This document shows positions 1 through 64,000 of a DNA stretch of 64,000 bases, one piece after another. The notes below the pieces were generated by a model. That model had not been told where the DNA came from. It made no database searches and worked only from the letters and a program-made list of their open reading frames with translations. Origin of the DNA: Holothuria scabra (Eukaryota > Echinodermata > Holothuroidea > Aspidochirotida > Holothuriidae). The position numbers and the translations under genes are program-made. The stretch is from assembly GCA_037179385.1 (NCBI GenBank), contig CM074195.1, positions 26,372,087 to 26,436,086 of the forward strand, given 5' to 3'. How positions within the stretch are numbered: position 1 is the stretch's first letter; every line of letters starts with the position of its first letter.

Positions 1-1206
1 GTGTCTGGAAAGAGTCAGCCTGAGTCAGATGTGCATAGAATAGATTTTTCACTACAAATTTTGACATACACAATGGTGTTCATGCAAAAAAATTAGAATT
101 TTTAAGGCCTTCATTTCTCGGTAAAAAAAATAACGTTATGTCCTTCATTCCTTAGTAAGGAAATATTTTATTAATTTTTCTCATTTAACTGAAGTTGTTA
201 ATATAAACAGTGTCACAAAGAGTATGATCTTCTAACTCTCTATTCTATCTTCTGGTGGAATTTCATTTTTTTGTGACATATATAACAGGTCACCAAGGGG
301 AGACCCCCACCAAGGGTTAATGCGAGGTCCATTTTTAAATTTCAATCCATCTCAAATCACATGGTTATGCGGTTTTAAACACCATGTTTGTTTTAATCAA
401 GCATGGTCACAGGTGTTTATGGTGCTGGTGACAGGTACTTTCTAACATTTTACATTTGACCTACTGTAGGTTCTATGGTAGCACTACCCAACCAGTGAAA
501 TATTGGGTACATGAGAACACATACTGGAAAACACTGGGTTAGCCTGTCGTTTTGCCTTCTTGTAAACACAAGGTAACACCAAGTGTGGTGAGGTACGTGA
601 GACCAAGCCGTCTGTGATCACTGCCACGAATGGCAATTTTTGTCTAAAAGACAATTTTATGGACTATCATGATATATCTGTGTATACAACTGGAAATTGT
701 TTGGCTGTATGGCTACAGTAGCTGTGTGTCATGAACTGGGTGATGATCACAAATGTTTCATATGCCACAAATCCAATTTTTGTCTCCTTATATTTTTGTA
801 CAGAAAAGAGAGCTATTCCCATGTCCATGTGAATGTAGACTACTGGTACCTAGGTCTTTACAAACACACATCTATAAGTACAGTACTTGCAGTTTCAGAA
901 CTCAGAGTTGTGTTATGTACAGTATATAATGGGGTGACACCAAATGATGTTACATACAGTTTGTAACACACTTTTTGTGTAGCTCATAGGAAATAATTCC
1001 CTCAATACTTGTGCCCATGCTAAGTCACGTTCAGTTTTTAAGTGATATTATCCACTTCATAGAGCATACACAGTAAGTTCGCTTGCTTAAAAATAAGAAC
1101 ACTCTGACCAGACCTCACAAAGGGGTGGTCAGGTATAATAAAATCATCCATATCTGTTCATTTACTTGTTATAAGAGACCACTATCACTTATAGAATATT
1201 TAGCAC

Positions 1207-2132
1207 TTAAAGCAGCTTATGCTGGTTGATGAAAAAAAAATAACCTTCATCGTTAATCTTCAATCTTGCTCTTCCATTTGATACCAACCCGATAGAAATC
1301 CTTCACGCCAGGTTTTTTCCGGTGAAATTTCACTAATTAGAGCGCTAATTACAATAGAAAAAACTTCATCTCCTTTTTTTGGCTAAACTCTTATGCAAAG
1401 ACAACAGGCTCTTATCTCAATTTGACCAATCACAATGCAAGAAATGAATGACGTAAAATTATGCCTACCCTTTGACACAATGATGTACGTATTGCCAATA
1501 TAGTACACATGTTGTGTACATGCATTACAGGAGTCCTTTCACAACCGTTCGGGCCCAACACAGAATGACAGTTAGTTTCACACGTATGTAACCCAAAGAC
1601 TGTTTTTGAATGCCAAGCTACAGCATCAAATCAAAGAGAAAATGAACATTATCTTGAAACTTGGGACGGATTCAAATAGCACAATCAGCGACAAAATTAA
1701 AAACTGAACGATGGAGCCGAAACAAGTGAATAGGAATTTGTCACTGAATCTGGGTTCACAAATGAAACGAACGAATTGCGCAGCCGGTTCGATGTGATGT
1801 GCAAATTGGACAAGTAAAGGCCGTTTGAATAACGTATGTATCAATTGAACGAAATTTCACTGTCTGGTTTGTTTACGTTTTGCTTGACTCCTTCTCAAAA
1901 TGACCTTCTGAATATGCATCAAATTCATTGGGCGGAGCTAGAGCAAGATAATAAGGCAGAATAGCGTTTGGAAACCGTTGAAATCTTTTTGATTTTTTTT
2001 CGAATTTTTGCTCATTTTCGGAGAAAAGACTAAAGTACGGTAGTTTTTAAAGCTTTTTACATTTGTGTGGAGTACAGCCCATACATTTGATGAACACTGG
2101 AAACGTAAAAATAACAGCATAAGCTGCTTTAA
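1207..2132. mobile_element. TTAA-flanked MITE with perfect 18-bp inverted ends (family C)
   Basis: The left end reads TTAAAGCAGCTTATGCTG (1207-1224), and the right end (2115-2132) is its exact reverse complement. TTAA at both tips suggests the piggyBac-type target duplication. The 926-bp interior has no convincing coding sequence; two short minus-strand ORFs inside show no recognisable domain. It is read as a non-autonomous DNA transposon in a PARK7 intron. Confidence 0.75.
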
Positions 2133-3121
2133 CCCCTGCCTTGTGAGAAACTTTTCCCAGTTGATTACAGAGCCTATTAACACAGCAGATAAGCTACTGA
2201 AATGTCCAGTGATTGCAGAGTAAAATCTTTTGTTAGATCATGAACAGGTAGCCTTTAATTACCCAAAGAAGGGCTCAAATGTCACTGAGATTCAGCCAAG
2301 TTCACACAAACCAAATTTAATTGGATTTAGTAACAGATACCCAGTTTATGATTCCAAAACCAGAGTTTGGACCTCTAAGCAGATGAGTTCATAATGTAAT
2401 TTTTTGCTTAAATTTCCCTTTTAATTGTGACTGTGATTTTGAAATTTCATGACTCATTAGAGTCATTTTTGATGCTATGATTTGGTGATACTGTATGCCT
2501 TTCATTCCTTTCATCTTCTCTCAGCCATAAAATGGTATGTTAAACAAAGACACAAAACAATGCACCAATGTACATTAAAACTCTAGTCAGTAATGCTATT
2601 TGATGTGAACTATTTGTAAATATAGAATAGTAATTTAAAATATTTTAGACCAAGACCACTAATTCCTAACATTTTGCAATAGGACCAGGAAAATTTCAAA
2701 CCTAAATGCAATTTTGGTTATAAGGACATCAAAAGTAGAACAATAAGAGTGTCTTTGTGACTATTTAAAATTACATTCGGTGATTACATGATCAGGCATG
2801 CAGAATGTAAAGCTCTTTAATCGCGAGATGTTCATGTATTATTTTAACTTGTAATGTGAACAAATTATAGTTTATAACAGCCAATTTCAGTCCTTTTATT
2901 TTTATCCTTGGTACCTTATTCTACTTGGGCATCTTGTGTCATTAAAGAAACATTCCAACATGTTATTGCAACGTACAACACTAATATGTCATCTGACAAG
3001 CAGGTTAAAAATGTTCCAGCACATTTAAATTACAGCAATAAAAATCATTATTGATTCTTGTGTTTTGCCTCTACTTTTGTACCTTAGTAATTCATTGTCT
3101 AAATTTGTTCATTTTGTTTAG

Positions 3122-3181
3122 GGTCCTTATGATGTCATCATTTTGCCTGGTGGAGGTCCTGGGGCCAAGGCCTTATCAGAG
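3122..3181 (+). CDS. park7: PARK7/DJ-1 coding exon (GPYDV...LPGG segment)
   Basis: This 60-nt exon lies between an acceptor ending TTTAG and a donor GTTTGT, both in phase 0. It encodes 20 residues starting GPYDVIILPGG and ending KALSE. They align one-to-one with human DJ-1 residues 65-84 (GPYDVVVLPGG...NLSE), which form the central strand and the glycine-rich turn near the active site of the flavodoxin-like fold. The exon limits match those I recall for vertebrate PARK7, which supports orthology over a distant PfpI-family relative. The next exon is 2.55 kb downstream. Confidence 0.93.
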
Positions 3182-3621
3182 GTTTGTATCTATGGCCTAG
3201 AAATGTTTATTGGTTAAAAAGATGGATTTCATTCACTCTGTACTGTACCTACAGTATGTGTCTCAAGTTTGATGTCAGTGAAGGGAAATGTTGAAGTTTG
3301 TAATGCACCAACATGACCTCCATAGAAAAGAGTGTATGTGGACCACAATTAAACCGTTCAGTCTCAGAAATAAACTCCAGGGATAGCATTATTTTGTCAT
3401 AATGCTGTGGATTGCAAGAGTTTCAGAAATCGCATCATTTGAGATTTTGAAATGTGGGGGCTGGGTCAACAAATCATATTTGAGCAAGAATTACTGCGCA
3501 TGTCTTTCTGTTACAAGAAAAAAGAAAGACAGAAAGTGACATTTGACCCTTCAACCCTTAGTTCCCCCCTGACCCATAAATTCTTGGTAGCAAGTGACAA
3601 GTGAGTATGTTGAATGTTGTG

Positions 3622-3808
3622 TAGTTAGTTGTATAGAGTTTTATGGCCCAGTTTCCAATCAATTGTTTAAGTCGAGCTGGTCATGGTTTTTTTCCAGTTG
3701 TAGCTCACTGGCTAGGCCTGTTCCCTACTCCATTGCTTATGCTGAGCACCAAGTACAATGGCAGTAGGTTCTGTTTTTAAAGTCCTTGTTATGACCCTGC
3801 CCGCTCAA
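3622..3808 (-). mobile_element. tRNA-derived SINE fragment
   Basis: This is the reverse complement of the SINE body seen at 59983-60232. Diagnostic pieces are the antisense of 'ccatctaactaac', of 'caagccagtgagccacaactgg' and of 'ataagcaatgga'. The tRNA-like head is missing or too diverged to see. It sits in the intron between the first two exons in this window. Confidence 0.7.
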
Positions 3809-5365
3809 ACTTGAAGGTTGTGTGAAGAGTATACAATATAGTACAGTTATGTAGGCAATAACTGAAGATTTTGTGGTCAGTTGACTGAATGGTATTGTTC
3901 ACAGAATTCTGAATTAGTTTAGGTTTCTAGAATTAATGAGAAATGCTCTTCTTTAAAAATAAATTTTGGAATGATTTTCAGTTGTAAAGGAATGAAGGAC
4001 CCACATATTGACAATTTCCTGAAATCATTGGCAAGTAAATGCAAAACAGGAATTTTCTCCCTGAAATTTTACCTTTATGGGGTTTTAGAAGCCAGAAAAG
4101 GCAGTTGTGTGGTCATGCCCCTTACCACAAACACTGGTCTGAATGGTGTTTTTTCTACCAAAATTAACGTAATAGACAAAGGAAGCATGTTATCAGCATT
4201 TTAATAGTATGTGGACATTGTTTCAAGTCATCTGTTTTACTGTTCACCATTTCAGTGCCTGTCTTTTTTTACCACCCTCAAGATCTTAGTGCTACTGGAA
4301 TTTTTCAAACTCTTCCACCTCTGAGATAACTCTTATGTGAATGCTCATACTTCAGTCCTAAATTTTGTGATGTCATTGCCTCGATCATATCACTTGCCAG
4401 CTACTGTCAGCTACTGTCGGTTCAGTCCAGTGGATTGTGGTACCTAAAACTTACATTTTTCAAGTGGAAAATTTTAATTTTCAAAGTAATCCCATAGAGT
4501 TTTTAAGTGAACCTCATAATTGTCTTTGTTAGTTTAAGATTGGACAAATTAGGCAAATGTGTGTAATTTCATTTTGGTGTCTCCCTCTAAGTAGAACAAA
4601 TTTTAATCTAGCCTTGAGGGCAGTTGTTTTACAATGCTAAGCCCCCTTGAATGCAAGCGAAGCCTGTGGCTTATACAATTTCAACCAGCTCAACATCTAA
4701 GATCGAATTTCACTTTTTTTTAAAGGGCAGATCAGACTGGAAAATCTTCGATTGCTCTTGGATAATAATCTTTGTTACCTTGCCCTAACCACAAATTGAA
4801 CCCCTGACCTCCTGCTAGGCTTCATCTCTTCAAATGCCACAGCCATATTCACTTGGCCCACAGCACTGATTAATATTTAATTTCAGTGTAGGCGAGATGT
4901 AATATTTAAACACAGTGTTAAGTTAAAAGTTAGTTACGTAAGTCATATATGGTCAATATTTCATGTAGTTTGGCTGGAAATGATTTTGTTTTTCATGTTT
5001 TAGTGCTGTTAGCCTCAAATTTACAGCGGCAATTTCCATGTCACCAAACAACCTTTTGCATACTTAAAGAGCAAGACAACATCAGCAAGGGTTGACTTGA
5101 AAATGAAACTTATTGTAAAACAAGTAGGCGTACAAAGTTCATATTACAGTGGCTAATCCTGACTTTTCAAGCAAGGTTTGAAGGAGGAAGAGGGACAGGA
5201 GGCCAGAGACTGGACTGGGGAGCAGGACTAGCCTTTATATTGCATGGTACTATGCCTCTGTCTTTTGAAGTAAATTCCAGGAGGGGGAGAGGGAGAGGGA
5301 CAAATGCAGGGAGCCAAGACATATCTGGATATCTTTGTCTCTCCCTCCTTCTGGTTTTGACATTC

Positions 5366-5558
5366 CTAGGCGCGTAGCCAGAATTGTGTCATGGGGAGGG
5401 TTTTGGTGTCATGGGGGAGGGTTTTGGGTCATGATATGAGGGAAAAGTCTAAGGATAGAGAGAAAAAAACCCACTATTTTAGGTGTTTTTTGCATTGCAA
5501 GGTTGGGTCATGGGAGGGGGTTCTAACCCCAAAACCCTCCTCGTGGCTACACCACTGC
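5366..5558. mobile_element. hAT-like MITE with GTAGCCA ends
   Basis: The left end GGCGCGTAGCCAG and the right end CGTGGCTACACCACTG form an imperfect inverted pair of the widespread animal CAGTGGCGTAGCCA type. The interior repeats 'tcatggggaggggttttgg' motifs. No coding capacity is visible. It lies about 180 bp upstream of the Cys-containing PARK7 exon. Confidence 0.55.
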
Positions 5559-5734
5559 CTGTTTCTCTCATTCTTGTTATCTCAATGAGGACATTACTTT
5601 CCAAGAGGCATTTTCAGGTAGTTGCTAAGTTGGAAATTTTTTTTTTTTTTTTTTTTAATTTGTAAGAACAACTTATGATGTCATTGAAGAAAAAAGTTTC
5701 AAAGAAGTAAACATTTGTTTTTTGTTCTCGTCAG

Positions 5735-5804
5735 TCCCCCAAGGTGAAAGAGGTATTGGAAGCTCAAGTTGGTAGGAACGGACACATAGCTGCAATCTGT
5801 GCTG
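5735..5804 (+). CDS. park7: PARK7/DJ-1 coding exon with the catalytic cysteine
   Basis: This 70-nt exon lies between acceptor GTCAG and donor GTAGGT. It encodes SPKVKEVLEAQ through GHIAAICA plus the first base of the next codon. The AAIC motif carries the nucleophilic, oxidation-sensing cysteine equivalent to human Cys106 (codon TGT at 5798-5800). The final G joins CT of the next exon to give Ala, so the motif reads AICAAP, as in many non-vertebrate DJ-1/YajL proteins, where human has AICAGP. The exon is preceded by a long T tract (about 5639-5656) in the intron. A 12.5-kb intron follows. Confidence 0.93.
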
Positions 5805-6113
5805 GTAGGTAGCATCAGGCTATTATTCACAAATCTGGGTTCTGACAGGTCATGGATAACATAGGAAATCAGTGTTTTCCTTTTACATTTTCCAGGCACT
5901 GAAAGTCATTAAGAAGTGTAAATTCACTTTAAAAGTCATCAAAATCCATGGAATACCAAGTTTTTGAAAAATGTGGGTACTATTTCAATTCCCATTTCAC
6001 AAGAATCTCTCTGAGTGAAGCCTTCATGTTGAACTCATGCACTCCATTAAAATTTGTGTAGGCTTGTTATGCAATAATTTGTGGTACTGTTATTGTTGTA
6101 CTTCTTATGACCT

Positions 6114-6295
6114 ACTGCATGGTCAATTGGTTAGGGCATCAGACTTGCAGTGGGGAGGTTGGAAGTTCGATACCTGCTCAGCATAAGCAATGAAGTTGGA
6201 AAACAAGCCAGTGAGCCACAACTGAATAAAAGGCCGTGGCCTGCTTGAATTGGTTGGAAACAGGGCCTGGAAACTCCATCTAACTATTTTTACTG
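6114..6295 (+). mobile_element. tRNA-derived SINE
   Basis: A tRNA-like head with an A-box-like 'tggtcaattggttaggg' and a B-box-like 'ggaagttcgatacc' is followed by the shared SINE body (ataagcaatg...aacaagccagtgagccacaac...ggttggaaac...ctccatctaacta). The head differs from the Glu-like head at 59983, which implies at least two SINE subfamilies. Confidence 0.75.
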
Positions 6296-6410
6296 TGCTT
6301 GCTTGGTACATTATGGTCCTTCTTTCTGAAAGCCACTATGTACACCATTTCTTACAATTGTGATAACTTTTTTTAATGCCAGTACTGTTAAGGCCAAAAG
6401 GACATCACAA

Positions 6411-6462
6411 ATTATAACATAACATAATGTAACATAACGTAACGTAACATAACATAACAGGT
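6411..6462. repeat. (AACATAACGT)-type microsatellite tail
   Basis: Tandem 5-bp units of 'aacat' and 'aacgt' run through this stretch and form the 3' tail of the minus-strand LINE fragment. Confidence 0.8.
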
Positions 6463-6902
6463 TAAAGGGCATAGGAGGGCTAAGGCCCCATAAGATGCCC
6501 TGTAGTCCAAATGCTAACCGAAAAGAGACCACCAAACCAACACCGAGCAAGACCAGTACAATTAGGTTCTACCACAGGCATGGTAAAACTTGTCAATGTT
6601 AACTTTAAAGCAGTGAACTGAAATGGAGTTGACTACCCACTCAGGCAGACTGTTCCACTTATTTACAACTCTATGAGAACAGCTATACTTCCTAATATCA
6701 AGCCTAGCAAAACACTTCACTAGCTTCTTACCACGGCCACTAACCCAAGAATTACTTTGAACCTTCAAGTAGCTACAAGATGTCAAAGGGTCTCTATCAG
6801 AAAGAAACTTGTTAACCTGGAGCATACCCCCCTTAATCCTTCTTAACCCCAAAGTGGTAAGCCCAAGATGCCTAAGTCTTGCATGATAAAGGTTTGCCAA
6901 GC
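6411..6902 (-). mobile_element. Non-LTR retrotransposon (LINE) 3' fragment
   Basis: The minus strand (6900 down to 6562) reads as 112 uninterrupted codons with the conserved tail found C-terminal to LINE reverse transcriptases: RHLGL...LRRIKG, RDIR-like 'RLDIRKYSCSHRVVNKWN', SLPEWVV and FKVNIDKFY. The RT catalytic core is absent, as expected of a 5'-truncated insertion. Downstream of the stop is a short 3' UTR ending in a variable (TAACA/TAACG)n tract at about 6411-6462, typical of LINEs with a microsatellite tail. The clade cannot be assigned from this segment; CR1, L2 and Jockey-like elements are all possible. Confidence 0.75.
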
Positions 6903-7985
6903 ACTGTTTAAGATTATGTGAATAACTCTACATTTTTAAATCTCAACAATGTAGCAAGCTTTGACAGTATGTGTTGGATCAATGGATAAGATCCAGTTTC
7001 TGATTTCTGTTGTATGCCCCTCTTTGATTCCTAAACTTCTAGTACACTTAAAACCTTGCTGCCTTTACAGTAGTGATGATGTGTGCATGCACATGACATG
7101 AGTTTCAATAACAGCTGATGATGAGTTGCCCGAAATGTACATTGCGCTTTCATGTAATGCAGTGTAAATGAACACAGAACAGCCACCATGATGACGTTCA
7201 CTTTTTTGAACAGTCCTCTGTTGTCTGTTTTGTAATTTGTTGTTTTTAGCTTGAAATTGGTGAATGCAAAACCCTTAATAGAATGGAAAATTGTATGAAT
7301 CTTTTGTCGTCATGGAATCACATTTTCATAAATAAATACAAATTTTTATAGAGAAAATGGAAGCAGTTGGAATGGAAAAAATTAACAGTATGATTTTTAT
7401 GATGTACCTGCTGTGCTTGCTTCCAGCATTAAGGGGAGAGTCATTTTTCTAACCGGTCAGTATGGGCAGGTGGACAAAGGAAATACATAAGAGACTTGGC
7501 CATAACTGCCAGTTAGATAATTGACTCTGCAGTAATTTTATTTGAAACATCACACTTAACTTCATCTGCACTTTTTGCAAGAGCCAGACATGGAAATTTA
7601 ATCCAAATTCTACTAAAATTAAAAATATTGAAAGATTCTTATGTATACATACATCAAAAGTATCTTTCTTCTTGAATCTTCTATTAAAGTTTTTACTTTA
7701 CACAACCAAGGTAAGTGCAGTGACTGTGAATCTCTATGCAGAACTATAAATATCCTTATGAAGTGTGGATTTCAGAGACTGAAGGATCTTTGGTATGAGT
7801 GAGTCTAGTATGATCAACAATATTGTCCTCACAGATGTCATAGAAACTTTCAATATGGCGTATTTCAGCCTTGTTTGAGGGCAACCTCAATTTGTATATA
7901 CACACCTGCCCTCAGATGTGACGGCTACTAATACCTAGTTGTGACATCACTGTGAACTATATATTATGGTTCTTTTCATGGAATA

Positions 7986-9130
7986 AGGTTCAATTCAATT
8001 CAATTCAATTCAATGTTTATTTCTAGCATCTTTGTACAATACATGCAGTTTGTATAAATTGAATAAGTCAAATCGTCAGAATAACTAGAAAAGGAGGAAA
8101 AGAAGTCGAGACTAATTAACATTTCCCCCTAAAATAATTCAAATGGTGCTATAAATACAGAATAACTACTAAAAGTAATGACATTATGCTAGAAAAATGT
8201 TATGTAAAATGAGATATAAAATATGAAAACTGTGAGTTAACAAAGTCTATTGAGCAATTACAAACTTCTTGAAACTATATTTAAATGAGTTTATACTTCT
8301 ACTTTCTCTAATACTTAGATCAATGGAATTCCAGAGGTTTACCCCGCAATATGATATGCAAAGCTGTAGGCTTGGGGTAATCATTATCAGTAATTGTAAT
8401 CGATTGCAATCGATTACACATTTTGAAGTAGTTGTAATCGCAGTCGATTACTTTTGTGAAAATTGCAAAGTAATTGCAATCGTAATCGATTACAGTGGCA
8501 AAGTAATCGCAATCGTGGCTTCATTTCTGATTACATTGAAGTTGAATTGAACAAAGAAGTAAAGTTACTAAACAATTTTTTCAGTGCTTGGTTCTTCTGT
8601 TGGAATGACAAAATTTAATTGTCCCTCTTTCTTGGATGTTCCGGCTTAAAATGAGGGAGAAAAGCATTGGTTCAATAATCTCTACTCTGGGAGGACTTGG
8701 TTCTGTCCGGGCTTATCTAGAGCAATGTCCATGCCTTTTTTTCCAGTTGTGGGCACTGGATTGTTTTGCCTACTACATTGTTTATGTGGAAAGAAAATGT
8801 AATCATGATTGCAATCATGATTACACTGCAATATAATCGCAATCGTAATCAATTACTTTCAATTTTAGCTGTAATCATAATCGTAATCACAATCGTAAAA
8901 TATGAAGTAATCGCAATCGTAATTGATTACATAGAAATGTAATGGCCCCAAGCCTGCAAAGCTGTTTTTTTAGTTGTATTGACACAATTTTGTCTAAGAT
9001 TCCCACTTTGCTTGGTATTATAGTTGTTTGACGAGGAGAAATAATTTTGAATATTTCTAGGTAATAAAGTATGATACGTCTTATACATGAAGACACCTGT
9101 TTTATTCTTGATTAACTGAAATAATGTCAT
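7986..9130 (-). mobile_element. LINE remnant split by a hAT-like MITE
   Basis: The minus strand from 9130 to about 8965 encodes an RT C-terminal tail (GVFMYKTYHTLLPRNIQNYF, then NNYNTKQSG). After the MITE at 8367-8956, the same product resumes at about 8366-8240 with VNLWNSIDLSIRES...SFKYSFKKFV. This order (FMYK...LP..., NTRQS-like, LWNSI, SFKK) is the usual one in animal non-LTR elements. The 3' end has a pentanucleotide tail at 7989-8014 (repeated CAATT on the + strand), then unique sequence. Stops in the joined frame indicate a dead copy. Confidence 0.7.
8367..8956. mobile_element. hAT-like MITE with 8-bp target duplication
   Basis: The inverted ends are (t/C)AGGCTTGGGG at 8367 and CCCCAAGCCTG ending at 8956. 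The element is flanked by an exact 8-bp duplication, caaagctg, at 8359-8366 and 8957-8964; 8-bp duplications and CAGG-type ends are hAT hallmarks. The interior is dominated by GTAATCGCAATCG/GTAATCGATTAC subterminal repeats in both orientations. A minus-strand SINE fragment (about 8696-8790) lies within it. It interrupts a LINE remnant, so it is younger than that LINE. Confidence 0.85.
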
Positions 9131-10312
9131 GTTATGTTCATCATCTCTAAAGATTTAAACCAACCAGGAGCCTATCATACTTAGAATGATACTTCATATT
9201 GATGTACATTGTTACCAGACAACTTTTCCTTTCAAAAGCAGTTTATTTTGATACAAATGTGAGGATAATGCATCTTTATGTTTTAGTGCACTGCTATGAG
9301 AATTCATTTGGCAATTAATGTTTGCAACATCAAGTGAAACTCCAAGGTTGATGTTGTTTTCCTGGTCCATTTTAGTTGAAAGGTTAATTAATGCAGCCTC
9401 TTTTTTCCTGGAAATATTATTTTGAATACCACATACAGGGCCTTCTTAAACCCTAATCTCCCCCATCCTCTCCCTTTTGCAGTCAGCAATTGGAGACACT
9501 ACACTCAAAATTTCTACACCAATAAGGACTCCCGTTCCATGTGGGAATCTAAGAAAGTCAGAAACTTATATGGCTTAAGCCCCTTTTCCTCCCGAGCAAG
9601 GGGAGCACTCTCTTAGCAGGGCTGTAGTAGAGTCTGGACTTGGGCTCATGATTTCAGAGTTTGAAGGACTGAGCCAGAGAGGTTGATTTTTTCACCATTG
9701 AGAAAGAATATAGACTCAAGTCTGGAAGTTAAAAATTGCAGGACTTGTGACTCGGGCTCTCTGGACTTCACTACAGCTCTACCCATTAGCTCAACAAGTT
9801 CAGTGGTAGAGCTAGCCTATTGTCATGGTAATGCATCAGTCTGTCTGTTAACATTGGAAAATTGTCTTCTTTGGACAGGTTCTTCATTTGACGGATCATT
9901 CTCAAAGTTGGTATGAGGGTTATAACCTACATTTTAGGACTTGTAAATTATGGGTTCAGCAAGTAGGTCAAAGGTCGTGTGGTGTCATGAGAGGTCAAAG
10001 TATAAAAAAGGAATGGCCCAAAAGCATTTAACTTCGTGTGGTTATGTCCAAGTCTTTTCAAGTTTTGCAGAAGTGTTGAGCAGATAAGGGATCATGGAAG
10101 TTGTACATTTGAAGTAGGTCAAAGGTCATTTGTAGGTGATGTAAATATCAAACAGTGAAATTATAGGGATAGCAGTTATGTGCTAATTTTATGAAATGTG
10201 GTCAGTGTTCAATGGTTGGTGGCATATCAATTAAAGGGGACCTTTTAAAGTAATTGGCCAAAGGTCACTTGGGGTCATAGTGTCAATTGTAGAACCACAG
10301 TCAGAGTTGAGT

Positions 10313-10728
10313 CAGGGCTCGATTTTCGTGGTTGTCCAGTTGTCTGGGACAACCAAAATTCCATATGGACAAACAAAATTTAATAGGTGGTTGTCCAATG
10401 GACAACCAGTTTTTCTCAGTAAGAATTAAAAAGGAATGTATTTTTTCCTGATTGCAAGACTGTACTGCTGACTTTTTTCAACTAAAGATTTCAACTCTTT
10501 TCATCGGACTGTACTATAGTGCAGACTTCAACAATGTTTTTGTGTCCCAAACATCACATCTGTTTGTCGTTGAAAGCCAATTGTACTGAACACGAACACA
10601 CTCATAGTTTTGTACCCAGATGTGCACAAAATTGTTTTGGACAACCAGATTTCCTTTCAGACAACCAAATATATTGATATGGTTGCCCAAAGGACAACCA
10701 TAAATTTTTTTCTGAAAATCAAGGCCTG
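10313..10728. mobile_element. hAT-like MITE rich in GGTTGTCC
   Basis: The left end CAGGGCTCGATTTTC and the right end GAAAATCAAGGCCTG are an imperfect inverted pair. Subterminal GGTTGTCC/GGACAACC repeats occur on both sides. The pentamer TGAGT abuts both ends (10308-10312 and 10729-10733), which may be a decayed target duplication. A second copy lies at 36370-36672. No coding capacity is seen. Confidence 0.7.
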
Positions 10729-11004
10729 TGAGTGGATGATGGGTCATCAAAGTTTTACCTTTAAACTAGGTCAAACAGTTGTTTACTTCATGCAGAGGTC
10801 AAAAAATGAAATTATGCCAAGTTCTAACTTCAAGAGGCAATGTGCTTATTTTATCAAAAATGACCTTTGTGATATGGATCACCATATTGCACTTTCAAAG
10901 AAGGTCAAAGGTTATTTGCACAATTTTATCATGCAATACCTGTCAATTTCAAGAAACTATATCTGAATCTTATCAATTTGGTAGCAGTATCAAGTGTGAT
11001 GAAG

Positions 11005-12448
11005 AGTTGAGTAGAGTAAACTTTATTGAATCCAATCGGAAATTACATGTCTGCGATAAAAGGATTAAGAAGTCAAAAGAATGTACAAGAGCAATATAGG
11101 CAAAAACATAAAAAAGCATAAGAAGTAACAAAAAGAGCGGAACATTAAGTTAAAAAGTACAAAACAGTTAAAGAAAAGAAAGTAAAAGATGAAAAGGACC
11201 CTAAAAGTGAAAAACAAATTATAGACGTAGAAGACATCAAAAGGTGAATGAATAAAGGAGTCAAAAAAACAAACAGCACCATCTAAAAACTATCTATTAA
11301 AGTTCTTATTGTGAATAGCAATGGCAGCACCTATGAATGAGGATTGGCAACAATTAGTATTCAACTTTTTAATGACCTTAGTCTACCACTGCGATGGATT
11401 ATATGACTGCTTAGTTAAAGATACAGAGGATGGGAGGAGTCATACCGTAGCGATTGTAGTTTTACACCAGCATGTTTCATGTACTAGTAGACTGTATTAA
11501 CAGAAGGAAGATTCTTCCCTAGTATTCTACCCAGCTGTTTGATAATGTCATCTAGTACTTTTATATGGCTATTGTCAGTATTACCCCCTCAACATAAGAG
11601 ACAATAAGTCCATACGCTACATAAAATAGAATCGTAAAATGTGGCAAGAATATCTTGGTTAACCCTTTACCATTGTGCTCCAATCGGGGCATATTTGCGC
11701 ACCTCGGGAGTGGGCGGAAAAGTGGACGTAGCACGCCCCGCATCAGCTTTCGTAGGTTATTGACCCCGTGACCTTAAACTATTGTCCCTCTCGTTGTTGT
11801 GGTCGAATTTTCGGGTAGCTACTCGCAGTTTCGAGCTCCGCATGAAACAGTAAAGATGGGTGACAGCCGCGCTCTCCGTATGGGTCCAAAAGGACCCAAA
11901 CAACGGTAAAGGTTTAACACTAAAAGACTTAAGCTTACGTAAACAATATAATCTGGGTTTTAAACACTAATTCTCAACATACTGAACATACTCATGCCAT
12001 TTTAAATCATTGTCAAGAACAACTCTAAATACTTATACTCGGTAACCCATTCTTCGACACAATTTTTAATTAACACAGGTTCTGGTTTGACTTTGTTCTT
12101 GATTCTAAAATCAATAATCATCTCCTCTGTTTTCTTAACATTCAACTCTAGAAAATTCTCTGTACAGTAAAGCACAAAATTACTAATCTGATTAAGGTAA
12201 ATACTATGGTTGTCATTTGAAATAAGGCCAATAAAGGCAGTGTCGTCAGCAAATTAATAAGGGGGCAGTTGACATTGGTAGAGCAAATATCAGAAGTATA
12301 TACAGTAAAAAGGAAAGGGGCTAAAACCATACCCTGAGGAACACCGGTGTTAGGAATAACAGTATCAGAAATAACCTTGCTGCACAGGTTAGCATATTTT
12401 GACCTATTTGTGAGATAATTTAAAATCCATTTGACCAAGGAACAGCCA
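11005..12448 (-). mobile_element. LINE fragment with reverse transcriptase segment
   Basis: The minus strand from about 12447 encodes an RT finger/palm piece: VKWILNYLTNRS, then NTGVPQG, then FTVYTSDI. The catalytic FADD box is present just downstream (around 12240) but in another frame, because one base is missing between the PLI and FADD codons. The new frame then continues with NVKKTEEMIIDF- and YLGVVLDN-type motifs. The 5' part (endonuclease) is absent. The 3' region runs to about 11005 and is itself interrupted by a GC-richer TTAA element at 11659-11916. It is a dead copy. It lies inside the DR1-like tandem array. Confidence 0.8.
11659..11916. mobile_element. GC-richer TTAA-flanked MITE nested in a LINE
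   Basis: The left end TTAACCCTTTACCATTGT and the right end ACAACGGTAAAGGTTTAA form an 18-bp inverted pair with one mismatch besides a base change near the tip. TTAA is present on both sides. The interior is visibly richer in G+C and CpG than the surrounding LINE and ends in a small GGGTCCaaaaGGACCC hairpin. No protein is recognisable. Confidence 0.75.
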
Positions 12449-12993
12449 TGTTGTCACGTTGTGTCGTCAGAGTGTACTTTTCAAAAGGTCAAAGGTTGTT
12501 CAAGGAATCAAACACCCAAATCAAGCGGAAGCATCTACCTAGCTAAGAGTTGCATGAAGTTATCAATGTTGGCCACATTGTTCAAAGTTGTACATTGTGC
12601 AGATGCCAAATGACATTTGAAGTCACAAAGTGTCTGATGGTACATGCATAAGCTTTGATTTTCCATCAGGATTTGATTTTATATGATATTGCCATTAGAA
12701 TCATTTGTTGATGGGTCTGACAAAATGGGCTATGAGTAGCACTTCATACTTGTCAGCAAAATTACTTTTACCAAAACATGGAAGGAAAATTTGTCTCAAG
12801 CTGGGTAATTTTAATTTGCCCTTGCTGTAGCAATTAAAAATCCTGTTAAAGGTGTTACTTGGACTTTTCAGAGTTCATTGGTTCTGTTTCCTTAAAAATG
12901 TTATGCTACAAACGCTCAGGCCAGGGAAATCTGCATGCCAGGGAAATCTCTTGTCACTGAGCTTGGTGCTCTTGTTTAAGCTCCTACTTCTAT

Positions 12994-13547
12994 CAGGCTT
13001 GGGGCTATTACATCTCAATGTTATCAATTTTGATTGAGAATTATTCATATTTTACAATAACTATACAATAACAATACAAAAACAATTTTGATTACGATTA
13101 CAGCTAGAATTGAGTAAATGATTACAATTGTGATTACATTGCAATTTAATCATGGTTGCAATAGTAATTAGATTTTGTTTCCGCATAAGCAACGTAGTAG
13201 GGAAAACAATCCAGTACCCCACAACTTGAGGAAAGGCAGCTACAGACACCACTCTGGATTTAGCCGGGAGGTTTATAAATTGTGGTGTTATACCATATCT
13301 TACTAACTACATTTTTTTTTTTACATTTCTTTTGCACATCTGTAAGTATGCCTCTAGAGAAATAAATTCAACTTCATCCTAATCCTCAATGAAACTGTGA
13401 TTGGGATTACTTTGCCTCTGTAATCAACTATGATTGCAATTACTTTGCAATTGCCACAAAAGTAATCAATTGTGATTACAACTACTTAAAAAAAATGTAA
13501 CCTATTGTAATGGATTATAATCACTCTTAAAATTTACCCCAAACTTG
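12994..13547. mobile_element. hAT-like MITE, second copy of the 8367-8956 family
   Basis: The ends are CAGGCTTGGGG (12994-13004) and CCCCAAACTTG (13537-13547). The flanking octamers are acttctat and atttctat, which match at 7 of 8 positions. The interior again consists of GTAATTGCAATCG-like repeats in both orientations and includes a SINE scrap at about 13160-13215. It lies in the 12.5-kb PARK7 intron. Confidence 0.8.
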
Positions 13548-14559
13548 ATTTCTATCTCTTCATGCCTTCAAACAAAGACATATATCAGGTTGTATCCTTT
13601 GTTCTGAGACATGAAAAAGTGGGCACATGCTGTTAGATGATACCTGCTGCCCTCTATTCCTCTTTGTCTGTCGATCATGCCATATGTAGGTCCAACAGCC
13701 AAGTATCAGAATTACAACACAACTAGGGACTTGTGTTACCCTGGAGGTAGTCATTGAAATTTACATTCATTACCACTTCAGACTGGCATCCCCAGCGACA
13801 GAATTAACTCCCTTAGGGGTGCACTTAAGGGAAGTTGCTACTTTCCTTCCCAGCTGTAAGACTGAGATTTCAAAGCCCCTTGTTTGGGACCCACTTTTAG
13901 CCCCAGGTAGCTAAATACCACCTCTTGTTGGCATTTTTTCTGACATGAAGTAATGGATAAAGATTTCAGCCGTCTGGTGCAGAACCTGTGAGGCAAAACT
14001 CTTGACCTGGTTTTACCCAAATAGCATTAATTCATTGAAAATAGAACTGGCCCATAGTTCCTCTTCTTACTCTGTTGAGGGTTTTCATTTGCAGATTTTC
14101 AGTGTAGTTTGTATAAAAAATTCTGAAGGACATAGTGTTAGGATTCAGCACTCCTGTTCGGTAGCGCTTGGTGTAAGACACTGCATGTATTCTGGTAGAG
14201 TGAAGGCACAGAGAACCTGTACATTGTGAATCTGGATTTTTTTTTTTTCAAATTTTGAAATGGTCACCATGGGAAATTCATGAATACTTTCTGGGCATTT
14301 TTTTTTGTTTATGTGAAAGAAGAAGACACTAATGTTATGGGGTTCAAAATTTCTGTGTGTCTAGTAATACAAAAATGTTCAAGTTTGAACAATGACTGGC
14401 CAGTAAATAATATTCTCCAACATCATCTTTTGGGACTCTGCTGAAAAGGCATTGAGTTAAATCTCTTGTCCTAGGTGCTGTAAGCTTATACCACAAAGAC
14501 AGGACACCTGCACATGAGCATTGACTAATATTCTGGCAACAGGAGACCAGTCTTTTTCA

Positions 14560-14642
14560 TGTAGTTAGTTAGATATGGTCTTATCACTCAGTTTCTAACC
14601 AATTGGTTGAAATCAGGCTGGCCCTCGGACTGATTTTCATGG
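14560..14642 (-). mobile_element. SINE 3' fragment
   Basis: The antisense SINE tail (agttagttagatatgg, then tttctaaccaattggttgaa, then aggctggcc) matches the body of the other SINE copies. The head is not present. Confidence 0.55.
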
Positions 14643-15009
14643 ACAGAGCATGTAACATGTATTTCCTATTTGAAGACTGTCGCCACCAACTGGGACAAAA
14701 AAGGTGCACCAAGATGGCAGCTGTGAAGTTATAAATTGTCTGATTTGACAACGAATTTGTTATATTTTACACAAAAGTTAAATATGAATGGGAAAGAATA
14801 TCATATTCCTGCAATGCTTGAAGTGATTTTGACCCTACCTTGCCATATTTCAAAAATATTTCAACTTTCTTGCAAAATCTGGGAATTGACTTGGGCAAGT
14901 CCAAGCTTTTACACAAACTAATAGCAGAAAGCCATCTTGGTGCTCTTTTTCTCACGCGTACGGTAGCGACAATCTACTGTGCAGTATGCTCTATCCATGA
15001 ATTGGAAGT

Positions 15010-15190
15010 CAGTGGGTTGGCCTCAGTCTTTTCTTACCAGTTTTGACTCACTGACCTGTTTTCCCTACTCCAATGCTCATACTAAGCACCAGGCACAATG
15101 GCATTAAGTTCCATTTTCAAAGTCTTTGGTATGAAATGTCCAAGATTCCAGCTTCAAATTTCCCCACCCTGCAAGTAGGATGCTGTAACC
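15010..15190 (-). mobile_element. SINE fragment
   Basis: Antisense SINE body: 'ccagttttgactcactgacctgttttccctactcc' followed by the antisense of the tRNA-like junction 'agtctttggtatga'. Confidence 0.65.
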
Positions 15191-15747
15191 ACTTAATAAT
15201 TCATGTGGTCACTTTCATGTAAAACAGTGACCAAAGGCTTAACAATGGACCTCATGAATGTATGAATGTACTTATGCCACATTGATATTATTTCAAAGGA
15301 AAGCAATGAACCACATTGCCTCATCTGACATTTCAAGACTTCACCCACATGTGTATTAGACTTGCTGTCATATCTCCTTGGTCAATTTACATCTGATGTT
15401 TATTCATACTTAGTAATAATTTTAAACTTCTATTGGTGTATGTTGGTCATGTGACAGTGCAATATCCTGTGATACATTCATGGGAATGGATGAATGCACT
15501 CATCCTAGGCTTCTTTATTTTACTCAGGGTTGAACCATTTTAATGTGGTTATTTTGCACACAAAAGTTTTATTTCTTGTTTCCTTTTAAATCAAAATATT
15601 TTTGTTGATAAATGAACATAAAGGTAGTTACTTCCATGGTTAAACATCTTTGATTAGAACAGAATAATGCACTCTAGAGGGAGTGGTGCTTTCTCCGGAT
15701 TCTCTCGAGCTGTGCCCTTGTTTATTGCATACATGAACCCTAAAAGA

Positions 15748-16190
15748 CTGCATGGTCAAGTGGTTAGATTTGTTAGTTAAATGGAGTTATACAGCCCAGT
15801 TGCCAACCTATTGGTTCAAACTGAGCTGGCCACAGCCTTTTTTTCCAGTTGTGGCTCACTAGCTTGTTTTCCCTACTCCATTGATAATGTGAAGCATCAC
15901 TCACAACGGCAGTAGGTTCCATTTTTAGAGTCTTTGGTATGACTGAACCCGGGAATCCAACCTGGGCATTTCACAGTGGAGGTCTGGGGTTCAAGTTTGA
16001 CTCCTGGCTGGGTCAAACAGAAGACATAAAAAATTGAACCTTCTTTCAATGTGCTTGGTGTTCAGAGTGAGTAATGTAGTAGGGAGAACAAGCCAGAAGC
16101 CACAAAGGAAAATAGACTGCGATGGGCCCAACTTTAACCAATTGGTTAGAAACCTGACTCATAAAAAACCTCATTTAACAAGTGACTCAC
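15748..16190. mobile_element. Pair of SINEs in opposite orientation
   Basis: A minus-strand SINE (about 15775-15960; antisense 'ccagttgtggctcactagcttgttttccctactcc') abuts a plus-strand SINE (about 15961-16185; 'aggtctggggttcaagtttgactcc' B-box-like, then 'gggagaacaagccagaagccacaa' and 'ccaattggttagaaacc'). Together they form an imperfect inverted repeat able to fold in RNA from the PARK7 intron. Confidence 0.65.
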
Positions 16191-17317
16191 CCTAATAGTA
16201 CATTATTCTTTGCTATGGCATGGTCCAGTACTGTTTCATCTTCAGTTAAAATTAATATATTAACATCAAGAAAAAGTGCCTTTTGATCAGACACATCAGA
16301 GCTAGGCCTTTATTAGCTCAACCCACCAAGTGTGGGTAGAGCTTACGTTATACTGTAGAGGGACAAAATGTCTCTCTCACTGAAAATGTCTGTCTCACTT
16401 TTCAAAAGGTTTCAGCCTCTGTAATTTCCAGTGTATTTTCCAAAAATTTGCTGCACAGGTATTATATTAGGATGGCAACACATTTCCTTTCTAGTTACAT
16501 GATAAACCAAAGAAAAGTGGTTATTTTTGGCCATTTTGTTCATTTTTTGCCACAAGGCAAAAGTATGCATGCAGCAAGTTCCCAGTGGAGGCATTGTTAG
16601 CATACAGACCTATTCTTGAAGCTGCCTGTGTTTGCTGTGTACTTGTACCCACCATGAGTTCCTAGTCAGCTGGTTACTTTGCCTTCAGAATTTTAGGACC
16701 AATTACGAGGGAGCAGCCATTACACAGATCTTTTTCATTGCTCTGTGAGGACTAGGGTTTGGCGGTATACAGGCACTGACATGAATACCGGTACTAGAGG
16801 TACCAGTAATAAAATACCGAATATATTTGGTGTGTATCTGATACTGGTTCTTGAAAAAATACCAGTACTGGAAGAAGTTACCCTGGAAAGGTTGAGATAT
16901 GAAACAGGAGTATTAATTACAATTGTTCATGACTGTAAAGAAATATGGTAAACAAAGTCAAAGCAGAGGTTTCTGCACGGTAATAATGCAATCATACGCC
17001 CAGCTGCATCAAAGTACAGGATAACAGGAGTGCCGTGCACAGTTTAGGTTCCTTCCCACCTGACTTCCTACCCTAGATTTAAACTGGTCACATTTATGAA
17101 ACTATGATACACTATGACTTCAGTCTCTGAATCCTGCCCTCATAGGTAGCATCATATAAGGTGATGAACTAGCATTAGACATTTATCCCTGACACAATTC
17201 AGCTGCTAGGTGAACAGTTTATTAAAATGACAAGGCTGCAGCTCCCTCAGCTAAGCTGCAGCAGTTTGAGGCATACTTTACTTTCCACAACACAATTTAG
17301 CAGACAGGCTTGATCCT

Positions 17318-17665
17318 GCAGTGGTTGGCTCGACTTGAAACAATTGGTTGGAAACTGGGCTGTTAAAGGGCAGGAGCAGTGATCTCAAATTGAAAAAGTG
17401 GTAAAAAAAGTGGTGAAAAAGTAGACTGTGCAGTTTCATGATTGGCTGTTGGGAGTCATGTGACAGTGTTTTTTCTCTCTTCAAATGTGAAATTTACCAG
17501 AAATAACTGCTTGGTTTACCTTGAATATGCAATAGTAAACTCTTAAAATGTAATTAAAGATACTTTGAAGAGAAATAAAATGAAAATTGAGTTATGTTGC
17601 TTTTTCTTCAAAATAAGTTTGGGGGGACTGCTCTTTACCTTTAAACTTCACCTTTAAACTCTATC
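17318..17665 (+). mobile_element. SINE 3' end interrupted by a TTAA MITE
   Basis: The SINE tail 'ggcTCgacttgaaacaattggttggaaactgggct' stops at the left tip of the family B MITE. It resumes after the MITE at 17645 with 'acttcacctttaaactctatctaaccta'. The MITE therefore inserted into an existing SINE. Confidence 0.6.
17363..17644 (+). mobile_element. TTAA-flanked MITE, family B
   Basis: The left end TTAAAGGGCAGGAGCAGT is inversely repeated at the right end as ACTGCTCTTTACCTTTAA (17627-17644), and TTAA sits at both tips. It is about 282 bp. Internal landmarks are 'atgattggctgttgggagtcatgtgacag' and 'agatactttgaagagaaataa'. Other copies are at 29124, 31837, 37390 and 37605. Confidence 0.8.
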
Positions 17666-18067
17666 TAACCTAACCTAATCATGATCCTGCTATTGTAATG
17701 TGTGAAATAAAGTGTGGCCAAGAAAACTGCAGTCTAGCTGAGGTATATGCAGCTACAATTTTGAAATTACCCCTAAAATTGCAGCTGAACCACCACAAAA
17801 TGTTATACTTTATCATCCATTAAAGGACAAAAGCAGTCATCCATAACTAATTATAACATAACAGCTTTTCTTCTCATGTTTTCGAAGTATCTTTCATGAT
17901 ATTTTATGACATTTACATGTCCCACTTTCAGGGTAATCCAAGTGTTTTACTCATATGTTTCACAATGGAGTCAGAGCAGTATCACCACATGATTATCAAG
18001 AGCCAGTCATGAAATACGGTGGATTTCTACACAAATCCAAACAGGGATGGCTGCATTTTATGTTTCA

Positions 18068-18230
18068 ATAGACCTATTTCCAAATAGCAATTACAAAGGA
18101 TTGTGGGATAGAGTTTTGGTGTTTGTCAAGTTGTCAGTGGCATTTTACTGTGGTGAAAACTGACGTGCACCCAAAACTCTATCCCACAGACCCACAATTC
18201 ATTGTAATTGCTATTTGGAAATAGGTCTAT
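18068..18230. mobile_element. Foldback MITE (~160 bp)
   Basis: The arm starting ATAGACCTATTTCCAAATAG (18068) is reverse-complemented at the right tip, ending 18230. Pairing extends inward through 'caattacaa', 'attgtgggatagagtttt' with small interruptions. It lies about 105 bp upstream of the next PARK7 exon. Confidence 0.8.
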
Positions 18231-18335
18231 AGATGAACTATTAGTATTTGTAGTCAAACGAAAGAGAATGATATCAAAATTTAGGTCAAGTGTTATGTCA
18301 TATAGAGAGTATTTTATTGTATTTTTATTTCTCAG

Positions 18336-18422
18336 CTCCCATGGCACTGCTGACCCATGGAATTGGAAGAGGCCAGAAATTGACATCCCATCCTTCTATT
18401 AAAGAGATGTTGGTTCAAAGTG
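18336..18422 (+). CDS. park7: PARK7/DJ-1 coding exon (APMALLTHGIG segment)
   Basis: This 87-nt exon lies between acceptor CTCAG and donor GTGAGA. It takes over with CT (completing Ala), then encodes PMALLTHGIGRGQKL, TSHPSIKEM and LVQS, and ends with G of a split Glu codon. It aligns without gaps with human [25 protein letters not shown]. The histidine in TSHP (codon CAT at 18389-18391) corresponds to human His126 near the active site. The flanking introns are 12.5 kb and 4.5 kb; a minus-strand ORF across this exon is only its shadow. Confidence 0.92.
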
Positions 18423-20322
18423 GTGAGAGAATAAAATCTATGGATACTTTAAATGACATTTATGTAATATTATTTAATGAACTTTGGTATCATATCATAC
18501 ATATGAAAATTAAATATCCACAGAAGTTGCAGTACTTACTTATACTGTACCAATTGGTTCCTTTCATGCACGATGCCCTACCTTTGGTGTTTTAAAGGGG
18601 AGCTCCTTGCCAAAGGTTCAGTTCACCCTTCCCAAGTCATTATTGCCCCCTGTAGGCTGGGGATTGTAGAATATGCCCACTGTATATCCTGCCTGTGGTA
18701 AGAGGTAACTAAAGGGAAATCAAATTTGAACTTGAACCATACTTGAGAATAACTTTGAACTTTTTGTTGAGTTGACTGACAATATAATACACATTCGTGT
18801 TGGTGTGTTGTCAAATCTCATCTCACTAAATAACCCAAGCTGCTATTCTCATTTGTACTTTTGTTTTGAAGATAATAGCCACTCATATAGTTTATACATT
18901 CCCTCTTCCAACATTTTATTTCTAGGGGTACATGCACGATATTACCATATTCTAAGGGCAAATAACTAGTTATTATCCATAATTTCTTTAGGCCCAGGGT
19001 TTATACAAATGTTCCTTAACTTAGCAGAAAAACGAAGACATTGCTAAGTTGATTGCTCATGCTTCATGTTGATAAATACTGTATACAGATACCGTTTATT
19101 TGACAGAATAGTTGGTTAAAATATTCGCCATGTAGTTAGATGAGTTTTAACAACTTACCAGCACTGATGTGTTAAAAAGTTTTAACTTTAAAAAGAAAAA
19201 GATATAAGGTACAAGTTCAAGTTCTATTGCAAATATGGTTCAATTATGGTTCAAGTTTTTCCCTTAAGTGACCTCTTTTGACAGGTGTATTGTACAACAC
19301 CCCCGGCCCATAGGGGGTGTTTCCTCAATAAAATAATGCACAGGTATGGCAGACTTCCTATACATATGTACAGAGAGTCATGGGACAACTTAGCCGCAGA
19401 GGTGGGAATAAATTATAGTTTACCAAAATGGCCACTGTCCTTTTGTCATTTTGTGAAATTTGACAATGAATCTGCAAGATACAATATAAAATACAAAGTT
19501 TTATCAATGAAAAAGCAAAATTATTATACCCCTCAGATATCCTTTGTTCAATTTAATTGACCCGAAACTGCATTTTGGGGGGAAAATATAAGTAACTGTG
19601 ATATAAATAAGTTTCTCACGACATTGGTCAACATTTAACCACTCAAGCTAGTTAAAGACTAGAAAGTACTAGACATAGGCCTGTCACAGATGTATAGCAG
19701 GTTACAGTATGTGGTTACATTTGTGTGGACGCAGCTGGCAGCTATATTAGTTTATTAGCATTTAAAACTTTTTTGCAGAATGCTCTGTTAAAGACTGCAG
19801 AAATGGGGTGGGGGGAGGGGAGGCTTTTGCTGTGAGCTGAGCATGGACTGGAAACCTGGAATTTTATTTACTTGAACATAGTGGACTGCTATGATGATTA
19901 GCCTCCGGACCTCAGAATTGGCTCTGCAGTCGCTGTCTGTCCATATATTATTAGACATTTGTGATTGCTAAGTAAGCAGGTATTGTACAAATGGAAAAAT
20001 GTTGATGTGCCAGTTAACACAGATTTTGCAATGAAGGGATATAAAACATTTATATGCCTTGTTATTCCACTTCATCTTTTCCCATAGCAACCATAAACCC
20101 TTGGATAAAACTTTAGCATTTAATATGCAAATCAATTTATGAAAAACTTCAAAACATTACAAAAAAGCAAAATTCAAGGGCAGCAAAGTCATCAAGAATG
20201 AAATTGGGAAGAAAGATTGAACCATGGACAGAAATTAGCAAAATTCCAACAAGGACCAAGTACCAAGTTCACAGGGGCATACAAAATGTTGATAAATAAT
20301 TCCCTCCCCCCCCCCCCCCCCC

Positions 20323-20530
20323 AAGTCATTAGGGCATTCAACTTGCAACCAGGATATCTTGAGTTCAACTCCTAATTGGGTTTTACCAGACTTTAAAGAT
20401 GGAATCTACTGCCATTGTTCCTGGTGCCCAGCAGAGCAATGGAAGAGGGAAAACAAGCCAGTGAGCCACAACTGGCCAGCTCAATTTAAACCAGTTGATG
20501 TAGAAGCTAAGCTGTGAAATCTCATCTTAC
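20323..20530 (+). mobile_element. tRNA-derived SINE
   Basis: The tRNA-like head (B-box-like 'gagttcaactcc') is followed by 'ttaccagactttaaagatggaatctactgcc' and 'gaaaacaagccagtgagccacaactgg'. It is preceded by a C-homopolymer tract near 20306-20322. It lies in a PARK7 intron. Confidence 0.75.
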
Positions 20531-20634
20531 CAACATACCCCTTCCTATCTCCCCCCCCCCCTCGTCACAAAACCATGAAATCACTTTATTTATGTGGTAT
20601 GTCAGAAATAAAAATGTTCCATAAAAATAGCGTG

Positions 20635-20951
20635 CCGTATTTACTCTAATAAACACCCCGGGGGCGTGAAATTTTCGTGAAGAAGGGCGTCTATTAGAGT
20701 CAAATTTACCAGCAAGAAAGCTACCACTCCAAGCACGTCAGTTAAGAGGTGAATAATAGGGGTATGTTTCATGTTTATTGACATTAACAAAAAAATTGCA
20801 GAAACATTTTTTGCAACATTATATGGGACTTGATGTGATTTTGTGGCATTAAGGTAGGATTATTCCATTTACACTTTTCTCAGGAATTAACAATTTCACC
20901 ACATTTAATGTGACAAAAAAAGCCAGGGGGCGTTTAACAGAGTAAATACGG
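20635..20951. mobile_element. MITE with CCGTATTTACTCT inverted ends
   Basis: The left CCGTATTTACTCTaataaacaccccggggg is mirrored by 'gggggcgtttaacAGAGTAAATACGG' at the right, ending 20951. Near-identical terminal motifs are common in marine invertebrate genomes (recollection). No coding sequence is inside. Confidence 0.75.
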
Positions 20952-22912
20952 TATCAATTACAAGTTCTGTAATTGGAAGACCTTTAGGATAATTTTACTA
21001 GCTTTTCCCCCTGTGAAAAGTACTGTATTAAATAGTACCACAGAAACAGCTTATTTATCCCTGACCAATCACAGAGCAGCTTAGAGGCACAAAACTGAAA
21101 CTATGTGATGGAAACCAAGAAATACAAGACAGGAAGAGGCACAAAAATGAAGGATTGTTTCTGATGTTGTAGATATTTCCTTGGTTTTGCACATCAATCA
21201 TTAGCTATGTCTATATTCTAATCATTTTTTCTTTCCATAAATCTTTACCTGGGGTAAGAATTTGAAATTTTTTGAATTTACCTCTGATTCATAATTTTGA
21301 CTTTGAGCAGTTACCTTGTACTGCCCTCAGTTATCTTCCCCTTTCTGGCCCCTTCCTGTATTAGTTACAAAGTCTTAGCCAAGCATGCTGCAAGGCATTA
21401 TGGGTAAGCTGTCTTTATTGAGAGGCAGAAGGGTGGGAGAGATGAGACAATGCCCTGGGGTTACGTAGGTTTGGGGCTCCTATGGCATGTGTTTATTGAA
21501 TCAGGCTGGTGGCAGTGCCAGCTGTGTGTCTCCAGCCGTGGCAAATGTATGAGGTGCAGTCAGAGACATGAAGGTTACTCTCATGTTCTGGAAATAAGAA
21601 TTAATGATAGAAAATTACTAGCCTCGTTCCAAATTATTGTCTTGTAAATCATGTATGTATCAGCTTGAAATTGAATCTGAACCATTCATAAAAGGACTTT
21701 CCTGAGATACAAGGTGTTCAAAACATTAGCTGATGAGATAGTGAGGATTACTGGTATGTGTTTTAGGTAAGATTGTGATACAGAATAGGGTGAATATTTG
21801 AGTCAAAGCTCACAAAGTCATAAGAAATGAAAAGACCATGTAATGAGAGGACTTGAATTTTCATTTTGTAACATGATCTGTTAAAAGTTGAAGTAATTAC
21901 GGTGTGTTGACCAGTGAATGAAAAAAGCCTTGTGGCAGTTGTCGATACTCAATGACCATTTTAAAACCTATTCAAAGGCCTCTCTGGTATACATGAAACT
22001 AAATACACTAGCCAGATTTGAATGGCTTCTTCTGTAACTGCCAGAAAGTCTTTGGATCAGATTAGCAGAGAAATGATTTTGAAGCATAGTACATTCAGGT
22101 ATAAATTGAAAATGGCAGATGGAATTTTTTTTTTGTCTTTGTCAACTCTCTCTCTTAATATCCCCTCAATGAAGTCTGCAAATTCTATGTGGACAGGATA
22201 TTTTGTATCTCAATACAACAACTGTGGGAATGCTTTTTGTCATTATCCTCATCAATGCTTTATCAATGCTTTAATGCATTTATCAATTGTAATGTGCATC
22301 CTCTGACCCCTTGAGCAAGATTATGTTCCATGTTTGTTAGGGGCACCAAACATTTTTGTCCTTTGATAACACTTTGTCATCCTTTGTCATGCAGATGATT
22401 CAATATTTCATGTAACTCGATGCATGTTTCATACAGAATATAATACACCTGTGTTATACCTATAAGGTTTCTTTGACCCAGCATCTGAAGAACCATGACA
22501 AACCCTGCATCACAACTGGAATGCCAATTAGACTTACTTCTGTCTTGGGGTCCAATGCTGCATCCTCCATGGATGAGAATATTATTATCAGCTTAAACCA
22601 TGAATTTTTGCATCATGAGATCTTTCTACAGTATCAAGAATTATAATCATCATTTTTCTTTATGTTAGTTTCATTTTCAGTATTTGTTTGTTACAAACCT
22701 ACTTGCATAATTTCATTGATTTCAGAAGGTTTTTGGCAGGTCAGTGAGATGAGTTGCATTTTCCATGAAGAAATGATATTCTTTATATATACATAATTGA
22801 GCATTTTGTGACGTATTATTTTCTTATTTTGGTGTTTGTAAATTCTTCCTAATCAGTCTAATCCATTTTGACCTTTTCAAGAATTTAAGGATTGATGTCT
22901 TCTCTTTTCCAG

Positions 22913-23073
22913 AGCACTACACATACTCTGAGGATAGAGTTGTTGTCGACGGGAAACTCATCACAAGTCGTGGTCCTGGAACAGCTTTTGAATTTGCTTT
23001 AGCTTTAGTGGAGGCTCTGAAGGGGAAAGATGTCGTCGCCAAAATTGTGCCACCGATGCTCTTGAAATTATAA
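22913..23073 (+). CDS. park7: PARK7/DJ-1 terminal coding exon
   Basis: This is the last coding exon, 161 nt including the TAA stop (23071-23073), after acceptor CCAG. AG completes a Glu codon, followed by [20 protein letters not shown], then [23 protein letters not shown] and a C terminus ending LLKL. Human DJ-1 has [35 protein letters not shown] and ...LVLKD over the same length. The C-terminal helix that caps the human homodimer is therefore retained. This is the most strongly conserved exon in the window and fixes the identity and strand of the gene. Confidence 0.95.
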
Positions 23074-23098
23074 CTGATTGTGAGTTTGCTTTTTTTGA

Positions 23099-23104
23099 AA
23101 TAAA
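23099..23104 (+). promoter_or_regulatory. Candidate polyadenylation signal of PARK7
   Basis: AATAAA lies 26 nt after the stop codon, within 'ttttttgAAATAAAactc'. Its use would give a very short 3' UTR. A further AATAAA near 24161 would give a long one that includes a family A MITE. Confidence 0.4.
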
Positions 23105-23215
23105 ACTCTTAGCATATCTGAACATGTGGATTGTTGCATGACTTGCCTTAAAAAAAGAACAGAAGAAAAGTATTGGGAGAATACATAACTTTCTTTTGTT
23201 TTACAGTATCTTCCT

Positions 23216-23521
23216 TTAAAGGACTAATCCTCTTACCCAAAATTGTCCCAATTCTCATGGCCTTGTTAATACTTGAGCCCCTCTCTTAACTGTCTAAAAT
23301 TCATGCTCATCCAGACACAATCTCAGTTTATTTCTTCAGGGTAAGTATACAAGCTGCTGATGTGTAATCAAAAAATTATCAGTACAGAGCCTGTTGTGTA
23401 ATATGAGCTTCGGTGCTCTGCTATTTTTGAATTTGCTGTCAATCAAAGAGCTGTACCAATTGAAAATTTCTCTGGACTACTACAAAAATTGTAGTTTGGG
23501 GTGAGAGGATTATCAGTTTAA
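23216..23521 (-). mobile_element. TTAA-flanked MITE, family A
   Basis: It starts TTAAAGGACTAATCCTCTTACCC and ends GGGGTGAGAGGATTATCAGTTTAA, so the terminal CTAATCCTCT(C/T)ACCC repeats are inverted, with TTAA at both tips. It is about 306 bp. Internal landmarks (plus-sense) are 'caattggtacagctctttgattg' and 'aataaactgagattgtgtctgga'. It lies just downstream of PARK7 and would fall inside a long 3' UTR. Confidence 0.8.
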
Positions 23522-23569
23522 ATTTAAAGTCAATCCATACTTCTTATCCCCAAACAAGACTTTTTTCAA

Positions 23570-23790
23570 AAGTCCCCCCACTGTCTGGCAAAGAGCCACG
23601 GGCGAAAATCCAAACAATACTCCCGAAGGAGTTCTGCTCCCAAAAGGAGCTACATCCCCAGGGACAACTCAACTCGCATGACCAACTGAACGACCTGACG
23701 TGCAGCGTGTCGTTCTAGACTGGCTGAATAGAACGGCCTCCACCAGCTATCTGGGGCAAAGAACATCCTTTACATTTTTGTGATAGTGAT
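23570..23790. other. GC-richer stretch of unknown nature
   Basis: This stretch, directly after the family A MITE, has a higher G+C and CpG content than its surroundings ('ccacgggcgaaaatcc', 'gacgtgcagcgtgtcgttc'). No ORF, tRNA fold or inverted ends could be recognised. It may be an old repeat or a regulatory segment. Confidence 0.3.
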
Positions 23791-26570
23791 ATCCCCAAAC
23801 AAGAAAAATGAGGAGGCTTTCTTTAAGGAATGATGAAGTAGACTGAAAACTTAAACGCTTTGCTTGCATTAAAATTTTAACAAATCTCTTAAGTATAGAT
23901 TTGTGCAGGACTCACTTAAGAAAAATTATATGGAGAATTATCTGCAGAATGAATTTTTTTATTTTGCAGAAGCAGCTCTCACAACTAACATCTATGTATA
24001 CTTGTAATGCAAACTGGACTTATGGAGGTTTTGTTATGGAAAGGATAAACTTAAAGCCAGAAACTTATGAGTTATTTTGATGTGCTTGCCTTTAAATAAT
24101 GACAAAAAGTTGATTTTAGCCATTTCTTGAAAAGGTGATTTGAAGTGAGCTCTGGACATGAAATAAATTCAAGCTAATTGGACTAAATTGATTTCAACTT
24201 TTCTCCTTGTGGACCATTTCTGTGGAGTTATTGGGAGAAAAAGAGTGGATCATGTGATATACATTAGAGTTTAATGTGAAATGAAAAGTAACGATGTTTT
24301 TGATGATTCTTATGCAACTCTTGCTGTTTTTCTGTGGATGTCAGTCTAGTTGATTTTGCAGTGGAGGATTACATTTTTAATCAGGGCTTAACAGGGCTTG
24401 AGGACGTTCGGAAAAAAATTAAAATCAAATGGTGAGAACAAGCCCTTGACAAATTCGTTTTCACTGCTTGTTTCTCAAACTTGCTGTTCTCTAAATCTAT
24501 TTACGGATATGACTATTCACTTGGACATTTCAAATTTCCCAGAAAGTTTTGTGGGAACTGTTTCTGCCACACTTTTGTACATTGGGATGAAATCAGATAG
24601 TGCAGTTGCCTGCCAAAGGGATTTATTCTTGCCTTGTGAAGTTGAGCTGGGGATTTATGGAGCCCTTTTTTAGAGGGGTAGTAGTATACCCTGAGAAGAA
24701 TTAGAAGAACATATCTACCTTATAGTTAAACATCATGAAAAAAAAGCGTTTTACCTTGAGATGAGGATTTGCAATTAATTTGAAGTCGATAGTCCATCTT
24801 TGGATTAGTCATCTGACAAAAAGGCTTCCTCGTTTGAAAGCATAAAACATCTGTGGACTTCTCCTGCTTGGAGGACATGTGTTCTGTTTGGGCCTCCATT
24901 GGCCACACTCACTTGTAATACCAATGTCCATGAATTAATTTTGCCAAAATTCTTTTTTAACCTGCACAGAAACTGTACACTATTAACTATTCATATACAA
25001 TGCCAAGGAACAAATCATGGGGATTCAATCAAACATTGACTTTATAGCAAGTCTCATTATGATACAACTTTCACAAACACAGTACAGAATTTAGTATATG
25101 AAATGTCCAGCCTCAAGCTCACACATTGGAGAAATTGATCTGCTCTCCTTAAAAAAAATGTGTTTAGCACATGAAATGTCCAGCTGAAGTCAAGCTCACA
25201 CATTGGAGAATTTGATCGGCTTTCCTTAAAAAAAATGTGTTGGTCAAAGAATAACACTACATTTGAAGCTTTGTTTTTCAAATGAATACACATTTCAAAA
25301 GCAATCCACAATGGAGCAGTCAAAAGCAATCAACAATTGAGAGTTTGATTGAGACTTTATTCATTGTACAGTGCATCAATAGGGAGTATATATTGAATAC
25401 CTGCTATGAAAGTTATTGTGAAACTAAACTTCTTTCTTTTTTAGGGGGTTTTAAGAAAGGAAATGCTGAAGGGCCTTCTTTTTTCCAAGATGACAAGAAT
25501 TTTTGTTGGATAACCAAATATTTAAAAAAAAAAGTGTAGAATGTCCCAGCTGTGGACAACCAAAAATTTGGAGTACAATATATGTAATTGCCATGAATCA
25601 AGGAATGAAGATAAAACTAACTTTTTAAACCCTGTTGATCGGTATAAAGTGGAATTGAAGTCCCCAGATGGTTACTTTCTTTTGGAAGGATCGCATGATA
25701 TTTTACTTGCTTTTAGACAATTGTCCTTGGATTTGCATAAATTTCAGTGGTAACACATCAGAAAAATGCTGTGTGGATTCAATTGAATTCTTTAATTTAC
25801 GATGGTAACATTACTTTGTATCAAGCAGTACTGTCAAGGTTGAAATAAATGAAAAATGCTTATCAAAATCAATCAAATTTGTCAAAATCTTTTATTCTTG
25901 CAAAATTTCACATTCACTATTCAATCAACTGTGTCTGCTTCTTGATTTTGTGAGTTGAGAATAGAGGAAAGTGGGAATGTGCAAAGCACCATTCAGGTAA
26001 CTTTTGCTACTTGGGGACAAGGATTGACATGAAAGGGTTTAACATGGTCAAATGCATGTAACTTTTGCTCTGACTGTATGCAATATTTTTCCGGTGCATG
26101 ACAGTTTTTTGTGCTTTTAACCCCTCTTTCAAGCTAAAATTTTCAGTTGTGTATGTAACTTTTATTTTGTAATTTAACCCAGTTGTTTGGGGGAGGTGTG
26201 GGGGGGGAAGGGGGGGAGAAAATATGCAGCTGGAAGGAACCTTACCTAGTCTTTTAACATGAAACTTGCTTAACAGGATACGGACATCTTATCAACCTGA
26301 AGTACTCTTCCATGTTTCCACTGAGTGCTTATTGACTACTTTAAACTGGTACTTCAGAAGGGCCAAAGGGCCACAAAATTGTTCAAAGTACACTCACTAA
26401 TTCCTAGGACCAAAAGAGCACAAACCAGCACCTGATGACAACATGCCCAGAACTGGTGAGGGAAAAGAGAGAGGAATGGAGTGGGAACCCTAGTCGTTAC
26501 CACCAGCTCCACAGACACATCTAGTCTCCAATGAAACTGCTGCTGGAGACGGCAATTGGGCCATTTTGAT
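23791..26570. other. No gene recognised; ~74-bp tandem duplication at about 25098-25245
   Basis: The only structure seen is a direct duplication of a ~74-bp unit ('gaaatgtccagc...caagctcacacattggaga...ccttaaaaaaaatgtgtt') at about 25098-25168 and 25169-25245. Short ORFs here (for example 24398-24673 on +) have no family resemblance. G-runs occur near 26190-26217. Confidence 0.5.
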
Positions 26571-26579
26571 GGTTGCATG

Positions 26580-27430
26580 TTCCCTTCTTCAGGGTTACAC
26601 CAACTCAGTTGATGGCCCTTATTCAGGGCAGAATGATGTAAAAGCTGTCGTCTTTGGTGGTCATCTTCTTTGATGGCTTGTCCTATCTTCTCCCTTGGCT
26701 GGTCAAACCAGGGTGTGTTTGGGAGAAAACAAGCAGTTCAGTTATGTATGGAGGAGCTAGGTTGTTTATGGCACGATAAGTGAGGAGAAGTATTTTAAAC
26801 TGAATCCTGAAACGAACAGGAAGTCAGTGCAGATCAGATAGGACGGGGGATATGAGCATGGAGTCATGGACACCTTAGTACCAGTAACAAGACAAGCGAC
26901 GGTATTTTGTTTCATTTGAAGTCGACAAATTAAATCATTGGGGAGTCCGAAAAGGGGCATTTCCCATGTCGAGACGGGAGGAATGAAAGCATGAACTAAT
27001 TGCTCTGTAGCTTGTTGGTTGAGGTACTTTCCGATTTTGCCCAGGTTCCTAATATGGTAGCTGCACGATTTGATAGTCAGATTGATGTGCGATTCCATAG
27101 ACATTTTGTTATCCATTAGGACACGGAGGTTATGCACTTGGTCAACCGGAGGGATATCTGAGTCTCCAACTCTGAAATGAGGGATGTTGATCTGCCCTAG
27201 CTTCACTGGGGAACCAAAATGTTACGAATCTCATCAACACATTTCTCCATGCGATGAAGGCATTTTTCTGCCTCCTGCTGTCACGGTGTAGCTTTGAATG
27301 ACGAATAGATTTGAGTGTCATCAGCTTAAACATGATAGTTAAGCCCATGTTTTTTAGTGAGATTCCGGACAGGGGATGTATACACAACAAACCATTGGGG
27401 GCCCAACACTGAGCCTTGCCAGTCCTCACA
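26580..27430 (-). mobile_element. CR1/L2-like LINE fragment
   Basis: Reading the minus strand from 27430, pieces in shifted frames give GSVLGPQW-like, YTSPVRNLTKKHGLNYHV, a stop in place of Tyr, then ADDTQIYS, the RT catalytic box (around 27320). Next comes a long open stretch (27206-26766) with VDQVHNLRVLMDNKMS, SHINLTIKSC, YHIRNLGKIGKYL, ATEQLVHAFI and LVTGT, which is the thumb/C-terminal order of CR1/L2-type reverse transcriptases. Several frameshifts make it inactive. The region 3' to it (to about 26580) is probably its degraded tail. Confidence 0.8.
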
Positions 27431-27633
27431 TTTGAGGTAAGTGGCGATCACACATTTGCATGTCCCAAAATTCAAGCCTGCCCTTCACAGTTTAACAGTT
27501 TAGCATGTTACAAATACTTTGTCTTTCCTCATTTTCTACTTGATCTTTAAAATGTGTTTATTCATCCTGCTTACTAAACTTGTTTTGTATTCCCTTACAA
27601 AGGTTCAAATATCTCGTACAAGTCTGACTATTC

Positions 27634-27944
27634 TTAAAGGGCCAAACCTCTCACCCCAAACTACAGTTTTGGTACCCGGGTACCGAAATTCTCAATTGGC
27701 TCAGCTCTTTGACTGACAGCTAATTCAAACAATGCAGAGTGCCAAAGCTTATATTACACAGCCGTGCCATGAACAGTACTGAGAGTGTTTTGGTTACATA
27801 AATTGAGTTTTTCTAGACTCACCCTGAAGCAATAAACTGAGATTGTGTCTGGATGAGGATGAATTTCAGACAATTGTGGGAGGGGCTTCAGTAAGAAGGT
27901 TAGGAGAATTGGTACTGTTTGGGGTGAGAGAACTGGGCCTTTGA
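27634..27944 (+). mobile_element. TTAA-flanked MITE, family A
   Basis: It opens TTAAAGGGCCAAACCTCTCACCCC and closes GGGGTGAGAGAACTGGGCCTTTGA, so the right TTAA has decayed to TTGA. It has the internal family landmarks 'ctcaattggctcagctctttgactgac' and 'aataaactgagattgtgtctggatgagg'. Confidence 0.8.
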
Positions 27945-28075
27945 GTGATTGTTAAGGTTGGTATATATCAATCTGACTAAATTTATTGCCAATTTCCTGG
28001 ATTTCGTTCTGTAATGTTCAGTATGCTATCATTAAGCAAACAAGTCATTTGGAGTTTTCGACCATTTAGCCAGCC

Positions 28076-28324
28076 CTAGGACCAATTTCACTAACAATAA
28101 TTTTAGCAATCATCTCCAAGTCGCTCGCTAACTAGAAATTATCACTAGTAGTGAAAGCGATGAAATTTGGTTTCACTAAACTTGATGCAAACTACACAGT
28201 TACTGATCACTAAGGTTTTTTAATTATTTTGAAAAAATCGGTTGCTAAATTGCAATCGATTTAAGATTTAGTGATGGATTTCGGTGTAGCGATGATTGCT
28301 GAACGTTAGTGAAATCGGACCCTG
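28076..28324. mobile_element. MITE with GGACC-ATTTCACTAAC inverted ends
   Basis: The left 'ctaggaccAATTTCACTAACaataa...gcaatcatc' pairs with the right 'gatgattgctgaacGTTAGTGAAATcggaccctg'. That is an imperfect inverted repeat of nearly 40 bp at each end. The CAGGGTCC-type right tip suggests a hAT relative; no clear target duplication was found. Confidence 0.7.
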
Positions 28325-29123
28325 AAACCACAATCCACACAATTGTTATCCTCTGGTTTTTCCCTGCTTTCTCCCATCAGTGAACCAGATTGTTTCCTTT
28401 TATCTAGCATAACAATTGTTTCCTTATGTTTGCTTATCTTTCCGTGTCTTTCATCCACATAGGGGTAATTGATACTATTCAAGGGTCTCTGTCCAAATTC
28501 CCTATTTGGGCTGTTCAACAGGTAATGTATGTGGTAAAAATAGTTTGAAAGGAACTGTCATTCTTATAAATGGCTCACATATTCAACTGAGTACTGTGTT
28601 TTATTTGTATAAATTTGCTTAACTGGATTAATGTATCCCACAGAAATATTAAATATATACATAAACATAAATATACATAAATAACTTTTTAGATTGTTAT
28701 AGTTGTTACATATTGCTTGGACTATTTTTGTAACATATTCCTTATGATCTATTTGTCATATGCTTAACCACAACTAGAATTTAACAATGAAACAAATTTA
28801 ACAGTCAACATTTATGGGTCAATTCTTTGAACTTTCTTTTGTTTTGTTTGTTCCATTGTCTGCAAGATAACAATGGTATTCAGTTATTCATGTCACCTAG
28901 CCCATTTTGTTTAATTTTGTCAGATATTATACAAAGTAGATTTAGTTCTGCTTTGTCATGAAATGATTCATTTAAACCTTATCAAAAGTAGGATCAGGAC
29001 TGTTGACAAACTGTTTATTTTGAAGACTATGTCATAAAGCAACACTGATACTGCTGTTTCAGCCAGAACTTTTTTTTGAAAACAAACTGCAGTACCTTTG
29101 CGGTTTTTGTCCACTGCTAAAGC

Positions 29124-29391
29124 TTAAAGGGGAAGAGAATTCACTCCAAACTTACGTTGAAGCAACAGCTAAATCTCATAAGTTTCTTCTTGTTTCTCTT
29201 TAAAGTATCTTTTATAATATTTTAGGACTTCAGTATTACATATTCAAGGTAAATCAAGCAGAAGCTGTTTGTAAATTTCACATTTGAGGAGAAAAACTAT
29301 TGTCACAAGACTCTAGAGAGCCAATCATGATTTCAGAAGGCCAGTCTCCTACACTACTTCAAGTTGGGTTGGGGGGGATCTTGACTGTTAA
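29124..29391 (-). mobile_element. TTAA-flanked MITE, family B (diverged)
   Basis: TTAA lies at both tips (29124-29127 and 29388-29391). The antisense family B landmarks are 'aaagtatctt', 'attcaaggtaaatcaagcag', 'aatttcacatttgagga' and 'gagccaatcatga'. Confidence 0.65.
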
Positions 29392-30224
29392 GTAACAGGC
29401 AGTGGAAGGGTCCATACTATGAGCATTTGGGTCAGCCTTGCAGCAGTGAAGGGGGGGGAGGAGGAGGTGCAGGGTAGGTGCTATTTGAACAAGTATTCCT
29501 TTAGTACATGCATTTAATTCCTTCCTCTGGCCCGGCAGTCTTTTATTTTGTTACAGCTACAATTTTTGAAAGGTGTTACAAATCTTAGTATATTACTGGG
29601 CAAGTGTTGACAAGTAGGACAAGTGTTCTTTTTCATGACATCCTTGCTGACAAGTTTTACTGGCAAGGAGTCTTCATGGGGACAAAAGACCCTATTGAAT
29701 ACCTTGTGACCATGCTGTCACTGTTTGTCACGTTCTCATCGACTGTCATGAAGACTCCCATATTTGCTGGAAATACTACCTTGTGCCCGCCCTAAAAACT
29801 TTCTTTAAACAGATGGATTCTTCCCTTATACTGGGATTTCTCAGGGTAATTGGACTTAAAAGGAAGTTTTGACATGACTCCTGCTTTAGACATTGAGAAA
29901 ATTGTCCTCATTTCATAATCTCTTTAGGTAATTTTACCCCAACTTTTATCCTTTTTTTCTTGGTGACTCTATACAACACGGTTGTGTTGGTGTATTGTAA
30001 AGCCCCGTCTACATAGCTATTGAGAAGAAGTAATTTCTCGGTCCGGATCTTCATTTCTCGAAGTTGGCCATAGACAGGGTCAGTTGGCATGCGGAAATGG
30101 GGTAAGGTTAAGGAAAAGGAAGTGAGTCTGGGGCATTGGGGAAGGTTAATGAATGTTTCTACAGATGAGCCTTATGTTGAATTTTGCCTAATCAGTCACA
30201 TTCATTACACCCTACCTACCCAGA

Positions 30225-30335
30225 AAGTGACTCTGGGCATGGCTCAGGAAAATAGGTCGGCTTGACTTGAACCAATAGGTTGGAAACTAGGCTTTAAAAC
30301 TCCATTTAAGGAACTAACTGACCGATCATGGCCCA
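30225..30335 (+). mobile_element. SINE 3' fragment
   Basis: Body and tail only: 'ggctTgacttgaaccaataggttggaaactaggct' then 'aaaactccatttaaggaactaac'. The head is truncated. Confidence 0.6.
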
Positions 30336-31836
30336 GTCAGGATTTCCATTTTTTATAGTGACACAACAGAGGAAAGTGATTTGATATGAACTGAATTTTT
30401 CTTTGTCAAAGCAAAAAAAAGTCTTAAAGTTGGGAAAAATACAGTGATCTTTTTTAGATGTCATTGTTCTTTAATTAAGACTGACTGAAGCAATACATGT
30501 CAGCTTTCAGTACTTGCATACCTAAATTATGTCAAATATAATTAGTGCTTAACTATGCATGTTAAATGTTTTTCTCTGTCCACACACTTTTAATGTACTG
30601 TTTGCAATCATTTAATAAACTAAGTTATTTTGAATTTACCTTTTAGCTTTCCTTATTATGGACATAGGCAGGATAATTTTTGGGGGGAGGGAAAGAGCAA
30701 ATAATGGCACCTTTTATCATGTTTTGCCTGATTGAACCAACTGTTTTGCCCGAATGGGGGGGGGGGAGGGAGTGCCCCTCTTGCACCCCCACCTTGTGGG
30801 CCAATGATTATGGAGGAACACTCAGTATACATCCACTAAATATGCACCTGTGTTAACTGTACAATATATCAAATCTGAAAACATTAGGAGGCCACTCCTC
30901 AGATATTACAATTCGACATGACATATCAGGTTTTAATGTCATCCATAAAATGAATAACACTAACTTCTATTATCCTTTTATTTTTTGGAACCAGTTGCTT
31001 GTATCTCTTGAACCATGCCACTACTGTATGTATTTCCATGTAATAGTGGGTACATGACCCACATATGCGTGTCCTGGTTATATTGCTGTTAAAGTAAACA
31101 TTGGTCTTTTATCATGTGACCCAGTTCTGCCCGCAGAAAGGGGAGTTTTAGGTGAACATTTTCTTATTACTTCCTAAAGCACATGTAATGTTTCATTCGG
31201 TATCAAGATACCCAATTTAATTCCAGTGTTCATGCAGTCAATCATTTGTCCTGTTTGATTGTAAATTCAGCTTTTTTCTCTAATGAATGGTCTTTGCTTG
31301 ACATTCATTGGAAGATGATACCATACCTCAGGGAGAGATATTTGTTAAAAAGACTTGAAATGGGCTTAAGCCATCAATAGTCATGTTTACCTGAGTGTAG
31401 ACTGGAATTAGGACAGTTCACCCAATTGATGTTTAGCCATTTTCCTAATGTAATCGTAGTTTGCTTCTGCAAAAATGGAAGGTTTTAGGTTTTTCATGTA
31501 TGTAGGGTGAATTCACCTAGTAATGAAGATTTTGCTTAATCTTTGTAGAATTCCAAGATATGCATTTCACATGACATATAAATGAATCTTTCTCCAACTC
31601 TTCTCTGCACCATCAAATCCAGCGGCCATTGACCTGCTATTTCATGTAGGATAATTTGCACAAAGAACATTTAGACCATTTGATCAGAAACGAGGTCGAT
31701 TAGACAAAACAAGTTTTTGCACAGTTTATTTTAATACCCCAAAATGTAAAAGCAAAAAGTTGCTTTGCTGGAAGATATTCACTGGTGAGGTGGCAGAATG
31801 TTACTTTTGTATTTTCCCAAAAATAAATGCTGAATA

Positions 31837-32101
31837 TTTAGAGGGCATGAGCAGTCACCCCAACTTGAAACAGTGTAGTAGATTGTCATGTTTCATGATT
31901 GGCTATTTAGAGTCATGTGACAACATTTTTTTTTTCAAATGTGTAATTTACTAGAAAAAACTGCTTGTTTTACATTAAATATGCAATATTGAAGTTATAA
32001 AATATGATGAGAGATACTTTGAAGAGAAATATAGGGAAAATTGTCATATTCAGCCATTTATACTTCAAAAGTAGTTTGGGGGAACTGCCCTTGACCTTTA
32101 A
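31837..32101 (+). mobile_element. TTAA-flanked MITE, family B
   Basis: It carries 'gagcagtcaccccaacttga', 'catgattggctatttagagtcatgtgacaa', 'agatactttgaagagaaata' and ends 'tttgggggaactgcccttgacctttaa'. It is in the same orientation as the copy at 17363, and the left tip has decayed. Confidence 0.7.
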
Positions 32102-32269
32102 GTGGCAATGTTTTCAGTAGTTCTGGTCTGATATGTCCTTCCCATCATGTTTTACATTACTGTGTATTACATGATAAAGATTTCTGTGTATTAATGATAA
32201 ATAGGTGGAGTCATAAATGACTTTTGCAAAATGAAATAGCTTTGTTAGTGTCACCAGCCTTCATGATGT

Positions 32270-32497
32270 GTGCGGCTCAGTTCCTTGCCGTTTGGTCTAC
32301 CCCCGGAAAATAAAACGATATTCCGGGTGTCACGTGATCAACGAAGACACCAAATCTGCCTTCGCTATCTCCGAAAACACTGTGTTTTCGGAGATACAGT
32401 AGCGAAGGCAGATTTGGTGCCTTTGTTGATCATGTGACACCCGGAATATGGTTTTATTTTCTTGGGGTAGACCAAACGGCAAGTAACCGAGCCGCAC
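32270..32497. mobile_element. Near-perfect 228-bp hairpin (foldback MITE)
   Basis: The left arm (32270-32380, starting GTGCGGCTC and ending CCGAAAACAC) is reverse-complemented by the right arm (32382-32497, starting GTGTTTTCGG and ending GAGCCGCAC), with a single base between them. The right arm carries a few extra bases near 32397 and scattered substitutions. There is no coding content. CACGTGATCA/TGATCATGTG lies mid-arm. Confidence 0.85.
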
Positions 32498-32676
32498 GCG
32501 TAATGTTAGTGACTCAGGTAAGTGTACACTGTTGCATCATTACAGCTAGGTACAGAGTCATGAATGGCCTTTTACAAAGTATGTTTACAAAGTAAGATGT
32601 CATCAGCCAGAAATTGAGTATTACATATCAATTTACAGTTCATTATGAACCATTGCTGTACAGCAGTATATGAAGC

Positions 32677-32740
32677 TTAAAGGCCTAATCCTCTCACTCC
32701 AAACAGTTCTAGTTCTCCTAGTAACCTAGCTACTGTACTA
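32677..32740 (+). mobile_element. Family A MITE, left-end fragment
   Basis: It begins TTAAAGGCCTAATCCTCTCACTCC, the terminal repeat of family A, but only about 60 bp can be matched before similarity stops. Confidence 0.6.
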
Positions 32741-34756
32741 AGCTTATGGAAATCATCAAGTGAACCCAACAAGTCACTTCTATATATGACAGTGCATTTA
32801 TACTACAAAGGATTTACGAGAATATCTCAGCATGGCATCTTGTTAAGGGTGGAGGTTTTCCTGTTGTAAGTTCCTTCAAATTTTATGGTAATGCCAGTGA
32901 GCTGCTGTTGATAATGTCAGCTTCCTGGTACTCAGAAATCAAACTTCTTTTGATGACATGAAGCCTTTAAAGGTAGTGAGACATGATAATGATAAAATGG
33001 GGTTTTGTATATAGAAAGCATTAATAACCAAGAAAATAGTCAAAATTCTCAAAAAAAAAATCCATCAAAAAGTGCCCATTTAACAGGGCAGTTTCTGATT
33101 TGCACCTTATTATTGATAAATGAGCACAATTTGCAAATCCTGTGATGTTATGGGAGGGACATGCCATGCACGGCTAATGTTACAGTATCTTTTGTTTTTG
33201 CAATCTTGATTTCAAGGACAGTTGCAACATTATTTAACCTTGAGGGTTCTATTTTAGAAATCAGAACTGGGTCTTTCAAAATTATCACCATCAATTACAA
33301 GTACAATTTTGTACTTAGTTTTCCTGGCTCTAGAATCCTGACTTGAATATTTCCAGAAGGGAAAATTCCAGCTCATTTACTGGTTAAACCCTGCCTGAGA
33401 TTTCTGCTAAAATCGTGATTCGATTTTGATCCAATTTTGATTTGAACACTGTTAGTACAAAATTGGAACATTTCCAGACCTATTCCTAATCCTGCGCTGG
33501 ATTTGATGAAGGTGAGCAATCAAACTCCCATCTTCACAGGACAATTTTTGAGCCGAGACACAAAATGTTGAAGTTTATTCACTCAAATTAAAATAATACA
33601 TGGTCCAATAATTAGTTATGTCATTGTTGTACTACTCAAATTACAATCTTTGTATTTCTTTGTTTTTCGGCAAGTTGCTGCACCTTGTGCCAAAGTATAG
33701 CACTCTTACTCATATAGTGTGATATAATTGATTAAGCCCTCCTCTCTATATGCAATGCTGTGCAAAAAAAGCAGGAAGTGCTCAAGGTCATAAAAACATT
33801 TTCAATTTCAAAGGGAAACAAAGCAGGTAATGGGAGTTGTTCCACAAGAAAGTCAGAAATTATTGCACAATGGTCTAATTTGTTTTTAGTCATGGATGTA
33901 TCTTAACATTTTATCTTGGCTCGGGAATGTACTATGAAAATGGAAGTAAGAATATTAGAATTCATTTTTCCAGCTGCTTAATATATATTTTTGAATTTTT
34001 TGACTTGAGGTACACTTTAATTAAGTTAAGAAAAATTACACAATGCCCATAGCAGTGTGTTGCCACACATCCTCCAATCAGGGAGCCGCCACTCTAACAA
34101 TTGAGTACATAAACTTCAGATGATTTTATGAACAACAGCAAGGAGTTCATAAATACTTCATCCCTGTCAATGTGCCCTACCCTTTAGGGTGATAGGCCCC
34201 CTGACATGTACAAGAGGCTTAACCTGCTTCCTTTCAAGTCCCCGGAAGTCAGGACAGTGGCCCTCCCCTTGAAAGATCCATCAAACGGTTATGACCTAAA
34301 GGCTAGTGTGTGAACAGGAATGGTTTAGGCTATGATATCTTTCATTTTAGGAACAAACTGAAAACTTTGTTTCCACTTTCTTACAAACAGGAAATAAAAG
34401 TTAATAGCACAGAAGTGTTTTAGGTAGGAACTTCAAAGTTGTCAGCACCTTACAACAAGTTACCAGAACAAAATCATGGTTGGTTAGCATTGCTTGAATC
34501 CTATGATTCAAGTGTACGCCTTAAAAGGAAAAAAGAGCAGTTGTCTGAAAACAACCATTCCGCAGAAAATTGAATGTCCCTCCAGAAATCTGGAAATCTT
34601 GTGGATTTTCAGAAATGGTAAAATTCCTTACCAAATCTAGAATGTGGCAATCACAACTGGGCTGTATTAAAAATCATTTTAATTTTTGATAGTCTGGTGC
34701 ATCATCATCAATATCATTGTCTTGTCTGGGTTGTTTCCTATCCTGCCTACCGACCA
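32741..34756. other. No gene recognised
   Basis: AT-rich sequence with short spurious ORFs. I see no conserved protein, RNA gene or clear inverted repeat here. Confidence 0.5.
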
Positions 34757-34920
34757 ACTGCATGGTCAAGCGGTTTCAGCATCTACTTGCAGTCGGGAGG
34801 TAAGCAATGGAGTAGAAAAAAACAAGCCAGTGAGCCACAACTGGAAAAAAAAGGCAGTGGTCGGCTCTACTTGTACCAATTGGATGGAAACCAGACCGTA
34901 AACTCTACCTAACTAACCTA
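34757..34920 (+). mobile_element. tRNA-derived SINE
   Basis: The head 'ctgcatggtcaagcggtttcagcatctacttgcagtcgggagg' is followed by the body 'caagccagtgagccacaactgg' and tail 'ctctacctaactaac'. The B box is largely deleted. Confidence 0.7.
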
Positions 34921-35119
34921 TCCTGCCAACCCCGCAGAACAGACCCTATTTTCTCACCCCCTCAGCTTTCCAAACCACTGTCTGCAAAAGGGAAGAGGAC
35001 TTTATTCAATTTTGGATGCAAACTTCATTACCATAATATGACTAATTTTGCTATTGTTTTGGGATGAATATGTATATTACATAGTGCATGGTAATGTGGA
35101 AGTTTAGACTGAAACCTGA

Positions 35120-35165
35120 GATGTCCTATCATTTTTGTGTTGCAACACAAAAATGATAGGACATC
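35120..35165. repeat. 46-bp perfect palindrome without spacer
   Basis: The left half (35120-35142, starting GATGTCCTATC and ending GTGTTG) is exactly complemented by the right half (35143-35165, starting CAACAC and ending GATAGGACATC). There is no mismatch and no loop, and symmetry stops at once on both sides. Confidence 0.95.
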
Positions 35166-35354
35166 ATTAATTGGGATTAGAAGTGAGGCACATCTGAAAT
35201 CCTTAAAGGGGAGGCTTCAGGGTGTTGGCAGGGGGCACAGCCCCCTATATTTGCAAAAAATGTGAAAAGAGAAAGAAAAGGGGAAAAGAAGAACAGGCCC
35301 TCTCAACTCATGCCCCCATCAAAAAAACTCTGATGCCCTTATTTTATGCACAAC

Positions 35355-35795
35355 TGCAATAACAGATTGTGTCTAGGTGAGGATAATTTGTAGAGAGTTT
35401 GAGGAGGGGCTTATAAAGTCAGTAGGTTAAGAGATGTGAATCTGTCTTGGGTGAGAAGATTTGGCCTTTCAGTGTGTCCTTATTTTATATTATTGACTGC
35501 ATGAAGGATAAATCTCTTCACCAAAAATTTGAACCACAGTTTTTATTTGGATAGTTATGAAATGTATTGTTTAATTATGAAATGTATTATGTATCTCAGT
35601 TTATTGCTTGGGTGTGCACTACAAGACCTAAATGTGAAATCAAAACACTCTCAGTACAGTACATTCTGTGAACTATGAGCTTCTGTGACTTGGTAATTTT
35701 TTTAACTTGCTGTCATTCCAAGAGCCGAGGCAATATTGCAAATTTCTCTGGACTACTACAAAAATTGTAGTTTTTGGTGAAAGGATCAGGCCAGG
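35355..35795. mobile_element. Family A MITE, broken and inverted
   Basis: The 3' part of family A lies on the plus strand ('gattgtgtctaggtgagg...gggtgagaagatttggcctttcag', about 35360-35480). The 5' part lies on the minus strand ('atctcagtttattgcttgggtg...attgtagtttttggtgaaagg', about 35598-35793). About 115 bp separate the two. This fits an inversion within one copy or two truncated copies. Confidence 0.6.
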
Positions 35796-36369
35796 ATCAG
35801 TCACCCTGAAGAGTATTTCTTCTGTTAGCCCCATATAGTGCAAACAATCAAAATATCTCAAGGTTTCGTAGAAGTTGTGGATTACCATACTTGTATGCCT
35901 GACTATCTTTACAACAAGTGCAACGTACAGGAAACACAAATTGCTTGCTTGTATTATGTGCTGGGTGTATAAAGAACCTTTTCTGGAATCTCACGTCACA
36001 ATTGACTTTTGTCTTCTAAGAATTTTTGTTGGCCTATTTCATATCCTTATGAGTTATGTGTTTACTATTAACATTTGAAAATAATACTGTGTCTACAAAA
36101 TCAATTGTCATTTAAGCAGAGAGCAGGAAATAGCAGTAAATTCCTTGAAACTGGTGGCTCAGTGTTTGCAGTGATTCTGTTACTGTAAGCATGGTAAATA
36201 TTATGAAGCAATCAGCTGTTTCCTCATTTGGGTTCTGATTGAATATGGTATTTATACACTCTAATATATGCCAAAGTATCTGTTGAAGGTTTAACGGAAT
36301 TCATGAATATAAAATTCACCAACATGGGGTACGAAGAAAATTTCTGTAGCCGTTATTAAACCATTTAGT

Positions 36370-36672
36370 CTCGGGTCTTGATTTTCAGAAATACTTGCGG
36401 TTGTTCTTTCAGCAGCCATTTCAATATTTTTGGTAGTCCAAAAGAAAATTTGGTTGTCCAAAACTTTTTTTGCAGAACTACATACAAAACAGTAAGTGTG
36501 TCCATGTACAGTAAAATTTGTCTTGAATAATCAATCAGGAAAAGGTAAACTACTTTTTAATTCTTAAAGAAAAAATGGTTGTCCATCCAACAACCACCTT
36601 TTATCTTTTGATTGTCGGTATGGAAATTCAGTTGTCCTGGACAACCAGACAACCTTAAAAATTGAGCCCTGC
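36370..36672. mobile_element. hAT-like MITE rich in GGTTGTCC, second copy
   Basis: It matches the element at 10313-10728 in inverse layout: 'cgggtcttgattttcag', several GGTTGTCC/GGACAACC motifs, 'aatcaggaaaaggtaaactactttttaattctta', and 'aaaaattgagccctg' at the right end. Confidence 0.7.
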
Positions 36673-37389
36673 AGTTTCATTATGTACAGCTTCTAATTCT
36701 CATAAAAAATTGTGAATTGTTGAAAGTTTGTTGGAGTGGACAAAGTTTTATTGTTATGTACAGTACCTGTAACAAACAAGTAGCGAATCTCTGTCTGTGA
36801 TAGACTAAAAATATATTTCTGGAAAACGAATGCAGTATTTATTTGTACATGAAATAGACTATGTCAGGGCAGCAGCTACCAGGCCACAGGAGAGTGTTTA
36901 TTGGGGGAATAGACCTGCTACCAACAGGTGCAAGAAAAGGGGGGGGGGTGATAAAGGTAAAACCTACAAAATGTGAAAGAGAAGTGGAGAAAACCTAAAA
37001 GAAGAAAACAAAAGAGAAAGGAATAAAAGAGATTAAAGAATAAGAGAAAGGTAGGCCTATAGTGAGTTAAAAAACAAGGCGGCCTCCAGGGGTCTGGAAA
37101 CTAAGAAAAGTCAATTTTTCATCCGAAGATTATGCAAAATGACCTATTTTGCCCCCAGTTTGATAGCTTTGTCCCACTGCCTCAATGTGGCATGTTTGTT
37201 TTATGTTGTAGCAGAGGGTTAGTCTGAGTCTGCCTTAAAGGGTTTCATGCTGATCGAGTTAATCCTTCTTAAAATGTTGGTTTCCAAACCTCACTTTTCT
37301 ATCGTCTTAGTGTGGTATATCAAATTTTCAGCTCCACTTCTGGAGTTGTATTATATCACTATATCAATGTTTTATCTACTCAAGTTGCA

Positions 37390-37608
37390 AATTCTGTAGT
37401 TATACTCTTTCTTACTCTCTCCAAAGTATCATAATATTTTGGGACATCAATATTTGCATATTCAAGGTGAACCAAGCAGTTTCTCCTAATAAACTTCACA
37501 TTTGAGCCGGAAATAAATATTGTAACATAAACTTTAAGAGCTAATCATGAAACAGGGCAGTCTATTACACTTATTCAAGTTGGGCCGGTGTCTGTATTTT
37601 TCCTTTAA
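37390..37608 (-). mobile_element. Family B MITE, inverted partner
   Basis: Antisense family B ('ctccaaagtatcataatattttggg', 'attcaaggtgaaccaagcagtt', 'agctaatcatgaaacagggcagtc') ends in TTAA at 37605-37608. That TTAA is also the left tip of the next family B copy. Confidence 0.65.
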
Positions 37609-37758
37609 AGGGCAAGAGCAGTCATCCCAAATTGAAGAAGTACAGTAGACTGTCCAATTTTATGATTGGCTGTTGGAAGTCATGTGACAATGTTTTTCCT
37701 CTTCAAATGTGAAATTTACCAGAAATAACACCTTGGTATACCTGGAATAGAATATGCA

Positions 37759-39240
37759 TTCATAAGTACTTGTATTGATTTCCTGCATTCTGATTGGCTG
37801 AAAACCATTTGAGACTGGTCTCAAATGGGATTCGAAACCGGTCTCGAATGGTTAATTTCAAGAAGTAAGGAGAATTGAATTGAATGTGATCACTATACTT
37901 ACTGTGTACAATATTTTATGCCCATGCTAGGTTGCCATAGCAACATGCTATATTATTCACCCCATAATTTTGCACAGCACATGTAGGCCTACTGTTATGT
38001 CATACAGATAGCCAAGTACATGTTAGCAAGAAAAACAGTAACACTTAGACACTGTGTCAAGTTGATACCCTAGTCTTCAGAGTTACCATTCCAAAGAATA
38101 ATAACTGGCAGTGACATAGACATAGGTTAGCTTAGGCTCAGAAATCATTGCTCCCCACAAATGGATATTTTGATCACACCCACATTCTGTTTTATAGGTC
38201 TAGGCCCTAGGCTAGAACTGCACTGAGCTCCGATGACTGGCACTGCTGTTAACGTGTTAATCCACTCCTAAATTTGGAGGGGTCAAATAAAACGTGACTT
38301 AAATAAGCACTACGCCTATTGTTATGCCGAATAAAGAGTCTAATGTTAGAGACAATATACACAGGCTTTGGCACAGTGACAGTGCTGAGGTTACTAATTC
38401 CGCTACTGTATAAACAGCGAAACAACAGTAACGTTACTCGTTAGACCCACAGGATGGCAAAGTAATCGTCAAGTTCAGTAGCCTGATCGAGTGGCAATTC
38501 CCTAAGGAAACCTGGTATAGTTTACCTGTAACCTCAGTCTTTAAAGGCTAAAGCGCATTTTAAAATTGCTTCCATCTCTTACAAAGAATTTACATCACCG
38601 TGTCTGACCCATATAACATCAACTAGGCTACGTCTGCATCCTTCCCGCAGTATGATCTGCTAACCACACAAAGTTACTCACTCTTACTACATATATATGT
38701 GTAACGTTAGCTATCGCCCAACTGTAAATACAGATAACGAGAAGTTAGTAACTTTCCTTGACTTTTCGCTCAACCTCATCTCCAAAACGATGCGATACTG
38801 TGATCAGTGTTTTCCTGTTAACAACATTTGCTTGTAAAATAGCCGGTATAGTTCTCGAAAATGAAGCAAATTAAAGATGATACTGAGCGTATCAGTCGGG
38901 ACATGCAGTTCAGGATGTCGTCTTGCTAGCAACAATTCAAGTTCAATATATCGATATGTCACAATGGGGGCTAAAAAATTGAGGAGAATTAAAACTTGAT
39001 CTCTAAAATTTGACCAATTTTTTAAAATTTTTCATGTTTTTCACCCATTTTTCTCCAAGTATTTATGAATGGGGATAAAAGCAGGGTGCCCTGGTCTTAA
39101 ATGTGATTGAAGACCTTCGATGCTGTCATCACAGAGGCAGCGGATCTCGGCTATCGCCTCAGTCCGCTCAGTCTCTATGATGACGTCGTTGTCGGTCTTA
39201 AATCACATTTAAGACTGGGCACCCTTGCATTTATCCCCTA
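37759..39240. mobile_element. ~1.48-kb insertion of unknown class inside family B
   Basis: The limits are set by comparison with the uninterrupted family B copy. Its left end holds a palindrome CCATTTGAGACtGGTCTCAAATGG (about 37807-37830) followed by a variant arm 'cgaaaccggtctcgaatggtt'. Its right end holds the hairpin described at 39071-39238. The centre (38200-38950) has more CpG than its surroundings. I could not recognise any transposase; the longest Met-start frame there (38861) is only about 22 codons. Confidence 0.6.
39071..39238. repeat. Foldback hairpin with GGGGATAAA ends
   Basis: GGGGATAAAagcagGGTGCCC at the left is mirrored by GGGCACCcttgcaTTTATCCCC at the right. The next block inward, 'tggtcttaaatgtgatt', is mirrored by 'aatcacatttaagactgg'. 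The centre reads 'ctcggctatcgcctcag'. It is preceded by 'agtatttatgaat'. Confidence 0.8.
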
Positions 39241-39352
39241 AATAGTAAATCATAAAGAGTAATTTCAGATACTTTGAAGAGAAATAAGATGAAAATTGAG
39301 TTACTTAGCTTTTTCTTCAAAATAAGTTTGGGGGACTGCTCTTTACCTTTAG

Positions 39353-40689
39353 GTGAGATGCAGAAATACCATACCTCACAAGTGACCCTCATTTCGCTGG
39401 GTTTGACCCGCATTTGAACGCCCAATGCTCCAACATAGCGTTACAAGTTTTCAAATCATTCGATCTCAAAAGTACACCCCAGCAAAAGCTTCATCTCCTC
39501 AAAATACTATGCACAAGAAAAGTTGTGGAAGTTGCATCTTTTGAAATGTTGAAATTTTGGGTGAACAAATTATTCTCAAGCAACAAACAACTGCATTTCT
39601 ATCTGAGGGAAACCTATTTCTTGAAAAGAAGGCTACGTACTGCCTTATTTGTAATTATTATTAACACTGCCAATAAGTATTGGTTTTAAAAGGATGAAAT
39701 TTCCTTGTAAAACAAATGCAATATTTCCCTTTAATGATTGTGGAACTTCTTGGTACTAATGCAAAATAGTATACATTCATAATCAAATTAGTTCTTTTTA
39801 TACCTACCAACAACAAAAAGTTCATTGTTCATTGTGTCTATTTTTATATCATAACAAGCAGGTATGACATGTTTAAATATAGCATCAGTAATTCTGTGTC
39901 AATTAATTCAGTTGCCCAGTCACTTTTAAAAGTCACGTCACAGTTATAGCACTGCAGACTGTATTGACAGGTATGGTTATTTGTGATATTTAGAACTGGA
40001 GGTCAAGGCTGCCCCAATCAAGCACGTTTTATCTGTTCCATGGATGTAACCTGGGGCAAGTCTGTATATTAAGGTCAAATTTAAAGGGGTGGCTGTGCAG
40101 AGCATTTGACAAACAGTTTCAGTAATTGTGTGAAGGGTTAATTAAATTGGGGCTTTTTAAAACAAAAGTATGACCACTTTCAGTGTGAAAGGGTAGTTCA
40201 GCTTAAGTATTTACAAAGTTTTCTAGAACAAAGGTATGCCATTGTCTGTTTGTGACAAAATAATTACCATACCTACTGTATTGACCTCTTTAAATGTCAA
40301 AAGGAGAGATATTTATAGTTCCTTCCAAGTGCAATGTTTTCATTCAATGGACATCACAGTCTGTCCTTTTGGCATGGTACTGAAATGTGACCTGATTCTC
40401 ACTAGGGTCTTAGTTGTCTGCAACTGAGAACTCCAAAAATAAATAAAATTGTGGCAGACCAGTGTTAATAGATTCTTTTATGATATTCCATGGTACACCT
40501 GGAATAATTATTGGGTATTACCTTCAGGACAGAAGAGATTTGGGTGGAACTAGGTGTTGTAGTGGTCAGATTTGACCTGCCCTTTCTGTTTTATGCATAG
40601 TGCAGCATATGTGCACTGTCTTTGCAAAAGACATGCTTGTGAAATTGAAGCTATGGGACAAATAAATTAAAGTATGAATGGCTTTGTGT
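39353..40689. other. No gene recognised
   Basis: A 91-codon open frame (39414-39689, +) is the longest here, but it has no family resemblance and no flanking splice or codon evidence I trust. Otherwise the stretch is AT-rich and featureless. Confidence 0.4.
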
Positions 40690-40845
40690 GCATGGTGCTC
40701 TGCAGTGTAAGCAATGGAAGAGAGAACAAACCAGTGGCTCAGTGAGCTGTACAACTGGCAAAAAGGCAGTGACTGGGTCGACTTGAACCAATAGGTTGGA
40801 AACTGTGCCATAAAACTACATCTACCGAACTAACTAACTAACTGA
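40690..40845 (+). mobile_element. SINE fragment
   Basis: The body 'gtgctctgcagtgtaagcaatggaagagagaacaaaccagtggctc', then 'gacttgaaccaataggttggaaactg' and a tail of repeated 'actaact'. The tRNA-like head is missing. Confidence 0.65.
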
Positions 40846-41139
40846 ATGACCTTGCATTTTGACACATAGAAAGACTGAAAAAGAGTATGAAGGTAAAGTT
40901 CTGGTCAGTAGAGTTGAAATGCCCACCCTTTCAAAACTTAAGGCAACTTTTGGATACAGATTTGAATCATTTATTGTTTATTCATAAATACTTTTTGAGA
41001 ATACTGGCTTGTGATTGGTTGGTTACCCATGTTCTAATCCAGTGTAGAGACATAGGGTGTATGGAGAGCAACTTTTTGATCAACATGACTAAAAACACAG
41101 CTTTGATGACACGGTGTTATGAAGGCTTGACTTAAGTTT

Positions 41140-42015
41140 TAGGTTTCATACATAACAACAGTTTTAGGCCTAGCCTAGTACACATACTGGCCCAACTACT
41201 TTAAATGGTGCCTGACGTTTTAAGCAAGTAATTTCCCCCATAAGTGTCCAACTTAAAATGTACATATATTTGGTTGACCGCAATGTTGCATGTATATTGA
41301 AACAAATAAATTAAGTCCAAGGCCTAATCAGATTTCAGACCTAGGCCTAGCCTAGGCCTAATTCAGAAAATATTAAGTGAAGGTCTTTTAGGCTAATGTG
41401 TTTCAAAGTTCACAGAAGCCTAGGGCCTAGGCTTAGACCCCGATTGTGTAATTGATATGGCACACTGGTGATGAGAAAAAGAAATATAAATATGACTAGG
41501 CCCTACATAACTTCCTAGGCCTATCTCAGTTAGACTCAAAATCTCTAGCCTATCTTTTCCGATGAAAAACAATTTTGAAATAAGTACTCGAGTATAACGT
41601 TACTCACTAACCATAAAAGCTCATCTCGCATATTCCATACATTAGGCTTGGTCAAGTATTCTGTGCACCATAAGCTATGTAAGGAAATTTAGCACCAGAA
41701 TCGCCGAGGGAATTGCAGATGTGATAATTAAGAAGAGCCTTCGCAGGCCCAAGTATAGCCTGCATAATGCATCGACAAACGTCATCAAGATTGTGATAGA
41801 TTCTCTCTGCAATGAAAGCTTCAGGAATTGCGAGAGCCACCGTTAGTAAAGGCAAACATGTGTGGTTCCATAAAGTTCCCCTCAAAAAGGTCAAGCTAAT
41901 TTACTGACTCAGCCACATTTCGAAAACAACGTAACGCTAATTTGAAAGGCTAATGTTAGGCCTGACGTTGTTAGCCTAACGTTAGCCTAGTTGTTTAGTC
42001 TGTTTTCAACAACGT
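41140..42015. repeat. AGGCCTAG-rich low-complexity stretch
   Basis: 'ggcctagcctagg' and 'cctaacgttagcc' motifs recur at 41165-41180, 41335-41420, 41450-41525 and 41940-42000. One minus-strand open frame (41894-41652) sits in the middle with no recognised function. Confidence 0.5.
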
Positions 42016-42460
42016 TGAGCAGGACGTTAGTGTGTCAAAGGCAAATGTCACAGCGAGCAATAGAAACCAATTAAACCACAGATCCTCCAGTTAGTATATA
42101 ATTTTATTGGAACTATACGACTATAGCCTCACATCCAAAAGAAAAATCGTTCCAAATATGACATATCGTTCAAGACTTCCAAAATGTAACTTATTTGTCA
42201 AATAGACGGCACAAAGTAGGCCGTATAGCTGTACGTCATGGCTGTGTAAGTTATATATACGTGCAACCAGCGACGAAGGTAGCGTGTAGACAGCTAGCTA
42301 GGTACTGTGCATTGCGGTAATACAGCTCTTCGCAACGCTATTCAATGTCAATGTCATTGTAACGTAGTCAGTTAAGGAGAATAATTGATGATCAATGGAA
42401 AATTTATAAAAAGAAAGCTTTTTTCCTTCTAAACTTCCCGAAATTAAAGTATTTATGAAT

Positions 42461-42630
42461 GGGAATAAAGTCATGGTGCCCATGTCTCTACATCATATTC
42501 GAACAGGCTATGACGTCACGCATATAGGCAGAGACCCTCGGCTTCGCCTCGGGTCTCTCAGCCCATATGCGTGACGTCATAGCCTGTTCGAATCTGATGT
42601 AGAGACATGGGCACCATTGACTTTATTCCC
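42461..42630. mobile_element. 170-bp near-perfect hairpin (foldback MITE)
   Basis: GGGAATAAAGTCA-TGGTGCCCATGTC at the left is mirrored by GACATGGGCACCATTGACTTTATTCCC at the right. Pairing continues inward through 'gaacaggctatgacgtcacgcatat' to a central AGAGACCC...GGGTCTCT with a 13-base loop. It shares its outer 'agtatttatgaatggg(a/g)ataaa' and its 'ctcggcttcgcctc' centre with 39071-39238, but the stems between differ. Confidence 0.85.
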
Positions 42631-43084
42631 TAATTTTCATCTTAGTCTGGTATGGTGCATGAGGGGAAGATCCACATTGCGGAGTTGCCACTATGACTCA
42701 TCAATTTTTTTTGCGCCAGTCAAAGCGAAAACGCAGATCTGTAGGGTACAGTACATGTCTTACTCCCTAGCTAGCTACAGTACAGTGCCCTCGCACACTG
42801 CCTACCAAAAGAAAGCACAATAGTCTGCATGCAACTAAATTTAAAACATATCGTACACCTTTATACATGCTGAATGAGTCAACGTAGTGGTTACTTTTAG
42901 GTGCAAGCACAGGGTTGTGAGTGTACACTGTGCAGTGCTAGTATATAGCTAGTGTAAGGTATCTATCTGAAGGGAAGAAAAAATTAATGAACAGCCTCTG
43001 TTGTTGTGCTATAATAGCGTCAGATGATACATGTCAGACCATGATACCGCAAGTTCGAATGTGGAACCGTCTTCCCATGACGAA

Positions 43085-43464
43085 ATCACCATGATGAAAT
43101 CACCATGATGAAATGTTCCCTCTTACTCTTTGTTACATCCTTCTTCTCTGCCTGATTAGCCCTTATTGCTTCAGGGAGGAAAAGAAGCCCACTACATGCA
43201 GACTTGATTGCGTCAAGTTTCATATGACAGTAAAAGACGTGTTTCAATACACAAAAAGTTACGTAACATTTGAGGTTAGCTAACAGGTCGGTCAGCATGT
43301 GTTAATTGCCTTTCATGGTGTGTGAACACAATGAAGGCATAGCTCATTTGAGGCCATAGATTATGTAACAAACTCGGATATTAGTTACACCCCACACCGC
43401 CATTGATGTACGTGGGGTGTCTATGCTGCTTTTTCAAGAAGTGACGTCACAGCATGCACTGGGG
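43085..43464 (+). repeat. ~370-bp dispersed repeat, copy 1
   Basis: It runs from 'catgatgaaatgttccctcttactctttgttacatcc' to 'caagaagtgacgtcacagcatg'. A direct, diverged copy lies at 61217-61584, and the start of a third at 63915 is cut by the window end. 'ACACCCCAC...GTGGGGTGT' near 43390-43420 is a small hairpin. The class is unknown. Confidence 0.7.
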
Positions 43465-43556
43465 GTGACGTCTTCTTTTAGCACTGACAATTTGTCAAAA
43501 TTGTGAGTTTTTGGCAGAAATCATCACTGAAGGGAACTGTGGACCTTGAGGTTAAA

Positions 43557-43735
43557 TTAAGGGCTAATCCTCTGTCCTGAAACTGCAATTTTTGTAGTTG
43601 TAAGAAATTCTCAGTTGGCACAGGGTTGTACTATATATGCTGATACTGCTGATAACACATTCATTGAGGACAGAGAAAAGATTTTTATGATTTTATTCAC
43701 AATAGTTACAAAGTTCTACAAAATGCTGATGATGG
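43557..43735 (+). mobile_element. Family A MITE, left-end fragment
   Basis: TTAAGGGCTAATCCTCTGTCCTG followed by 'aactgcaatttttgtagttgtaagaaattctcagttggcac' matches the 5' part of family A. Similarity fades before the hairpin at 43741. Confidence 0.6.
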
Positions 43736-43740
43736 TTTTT

Positions 43741-43776
43741 AGTTGCGGTGCCTGCCTTGCAGGCAGCACCGCAACT
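43741..43776. repeat. 36-nt hairpin, AGTTGCGGTGC arms
   Basis: Outer arms of 11 bp (AGTTGCGGTGC / GCACCGCAACT) enclose an inner TGCCT/AGGCA stem with a 3-nt loop and one bulged base. Confidence 0.9.
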
Positions 43777-44639
43777 AATGCAGTTACTCTCGCGATGTCA
43801 ATTTCTGACTTTTCCGGCACTTTATTTCTATCTTCTTGTAGATGCTTTATGGTATCGAAATACGGTTTAGTGCAATTTGTAGGGATGGTACTTCTCTTTC
43901 GTGTTTTTAAGTTTTGGTGGAAATATGACTTTCGTGAGAGTGTAAAATTGGGGGTTTTTTCATGTAAAATTTGGAAACGTGTTCTATTTTTAGTAACAAT
44001 CTTGCGGAAAAACCAGGTCCGTATGTACTCTGGGGAAAAGGTTGTTTTTTAATTTAACACAGCGCCATCATTTTTTTTTTTAATTCATTACAGATTGGTG
44101 TTTAGTGCATTTTGAGTATTTACATGAGGATTTCTTTGTAGGGATTTATTCTTTTCAAGTAGCATGGTCCGGGTTGCGGTGAAGTAAAAAGTTTGATGGT
44201 TTAGAGGAGTTTTGTTCACTGTTTTTGTGACTTTAAAGGCCTGTGTGAATTTCTCACACTAACGACAATATTCACAAAGTAAGTTTCTGTTGGAGGGAAA
44301 CATTGTTATTGGTAGGTAAATATTATTTGTATGAGTTGGCAAGTATGGGGGTGAATTTCAAGATAAAAGTTATGAAGTGGAGAAAAATGACGATATCAGA
44401 GTTGGGAACAAACCAAAAAAAGTTCTAGTGAATGTGAAAAAAGTCAGAGGTGTGATAATGGGGAAAGTAGGGAACATGACGGTCGTGAGGTATTATTTAC
44501 ACGTTCGAAAGACCTACATGTACATTTTATTTTTCTCGTTCTTGATAGCTGTTGGAGAGAAAAAATGTTTAGGAAGCTTGTGTTGATAGATTCAAACATG
44601 GTTTTGTGAAAACTCTGGGGTTTGAATTGCCGTCTATTG

Positions 44640-45830
44640 AAGTAGGAAAATGTGTTTCAGTTGAGAGTAGGCCGATTCGTGTGAGAAAAGTACGTGGGGA
44701 GGGTAATTGTTTTTCGGTGTTTGGCATTACTGGTTACAGGGGTAGAAGATAATCATTTTTATTTAAGACAAGTCATTGTAAGTTCATTGTGTAGTTAATC
44801 GGGAAAAACGTGCCATTTATTTAGTCAATACAGGTGGAGTACATTATGACCTAGTGTTGGAAATAGAAGATAATGAGTCTGTACATGAGAGCAGCGTTAT
44901 AGAGAATTGGTTGAAGAGGGGTTGTGTTAATGAACATAGTGAAGAATTTTTCGGTGTTAAATGTAACATATTGAAAAGCGGAGACATTTTATTTGAAGAG
45001 GAGCGTAATCAAATGTCAATGCAAAGTTATGTGAAGAGAGCAGATGTTTGTTTAAATGAGGGGAGTAATCATATATTAGTGAAAGGGTCTATGGGAGTGA
45101 CTGAAGATAGGTATAAATGTTGGGAAAATAAAGGTTTTGTGATAAAACGTAGTGTGGGTATTGCAAGTGATAGTACTGAAATGATGCTTAGAGAACAAAT
45201 ACGTAAGCGTCAATTTAGAAAAGAAAAGGAGAGTCCAATTAGAGAATTGCAAAATCGCTTTTGGAATAAAATTATGGTGGGCGGGGCCTACATATGTTTG
45301 CTTTTATTGTGAGCAGTTATGGTATAAAGAATGTGCACTGTGGGTGAATTTAGTTAGATTTAGTGGCGATACTAATATTTGTAAGCAGGAAGAAGGTATA
45401 GATAAAGGATGGGTCTGTAAAACCTGTTTAAAATATATAAAAGAACGAAGAGTTCCGTTATTAAGTCGGGATAATAATATGAAAATGTATGAGATACCAG
45501 AAGAATTGAAATTACATCGTCTTGAAGAAAGGTTGACGCTTTTGCGAACATCTTTCATGCAGTTGCGTGATCTTCCTCGAGGAGGGTAATTTAGTATTAA
45601 GGGAAATGTTAATGTCCCGTCTGATGTGGTGGCAACAATTAAAACTTTACCTATAAGACTTGAAGAGAGCCAAGTAATTCCTGTCAAATTTAAGAGGAAA
45701 TTAAGTTATAAACGGCTGTTTTTCTGAAAATGTTAGGCCTAGAAGTGTTGTTCTTGCTGCTCGCTGGCTGATAGAAAATGAAGATATCAAGATACACAAC
45801 AATGACTTAGGAAAGGAAGACACGTTTTGA
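44640..45830 (+). pseudogene. Helitron-type protein remnant: OTU protease, zinc ribbon, DUF6570-like
   Basis: Three parts are readable. (1) VRKVRGEGNCFSVF, an OTU cysteine-protease motif with its Cys codon at 44708-44710; then, after stops and frame changes, TGGVHYDLVLEIED with the matching His codon at 44842-44844. (2) An open frame to 45312 (basic, Glu/Lys-rich linker), ending at a shift near 45280, after which YVCFYCEQLW and WVCKTCLKYI give a CxxC...CxxC pattern. (3) EIPEELKLHRLEERL, FMQLRDLPRGG, one in-frame stop (45587-45589) where Gln is expected, FSIKGNVNVPSDV, IPVKFKRKLSYK, then a frameshift and VVLAARWLIEN, matching the DUF6570-like region upstream of Rep in Helitrons. The Rep and helicase domains are absent. 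It is a dead copy. Confidence 0.75.
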
Positions 45831-46827
45831 AAAGGATGAACAACTTCTGGTAAGTGGGTCTGCTGACCCTCTTTACTAACGCCACCATTACTTGCCTACA
45901 CGATGTTGAGTTTGCGCTTAGAGGGCCTGTATAATAGAGTAGTCAGGTTCCTGTTTTTGACTCATTCAAAATGCCGTTTTGCATCATGAAGGATATATTG
46001 CAAAAAATGCCTGAAATACCTTCAATTTTCTTTGAATGATTACTTCAACTACTTTCCTACCACATAGATTTAACAAATTGAACACATCTTTTCACTAACA
46101 TGGTCCAATCTCCCTCCTCCTCCCCCCCCAAAAAAAAGTTTTTCTAGGGTATTAAATTCAGTAGGGTAACCTCCTTCGGCGGGATTCCCCTTGAATTGGT
46201 GGTGTGCTACCTTTTGTCTGCACTGCAAAGTCATACATATCACTCATCCGTGTCCGTGAAAAACCATGGGGGTCGTCCCATGGTTGCATTGACAGAAGAA
46301 CTATATTCAAAAAAGGTCACAGCAGGGGGCTGCCTTTAGTAGCAGCTCCCTGGTATTAGTCCCGTTCATATACGTCACTAGTATCCCTTCCCCAATTATT
46401 TCTAAGTTCAGCATTTAATCAAACTTGAACGATATTGTCTTACACCAATCAGAGTGTCGAACCATCCAGTAATCAATCATAAAGATACATTGCATCATTT
46501 TTAGGTCCTATAATGAAACGTGAATACCAAAATGTCGATGTTTATAATTTATAGCTATTAGCTGCGATTCGTCTGTCATCACATTATTAACCAGAAACGT
46601 TTCTTATTACATTCTATAGCAAGGACTTTTTGTCGCTTCTTTGACGATGTCTTTACTACGGAAGAAAATATTGTCATTGTAGTAAGTTTATGTATGGCCA
46701 TGACTCGCAATTGATAAAACAATTACCTAATGAAAGCAATAAGTAAGACAGTTCTATGAATACGAATAAACTGGCGAGTAAAAGATTCCGTAGAAGACGA
46801 ATTTCATCATTCCAACAACCCGTCTGC

Positions 46828-46867
46828 AATACAATTGTAGTTTGGGGTGAAAAGTTTGGCCCTTTAA
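46828..46867 (-). mobile_element. Family A MITE terminal fragment
   Basis: 'acaattgtagtttggggtgaaaagtttggccctttaa' is the reverse complement of the left end of the family A copy at 27634 and finishes in TTAA (46864-46867). Confidence 0.6.
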
Positions 46868-47239
46868 TACGGGAAGTTGCAACTTTCTGCTTACCATAAG
46901 TTGACCCTTATCAGCTTATGTTATGGGACGTAAACACTAAATTTAGACCGTGCACAGAGGGTCAAATTGTTGGTTCTGGACGAAGATTTGAACATTTCAA
47001 GACATTTCGTAACTGTAAATTTCTAGCTAAGTGGCTCGTTCGTTTCATCTCTTTGCCCTTTTCGGAAATGGAAAGTTCGCAAGATATTTATGAGCTAATT
47101 ATTCTCTAGTTTGTTATAATTATGTCAGGGAGTTGTGGTGTTATCAGGAAAACGTTTAACTTATTCATCATAAAGTCCATTTTTCTCTTTAAAGTGATTT
47201 GTTCAACTATTGCAACTATTGCCAAATACGGGCAATGGT

Positions 47240-48700
47240 TATGAGAATCGGGTAATCTGATTTTCGATAATTTAATGATGTAGGGTGAGAATGTCGTCCC
47301 GTAAGTCTGCTTGAAAATTCATTTCAACACACCGTGTAACGTGACAATTCTGTCAATAATACTAATAGAAGAAAAATCATCTACTTCATTTCATCCAATG
47401 GTAGTGGTACATTTTATCTGATTCTTCTGATCAAAATAGCGACTGCTATAAGATCCCCATAGGCCTTAATATTTTCAAAAGTAAAATCATATGTAGTAGG
47501 AAGTTGGGGCACACAATTTTTTCAATATATATTGAATTTAGCCAAGATTCACAATAAAGTAAAATTCATTAGCATGTTTTCAATTCCGGTTTGAAGTTTC
47601 CCCAAAATGATGCGGATTCATCGATTAGCAGTAATACATTTTATCTGGTAATTTTCTGATCAAATAGACTGCTTAAATCCCCCTATAACTCTGGGAAAGG
47701 TCATTTTCGACTGTCTCAGGGTCCGATTTTCCAAAATTTCTGTTCGCACCAACCAGCGGTGAAGTTCCGCAGCAGATAGTCTCCCTAGCAGCATTTTAGT
47801 TTCAAGTGAATATTTTTGTGCAAGCAGACCCTCCCGAATTAGTGACTTCTAAGACCCCAAGCAAAGGTTTTGACTATCTGAAGTGGTCAGGTTTTTCAAA
47901 ATTTCCTGCACGCTCGTCCCAACTTATGGTGGTGCTCCACTTACACCGCTTCATAGCAGAATTTAAGTTTCAAGTGATCATTTTTTACAAAAGGAAACTC
48001 AAAATAGCGAATGCTCAGATCCCCATATAAGCCCGGGAAGTGCCATTTTCAACTGTCTGAGCAGTCGGATATTTGAAAATGTTTTGTACGCTTTGCGCCG
48101 ACTAATGGTGGCGCTCCGCTAGTCTTTCTGGCTGAATTTTAGTTTGGAACAGAACATACGTTTATCTGCAATTGAAACTTAAAAAGCGACTGCTTGGATC
48201 CCCTTTTCAAGCCTGGGAAATGTCATTTTTGACTGTCTGAGGGGTACGAATTTTCAGTTTTTCTTGACGCTCCGCGCCACCTGTGGTGACGCTCCGCTTT
48301 GACTGTCCTACAGGCAGAATTACATTTCTCGGGCAAAAATCTTGTGTCCCAAAAGTGAAATGCTCCCCTACGCCCTGGAAATACTTCCCTCAGGGGTGCC
48401 CTGGAACAGCTGCTTGCAACATTCGGCGGGATTCCGGATTTGCGATCCTAGGATACATAGTTCAGTGGAGTAATGAACTGAGCTAATCAGTATCTCAAAA
48501 GGGTGTTTTAATCTTAGAAAAATAAAAATTTTCTCACCAGAATTAGAGACAAATAAACCTGGCAAATGCCATTTCTAGCCATCTGGGAGGTTTTAAAATC
48601 CAAAATTTTCTTTGTACCCTCCGCGCCAACTGATGGTAGGCGCCACGCTAGATAGTAAACTCCAGCCACCCCTACAAAAGTATCCAGCCCTTACCAGGGC
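47240..48700 (+). repeat. Degenerate ~180-190-bp tandem repeat
   Basis: Units share 'gatccccatataagcccgggaaatgtcattttcaactgtctga', '...ttttgtacgctccgcgccaactaatggtggcgctccgct' and 'cagaattttagtttcaagtga'. Roughly five recognisable units occur, at about 47640, 47860, 48020, 48200 and 48560; earlier ones are too diverged to phase. A single inverted unit lies at about 49050-49130. A segment 'ctaagtggctcgttcgtttcatctctttgcc' at 47025-47060 recurs at 48808-48845, bracketing the array. Confidence 0.65.
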
Positions 48701-48867
48701 TCTGTCCCCTGAACCCCACCAGGGGCCCTTAAAGCGGCCCCCTGGACCCCAGGCTGATTGGGCCAACAGTCTAAACCCTGTACAAACATGGGCCGATTTT
48801 CCTAAATTTTTAGCCAAATCGTTCGTTCATTTCATCTCTTTGCGTCGAATTGACCATTGATTTAATT

Positions 48868-48996
48868 AACTATGCACCGACCTAAACAATGGTCAAACCA
48901 TTGACCTCCAACTTTGGTCTAAATTTACTAATTTATGGTCAGATCTAACCATTAATTGGTCACTTTTTGACCATACCATTGAGTTGGTGCATAGTT
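48868..48996. repeat. Inverted repeat with ACTATGCACC arms
   Basis: 'taactatgcaccgacc...caatggtcaaaccattgacc' at the left is mirrored by 'tttttgaccataccattgagttggtgcatagttgg' at the right. TGGTCA/TGACCA motifs recur through the spacer. Confidence 0.65.
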
Positions 48997-49305
48997 GGCC
49001 ATAGTGTTTTTAGAGTGCACTCTGTGGTATTGAGTTGGATTCAACCTCTCTGAAAGAAGGATGATTATTCTAAACAGAGCGTCACCATAGGTTGGCGCGA
49101 ATTGTACAGAAAATGAAGTAGCCCATGAAGGGAAACCTCCTTGAATATCCTGTTTAAAAAGGCAAATATACTTCTTTGTTACAGTAGTAGAGTCCATGCC
49201 CAAAATCCAAAAGCTATAAGTAGCTAACAGTCGTCAAATCACCTTAAAAGTATAAGACGACTTGGTTTGTCGGCACCGCAACTCGTCTAGACGTTCGTCT
49301 TGTTT

Positions 49306-50803
49306 TAATGATCAGGCTAGTTTGGTTATAACCATCTAGTAATAAATATTATTGCTAATTTTAAAAAGGATATATTTGAAAACTGAATAGAAAACAAGAT
49401 AGTGTAATATGCATCCCAACTAAGCTTGAAAAAAGGATTTCAAGGCCGTTTCCATCATCTAGAAATAATCTAAATACTGCCCTCATTCCATTCAAGTTAC
49501 TTCCTGCCTTTGTCAACTGTTTCCTCACAGTAGATTACAAAATTTTACTGACTGGTGTAAATCACCTTTTTTTGTGTGCTTGAACAGGTCACGTACTTCT
49601 TGTCAGATTGAGATATGTGATTTATATCTGTCATATCTTTTCCTTAAGTATATGTGCCACAGTTAGTCATATTGTTTACTTTTTTTATATTATTTGCCTC
49701 CTTAAATATCCTGCATAAAGATTTCTTTGTAAACAGATGACAGAATGAAAGGGTTTGCTTTGTCCTTGTGGTTTGTTTTAGGGTGTAAAATTGTTTGACC
49801 CCAATTCAGATGGATTTGAAATCCTTATTATAAATATGCCCACAGTGATTAGGGTCAGTGGATAGGAGTTCAGTCTATTTGGGGTTGTGTACAATAACCT
49901 TCCTATTATGAGAAAGTGCTATAGAAGACATCGTTCATTTCCATATCCTGAAATAGGTGCTAGATATCAAAGGCATTATGCCTGATAGTTTCCATAAAAG
50001 ATGCAATTGTATAGATTCTTTGGGATCCCACATACCAACTGGCTTATGAGAACAAAGTTCTGAAAGATGGCAATTTATATTGAGAAAGGGCCCACAAAAT
50101 TGAAAACGTGTAAACGTTAGCAGTTTTCTAATTTTGGTCTCTCAAATCTTTCCTTGTTCAGTCTTGTGGACCATTTTAATTTTCTCTTTGGTGGACCTTT
50201 GGTCTTGTGAAACCTATTGCATTTTCTAGGCCTCGCCTTTCTTTGGTCTTGTGAACCCTTTTTGACTTTGGCCTTGCGGGCTTTCGATCTTGTGAACCCT
50301 TTTTCATTTTCAGTCTAACTGATCTTTGGTCTCCTGGACAAGTGGGCTCACCAGTTTGACCATAAAAGTTTGCAGGCTACAAAAAACTTTTCTTTTTTCG
50401 TCCATTTCTTGTTGATTTAGTAGTAGAGGCTATTTTTGATTGAGTCCTCCAGGGCTAAAGGAGTTATTCACTTGCCCCATGCAGACAAGTGTTTTAACCT
50501 GAGGACAACTAAAATTTATCTCCTGGTTGTCCATGGAATTACCACTTACATCTGTGCTTGTCTACACACTGCATGTCAGTCTGCTTGTACTAAATCATTT
50601 TGTTTGGAGCAAAAATTCCCCATAACAGGGTTGAAATGCATATGCAACTCCCTGCCATATAATGTACTACACAATCCAACTTAACTATGAATTTGAAAGG
50701 CCATTATGATTATTATATCAACCTGAAAGTTGAATATCTGGCCAGACTTTTTAATTACTTGTCCTTGAAAAAGTCTGATTTTTTTTTACTTATCCAGGTA
50801 ATT
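49306..50803. other. No gene; short ~60-bp tandem at about 50140-50330
   Basis: Four imperfect units of 'tttggtcttgtgaacccttttt(g/c)a(c/t)ttt' occur at about 50150-50325. The remainder is AT-rich with no recognisable coding or RNA feature. Confidence 0.5.
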
Positions 50804-51108
50804 TTAAAGGCAGTCATTCGTCACCCCAAACTACAGTTTCAGTATACATATATCAAAACTCTCAATTGGTACAGCTCTTTGATTGGCATCACATTCAAAC
50901 AATGCATCATAGCTAAATTACACAGCATGGGCACTGAGAGTGTCTTGATCGAACATTATAGACTTGTATGGCCACTGGGACAAGCCATGAAGCAATAAAC
51001 TAGGATTGTGTCTGAATAAAGATGAGTTTTAGATAAATGTGGGAGGGGCTAGAAGTAAGTAGGTTGGGAGAATTGGAACTGTTTGGGATGATGAAAATAT
51101 GCCTTTAA
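50804..51108 (+). mobile_element. Family A2 MITE, copy 1
   Basis: TTAA (50804) starts TTAAAGGCAGTCATTCGTCACCC, and the element ends GGGATGATGAAAATATGCCTTTAA (51108). It is 305 bp. It is nearly identical to the copies at 51325 and 54362, so it is a young subfamily of A. The 100-codon open frame across it is a by-product of the repeat. Confidence 0.85.
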
Positions 51109-51324
51109 ACCCTGAAGACTCCAATGGGTTACTTTTCCTTCATGCTAGGATACTGAGCAATAAAGCACAGTTCACACTATAGCAATCTTGGATCTAACAA
51201 TTCTCCAATTAATGTGAGTTTTTGTTTAGATCTCCTCCATCTTTGGCAGGATGGAACCAAAAATTTGACATCAGGAATTGATGTAAATATATGATTTATA
51301 TGAGAGGACCTTGAAAATGAAATG

Positions 51325-51628
51325 TTAAAGGCAGTCATTCGTCACCCTAAACTACAGTTTCAGTATACCTATATCAAAACTCTCAATTGGTACAGCTCTT
51401 TGATTGGCATCACATTCAAACAATGCATCATAGCTAAATTACACAACATGGGCACTGAGAGTGTCTTAATTACACATTATGGACTTGTATGGCCACTGGG
51501 ACAAGCCATCAAGCAATAAACTAGGATTGTGCCTGGATAAAGATGAGTTTTAGATAAATGTGGGAGGTGCTAGAAATAAGTAGGTTGGGAGAATTGGAAC
51601 TGTTTGGGATGATGAAAATATGCCTTGA
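51325..51628 (+). mobile_element. Family A2 MITE, copy 2
   Basis: It is in the same orientation as the copy 217 bp upstream and differs at only a handful of positions. The right tip is TTGA instead of TTAA. Confidence 0.85.
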
Positions 51629-51654
51629 AGTAATTATTCTGTGATGTCACATTG

Positions 51655-51950
51655 ACCAGTAATTGGATTATGTGGGTCCGCTCTATAGTAAGCGTCTCAT
51701 TGGTCCCCCATCTCAATGGTCCTCCATTTAGCATAATGTCTTATTATTCCCCCTTTTCATTGGTCCCCCCCTCTTATTATTTCATCTCATTGGTCCCCTG
51801 TCCAATCATTAGTCCCCGGGTTAGGGTTAGGGGTTAGGGGACACAGACTACACAGCTGACAGGGTTGAAAGGTATCTGAAGACAGAGGGGTTAGGGGACC
51901 AATGAGATGGGGGACCATTGACACGGGATTATTGAGATGGGGGCTGGATT
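51655..51950. repeat. Opposed ~16-bp unit arrays around TTAGGG
   Basis: Left of 51805 are repeated 'catctcattggtcccc' units (51695-51795); right of 51890 their complement 'ggggaccaatgagatg' repeats (51894-51945). Between them is 'gggttagggttaggggttagggg' (about 51818-51841), a three-unit interstitial telomere-like tract. 'tggattatgtg(g/t)gtcc' lies at both outer edges (51663 and 51949). Confidence 0.7.
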
Positions 51951-53022
51951 ATGTGTGTCCAATAAAAGTTGGCAGAGTATGTGATGGCACAGAATACTTG
52001 TATAATAGTCAATTTTCGTTGTCCTGCAATACAAATTATATATTTGTACAGGTTGTCGGGCCAAGGATGGATCCAGAGGAGGTATGTACAACTCAAGAAT
52101 CTGAGCATAACCCAGTTTGATATCATTGTAGTGTGAACTGTGCATGCTTAGGCATGTCTGAGTGGTTTTTATATGCCCTAGACTTATTATGGGCAGCAAG
52201 TTTTATTAAGCCTGTGTTCTTATGAGTGACAGAGGAGGGATAGAATTAACTGTGTACCCTATGGGAGTGGGTTATACAAGTGGGGTCCTGTAATACTCTT
52301 TAGAGAAAGGTGATCAGATATTGTTTCATATACTTCTTTGACACAGTAATCAGTTCTGAGTCAGCAATGTGTGTGGAAAAATTTGACCCATAATGTATTT
52401 TGACAGAAGTTTTCAACAAAGCATTTTAGGTTTAAATAAATAAAGGACAAAGACTTTGTGTTGAAGTCATCTCCTTCAAGGTTTACCACTTACAGTTTTC
52501 TTTCTCAGAATTAAAGCAAGAAAAAGTGTACTTTAACTTGGAAAGAAGTATTTTCTTGAGATGAGAGTATGAATGTGCTCAGTGGGGGGGGGGGTGATTT
52601 TCTTAATGGGGGGATTTACTAACCTGAAACTGGACATCAGGATATTGCCAATAAAATTTATTTTGCCCTATGTACTATAATTGGGATGGTGGGTCTTTTA
52701 ATTGTGTGAAAAATGGACGTATTGTCATCTCCATTAACACTTCAAACTAACATTTGTGATTCAAATTTTAAAACTTTCCAGTTGGTTTTATGAAACAAGT
52801 ATAATCTGCATTAGGGAGAGGCTAATGGAATTTTTGACAGTGTGACCATTAGACCAGAAGACTTCCAAGCATGGTCATACTGGACAAGGGACTACAGCCT
52901 CTGGCTTGCTGCATGGGGCAAACTCAGTGCTTCAGTCGGGCAGTAGCCTGCAGTGTCATGAGTACATGTATACAGTGTCTCATATCGCAAGTTCACATCT
53001 TTTATAGGAGTTATCTAAGATT

Positions 53023-53380
53023 TGATAACCTAATCCTCCCACAACAAACAGCAATTTTTGTAATAGTCCATAGAAATGGTTCTTTGATTGACAGCAAGTT
53101 AAAAATAATGCAGAGTACCAAAGCTCATATTACACAGCATGTACTTTGCTGGGAGTGTTTTGATTACACATTGGGGTCTTTCATACTCACCCTTAAGCAA
53201 TAAACTGAGATTGTGTATGGACGAGGATAAGTTAACGACTTTTGTTGGAGGGGTCTAAGTAAGAAGTTAAAGACTTTTGTGGGAGGGGTCTAAGTAAGAA
53301 GTTAAAGACTTTTGCGGCAGGGGTCTAAGTAAGAAGTTAAGTAAAACTGAAACTGTTGGGTGAGAGAAGTAGGCCTTTAA
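53023..53380 (+). mobile_element. Family A MITE with an internal triplication
   Basis: 'aacctaatcctcccacaac...gggtgagagaagtaggcctttaa' are the family A ends. A 35-bp unit starting GACTTTTGTGGGAGGGGTCT is present three times head-to-tail at 53237-53271, 53272-53306 and 53307-53341, where other copies have one. Confidence 0.8.
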
Positions 53381-54361
53381 GGACAACTAGATAAAATGGT
53401 ACAATTTAAATATGTTTCAAAACAGTTCAAGTTCAATTTCAAATACATCTTTAATACAGTGCACTAATACCCTTAGCCCTAGACCCTTCTCATAACTGGT
53501 GAGAAATACCGTGGACATAATCTACAACATCCATCTGACAGGGGGTATATACAGAGTTAGATTTGAAGTTAGTTTGGAGGGCAGAATTTGCATTAGCAGG
53601 TATTATATTCACATTTGGTACAAGTATATAGGCAGTTAAGCTGAAAAGGGTTCATTGTGCATAAAAATCATAGATATATCAGTATTAGGTATTGCATGGT
53701 TACCATTTGGGATCCCTAGAAATTGAGGTAGTTTTGTTCCAAAAACAGGATATGGCCTGATTTGAATTTGTGGCATGTTGAGTTCCCTTTATGTCAACAA
53801 GATGGAAGCTTATTAAAGCATTTCCTTATTGGTTCCACTAATGGTAATAATGTGACTTCCTATTTGCATTCTATGTAATGAAATTTCAGATTATAATTTA
53901 CATGTTGAGCTATATAGACATTGTTTTGTTCATATATAAGGAAAAGCTTTCCAGTTTGCAGATTAAAGTTTTGAAGAAGTAGATTTTTTTTTCACACATT
54001 TTTTGTAACCTAAAAATGTGAGCATGTATTTGTTAGAGATCTGTGCTCACGGTTACTGGTACTCTTTTAATCGTCCTGTGGAACAAAACAAATGCATATT
54101 CATCAACTTCTTGGTGTAGCTTTGAATATCGATTGCTCCCCATTTTACCTGTCATTCATTCTCAGAATTAGTCACAACTGCAATGAAAAAAGAAAAATTT
54201 GAAAAGTTTACTTCACAGTGCCATATCAATTGACCAAAAGCTCCCATAACAAAGGCATTATTATAAGACTAGATACTATGTCAATCCTGCAGAACGTTAG
54301 GCAAACTTAAACAGCCTTAAGTAAGGTGTGATGCCCTAGTTAGGGTTAGAGTATCACTGGT
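53381..54361. other. No gene recognised
   Basis: AT-rich sequence without conserved ORFs, RNA genes or inverted ends that I can see. Confidence 0.5.
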
Positions 54362-54666
54362 TTAAAGGCATATTTTCATCATCCCAAACAGTTCCAATTC
54401 TCCCAACCTACTTACTTCTAGCCCATCCCACGTTTATCTAAAACTCATCTTTATCCAGACACAATCCTAGTTTATTGCTTCATGGCTTGTCCCAGTGGCC
54501 ATACAAGTCCACAATGTGTAATCAAGACACTCTCAGTGCCCATGCTGTGTAATTTAGCTATGATGCATTGTTTGAATGTGATGCCAATCAAAGAGCTGTA
54601 CCAATTGAGAGTTTTGATATATGTATACTGAAACTGTAGTTTGGGGTGATGAATGACTGCCTTTAA
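54362..54666 (-). mobile_element. Family A2 MITE, copy 3 (inverted)
   Basis: TTAA at both tips (54362-54365 and 54663-54666), 305 bp, nearly the exact reverse complement of the copy at 50804. Confidence 0.85.
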
Positions 54667-56441
54667 GTTATTGTTAATAGTTTTAGGTTGGTTATATATT
54701 TTAAGGACATACCACCTGGAATGGCTTAAATAAATTGTCAGGTATATCAAAAGGTAAAGTAATTCCATTATTCTGTTCAAGTTTAAATTTTGGTTTCAAA
54801 TGTTGGGGTCCTTTCCTCAAGTCATCTTTTATGAATGGGGGCAGTGGTGGATCTACTGTATGGTTGCAAGGGGTAATTGCCTCTCCTGACTGACCAAACT
54901 TGCCTGCTGGCCCCCTTTTTCAGTTTCTATTATTCTGCTGATAATGCCCCATGGCAGGCCATGCTCACCCCCCTCTGACCGAAATCCTGGCCCTGACCAA
55001 TTAAAACATTTAACTCTGCCAGTAGGGGGGACTGTTATGGGCATATTCTACACCTCCCAATCACAGGGGATGTATTATGGTTAGGGTTAGGTATTGTGGG
55101 TTCAATAGTTTAGGGTTAACCTGTAATCCTGAACTCCAAGCCCCATGAAGGTTAGTGTTAACATTGTGCAGCAAAGTCAAACTCAAATTGTCCAAGGTGA
55201 ACATGGTAGCATGGATACTTTTTATCTCTTCTTTAACCTCAGTTGAAAATCCAGGATGGATATTGGAAACCCAGCCTGGTTTTGGCTGACATCTTGCAAT
55301 GAAATGTATAAAACATCAAGATGTCTTGAAATTTTGTGTGGGTCTGTATATACTAACTCTATATATATACAACATTTTAGATACATGCATGATTCTCATT
55401 TTTTATGAATGGATAGCTTTTCTTATGAGGTTAAAGTGAAACAACATTATCTTGCATACTGTGGTCAGTAAAAGTTCTCCCTTAAAACATTTATCCTACA
55501 GTAAAAGCATCAAGCTTCTATATTCAAAGAAAAACACATGTCTAACACAGCTTCCAGATGATAAAGTTTCAATGTGGGGCTAACAAGTTGAGGTAGCCCT
55601 ATCGTTATACAGATACTTAATTGCCTTGAGATATAATTGCTCAAGGCCATATATCTGTATGATTATTCTGGGTGTGAGCTTGGGAATTGTGCAACATAAA
55701 GCACAAGATATCATTATCCAAGCTGTTATTTAGCCCCAATCAAAAGGCAGTCATCAGTTTAATTTAAAGACAGCTAGAGTCTACTGGATGGTCCCGGGAT
55801 TCTGTGTTCTCAAGGTTCGATGTTCCTCGTTTTGGAATATATCAATGATTTGACGATGATTACAAGGCCCTTTATTCCTGGGATTGGATGTCCCCAGAAG
55901 TGCGGATGTTCCCAAGATTTGGGAATAGGGAACCTTGGGAACAGCAAACCTTGCGAACAATGACATAGTCCCTTTATAGACAAATCCAAGCAGCCCTTGT
56001 GTTTAGTGACTGTAGGCAGCTATTAGTGGGGTACATCAGCCTTAAATGGTTTCATTTATTGTCTACGTGAAATTCAAAACCATTGGAGAGTATGTTGCTA
56101 TCAGATTTCTTACCCATGGTTAATGAACTTAAACGGCTCCAAACATGTACTTTAAATGTTTAATACTTAACTAAAAACCCATTTTTGTCAGGGAGTGAGG
56201 TTGTATATTAATCATTCTATTACCTTAGTCCAGTGGCAAAGTGGCAGACTTAGGGCACACCTGTGTTGTACCTGTGCACAGTGGCCCTGTGTGTGTATGA
56301 AATGCTAATTTCCAGGTGGGGCAATGTTCCCCATGCATTGCATTGTTCCATGATGATGAAATCACTGAGCCCCCAAGCATAAATTGGTAGCACCAATCAG
56401 TTACCACCTATGATTTTTAACAGAACCCAAAAGTGGTTCCC
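54667..56441. other. No gene recognised
   Basis: The minus-strand frames at 54853-55044 and 55781-55966 have no recognisable domains. A cluster of 'gttccc(a/g)ag' and 'ggaacc' words lies at 55787-55965. Nothing else is interpretable. Confidence 0.5.
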
Positions 56442-56499
56442 TAATGTACGGAAGCGTAGAAGGGCCACTCAAAAGAAAAAAGAACTGCCTCGGCAAAGT

Positions 56500-57003
56500 G
56501 ACAATTTTCTTAATATTGACATTTTGACGGCTTAATGGACTCCTTAAAAAGGCAAAATTCGGAAAATTGTCATATTGACAAGATAAAACATCTCGTCAAA
56601 ATGGCAAAATTCGGAAAATTTATATTTTGCCACCCAAACAACATCTCGTCAAAATGACAAAGTTCACCAAATTTTCATTTTGCCGAGTAAGAACATGTTG
56701 TCAAAATGGCGAAATTCCGAAATTGTCCTTTTGCCGAAATAGAAAATCTCGTCAGAACGGCAAAATTCAGAAAACTGTCATTTTGCCGAGTCACAACATA
56801 TTGTCAAAATGGCAAAATTCCGAAAATTGTCATTTTGCCGAGTTACTACATCTAGTCAACATGGCAAAATTTGGAATTTTGTCAATTTACCGAGTTAGAA
56901 AATCTCGTCGAAATGGCAAAATTCGGAAAATATGACATTTTGCCCAGAAAATACATCTAGTCAAAACGGCAAAATTTGGAAGATTGCCATTTCGCCTAGT
57001 TAG
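56500..57003 (+). repeat. Left-arm array of ~52-bp units
   Basis: A unit like 'gtcaaaatggcaaaattcgg' + 'aaaattgtcattttgccgag' + 'ttagaacatctc' repeats. Unit starts (GTCaaaa) fall at 56596, 56648, 56700, 56751, 56803, 56855, 56907 and 56960. The period of 51-53 is not a multiple of three, so the open frame across it is incidental. Confidence 0.9.
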
Positions 57004-57280
57004 AACCTTCAGCGCTCAATTGTATGGAAACGTTAAGGTGCCCTCAAATTACGAACTTAGTCATCGCGTTATCTTAACATTTTGCAACAAAATAATGAAA
57101 TGAGTCTTATTATCTTAACATTTTGCATATAAATGATAAAGTGCAAACGTACAATATTTCAACAGTTCAACATTTTTGCACTGAATTACTCACATATTTC
57201 AAGTAATAAATTTAGCATATTGTCAATTGGCAGAAAAATGACGAATTACTTAATCTTTTTTTAATTCCTATTTCCACATT

Positions 57281-57860
57281 TTAAAGGCATATTCTGGAGA
57301 CAAAATTCGTTAAATTCAAAATAAGGAGAAAATTTTACTCTTTCAGAAGGTAAAAATGGCATCTCCATAGCTTATACCGTTTGGAAGATACAAATTTTCT
57401 AAAGTATTGCCAATTTTTCTTGGGATTTGATGTATCATGGGAAACCTGTGATGTCATCGTGGCACATTAATTTTACATTGCATTCAATTTATTTATAATT
57501 ATGGTGCCGCTGCAGGCAGTATTAAGCAATATTGTTCGTTGTACTCTTTGTATGGTGAAGGGTAATGCTAGATCTACAGGAAAAGATATTCAAATATTCC
57601 AACAGTATCAAATTTCAAGAACTAACAGGATGTTCAATTATAAAGAAAAACAAAAGGAATTTGAAGCAATGTGCCCACATTACATAACTTCTTGTGGCTT
57701 TGTTGAAAAGCAGAGGTTTTTCAGCAAAAATAACCAATCTTTAAAGTGAGATATCTTGAGTTAGGGAAATAGTATCATGGTAGGGTTCGAGGGCATGGTG
57801 TGGAATATTTTTGTTTTCCTAACAAAACAGAGGAAAAAATCCACAAGAGAATGCCTTTAA
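57281..57860. mobile_element. TTAA-flanked MITE nested in the foldback element (family D)
   Basis: TTAAAGGCATATTCTGGAG (57281) and 'ccacaagAGAATGCCTTTAA' (ending 57860) are imperfect inverted ends with TTAA at both tips. It lies in the foldback centre. An 82-codon frame inside (57501-57749) has no family match. Confidence 0.7.
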
Positions 57861-58454
57861 AGGGGTAGAATAAAGCGTGCCGTCATTAAAACTAATACAC
57901 ATGTTTTCATAACGAAACATTTCTGTGTATCTGTTTGGGGCAATCTGAACTCTTAAGGCAGGAAGCGGGGATAAAACTTTCAGACTTCAGAGAGCCCCTG
58001 AAATTCGAATTTGGGGTGGGGGCAATCTCTTTCTTTCATTTTACTGTCTGAACAATTTTACCTTTTACTTTTTCCAGGGGCACTTTGCCCCTTCCCCTCT
58101 TGCTATGCTTCTAGTGTGATATGTGTACAAGGTGTAGCAACATATAAGACCCTACAGTTAAATCACTTCCTTTCTATTCACTGCTACGTTCTCAAAAGGA
58201 CCCATTTAATAGCTTTTTTTTCGTTGTTATTGGGACGTTAATATCAGCAAAGTCTAAACGCCCTTAAAAATGGACATAACAGCTAAGTTTGTCATAATTT
58301 CTACCTGAATGCTATACAAGTCCGGGCTTTGTTTAAGACAAAAGCAACAACTGGGATTTAATTACCCTTATAGAAGCAGGGTATCTGAACCAGTGTTTAA
58401 GTCGAGACCAGCATATCCAAGACCGAGCCCAAAACGTGTCGAGACCGAGACCAG

Positions 58455-58561
58455 GGGGCCGTTCCACAAGAGTTACGCACAATCTTAAGTTTGATTCACC
58501 ATACTTAACCCATCAGTAAATCATACTTAAGATCGTGCGTAACTCTTTGTGGAACGGGCCC
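58455..58561. mobile_element. 107-bp foldback MITE nested in the foldback element
   Basis: 'ggggccgttccacaagagttacgcacaatcttaagt' pairs with 'acttaagatcgtgcgtaactctttgtggaacgggccc' around a ~33-base loop. It splits a run of 'gagaccgagacc' repeats (58393-58454 and 58572-58615). Confidence 0.85.
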
Positions 58562-59034
58562 TGGGCAGCCTGAATTCGAGACCGACAAAGTCCAAGACCG
58601 AGACCGAGACCGAATGTACATATTGCATTGAAAAATGAACTGTCCAAAATTTTGAATACTTTTTAGCATAATTTTATTGCCTAATGATTCCACGGTTTAC
58701 ATATTTCTTCTTCTTGTTAAAGCGCCTTCACTCATGATTGTACTATAAACTCACCAAATTGGGGAAAGAACATAACTATGATACAAAAAATTGGTATGCA
58801 TGAGTCATTCATTATTTTTCTGCAAAACAGGGAAAAGGTAACATTCGTTGAATGCGTAATTCATCAATTTTCTGTGAAATTTTGAATCGTTGATATATTG
58901 TAAGTTTGCATTTCATCATTTTCTGCAAAATGCTAGGAAAATAAGTAAACACTTCATTATTTTGTGACTAAGTTCTTAACTTGATGGCACCTTAATGCTT
59001 CCATAGAATTTCGCCGTTTAAACATGATGATGTA

Positions 59035-59590
59035 ATTCGGCAAGGTGGCAATTTTCTGAATTTTGCCATTTTGACGAAAAGTTCTTACCCGGCAAAGTGA
59101 CATTTCCCTGAATATTGCCGTTTTGACGAGATGATCTAACTAGGCAAGATGACAATTTTTCGATTTTTGCCATTTTGACGAGAAGTTGTAATTCGCTAAT
59201 ATGATATTTTTCTGAATTTTACGATTTTGACGAATGTTTAAACTCGTTAAAATGTCATTTTTCTGAATTTTGCCATTTTGACGAGATGTTCAAACTCGCC
59301 AAAAGGACATTCCTCTTAATTTTGGCGTTTAGACGAGATGATCTATTTCGGCAAAATGACAATTTCCCTGAATTTTGCTATTTTGACGAGATGTTGTAAC
59401 TCAACGAGATGACAACTTTCTGAATGTTGTCATTTTGTAGAGATTTTTAAGTCGGCAAAATGACAACTTTCGGAATTTTAACGTTTTGAAAAGTTGATCA
59501 AAACGCCAAATTACGGATTTTTGTCATTTTGAAGACATAATTTTAGTCCTCAAAATGTCAATTTTACGAAAATTGTCACTTTGCCGAGAC
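59035..59590 (-). repeat. Right-arm array of ~52-bp units (inverted)
   Basis: 'ttgccattttgacgagatgt' + 'tctaactcggcaaaatgaca' + 'attttctgaatt' repeats about ten times, the reverse complement of the left-arm unit. TTTTGACGA-type cores fall at roughly 59070, 59121, 59173, 59227, 59276, 59330, 59382 and further on. Confidence 0.9.
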
Positions 59591-59982
59591 AGTTCTTTTT
59601 TCTTTTGAGTGGCCCTTCTAAGCTTCCGTACTAATGGGCTGGCATGGTGAAGAGTGATGGAAACCATCATTTCAACTTTTTTTGTTATTATGATACATCC
59701 AGGTAAAAATCCAGGGAGGCTCACAAAGACATTTTTAAACATGTACTAAATTAAAAGGAGGTGTTTGAGGTTGAGTGGTAAAGTTTACTACTTTTCAAAT
59801 ACTTCAGGAAGTCATGTTGGGGTGCATCTCATATGTACATCATTAAAATTGAAGTTTTTACTCTAAAGGAATTCATTTTATTTTTCATGTTTAAGTCCCC
59901 CTTGAATTAGTTTTTTGGCTACCATGGTCCCTTATGTTCAGAATCTTCATGTACATTATTAGCTGACTCTGATTAGTTTTCA

Positions 59983-60232
59983 ACCACGTGTTTGGTGTAA
60001 CGGTAGAGCATCCGCCTCTCACGCAGAAGGCCCAGGTTCGCTTCCCAGGTCGAGTCATACCAAAGACTTTAAAAAAGGAACCTACTGCCGTTGTGCGTGA
60101 TGCTCCGCATAAGCAATGGAGTAGAGAAAACAAGCCAGTGAGTCACAACTGGATAAAAGCTGTGGCCGGCTCAACTTGAACCAATAGGTTGGAAACTGGC
60201 CCGTAAAACTCCATCTAACTACTAACTAACTT
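59983..60232 (+). mobile_element. Full-length tRNA-Glu-like SINE
   Basis: The head has an A-box-like 'tggtgtaacggtagagc' and an anticodon-arm-like TCCGC-CTCTCAC-GCAGA (anticodon position CTC, as in tRNA-Glu). The B box is GGTTCGCTTCC. It is followed by 'gtcataccaaagactttaaaaaaggaacctactgcc', the common body and an 'actaact' tail. This is the best reference copy for the SINE family in this window. Confidence 0.85.
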
Positions 60233-61216
60233 ACTGATTAGTTTGCACCATTTTGGGAAAGAGACTGTCAATCACTCCTTCTCAAGTATTAATTTCTTCA
60301 GACCGGTAATAAATTATAGCATCATTATTTTACTCTTATGAAGTATCAACTGACTTGCTTTCAGATGTCTGAATACTTGGTGTTTAACTCTCTGGGTGAG
60401 AGAAGGGGTCAATGCACTTCACCCTTTTCAGCTTTTGGTACAGTATCTACTGGTGTAGGCTGATGATTAATATATTTGCAAACAGAACAGGAAGTAGCGA
60501 TAAAATTTATACCTGTACACCCAGCAAGGTTCAAATCACCAGATACGATAGACAAATTCATCCACATTTTGAAAGAAGACCAAAAATCTAAGAACTTATT
60601 TGACTGCCCCAAATAATCTTTCCTTCTGGGGCTTAGCCTAAAGTATCAGAACTCTTTTGAGCATGAAATCACAAAATTAGTGGAAAACATTTCAAAGTTA
60701 TTTCCAAGCTAAAAGGGAAAATGGCGTCACCTAAAATTGAACTAGTATTCCCTTTTATCCTTCTTCACGAATGGCTTTGCATTGATAATATGACAATACT
60801 TTTGTTAGTTTATTGTTAAAATTCGTGAGAACTAACTGCCATGGATCCAATTCCTTTACATTTTCTTTGTAATCATTACTTTTCGGCAAAACAGTCCCAG
60901 GGACACTTGTAAGGCAAAATGCGAAGAACAAGGTCATTGTTTAACCATTAGAAAGACAAATCGCATGGCTTCGGGCTATGCAATTGAGTCATTAAAATGT
61001 ATTTTTATTTATTAATTATTGATTAATTTATTTTTAAAATATTAATGACATAAAATCAATAGATGCAGCAGTTCTAAAAATAAACTCCCAAAATTTGAAA
61101 ATGTGAAATCAGAGTGCAGTGAGGAAAATCAAACCAGCCCAAGACCTCATTGAAAAATTTCATGCCATTTCTCTCAAAGTTAACAATGTGCCTAATTAGG
61201 GCTGGCTTAGGCTTAT
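60233..61216. other. No firm gene; possible LINE endonuclease scrap at 60409-60612 (-)
   Basis: The minus-strand frame 60612-60409 contains LSIVSGDLNLAG, reminiscent of the (V/I)xGDFNLPG motif of LINE APE endonucleases. There is no further support around it. The rest is AT-rich. Confidence 0.25.
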
Positions 61217-61584
61217 ATCATGATGAAATGTTCGTTCTAACTTTTTGTTACATCTTCCTTCTCTGGCTTATTGCCTCTTATCGCTTCAGGGAGAAAACGA
61301 AGCTCACTTCATGCACACTTGATAAAGTCACATTTCAGATCTGATTAATTGATTGACAGTATTATAGGTACTAAAATACACAAAAAGTTATATAACATTT
61401 GTGGTTAACTAGTGATTAGTCAAGCATGTGTTAACTGGCTTTCATACAATGTGAACACAATGAAAGCTATAGTTCATTTGAGGGCACAGATCAAGTAACA
61501 GACTCAGATACCAGTTACACCCCACACTGCCTTTGATCTACTGGGATGTCTATGTTGCTTTCTCAAGAAGCAATGTCACAGCAT
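61217..61584 (+). repeat. ~370-bp dispersed repeat, copy 2
   Basis: It is co-linear with 43085-43464: 'catgatgaaatgttcg...tttttgttacatcttcc', 'acacaaaaagttatataacatttg', 'cagttacaccccacactgcc' and 'caagaagcaatgtcacagcatg'. It is diverged by substitutions and a small insertion. Confidence 0.7.
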
Positions 61585-61798
61585 GAATTTTAATCCAGTG
61601 CACTTTTTTACTCTAAATTTCCAATCTTCAACTCCTGCCAGCACAAACATGAAATGAGACAATTTGAACCATTGCATTGCAATACAGACAGGAACTGGGC
61701 TTTATTTAAATCCAAAATGAAGTATCCATTCATGTCCCTCACCCAGCTTCATACTGTCAAACTTTGATTCACTAAATTAATTACATAATGTTAAGGGA

Positions 61799-62015
61799 CC
61801 ACGTTTTTGGTCTAATGGTAGAGCATCCGCCTCTCACGTGGAAGACCCAGGTTCACTTCCCAGGTCGAGTCATACCAAAGACTCTAAAAAAAGGAACCTA
61901 CTGCTGTTGTGCATGATGCTCTGCATAAGCAATGGAGAAGGGAGCCACAACTGGAAAAAAGGTTCAACTTAAACCAATACGTTGGAAACGGCGCCAGAAA
62001 ACTCCATCTAACTAA
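61799..62015 (+). mobile_element. tRNA-Glu-like SINE
   Basis: The head 'ttggtctaatggtagagcatccgcctctcacgtggaag' keeps a pairable TCCGC-CTCTCAC-GTGGA anticodon arm, and the B box is GGTTCACTTCC. The body has a deletion around 'caagccagtga'. It is directly followed by a family A MITE. Confidence 0.8.
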
Positions 62016-62308
62016 ATCTCACCCGAAACAGTTACAATCCTCCTATATACCTACTTTTTCTTTAGTCCAGCTCCCACAAAAAATTCATCCTCATCCAGAT
62101 GCAACTAGCCTATTAATGCTTCAGGGTGAGCTTCCAAGACCCCAATGTCTAAAAACACTCTCAGTACAGTACATGCTGTGTAATATATGCTATAGTACTC
62201 TGCATTTTGAAAATTAACTGTCAATGAAAAGAATTGAGCCAGTTGAGAATTTTTGTAGACTGCTACAAAAATTGTTGTTTTGGATGAGTGGGTTTATTAG
62301 CCCTCTAA
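62016..62308 (-). mobile_element. Family A MITE (diverged)
   Basis: 'tctcacccgaaacagttacaatcctcc' to 'attgttgttttggatgagtgggtttattagccctctaa' follows the antisense order of family A, including 'catcctcatccagatgcaa' and 'ccaatgtctaaaaacactctcagtacagtac'. Confidence 0.7.
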
Positions 62309-63914
62309 TGTTACATTCATAAATTAAATTACATTACATGCAACTAACATAAGATTTTTACTTTATTATGGTGTTTAAAGTTAACCCCTAACCCATCAAA
62401 AAAATTACATGCCACAGAAATCCCCCCCTCCTCTTCCAAGATTCCAAGATAACAGGCTTTAGGAATTTAGAATTATACAAATTTTTGAGCAGGTTGTCAA
62501 AATTTAGGACTTTTACCTGGTTGCCCCTTGATTTGCCAAGATATGGCATTAATTCATGTAAGTTGTGACATCTCAGCCCTTCCTGCCTGACCTACTTAAT
62601 TAGAAATCAATGGTACTGTAAGGTATCTGCATGCCTGGTAATAGAACCTTTAAGTGAACAGATGTGGCACCATGCACTTGTTTACTAACTCTGTTAAATG
62701 GCTTCTGTAAAGGTATTTGACAGGTAATTAAAAATAGAATTTTGCAGGTCATCACCAGCTCACAATATTTCTCTAAACTTTTCACACCTGGTCCATCTAG
62801 TCCCTTCCTTGAATTCTGAGATATCACTTTAGCATGACAGTCCTGCTGATCAGGTTTTTCAATTTTATTCTTTTTAGATGCCAAGATCTTGTCACCAAGG
62901 ATGGTTTATTTGATCTCAGACCATTAAAGGTACCTTGCACTTGACTTCACAATTTTATTAGACTTCATTTAAAATTTCACACTTGTCAAAGTGCCAGATG
63001 CCTTGACCAACTTTGTAGGCTTTATCATTGACAACCTCTGATGGGTCTTTCACATGACATTTCAAACCATATTAATGCCTTTTAGAATCTATTTCTCGCT
63101 TTTCCCTCTCACGACTGTTCCACAATATATCACCTAGGCTGACAGAATTCTTCGCAGCTTTGGTATCTTCCAAATATGTCTGAAAAACAGAAACATTATC
63201 CTATAAAAATATCAGCTAGTAATATGTGACATTTAGCGACTAGAGTAGCCAAACTTGTCAATCATCGTGAAGCATGTGGCCTTGTGTGACCTCAATTCTG
63301 TCAGAGAGGGCCTGCTGTATGATGACCAGCTGAAAATAATCCAGGGTTTTGCAAAGACTTGAATGGGGTCAGTTGGCCACTCATGACTCAATCAGATCAG
63401 GGTGAAGTGTGCCATGGCTCGTAAATACAGCATTTCTTGAACTAGTTCTATAAGCGATGGGGCGAGGTAGAATTTTGGGATAGGTTACTCGCCTAGTCAC
63501 CCAGATATCATCTGGGCAGTAATTATAGACGAGATAATAGACGGACTGTTGAAGTGGCTAACACTTCATTTAAATATTTGTATGTGAAAAGCTCTCATTA
63601 GCTAGTGCAATGATCTAATCACCTGGTAGATTGCTATGTGCCTTGACTAGGTCACAGGAGGCTTTTTTCTTCTCAAGAGGGTAGTATGAGGGCAAGGCCA
63701 TTTCTAATGGAGAGATCCTTATCCTTCCAGTGAATAATGCCCACAAAACGTCGAAGAAACGCTGGTTACAGAGTCGAAAGTTTGAGCTTAGCCTGAAAAA
63801 GCTGTCAAAAGAAGGCTATGCTGGACAAGGGTTTAGTTATGTGATAGTTTTAGGAAATTTACTAGATTAAGCTTGTAATTTGGGCATACAGAAGTCAAAA
63901 TATTATAAAGTCCA
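62309..63914. other. No gene recognised
   Basis: Several short frames have no conserved domain. A basic ATG frame at about 63749 (MPTKRRRNAGYRVESL) stops after 20 codons. No repeats or RNA genes were recognised. Confidence 0.45.
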
Positions 63915-64000
63915 GTGACAATGATGAAATCTTCCTGCTTACTCTTTTTTATATCCTACTTTTCAACATTACCTCTTATCCATGCTTCAGGGAGTAAATT
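63915..64000 (+). repeat. ~370-bp dispersed repeat, copy 3, cut by window end
   Basis: 'gacaatgatgaaatcttcctgcttactcttttttatatcc' to 'tatccatgcttcagggagtaaa' matches the first ~85 bp of the copies at 43085 and 61217. Confidence 0.6.

Follow-up and report, generated by a model that had tools for sequence, protein, structure and literature searches.

The window analysed here, a stretch of 64,000 nucleotides from the sea cucumber Holothuria scabra, contains two long inverted arms built of tandem repeats. These raise the question of whether they delimit a mobile element and, if so, which enzyme moves it. An earlier note, made from the letters alone, had proposed a complete foldback transposon and had suggested seeking its partner among P, hAT or MULE transposases. 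We followed up the proposal in the 1.19-Gb assembly of 31 contigs, where the window lies on contig C17.

A non-coding foldback element

The window holds a complete, non-coding foldback transposon of 3184 bp, as the earlier note had claimed, with bounds now corrected to 56447-59630 (Table 1). Its termini read TACGGAAGCG...CGCTTCCGTA. The matching tips were borne out: the outer 86 bp of the two arms are 93% identical without gaps in the window copy, forming inverted repeats >30 bp, and a 42-bp tip pattern occurs only at the two ends of the element (with 0 and 1 mismatch), and never in 100 shuffles. The proposed TAAT duplication exists, but it has 6 bp, CTAATG, of which TAAT is the middle.

The arms, of ~0.8 kb each (56447-57250 versus 58803-59630), are 80.7% identical across 752 aligned bp and enclose a core of ~1.55 kb. 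The opposed arrays of ~52-bp repeats also held up, with ten units on the left and eleven on the right, whose majority sequences, each read inward from its own tip, are equal at 50 of 52 positions. The left majority unit is a quasi-palindrome, matching its own reverse complement at 36 of 52 positions in the best rotation (mean 24.7 and maximum 32 in 500 shuffles). The element thus has the structural traits of foldbacks: long inverted repeats with variable tandem repeats, and no recognised coding sequence. That no transposase is visible agrees with the scan of 10 of the 22 listed frames (at least 50 aa), none of which matched Pfam above the curated cut-off (best E 0.004). We rejected the reading of the element as coding on these ten frames and on a comparison of one frame with PDB sequences, in which the E values were only 0.44 and 0.89.

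Table 1. Parts of the foldback element and its target duplication (window positions)
Feature	Position	Strand	Basis
Foldback element, complete, 3184 bp	56447..59630	+	Co-terminal with 18 further intact copies
Target duplication CTAATG, left copy, 6 bp	56441..56446	.	Outer flanks compared
Target duplication CTAATG, right copy, 6 bp	59631..59636	.	Outer flanks compared
Left outer tip TACGGAAGCG..., most conserved part of the arm	56447..56532	+	93% ungapped against right tip
Right outer tip, family form ...CGCTTCCGTA, window form AGCTTCCGTA	59545..59630	-	Match to left tip
Left minisatellite, ten 52-bp units	56489..57008	+	Repeat-unit analysis
Right minisatellite, eleven 52-bp units	59027..59588	-	Repeat-unit analysis
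Left inner tip TATGGAAACGTTAAGGTGCC, opening the inner domain	57023..57049	+	Tip scan
Inner domain, left arm	57023..57250	+	Inverted match to right arm
Inner domain, right arm, ending in inner tip CCATA (tip 58979-59005)	58803..59005	-	Inverted match and tip scan
Core between arms, without recognised coding sequence	57251..58802	.	Arm alignment and frame scan
Nested palindromic insert, borders approximate	58457..58563	.	Missing from 7 of 19 copies

Other features of the window lie outside the element. GC skew is strong (0.38) at positions 44001-46000, where several frames overlap on the two strands; two of these frames were scanned and gave one weak PF14471 match, below cut-off. A reverse transcriptase-like fragment at 12148-12453 (minus strand) matches PF00078 at E 0.0008, also below cut-off. 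At ~59985-60235, visual inspection picked out a tRNA-like stretch with a short tail behind it, resembling a SINE; ARAGORN and Rfam at its gathering threshold flagged nothing there.

A young and dispersed family

A genome search with positions 56442-56600, in which 40 of 868 candidates were scored, gave at least 40 matches, window included, that are 96-100% identical over ~154-160 bp; four weaker matches adjoin one of these. The exact 20-mer of the tip occurs 280 times (142 and 138 by strand), and its reversed control not once. We examined 20 of the other 39 matches, chosen among those ranking highest in similarity. An intact pair of tips spaced ~2.95-3.19 kb was present at 18 of these loci; of the other two, L022 carries two tips that point the same way, and in L028 an insertion splits the foldback copy. 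With the window, this makes an intact set of 19 copies of 2950-3189 bp, all of which co-terminate. The termini are TACGG..CCGTA in 18 of the 19, L017 having TGCGG at one end.

The duplication recurs as well, and neither of the two refuting outcomes named in the earlier note was observed. The six bases outside the tips agree at 6/6 in 16 of the 19 copies, at 5/6 in L017 and L027 and at 4/6 in L011, whereas none of the 342 mismatched left-right pairings reach 6/6 (mean 1.9 of 6). Compared with the window copy, the other 18 show 95.9-99.4% identity. All 19 cluster in groups of 12 and 7; the distance to the majority of the own group is 0.13-0.66% in 13 copies and 1.9-2.5% in the other six. Within a copy, the arms agree at 94-97% in the outer 86 bp and at 79-83% over their whole length. 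The interior is common to the 19 copies except for some deletions, missing array units and a palindromic insert of ~105 bp that is lacking in seven. Of the nested insertions announced for the window element, this insert is the one that was found. Units are missing from the arrays of, for example, L009, L014 and L015, and the number of tandem repeats is therefore variable. Next to the copies in L016 and L020 lie relatives at ~82-83%. The family thus consists of many young, dispersed copies and has spread recently.

Tips also occur at other spacings. Among the tip places from C1 to part of C6 we compiled 15 further pairs, 3 to 43 kb apart and including L029 and L031; six further single stretches, which are not opposite-facing pairs, were left out of this count. 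Nine of the 15 pairs have a 6/6 duplication and represent eight distinct insertions, two of the nine sharing flanks and duplication. These two, C3:53871704-53896528 and C3:54131443-54135095, have the same duplication CCTTTG and 24.8 versus 3.65 kb between tips, and are a duplicated locus with ~21 kb extra in one copy. Reading of the outer flanks showed no direct 6-bp duplication in the remaining six pairs. Three of these (L046/47, L048/49 and L060/61, the last being L031) each lie directly against another tip and are possibly mispaired; a fourth is L040/41. In the last two, L029 and a 27-kb pair, each outer flank is an inverted copy of the opposite one. The foldback tip pairs at L029 (C2:3565955-3575921; arms of 851 bp, 99.5% alike) and C2:59579467-59606711 carry inverted duplications, which may reflect rearrangement or an assembly error. 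L029 (9.9 kb) was considered as an autonomous form of the family and rejected: an inverted duplication reaching into the flank forms its ends, and 10 of its 15 frames were compared with Pfam without a match at E 0.1. Pieces of L030, which represents a 3.64-kb class, match the window at 82-87%, and GGAAGG flanks this copy on either side (by eye); six of its frames gave nothing above cut-off in Pfam.

These data bear on the reading in which the structure is a duplicated inverted repeat and not a mobile element. Inverted or direct duplications that take in flank do occur, at L029, at the 27-kb pair and at C2:54675839/54681797. Yet such a reading is contradicted by the dispersal of the copies among differing flanks, by their fixed ends and 6-bp duplications, and by copies that lie within the tip of another copy. 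When we joined the flanks of 25 insertions to reconstruct their empty sites, two were tip-like (28/28 in L020 and 22/28 in L036/L037), the other 23 scoring 11-16; the copies in L020 and L036/L037 sit inside another copy's tip, with 6/6 duplications. A non-mobile origin is almost certainly wrong.

Inner tips and nested elements

The earlier note had described a unique inner domain in the arms. Such a domain is present in each, but it opens with a second tip, TATGGAAACG, whose pair in the window lies at 57023-57049 and 58979-59005: TATGGAAACGTTAAGGTGCC starts at 57023 and its mirror ends at 59005. The same inner tip was found at all six loci scanned (L016, L020, L022, L029, L030 and L031). Two observations argue against a simple history. 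In the window the flanks of the inner tips, CAATTG and GAATTT, do not form a direct repeat, and those in L030 mirror each other, the pattern that later conversion of one arm by the other would leave.

One locus of 43 kb (C1:35939418-35982680; stretches L068, L070, L071, L072 and L069) carries an L030-type foldback with the duplication GTCTGG and two nested insertions. The first has 13.8 kb and TTAA at its borders. The second, of 25.8 kb, starts with TATGGAAACGTTTAGGTGCCGTC and has a mirror end, that is TATGG..CCATA, with GAATTT on both sides. Because this insertion carries the inner tip together with a 6-bp duplication, the inner tip serves, or once served, as an independent terminus. Frames of this insertion include one that is zinc-finger-like and one with a SAM domain. 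The 43-kb pair had been a candidate for a giant autonomous element, which we rejected upon recognising in it an L030-type copy that holds two large nested insertions.

A third family, of ~1.8 kb, lies inside the foldback copy of L028 (L028:6068-7866). Its ends are IS3EU-like (TATGGGCGGCC..GGCCGCCCATA), its arms of ~600 bp are 94% alike and its borders, CGAATG and CTAATG, agree at 5 of 6 positions. The corresponding site is uninterrupted in the window element.

Probable assignment to the IS3EU superfamily

The literature describes IS3EU/GingerRoot elements as having TA..TA termini, 6-bp target duplications and inverted repeats >30 bp (PMC10045372, PMC12730594), with fungal members ending in TAYGG..CCRTA (PMC12730594). 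New insertions of Styx, a fungal relative, are likewise reported with 6-bp duplications, and one of them derived from a copy whose integrase frame is non-functional, which resembles movement in trans (PMC10853768). The sea cucumber family shares with IS3EU/GingerRoot and Styx, as these are described, the TAYGG..CCRTA tips, the 6-bp duplication and the long inverted repeats (PMC10045372, PMC12730594, PMC10853768), and it differs from IS3EU/GingerRoot by the lack of coding sequence, the long two-storey arms and the 52-bp minisatellite. Judged on sequence, tips and duplication length together favour IS3EU. We consider it very probable that the element is a non-autonomous foldback of this superfamily, whose transposases are of the integrase-type DDE class, and that it is mobilised in trans.

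The partners suggested earlier, P, hAT or MULE, would imply that the foldback derives from one of these groups and is moved by its transposase. Precedent exists, since Mutator is the group to which the majority of described foldbacks have been assigned, and Galileo is placed in P (PMC4079207). Duplication length alone would not exclude a MULE, because MuDR/IS256 elements are reported to make duplications of 4-10 bp, with which 6 bp is compatible (PMC10045372). But TAYGG..CCRTA tips with a constant 6 bp are the pattern of IS3EU, which they fit better, and the 8-10 bp duplications of Tetris-type MULE foldbacks contrast with the 6 bp found here. The duplications of hAT elements have 8 bp and those of the P superfamily 7-8 bp, and these lengths exclude both. 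Altogether this derivation appears improbable.

The ends might also come from other integrase-type groups, Polinton/Maverick-like or Ginger elements, and integrase-type genes are present in this genome. We find this quite improbable. Polinton tips are unlike TAYGG..CCRTA. Polintons are reported to share the 6-bp duplication, but Ginger1 has 4 bp and Ginger2 4 or 5 (PMC10045372), and TAYGG..CCRTA tips are specific to IS3EU as described (PMC12730594).

Under the IS3EU assignment, a transposase of this type, made elsewhere, would bind the outer tips, and perhaps also the repeated quasi-palindromic 52-bp units, and would attach the ends to target DNA cut with a stagger of 6 bp, moving the element in trans. 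Repeats in arrays have been proposed as extra transposase sites for Galileo (PMC4079207). An element with TATGG..CCATA ends would have lodged inside the outer one, which would explain the two-storey arms, composed of an outer tip, a minisatellite, and then a second IS3EU-type tip with inner repeats. The nested stack would now move as one unit by its outer ends.

A candidate partner

PF24764 (rva_4, integrase core) was chosen as a putative IS3EU enzyme. A profile search, in which 150 of 329 candidates were scored, gave at least 91 matches in the genome and none in 14 control genomes. We read four loci with a frame of 430 aa (L073, L074, L077 and L078). The two that were scanned match PF24764 at E ~1.6e-35, with PF00665 below cut-off. 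All four copies have D172, D231 and E272, with 40 residues between the last two (DD40E), and they are pairwise equal at 414-419 of 430 residues. The frame is intact and its first methionine is at position 117, so that translation probably starts in another exon.

Flanks of L073 and L074 are unlike, and the two loci become alike from TAYGGAAGCGTATAAGTGCCAC. Their left tips, TATGGAAGCGTATAAGTGCCAC in L073 and TACGGAAGCGTATAAGTGCCAC in L074, closely resemble that of the foldback: L074 is equal at 20 of 22 letters (2 differ) and L073 differs at 3. Over 20 letters, the outer tip shares 14 with the inner tip and 18 with the tip of the 430-aa element, and the latter two share 15. Inside its left tip the 430-aa element also has a subterminal minisatellite, with ~5-9 copies of a 94-bp unit; this array is unrelated to that of the foldback, and the element differs further by its DD40E frame and by an inverted arm not being seen in the stretches read. 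Those of L077 and L078 begin within the element, and neither a right end nor a duplication was found in the stretches read of the four loci. We thus propose the 430-aa PF24764 element as a candidate partner, the likeness of ends covering the left tip only.

Equating PF24764 with the IS3EU enzyme draws on two observations only, this left tip and PF13276, presumably the helix-turn-helix of bacterial IS3 transposases, which occurs in 6 of 120 homologues of the 430-aa protein among the matches listed. The named sources among these matches include sea cucumbers, sea urchins, a sea star, Ptychodera, Lingula, a scallop and corals. A second PF24764 family, with a 311-aa frame (E 1.9e-63 in L075), is represented by two copies, L075 and L076 (C8:394600-400600 and C9:34849300-34855300), which are 99.7% alike over 5975 bp.

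Another partner can be imagined in the 25.8-kb TATGG insertion, whose sole long frame (at least 150 aa) encodes 730 aa (L072:458-2647, minus strand) and could be a CMC-type transposase: PF02992 occurs in 5 of 120 homologues of this protein among the matches listed. The protein itself has no Pfam match, the insertion holds other nested material, and CMC-type elements make duplications of 2-4 bp, not 6, all of which renders this partner very unlikely. For the 430-aa and the 730-aa proteins alike, the best-scoring named homologues come from sea cucumbers, followed by sea urchins or a coral.

Relation to known foldbacks and implications

The likeness to TU and Galileo suggested by the earlier note is structural. 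Sea urchin TU elements share the two-domain foldback arms, but have 8-bp duplications, against 6 bp here, and other repeat units. Tetris and Galileo of Drosophila share long inverted repeats with internal tandem repeats, and some Tetris copies are also described as lacking coding sequence, but Tetris has 8-10 bp duplications and its authors assign it to Mutator (PMC4079207). The literature searched, outside of which lie Repbase, Dfam and most subscription papers, contained no description of an IS3EU foldback. Within that literature, the earlier suggestion of an undescribed family is likely right, and the family itself is real and multi-copy.

Foldbacks have mostly been credited to Mutator or P transposases. 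Here, a large young family is tied to IS3EU by its ends, by its target scar and by a transposon whose left tip is nearly identical. This names a concrete candidate for the partner protein and raises the question of whether the minisatellites of the arms are repeated transposase sites. Dispersed and highly similar hairpin elements also favour rearrangement, and inverted duplications are visible around two of the tip pairs.

The IS3EU foldback architecture may have arisen more than once in this genome, a proposition for and against which we see the chances as even. It would then comprise the TACGGAAGCG family with its 52-bp arrays, the TATGGAAACG family nested in it, whose 52-bp repeats are different, and the 1.8-kb TATGGGCGGCC family with ~600-bp arms. 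The first of these would travel as the outermost part of a nested stack and could insert into its own tips. If this is true, subterminal minisatellites would be a recurrent working part of the IS3EU superfamily, perhaps as repeated sites for the transposase.
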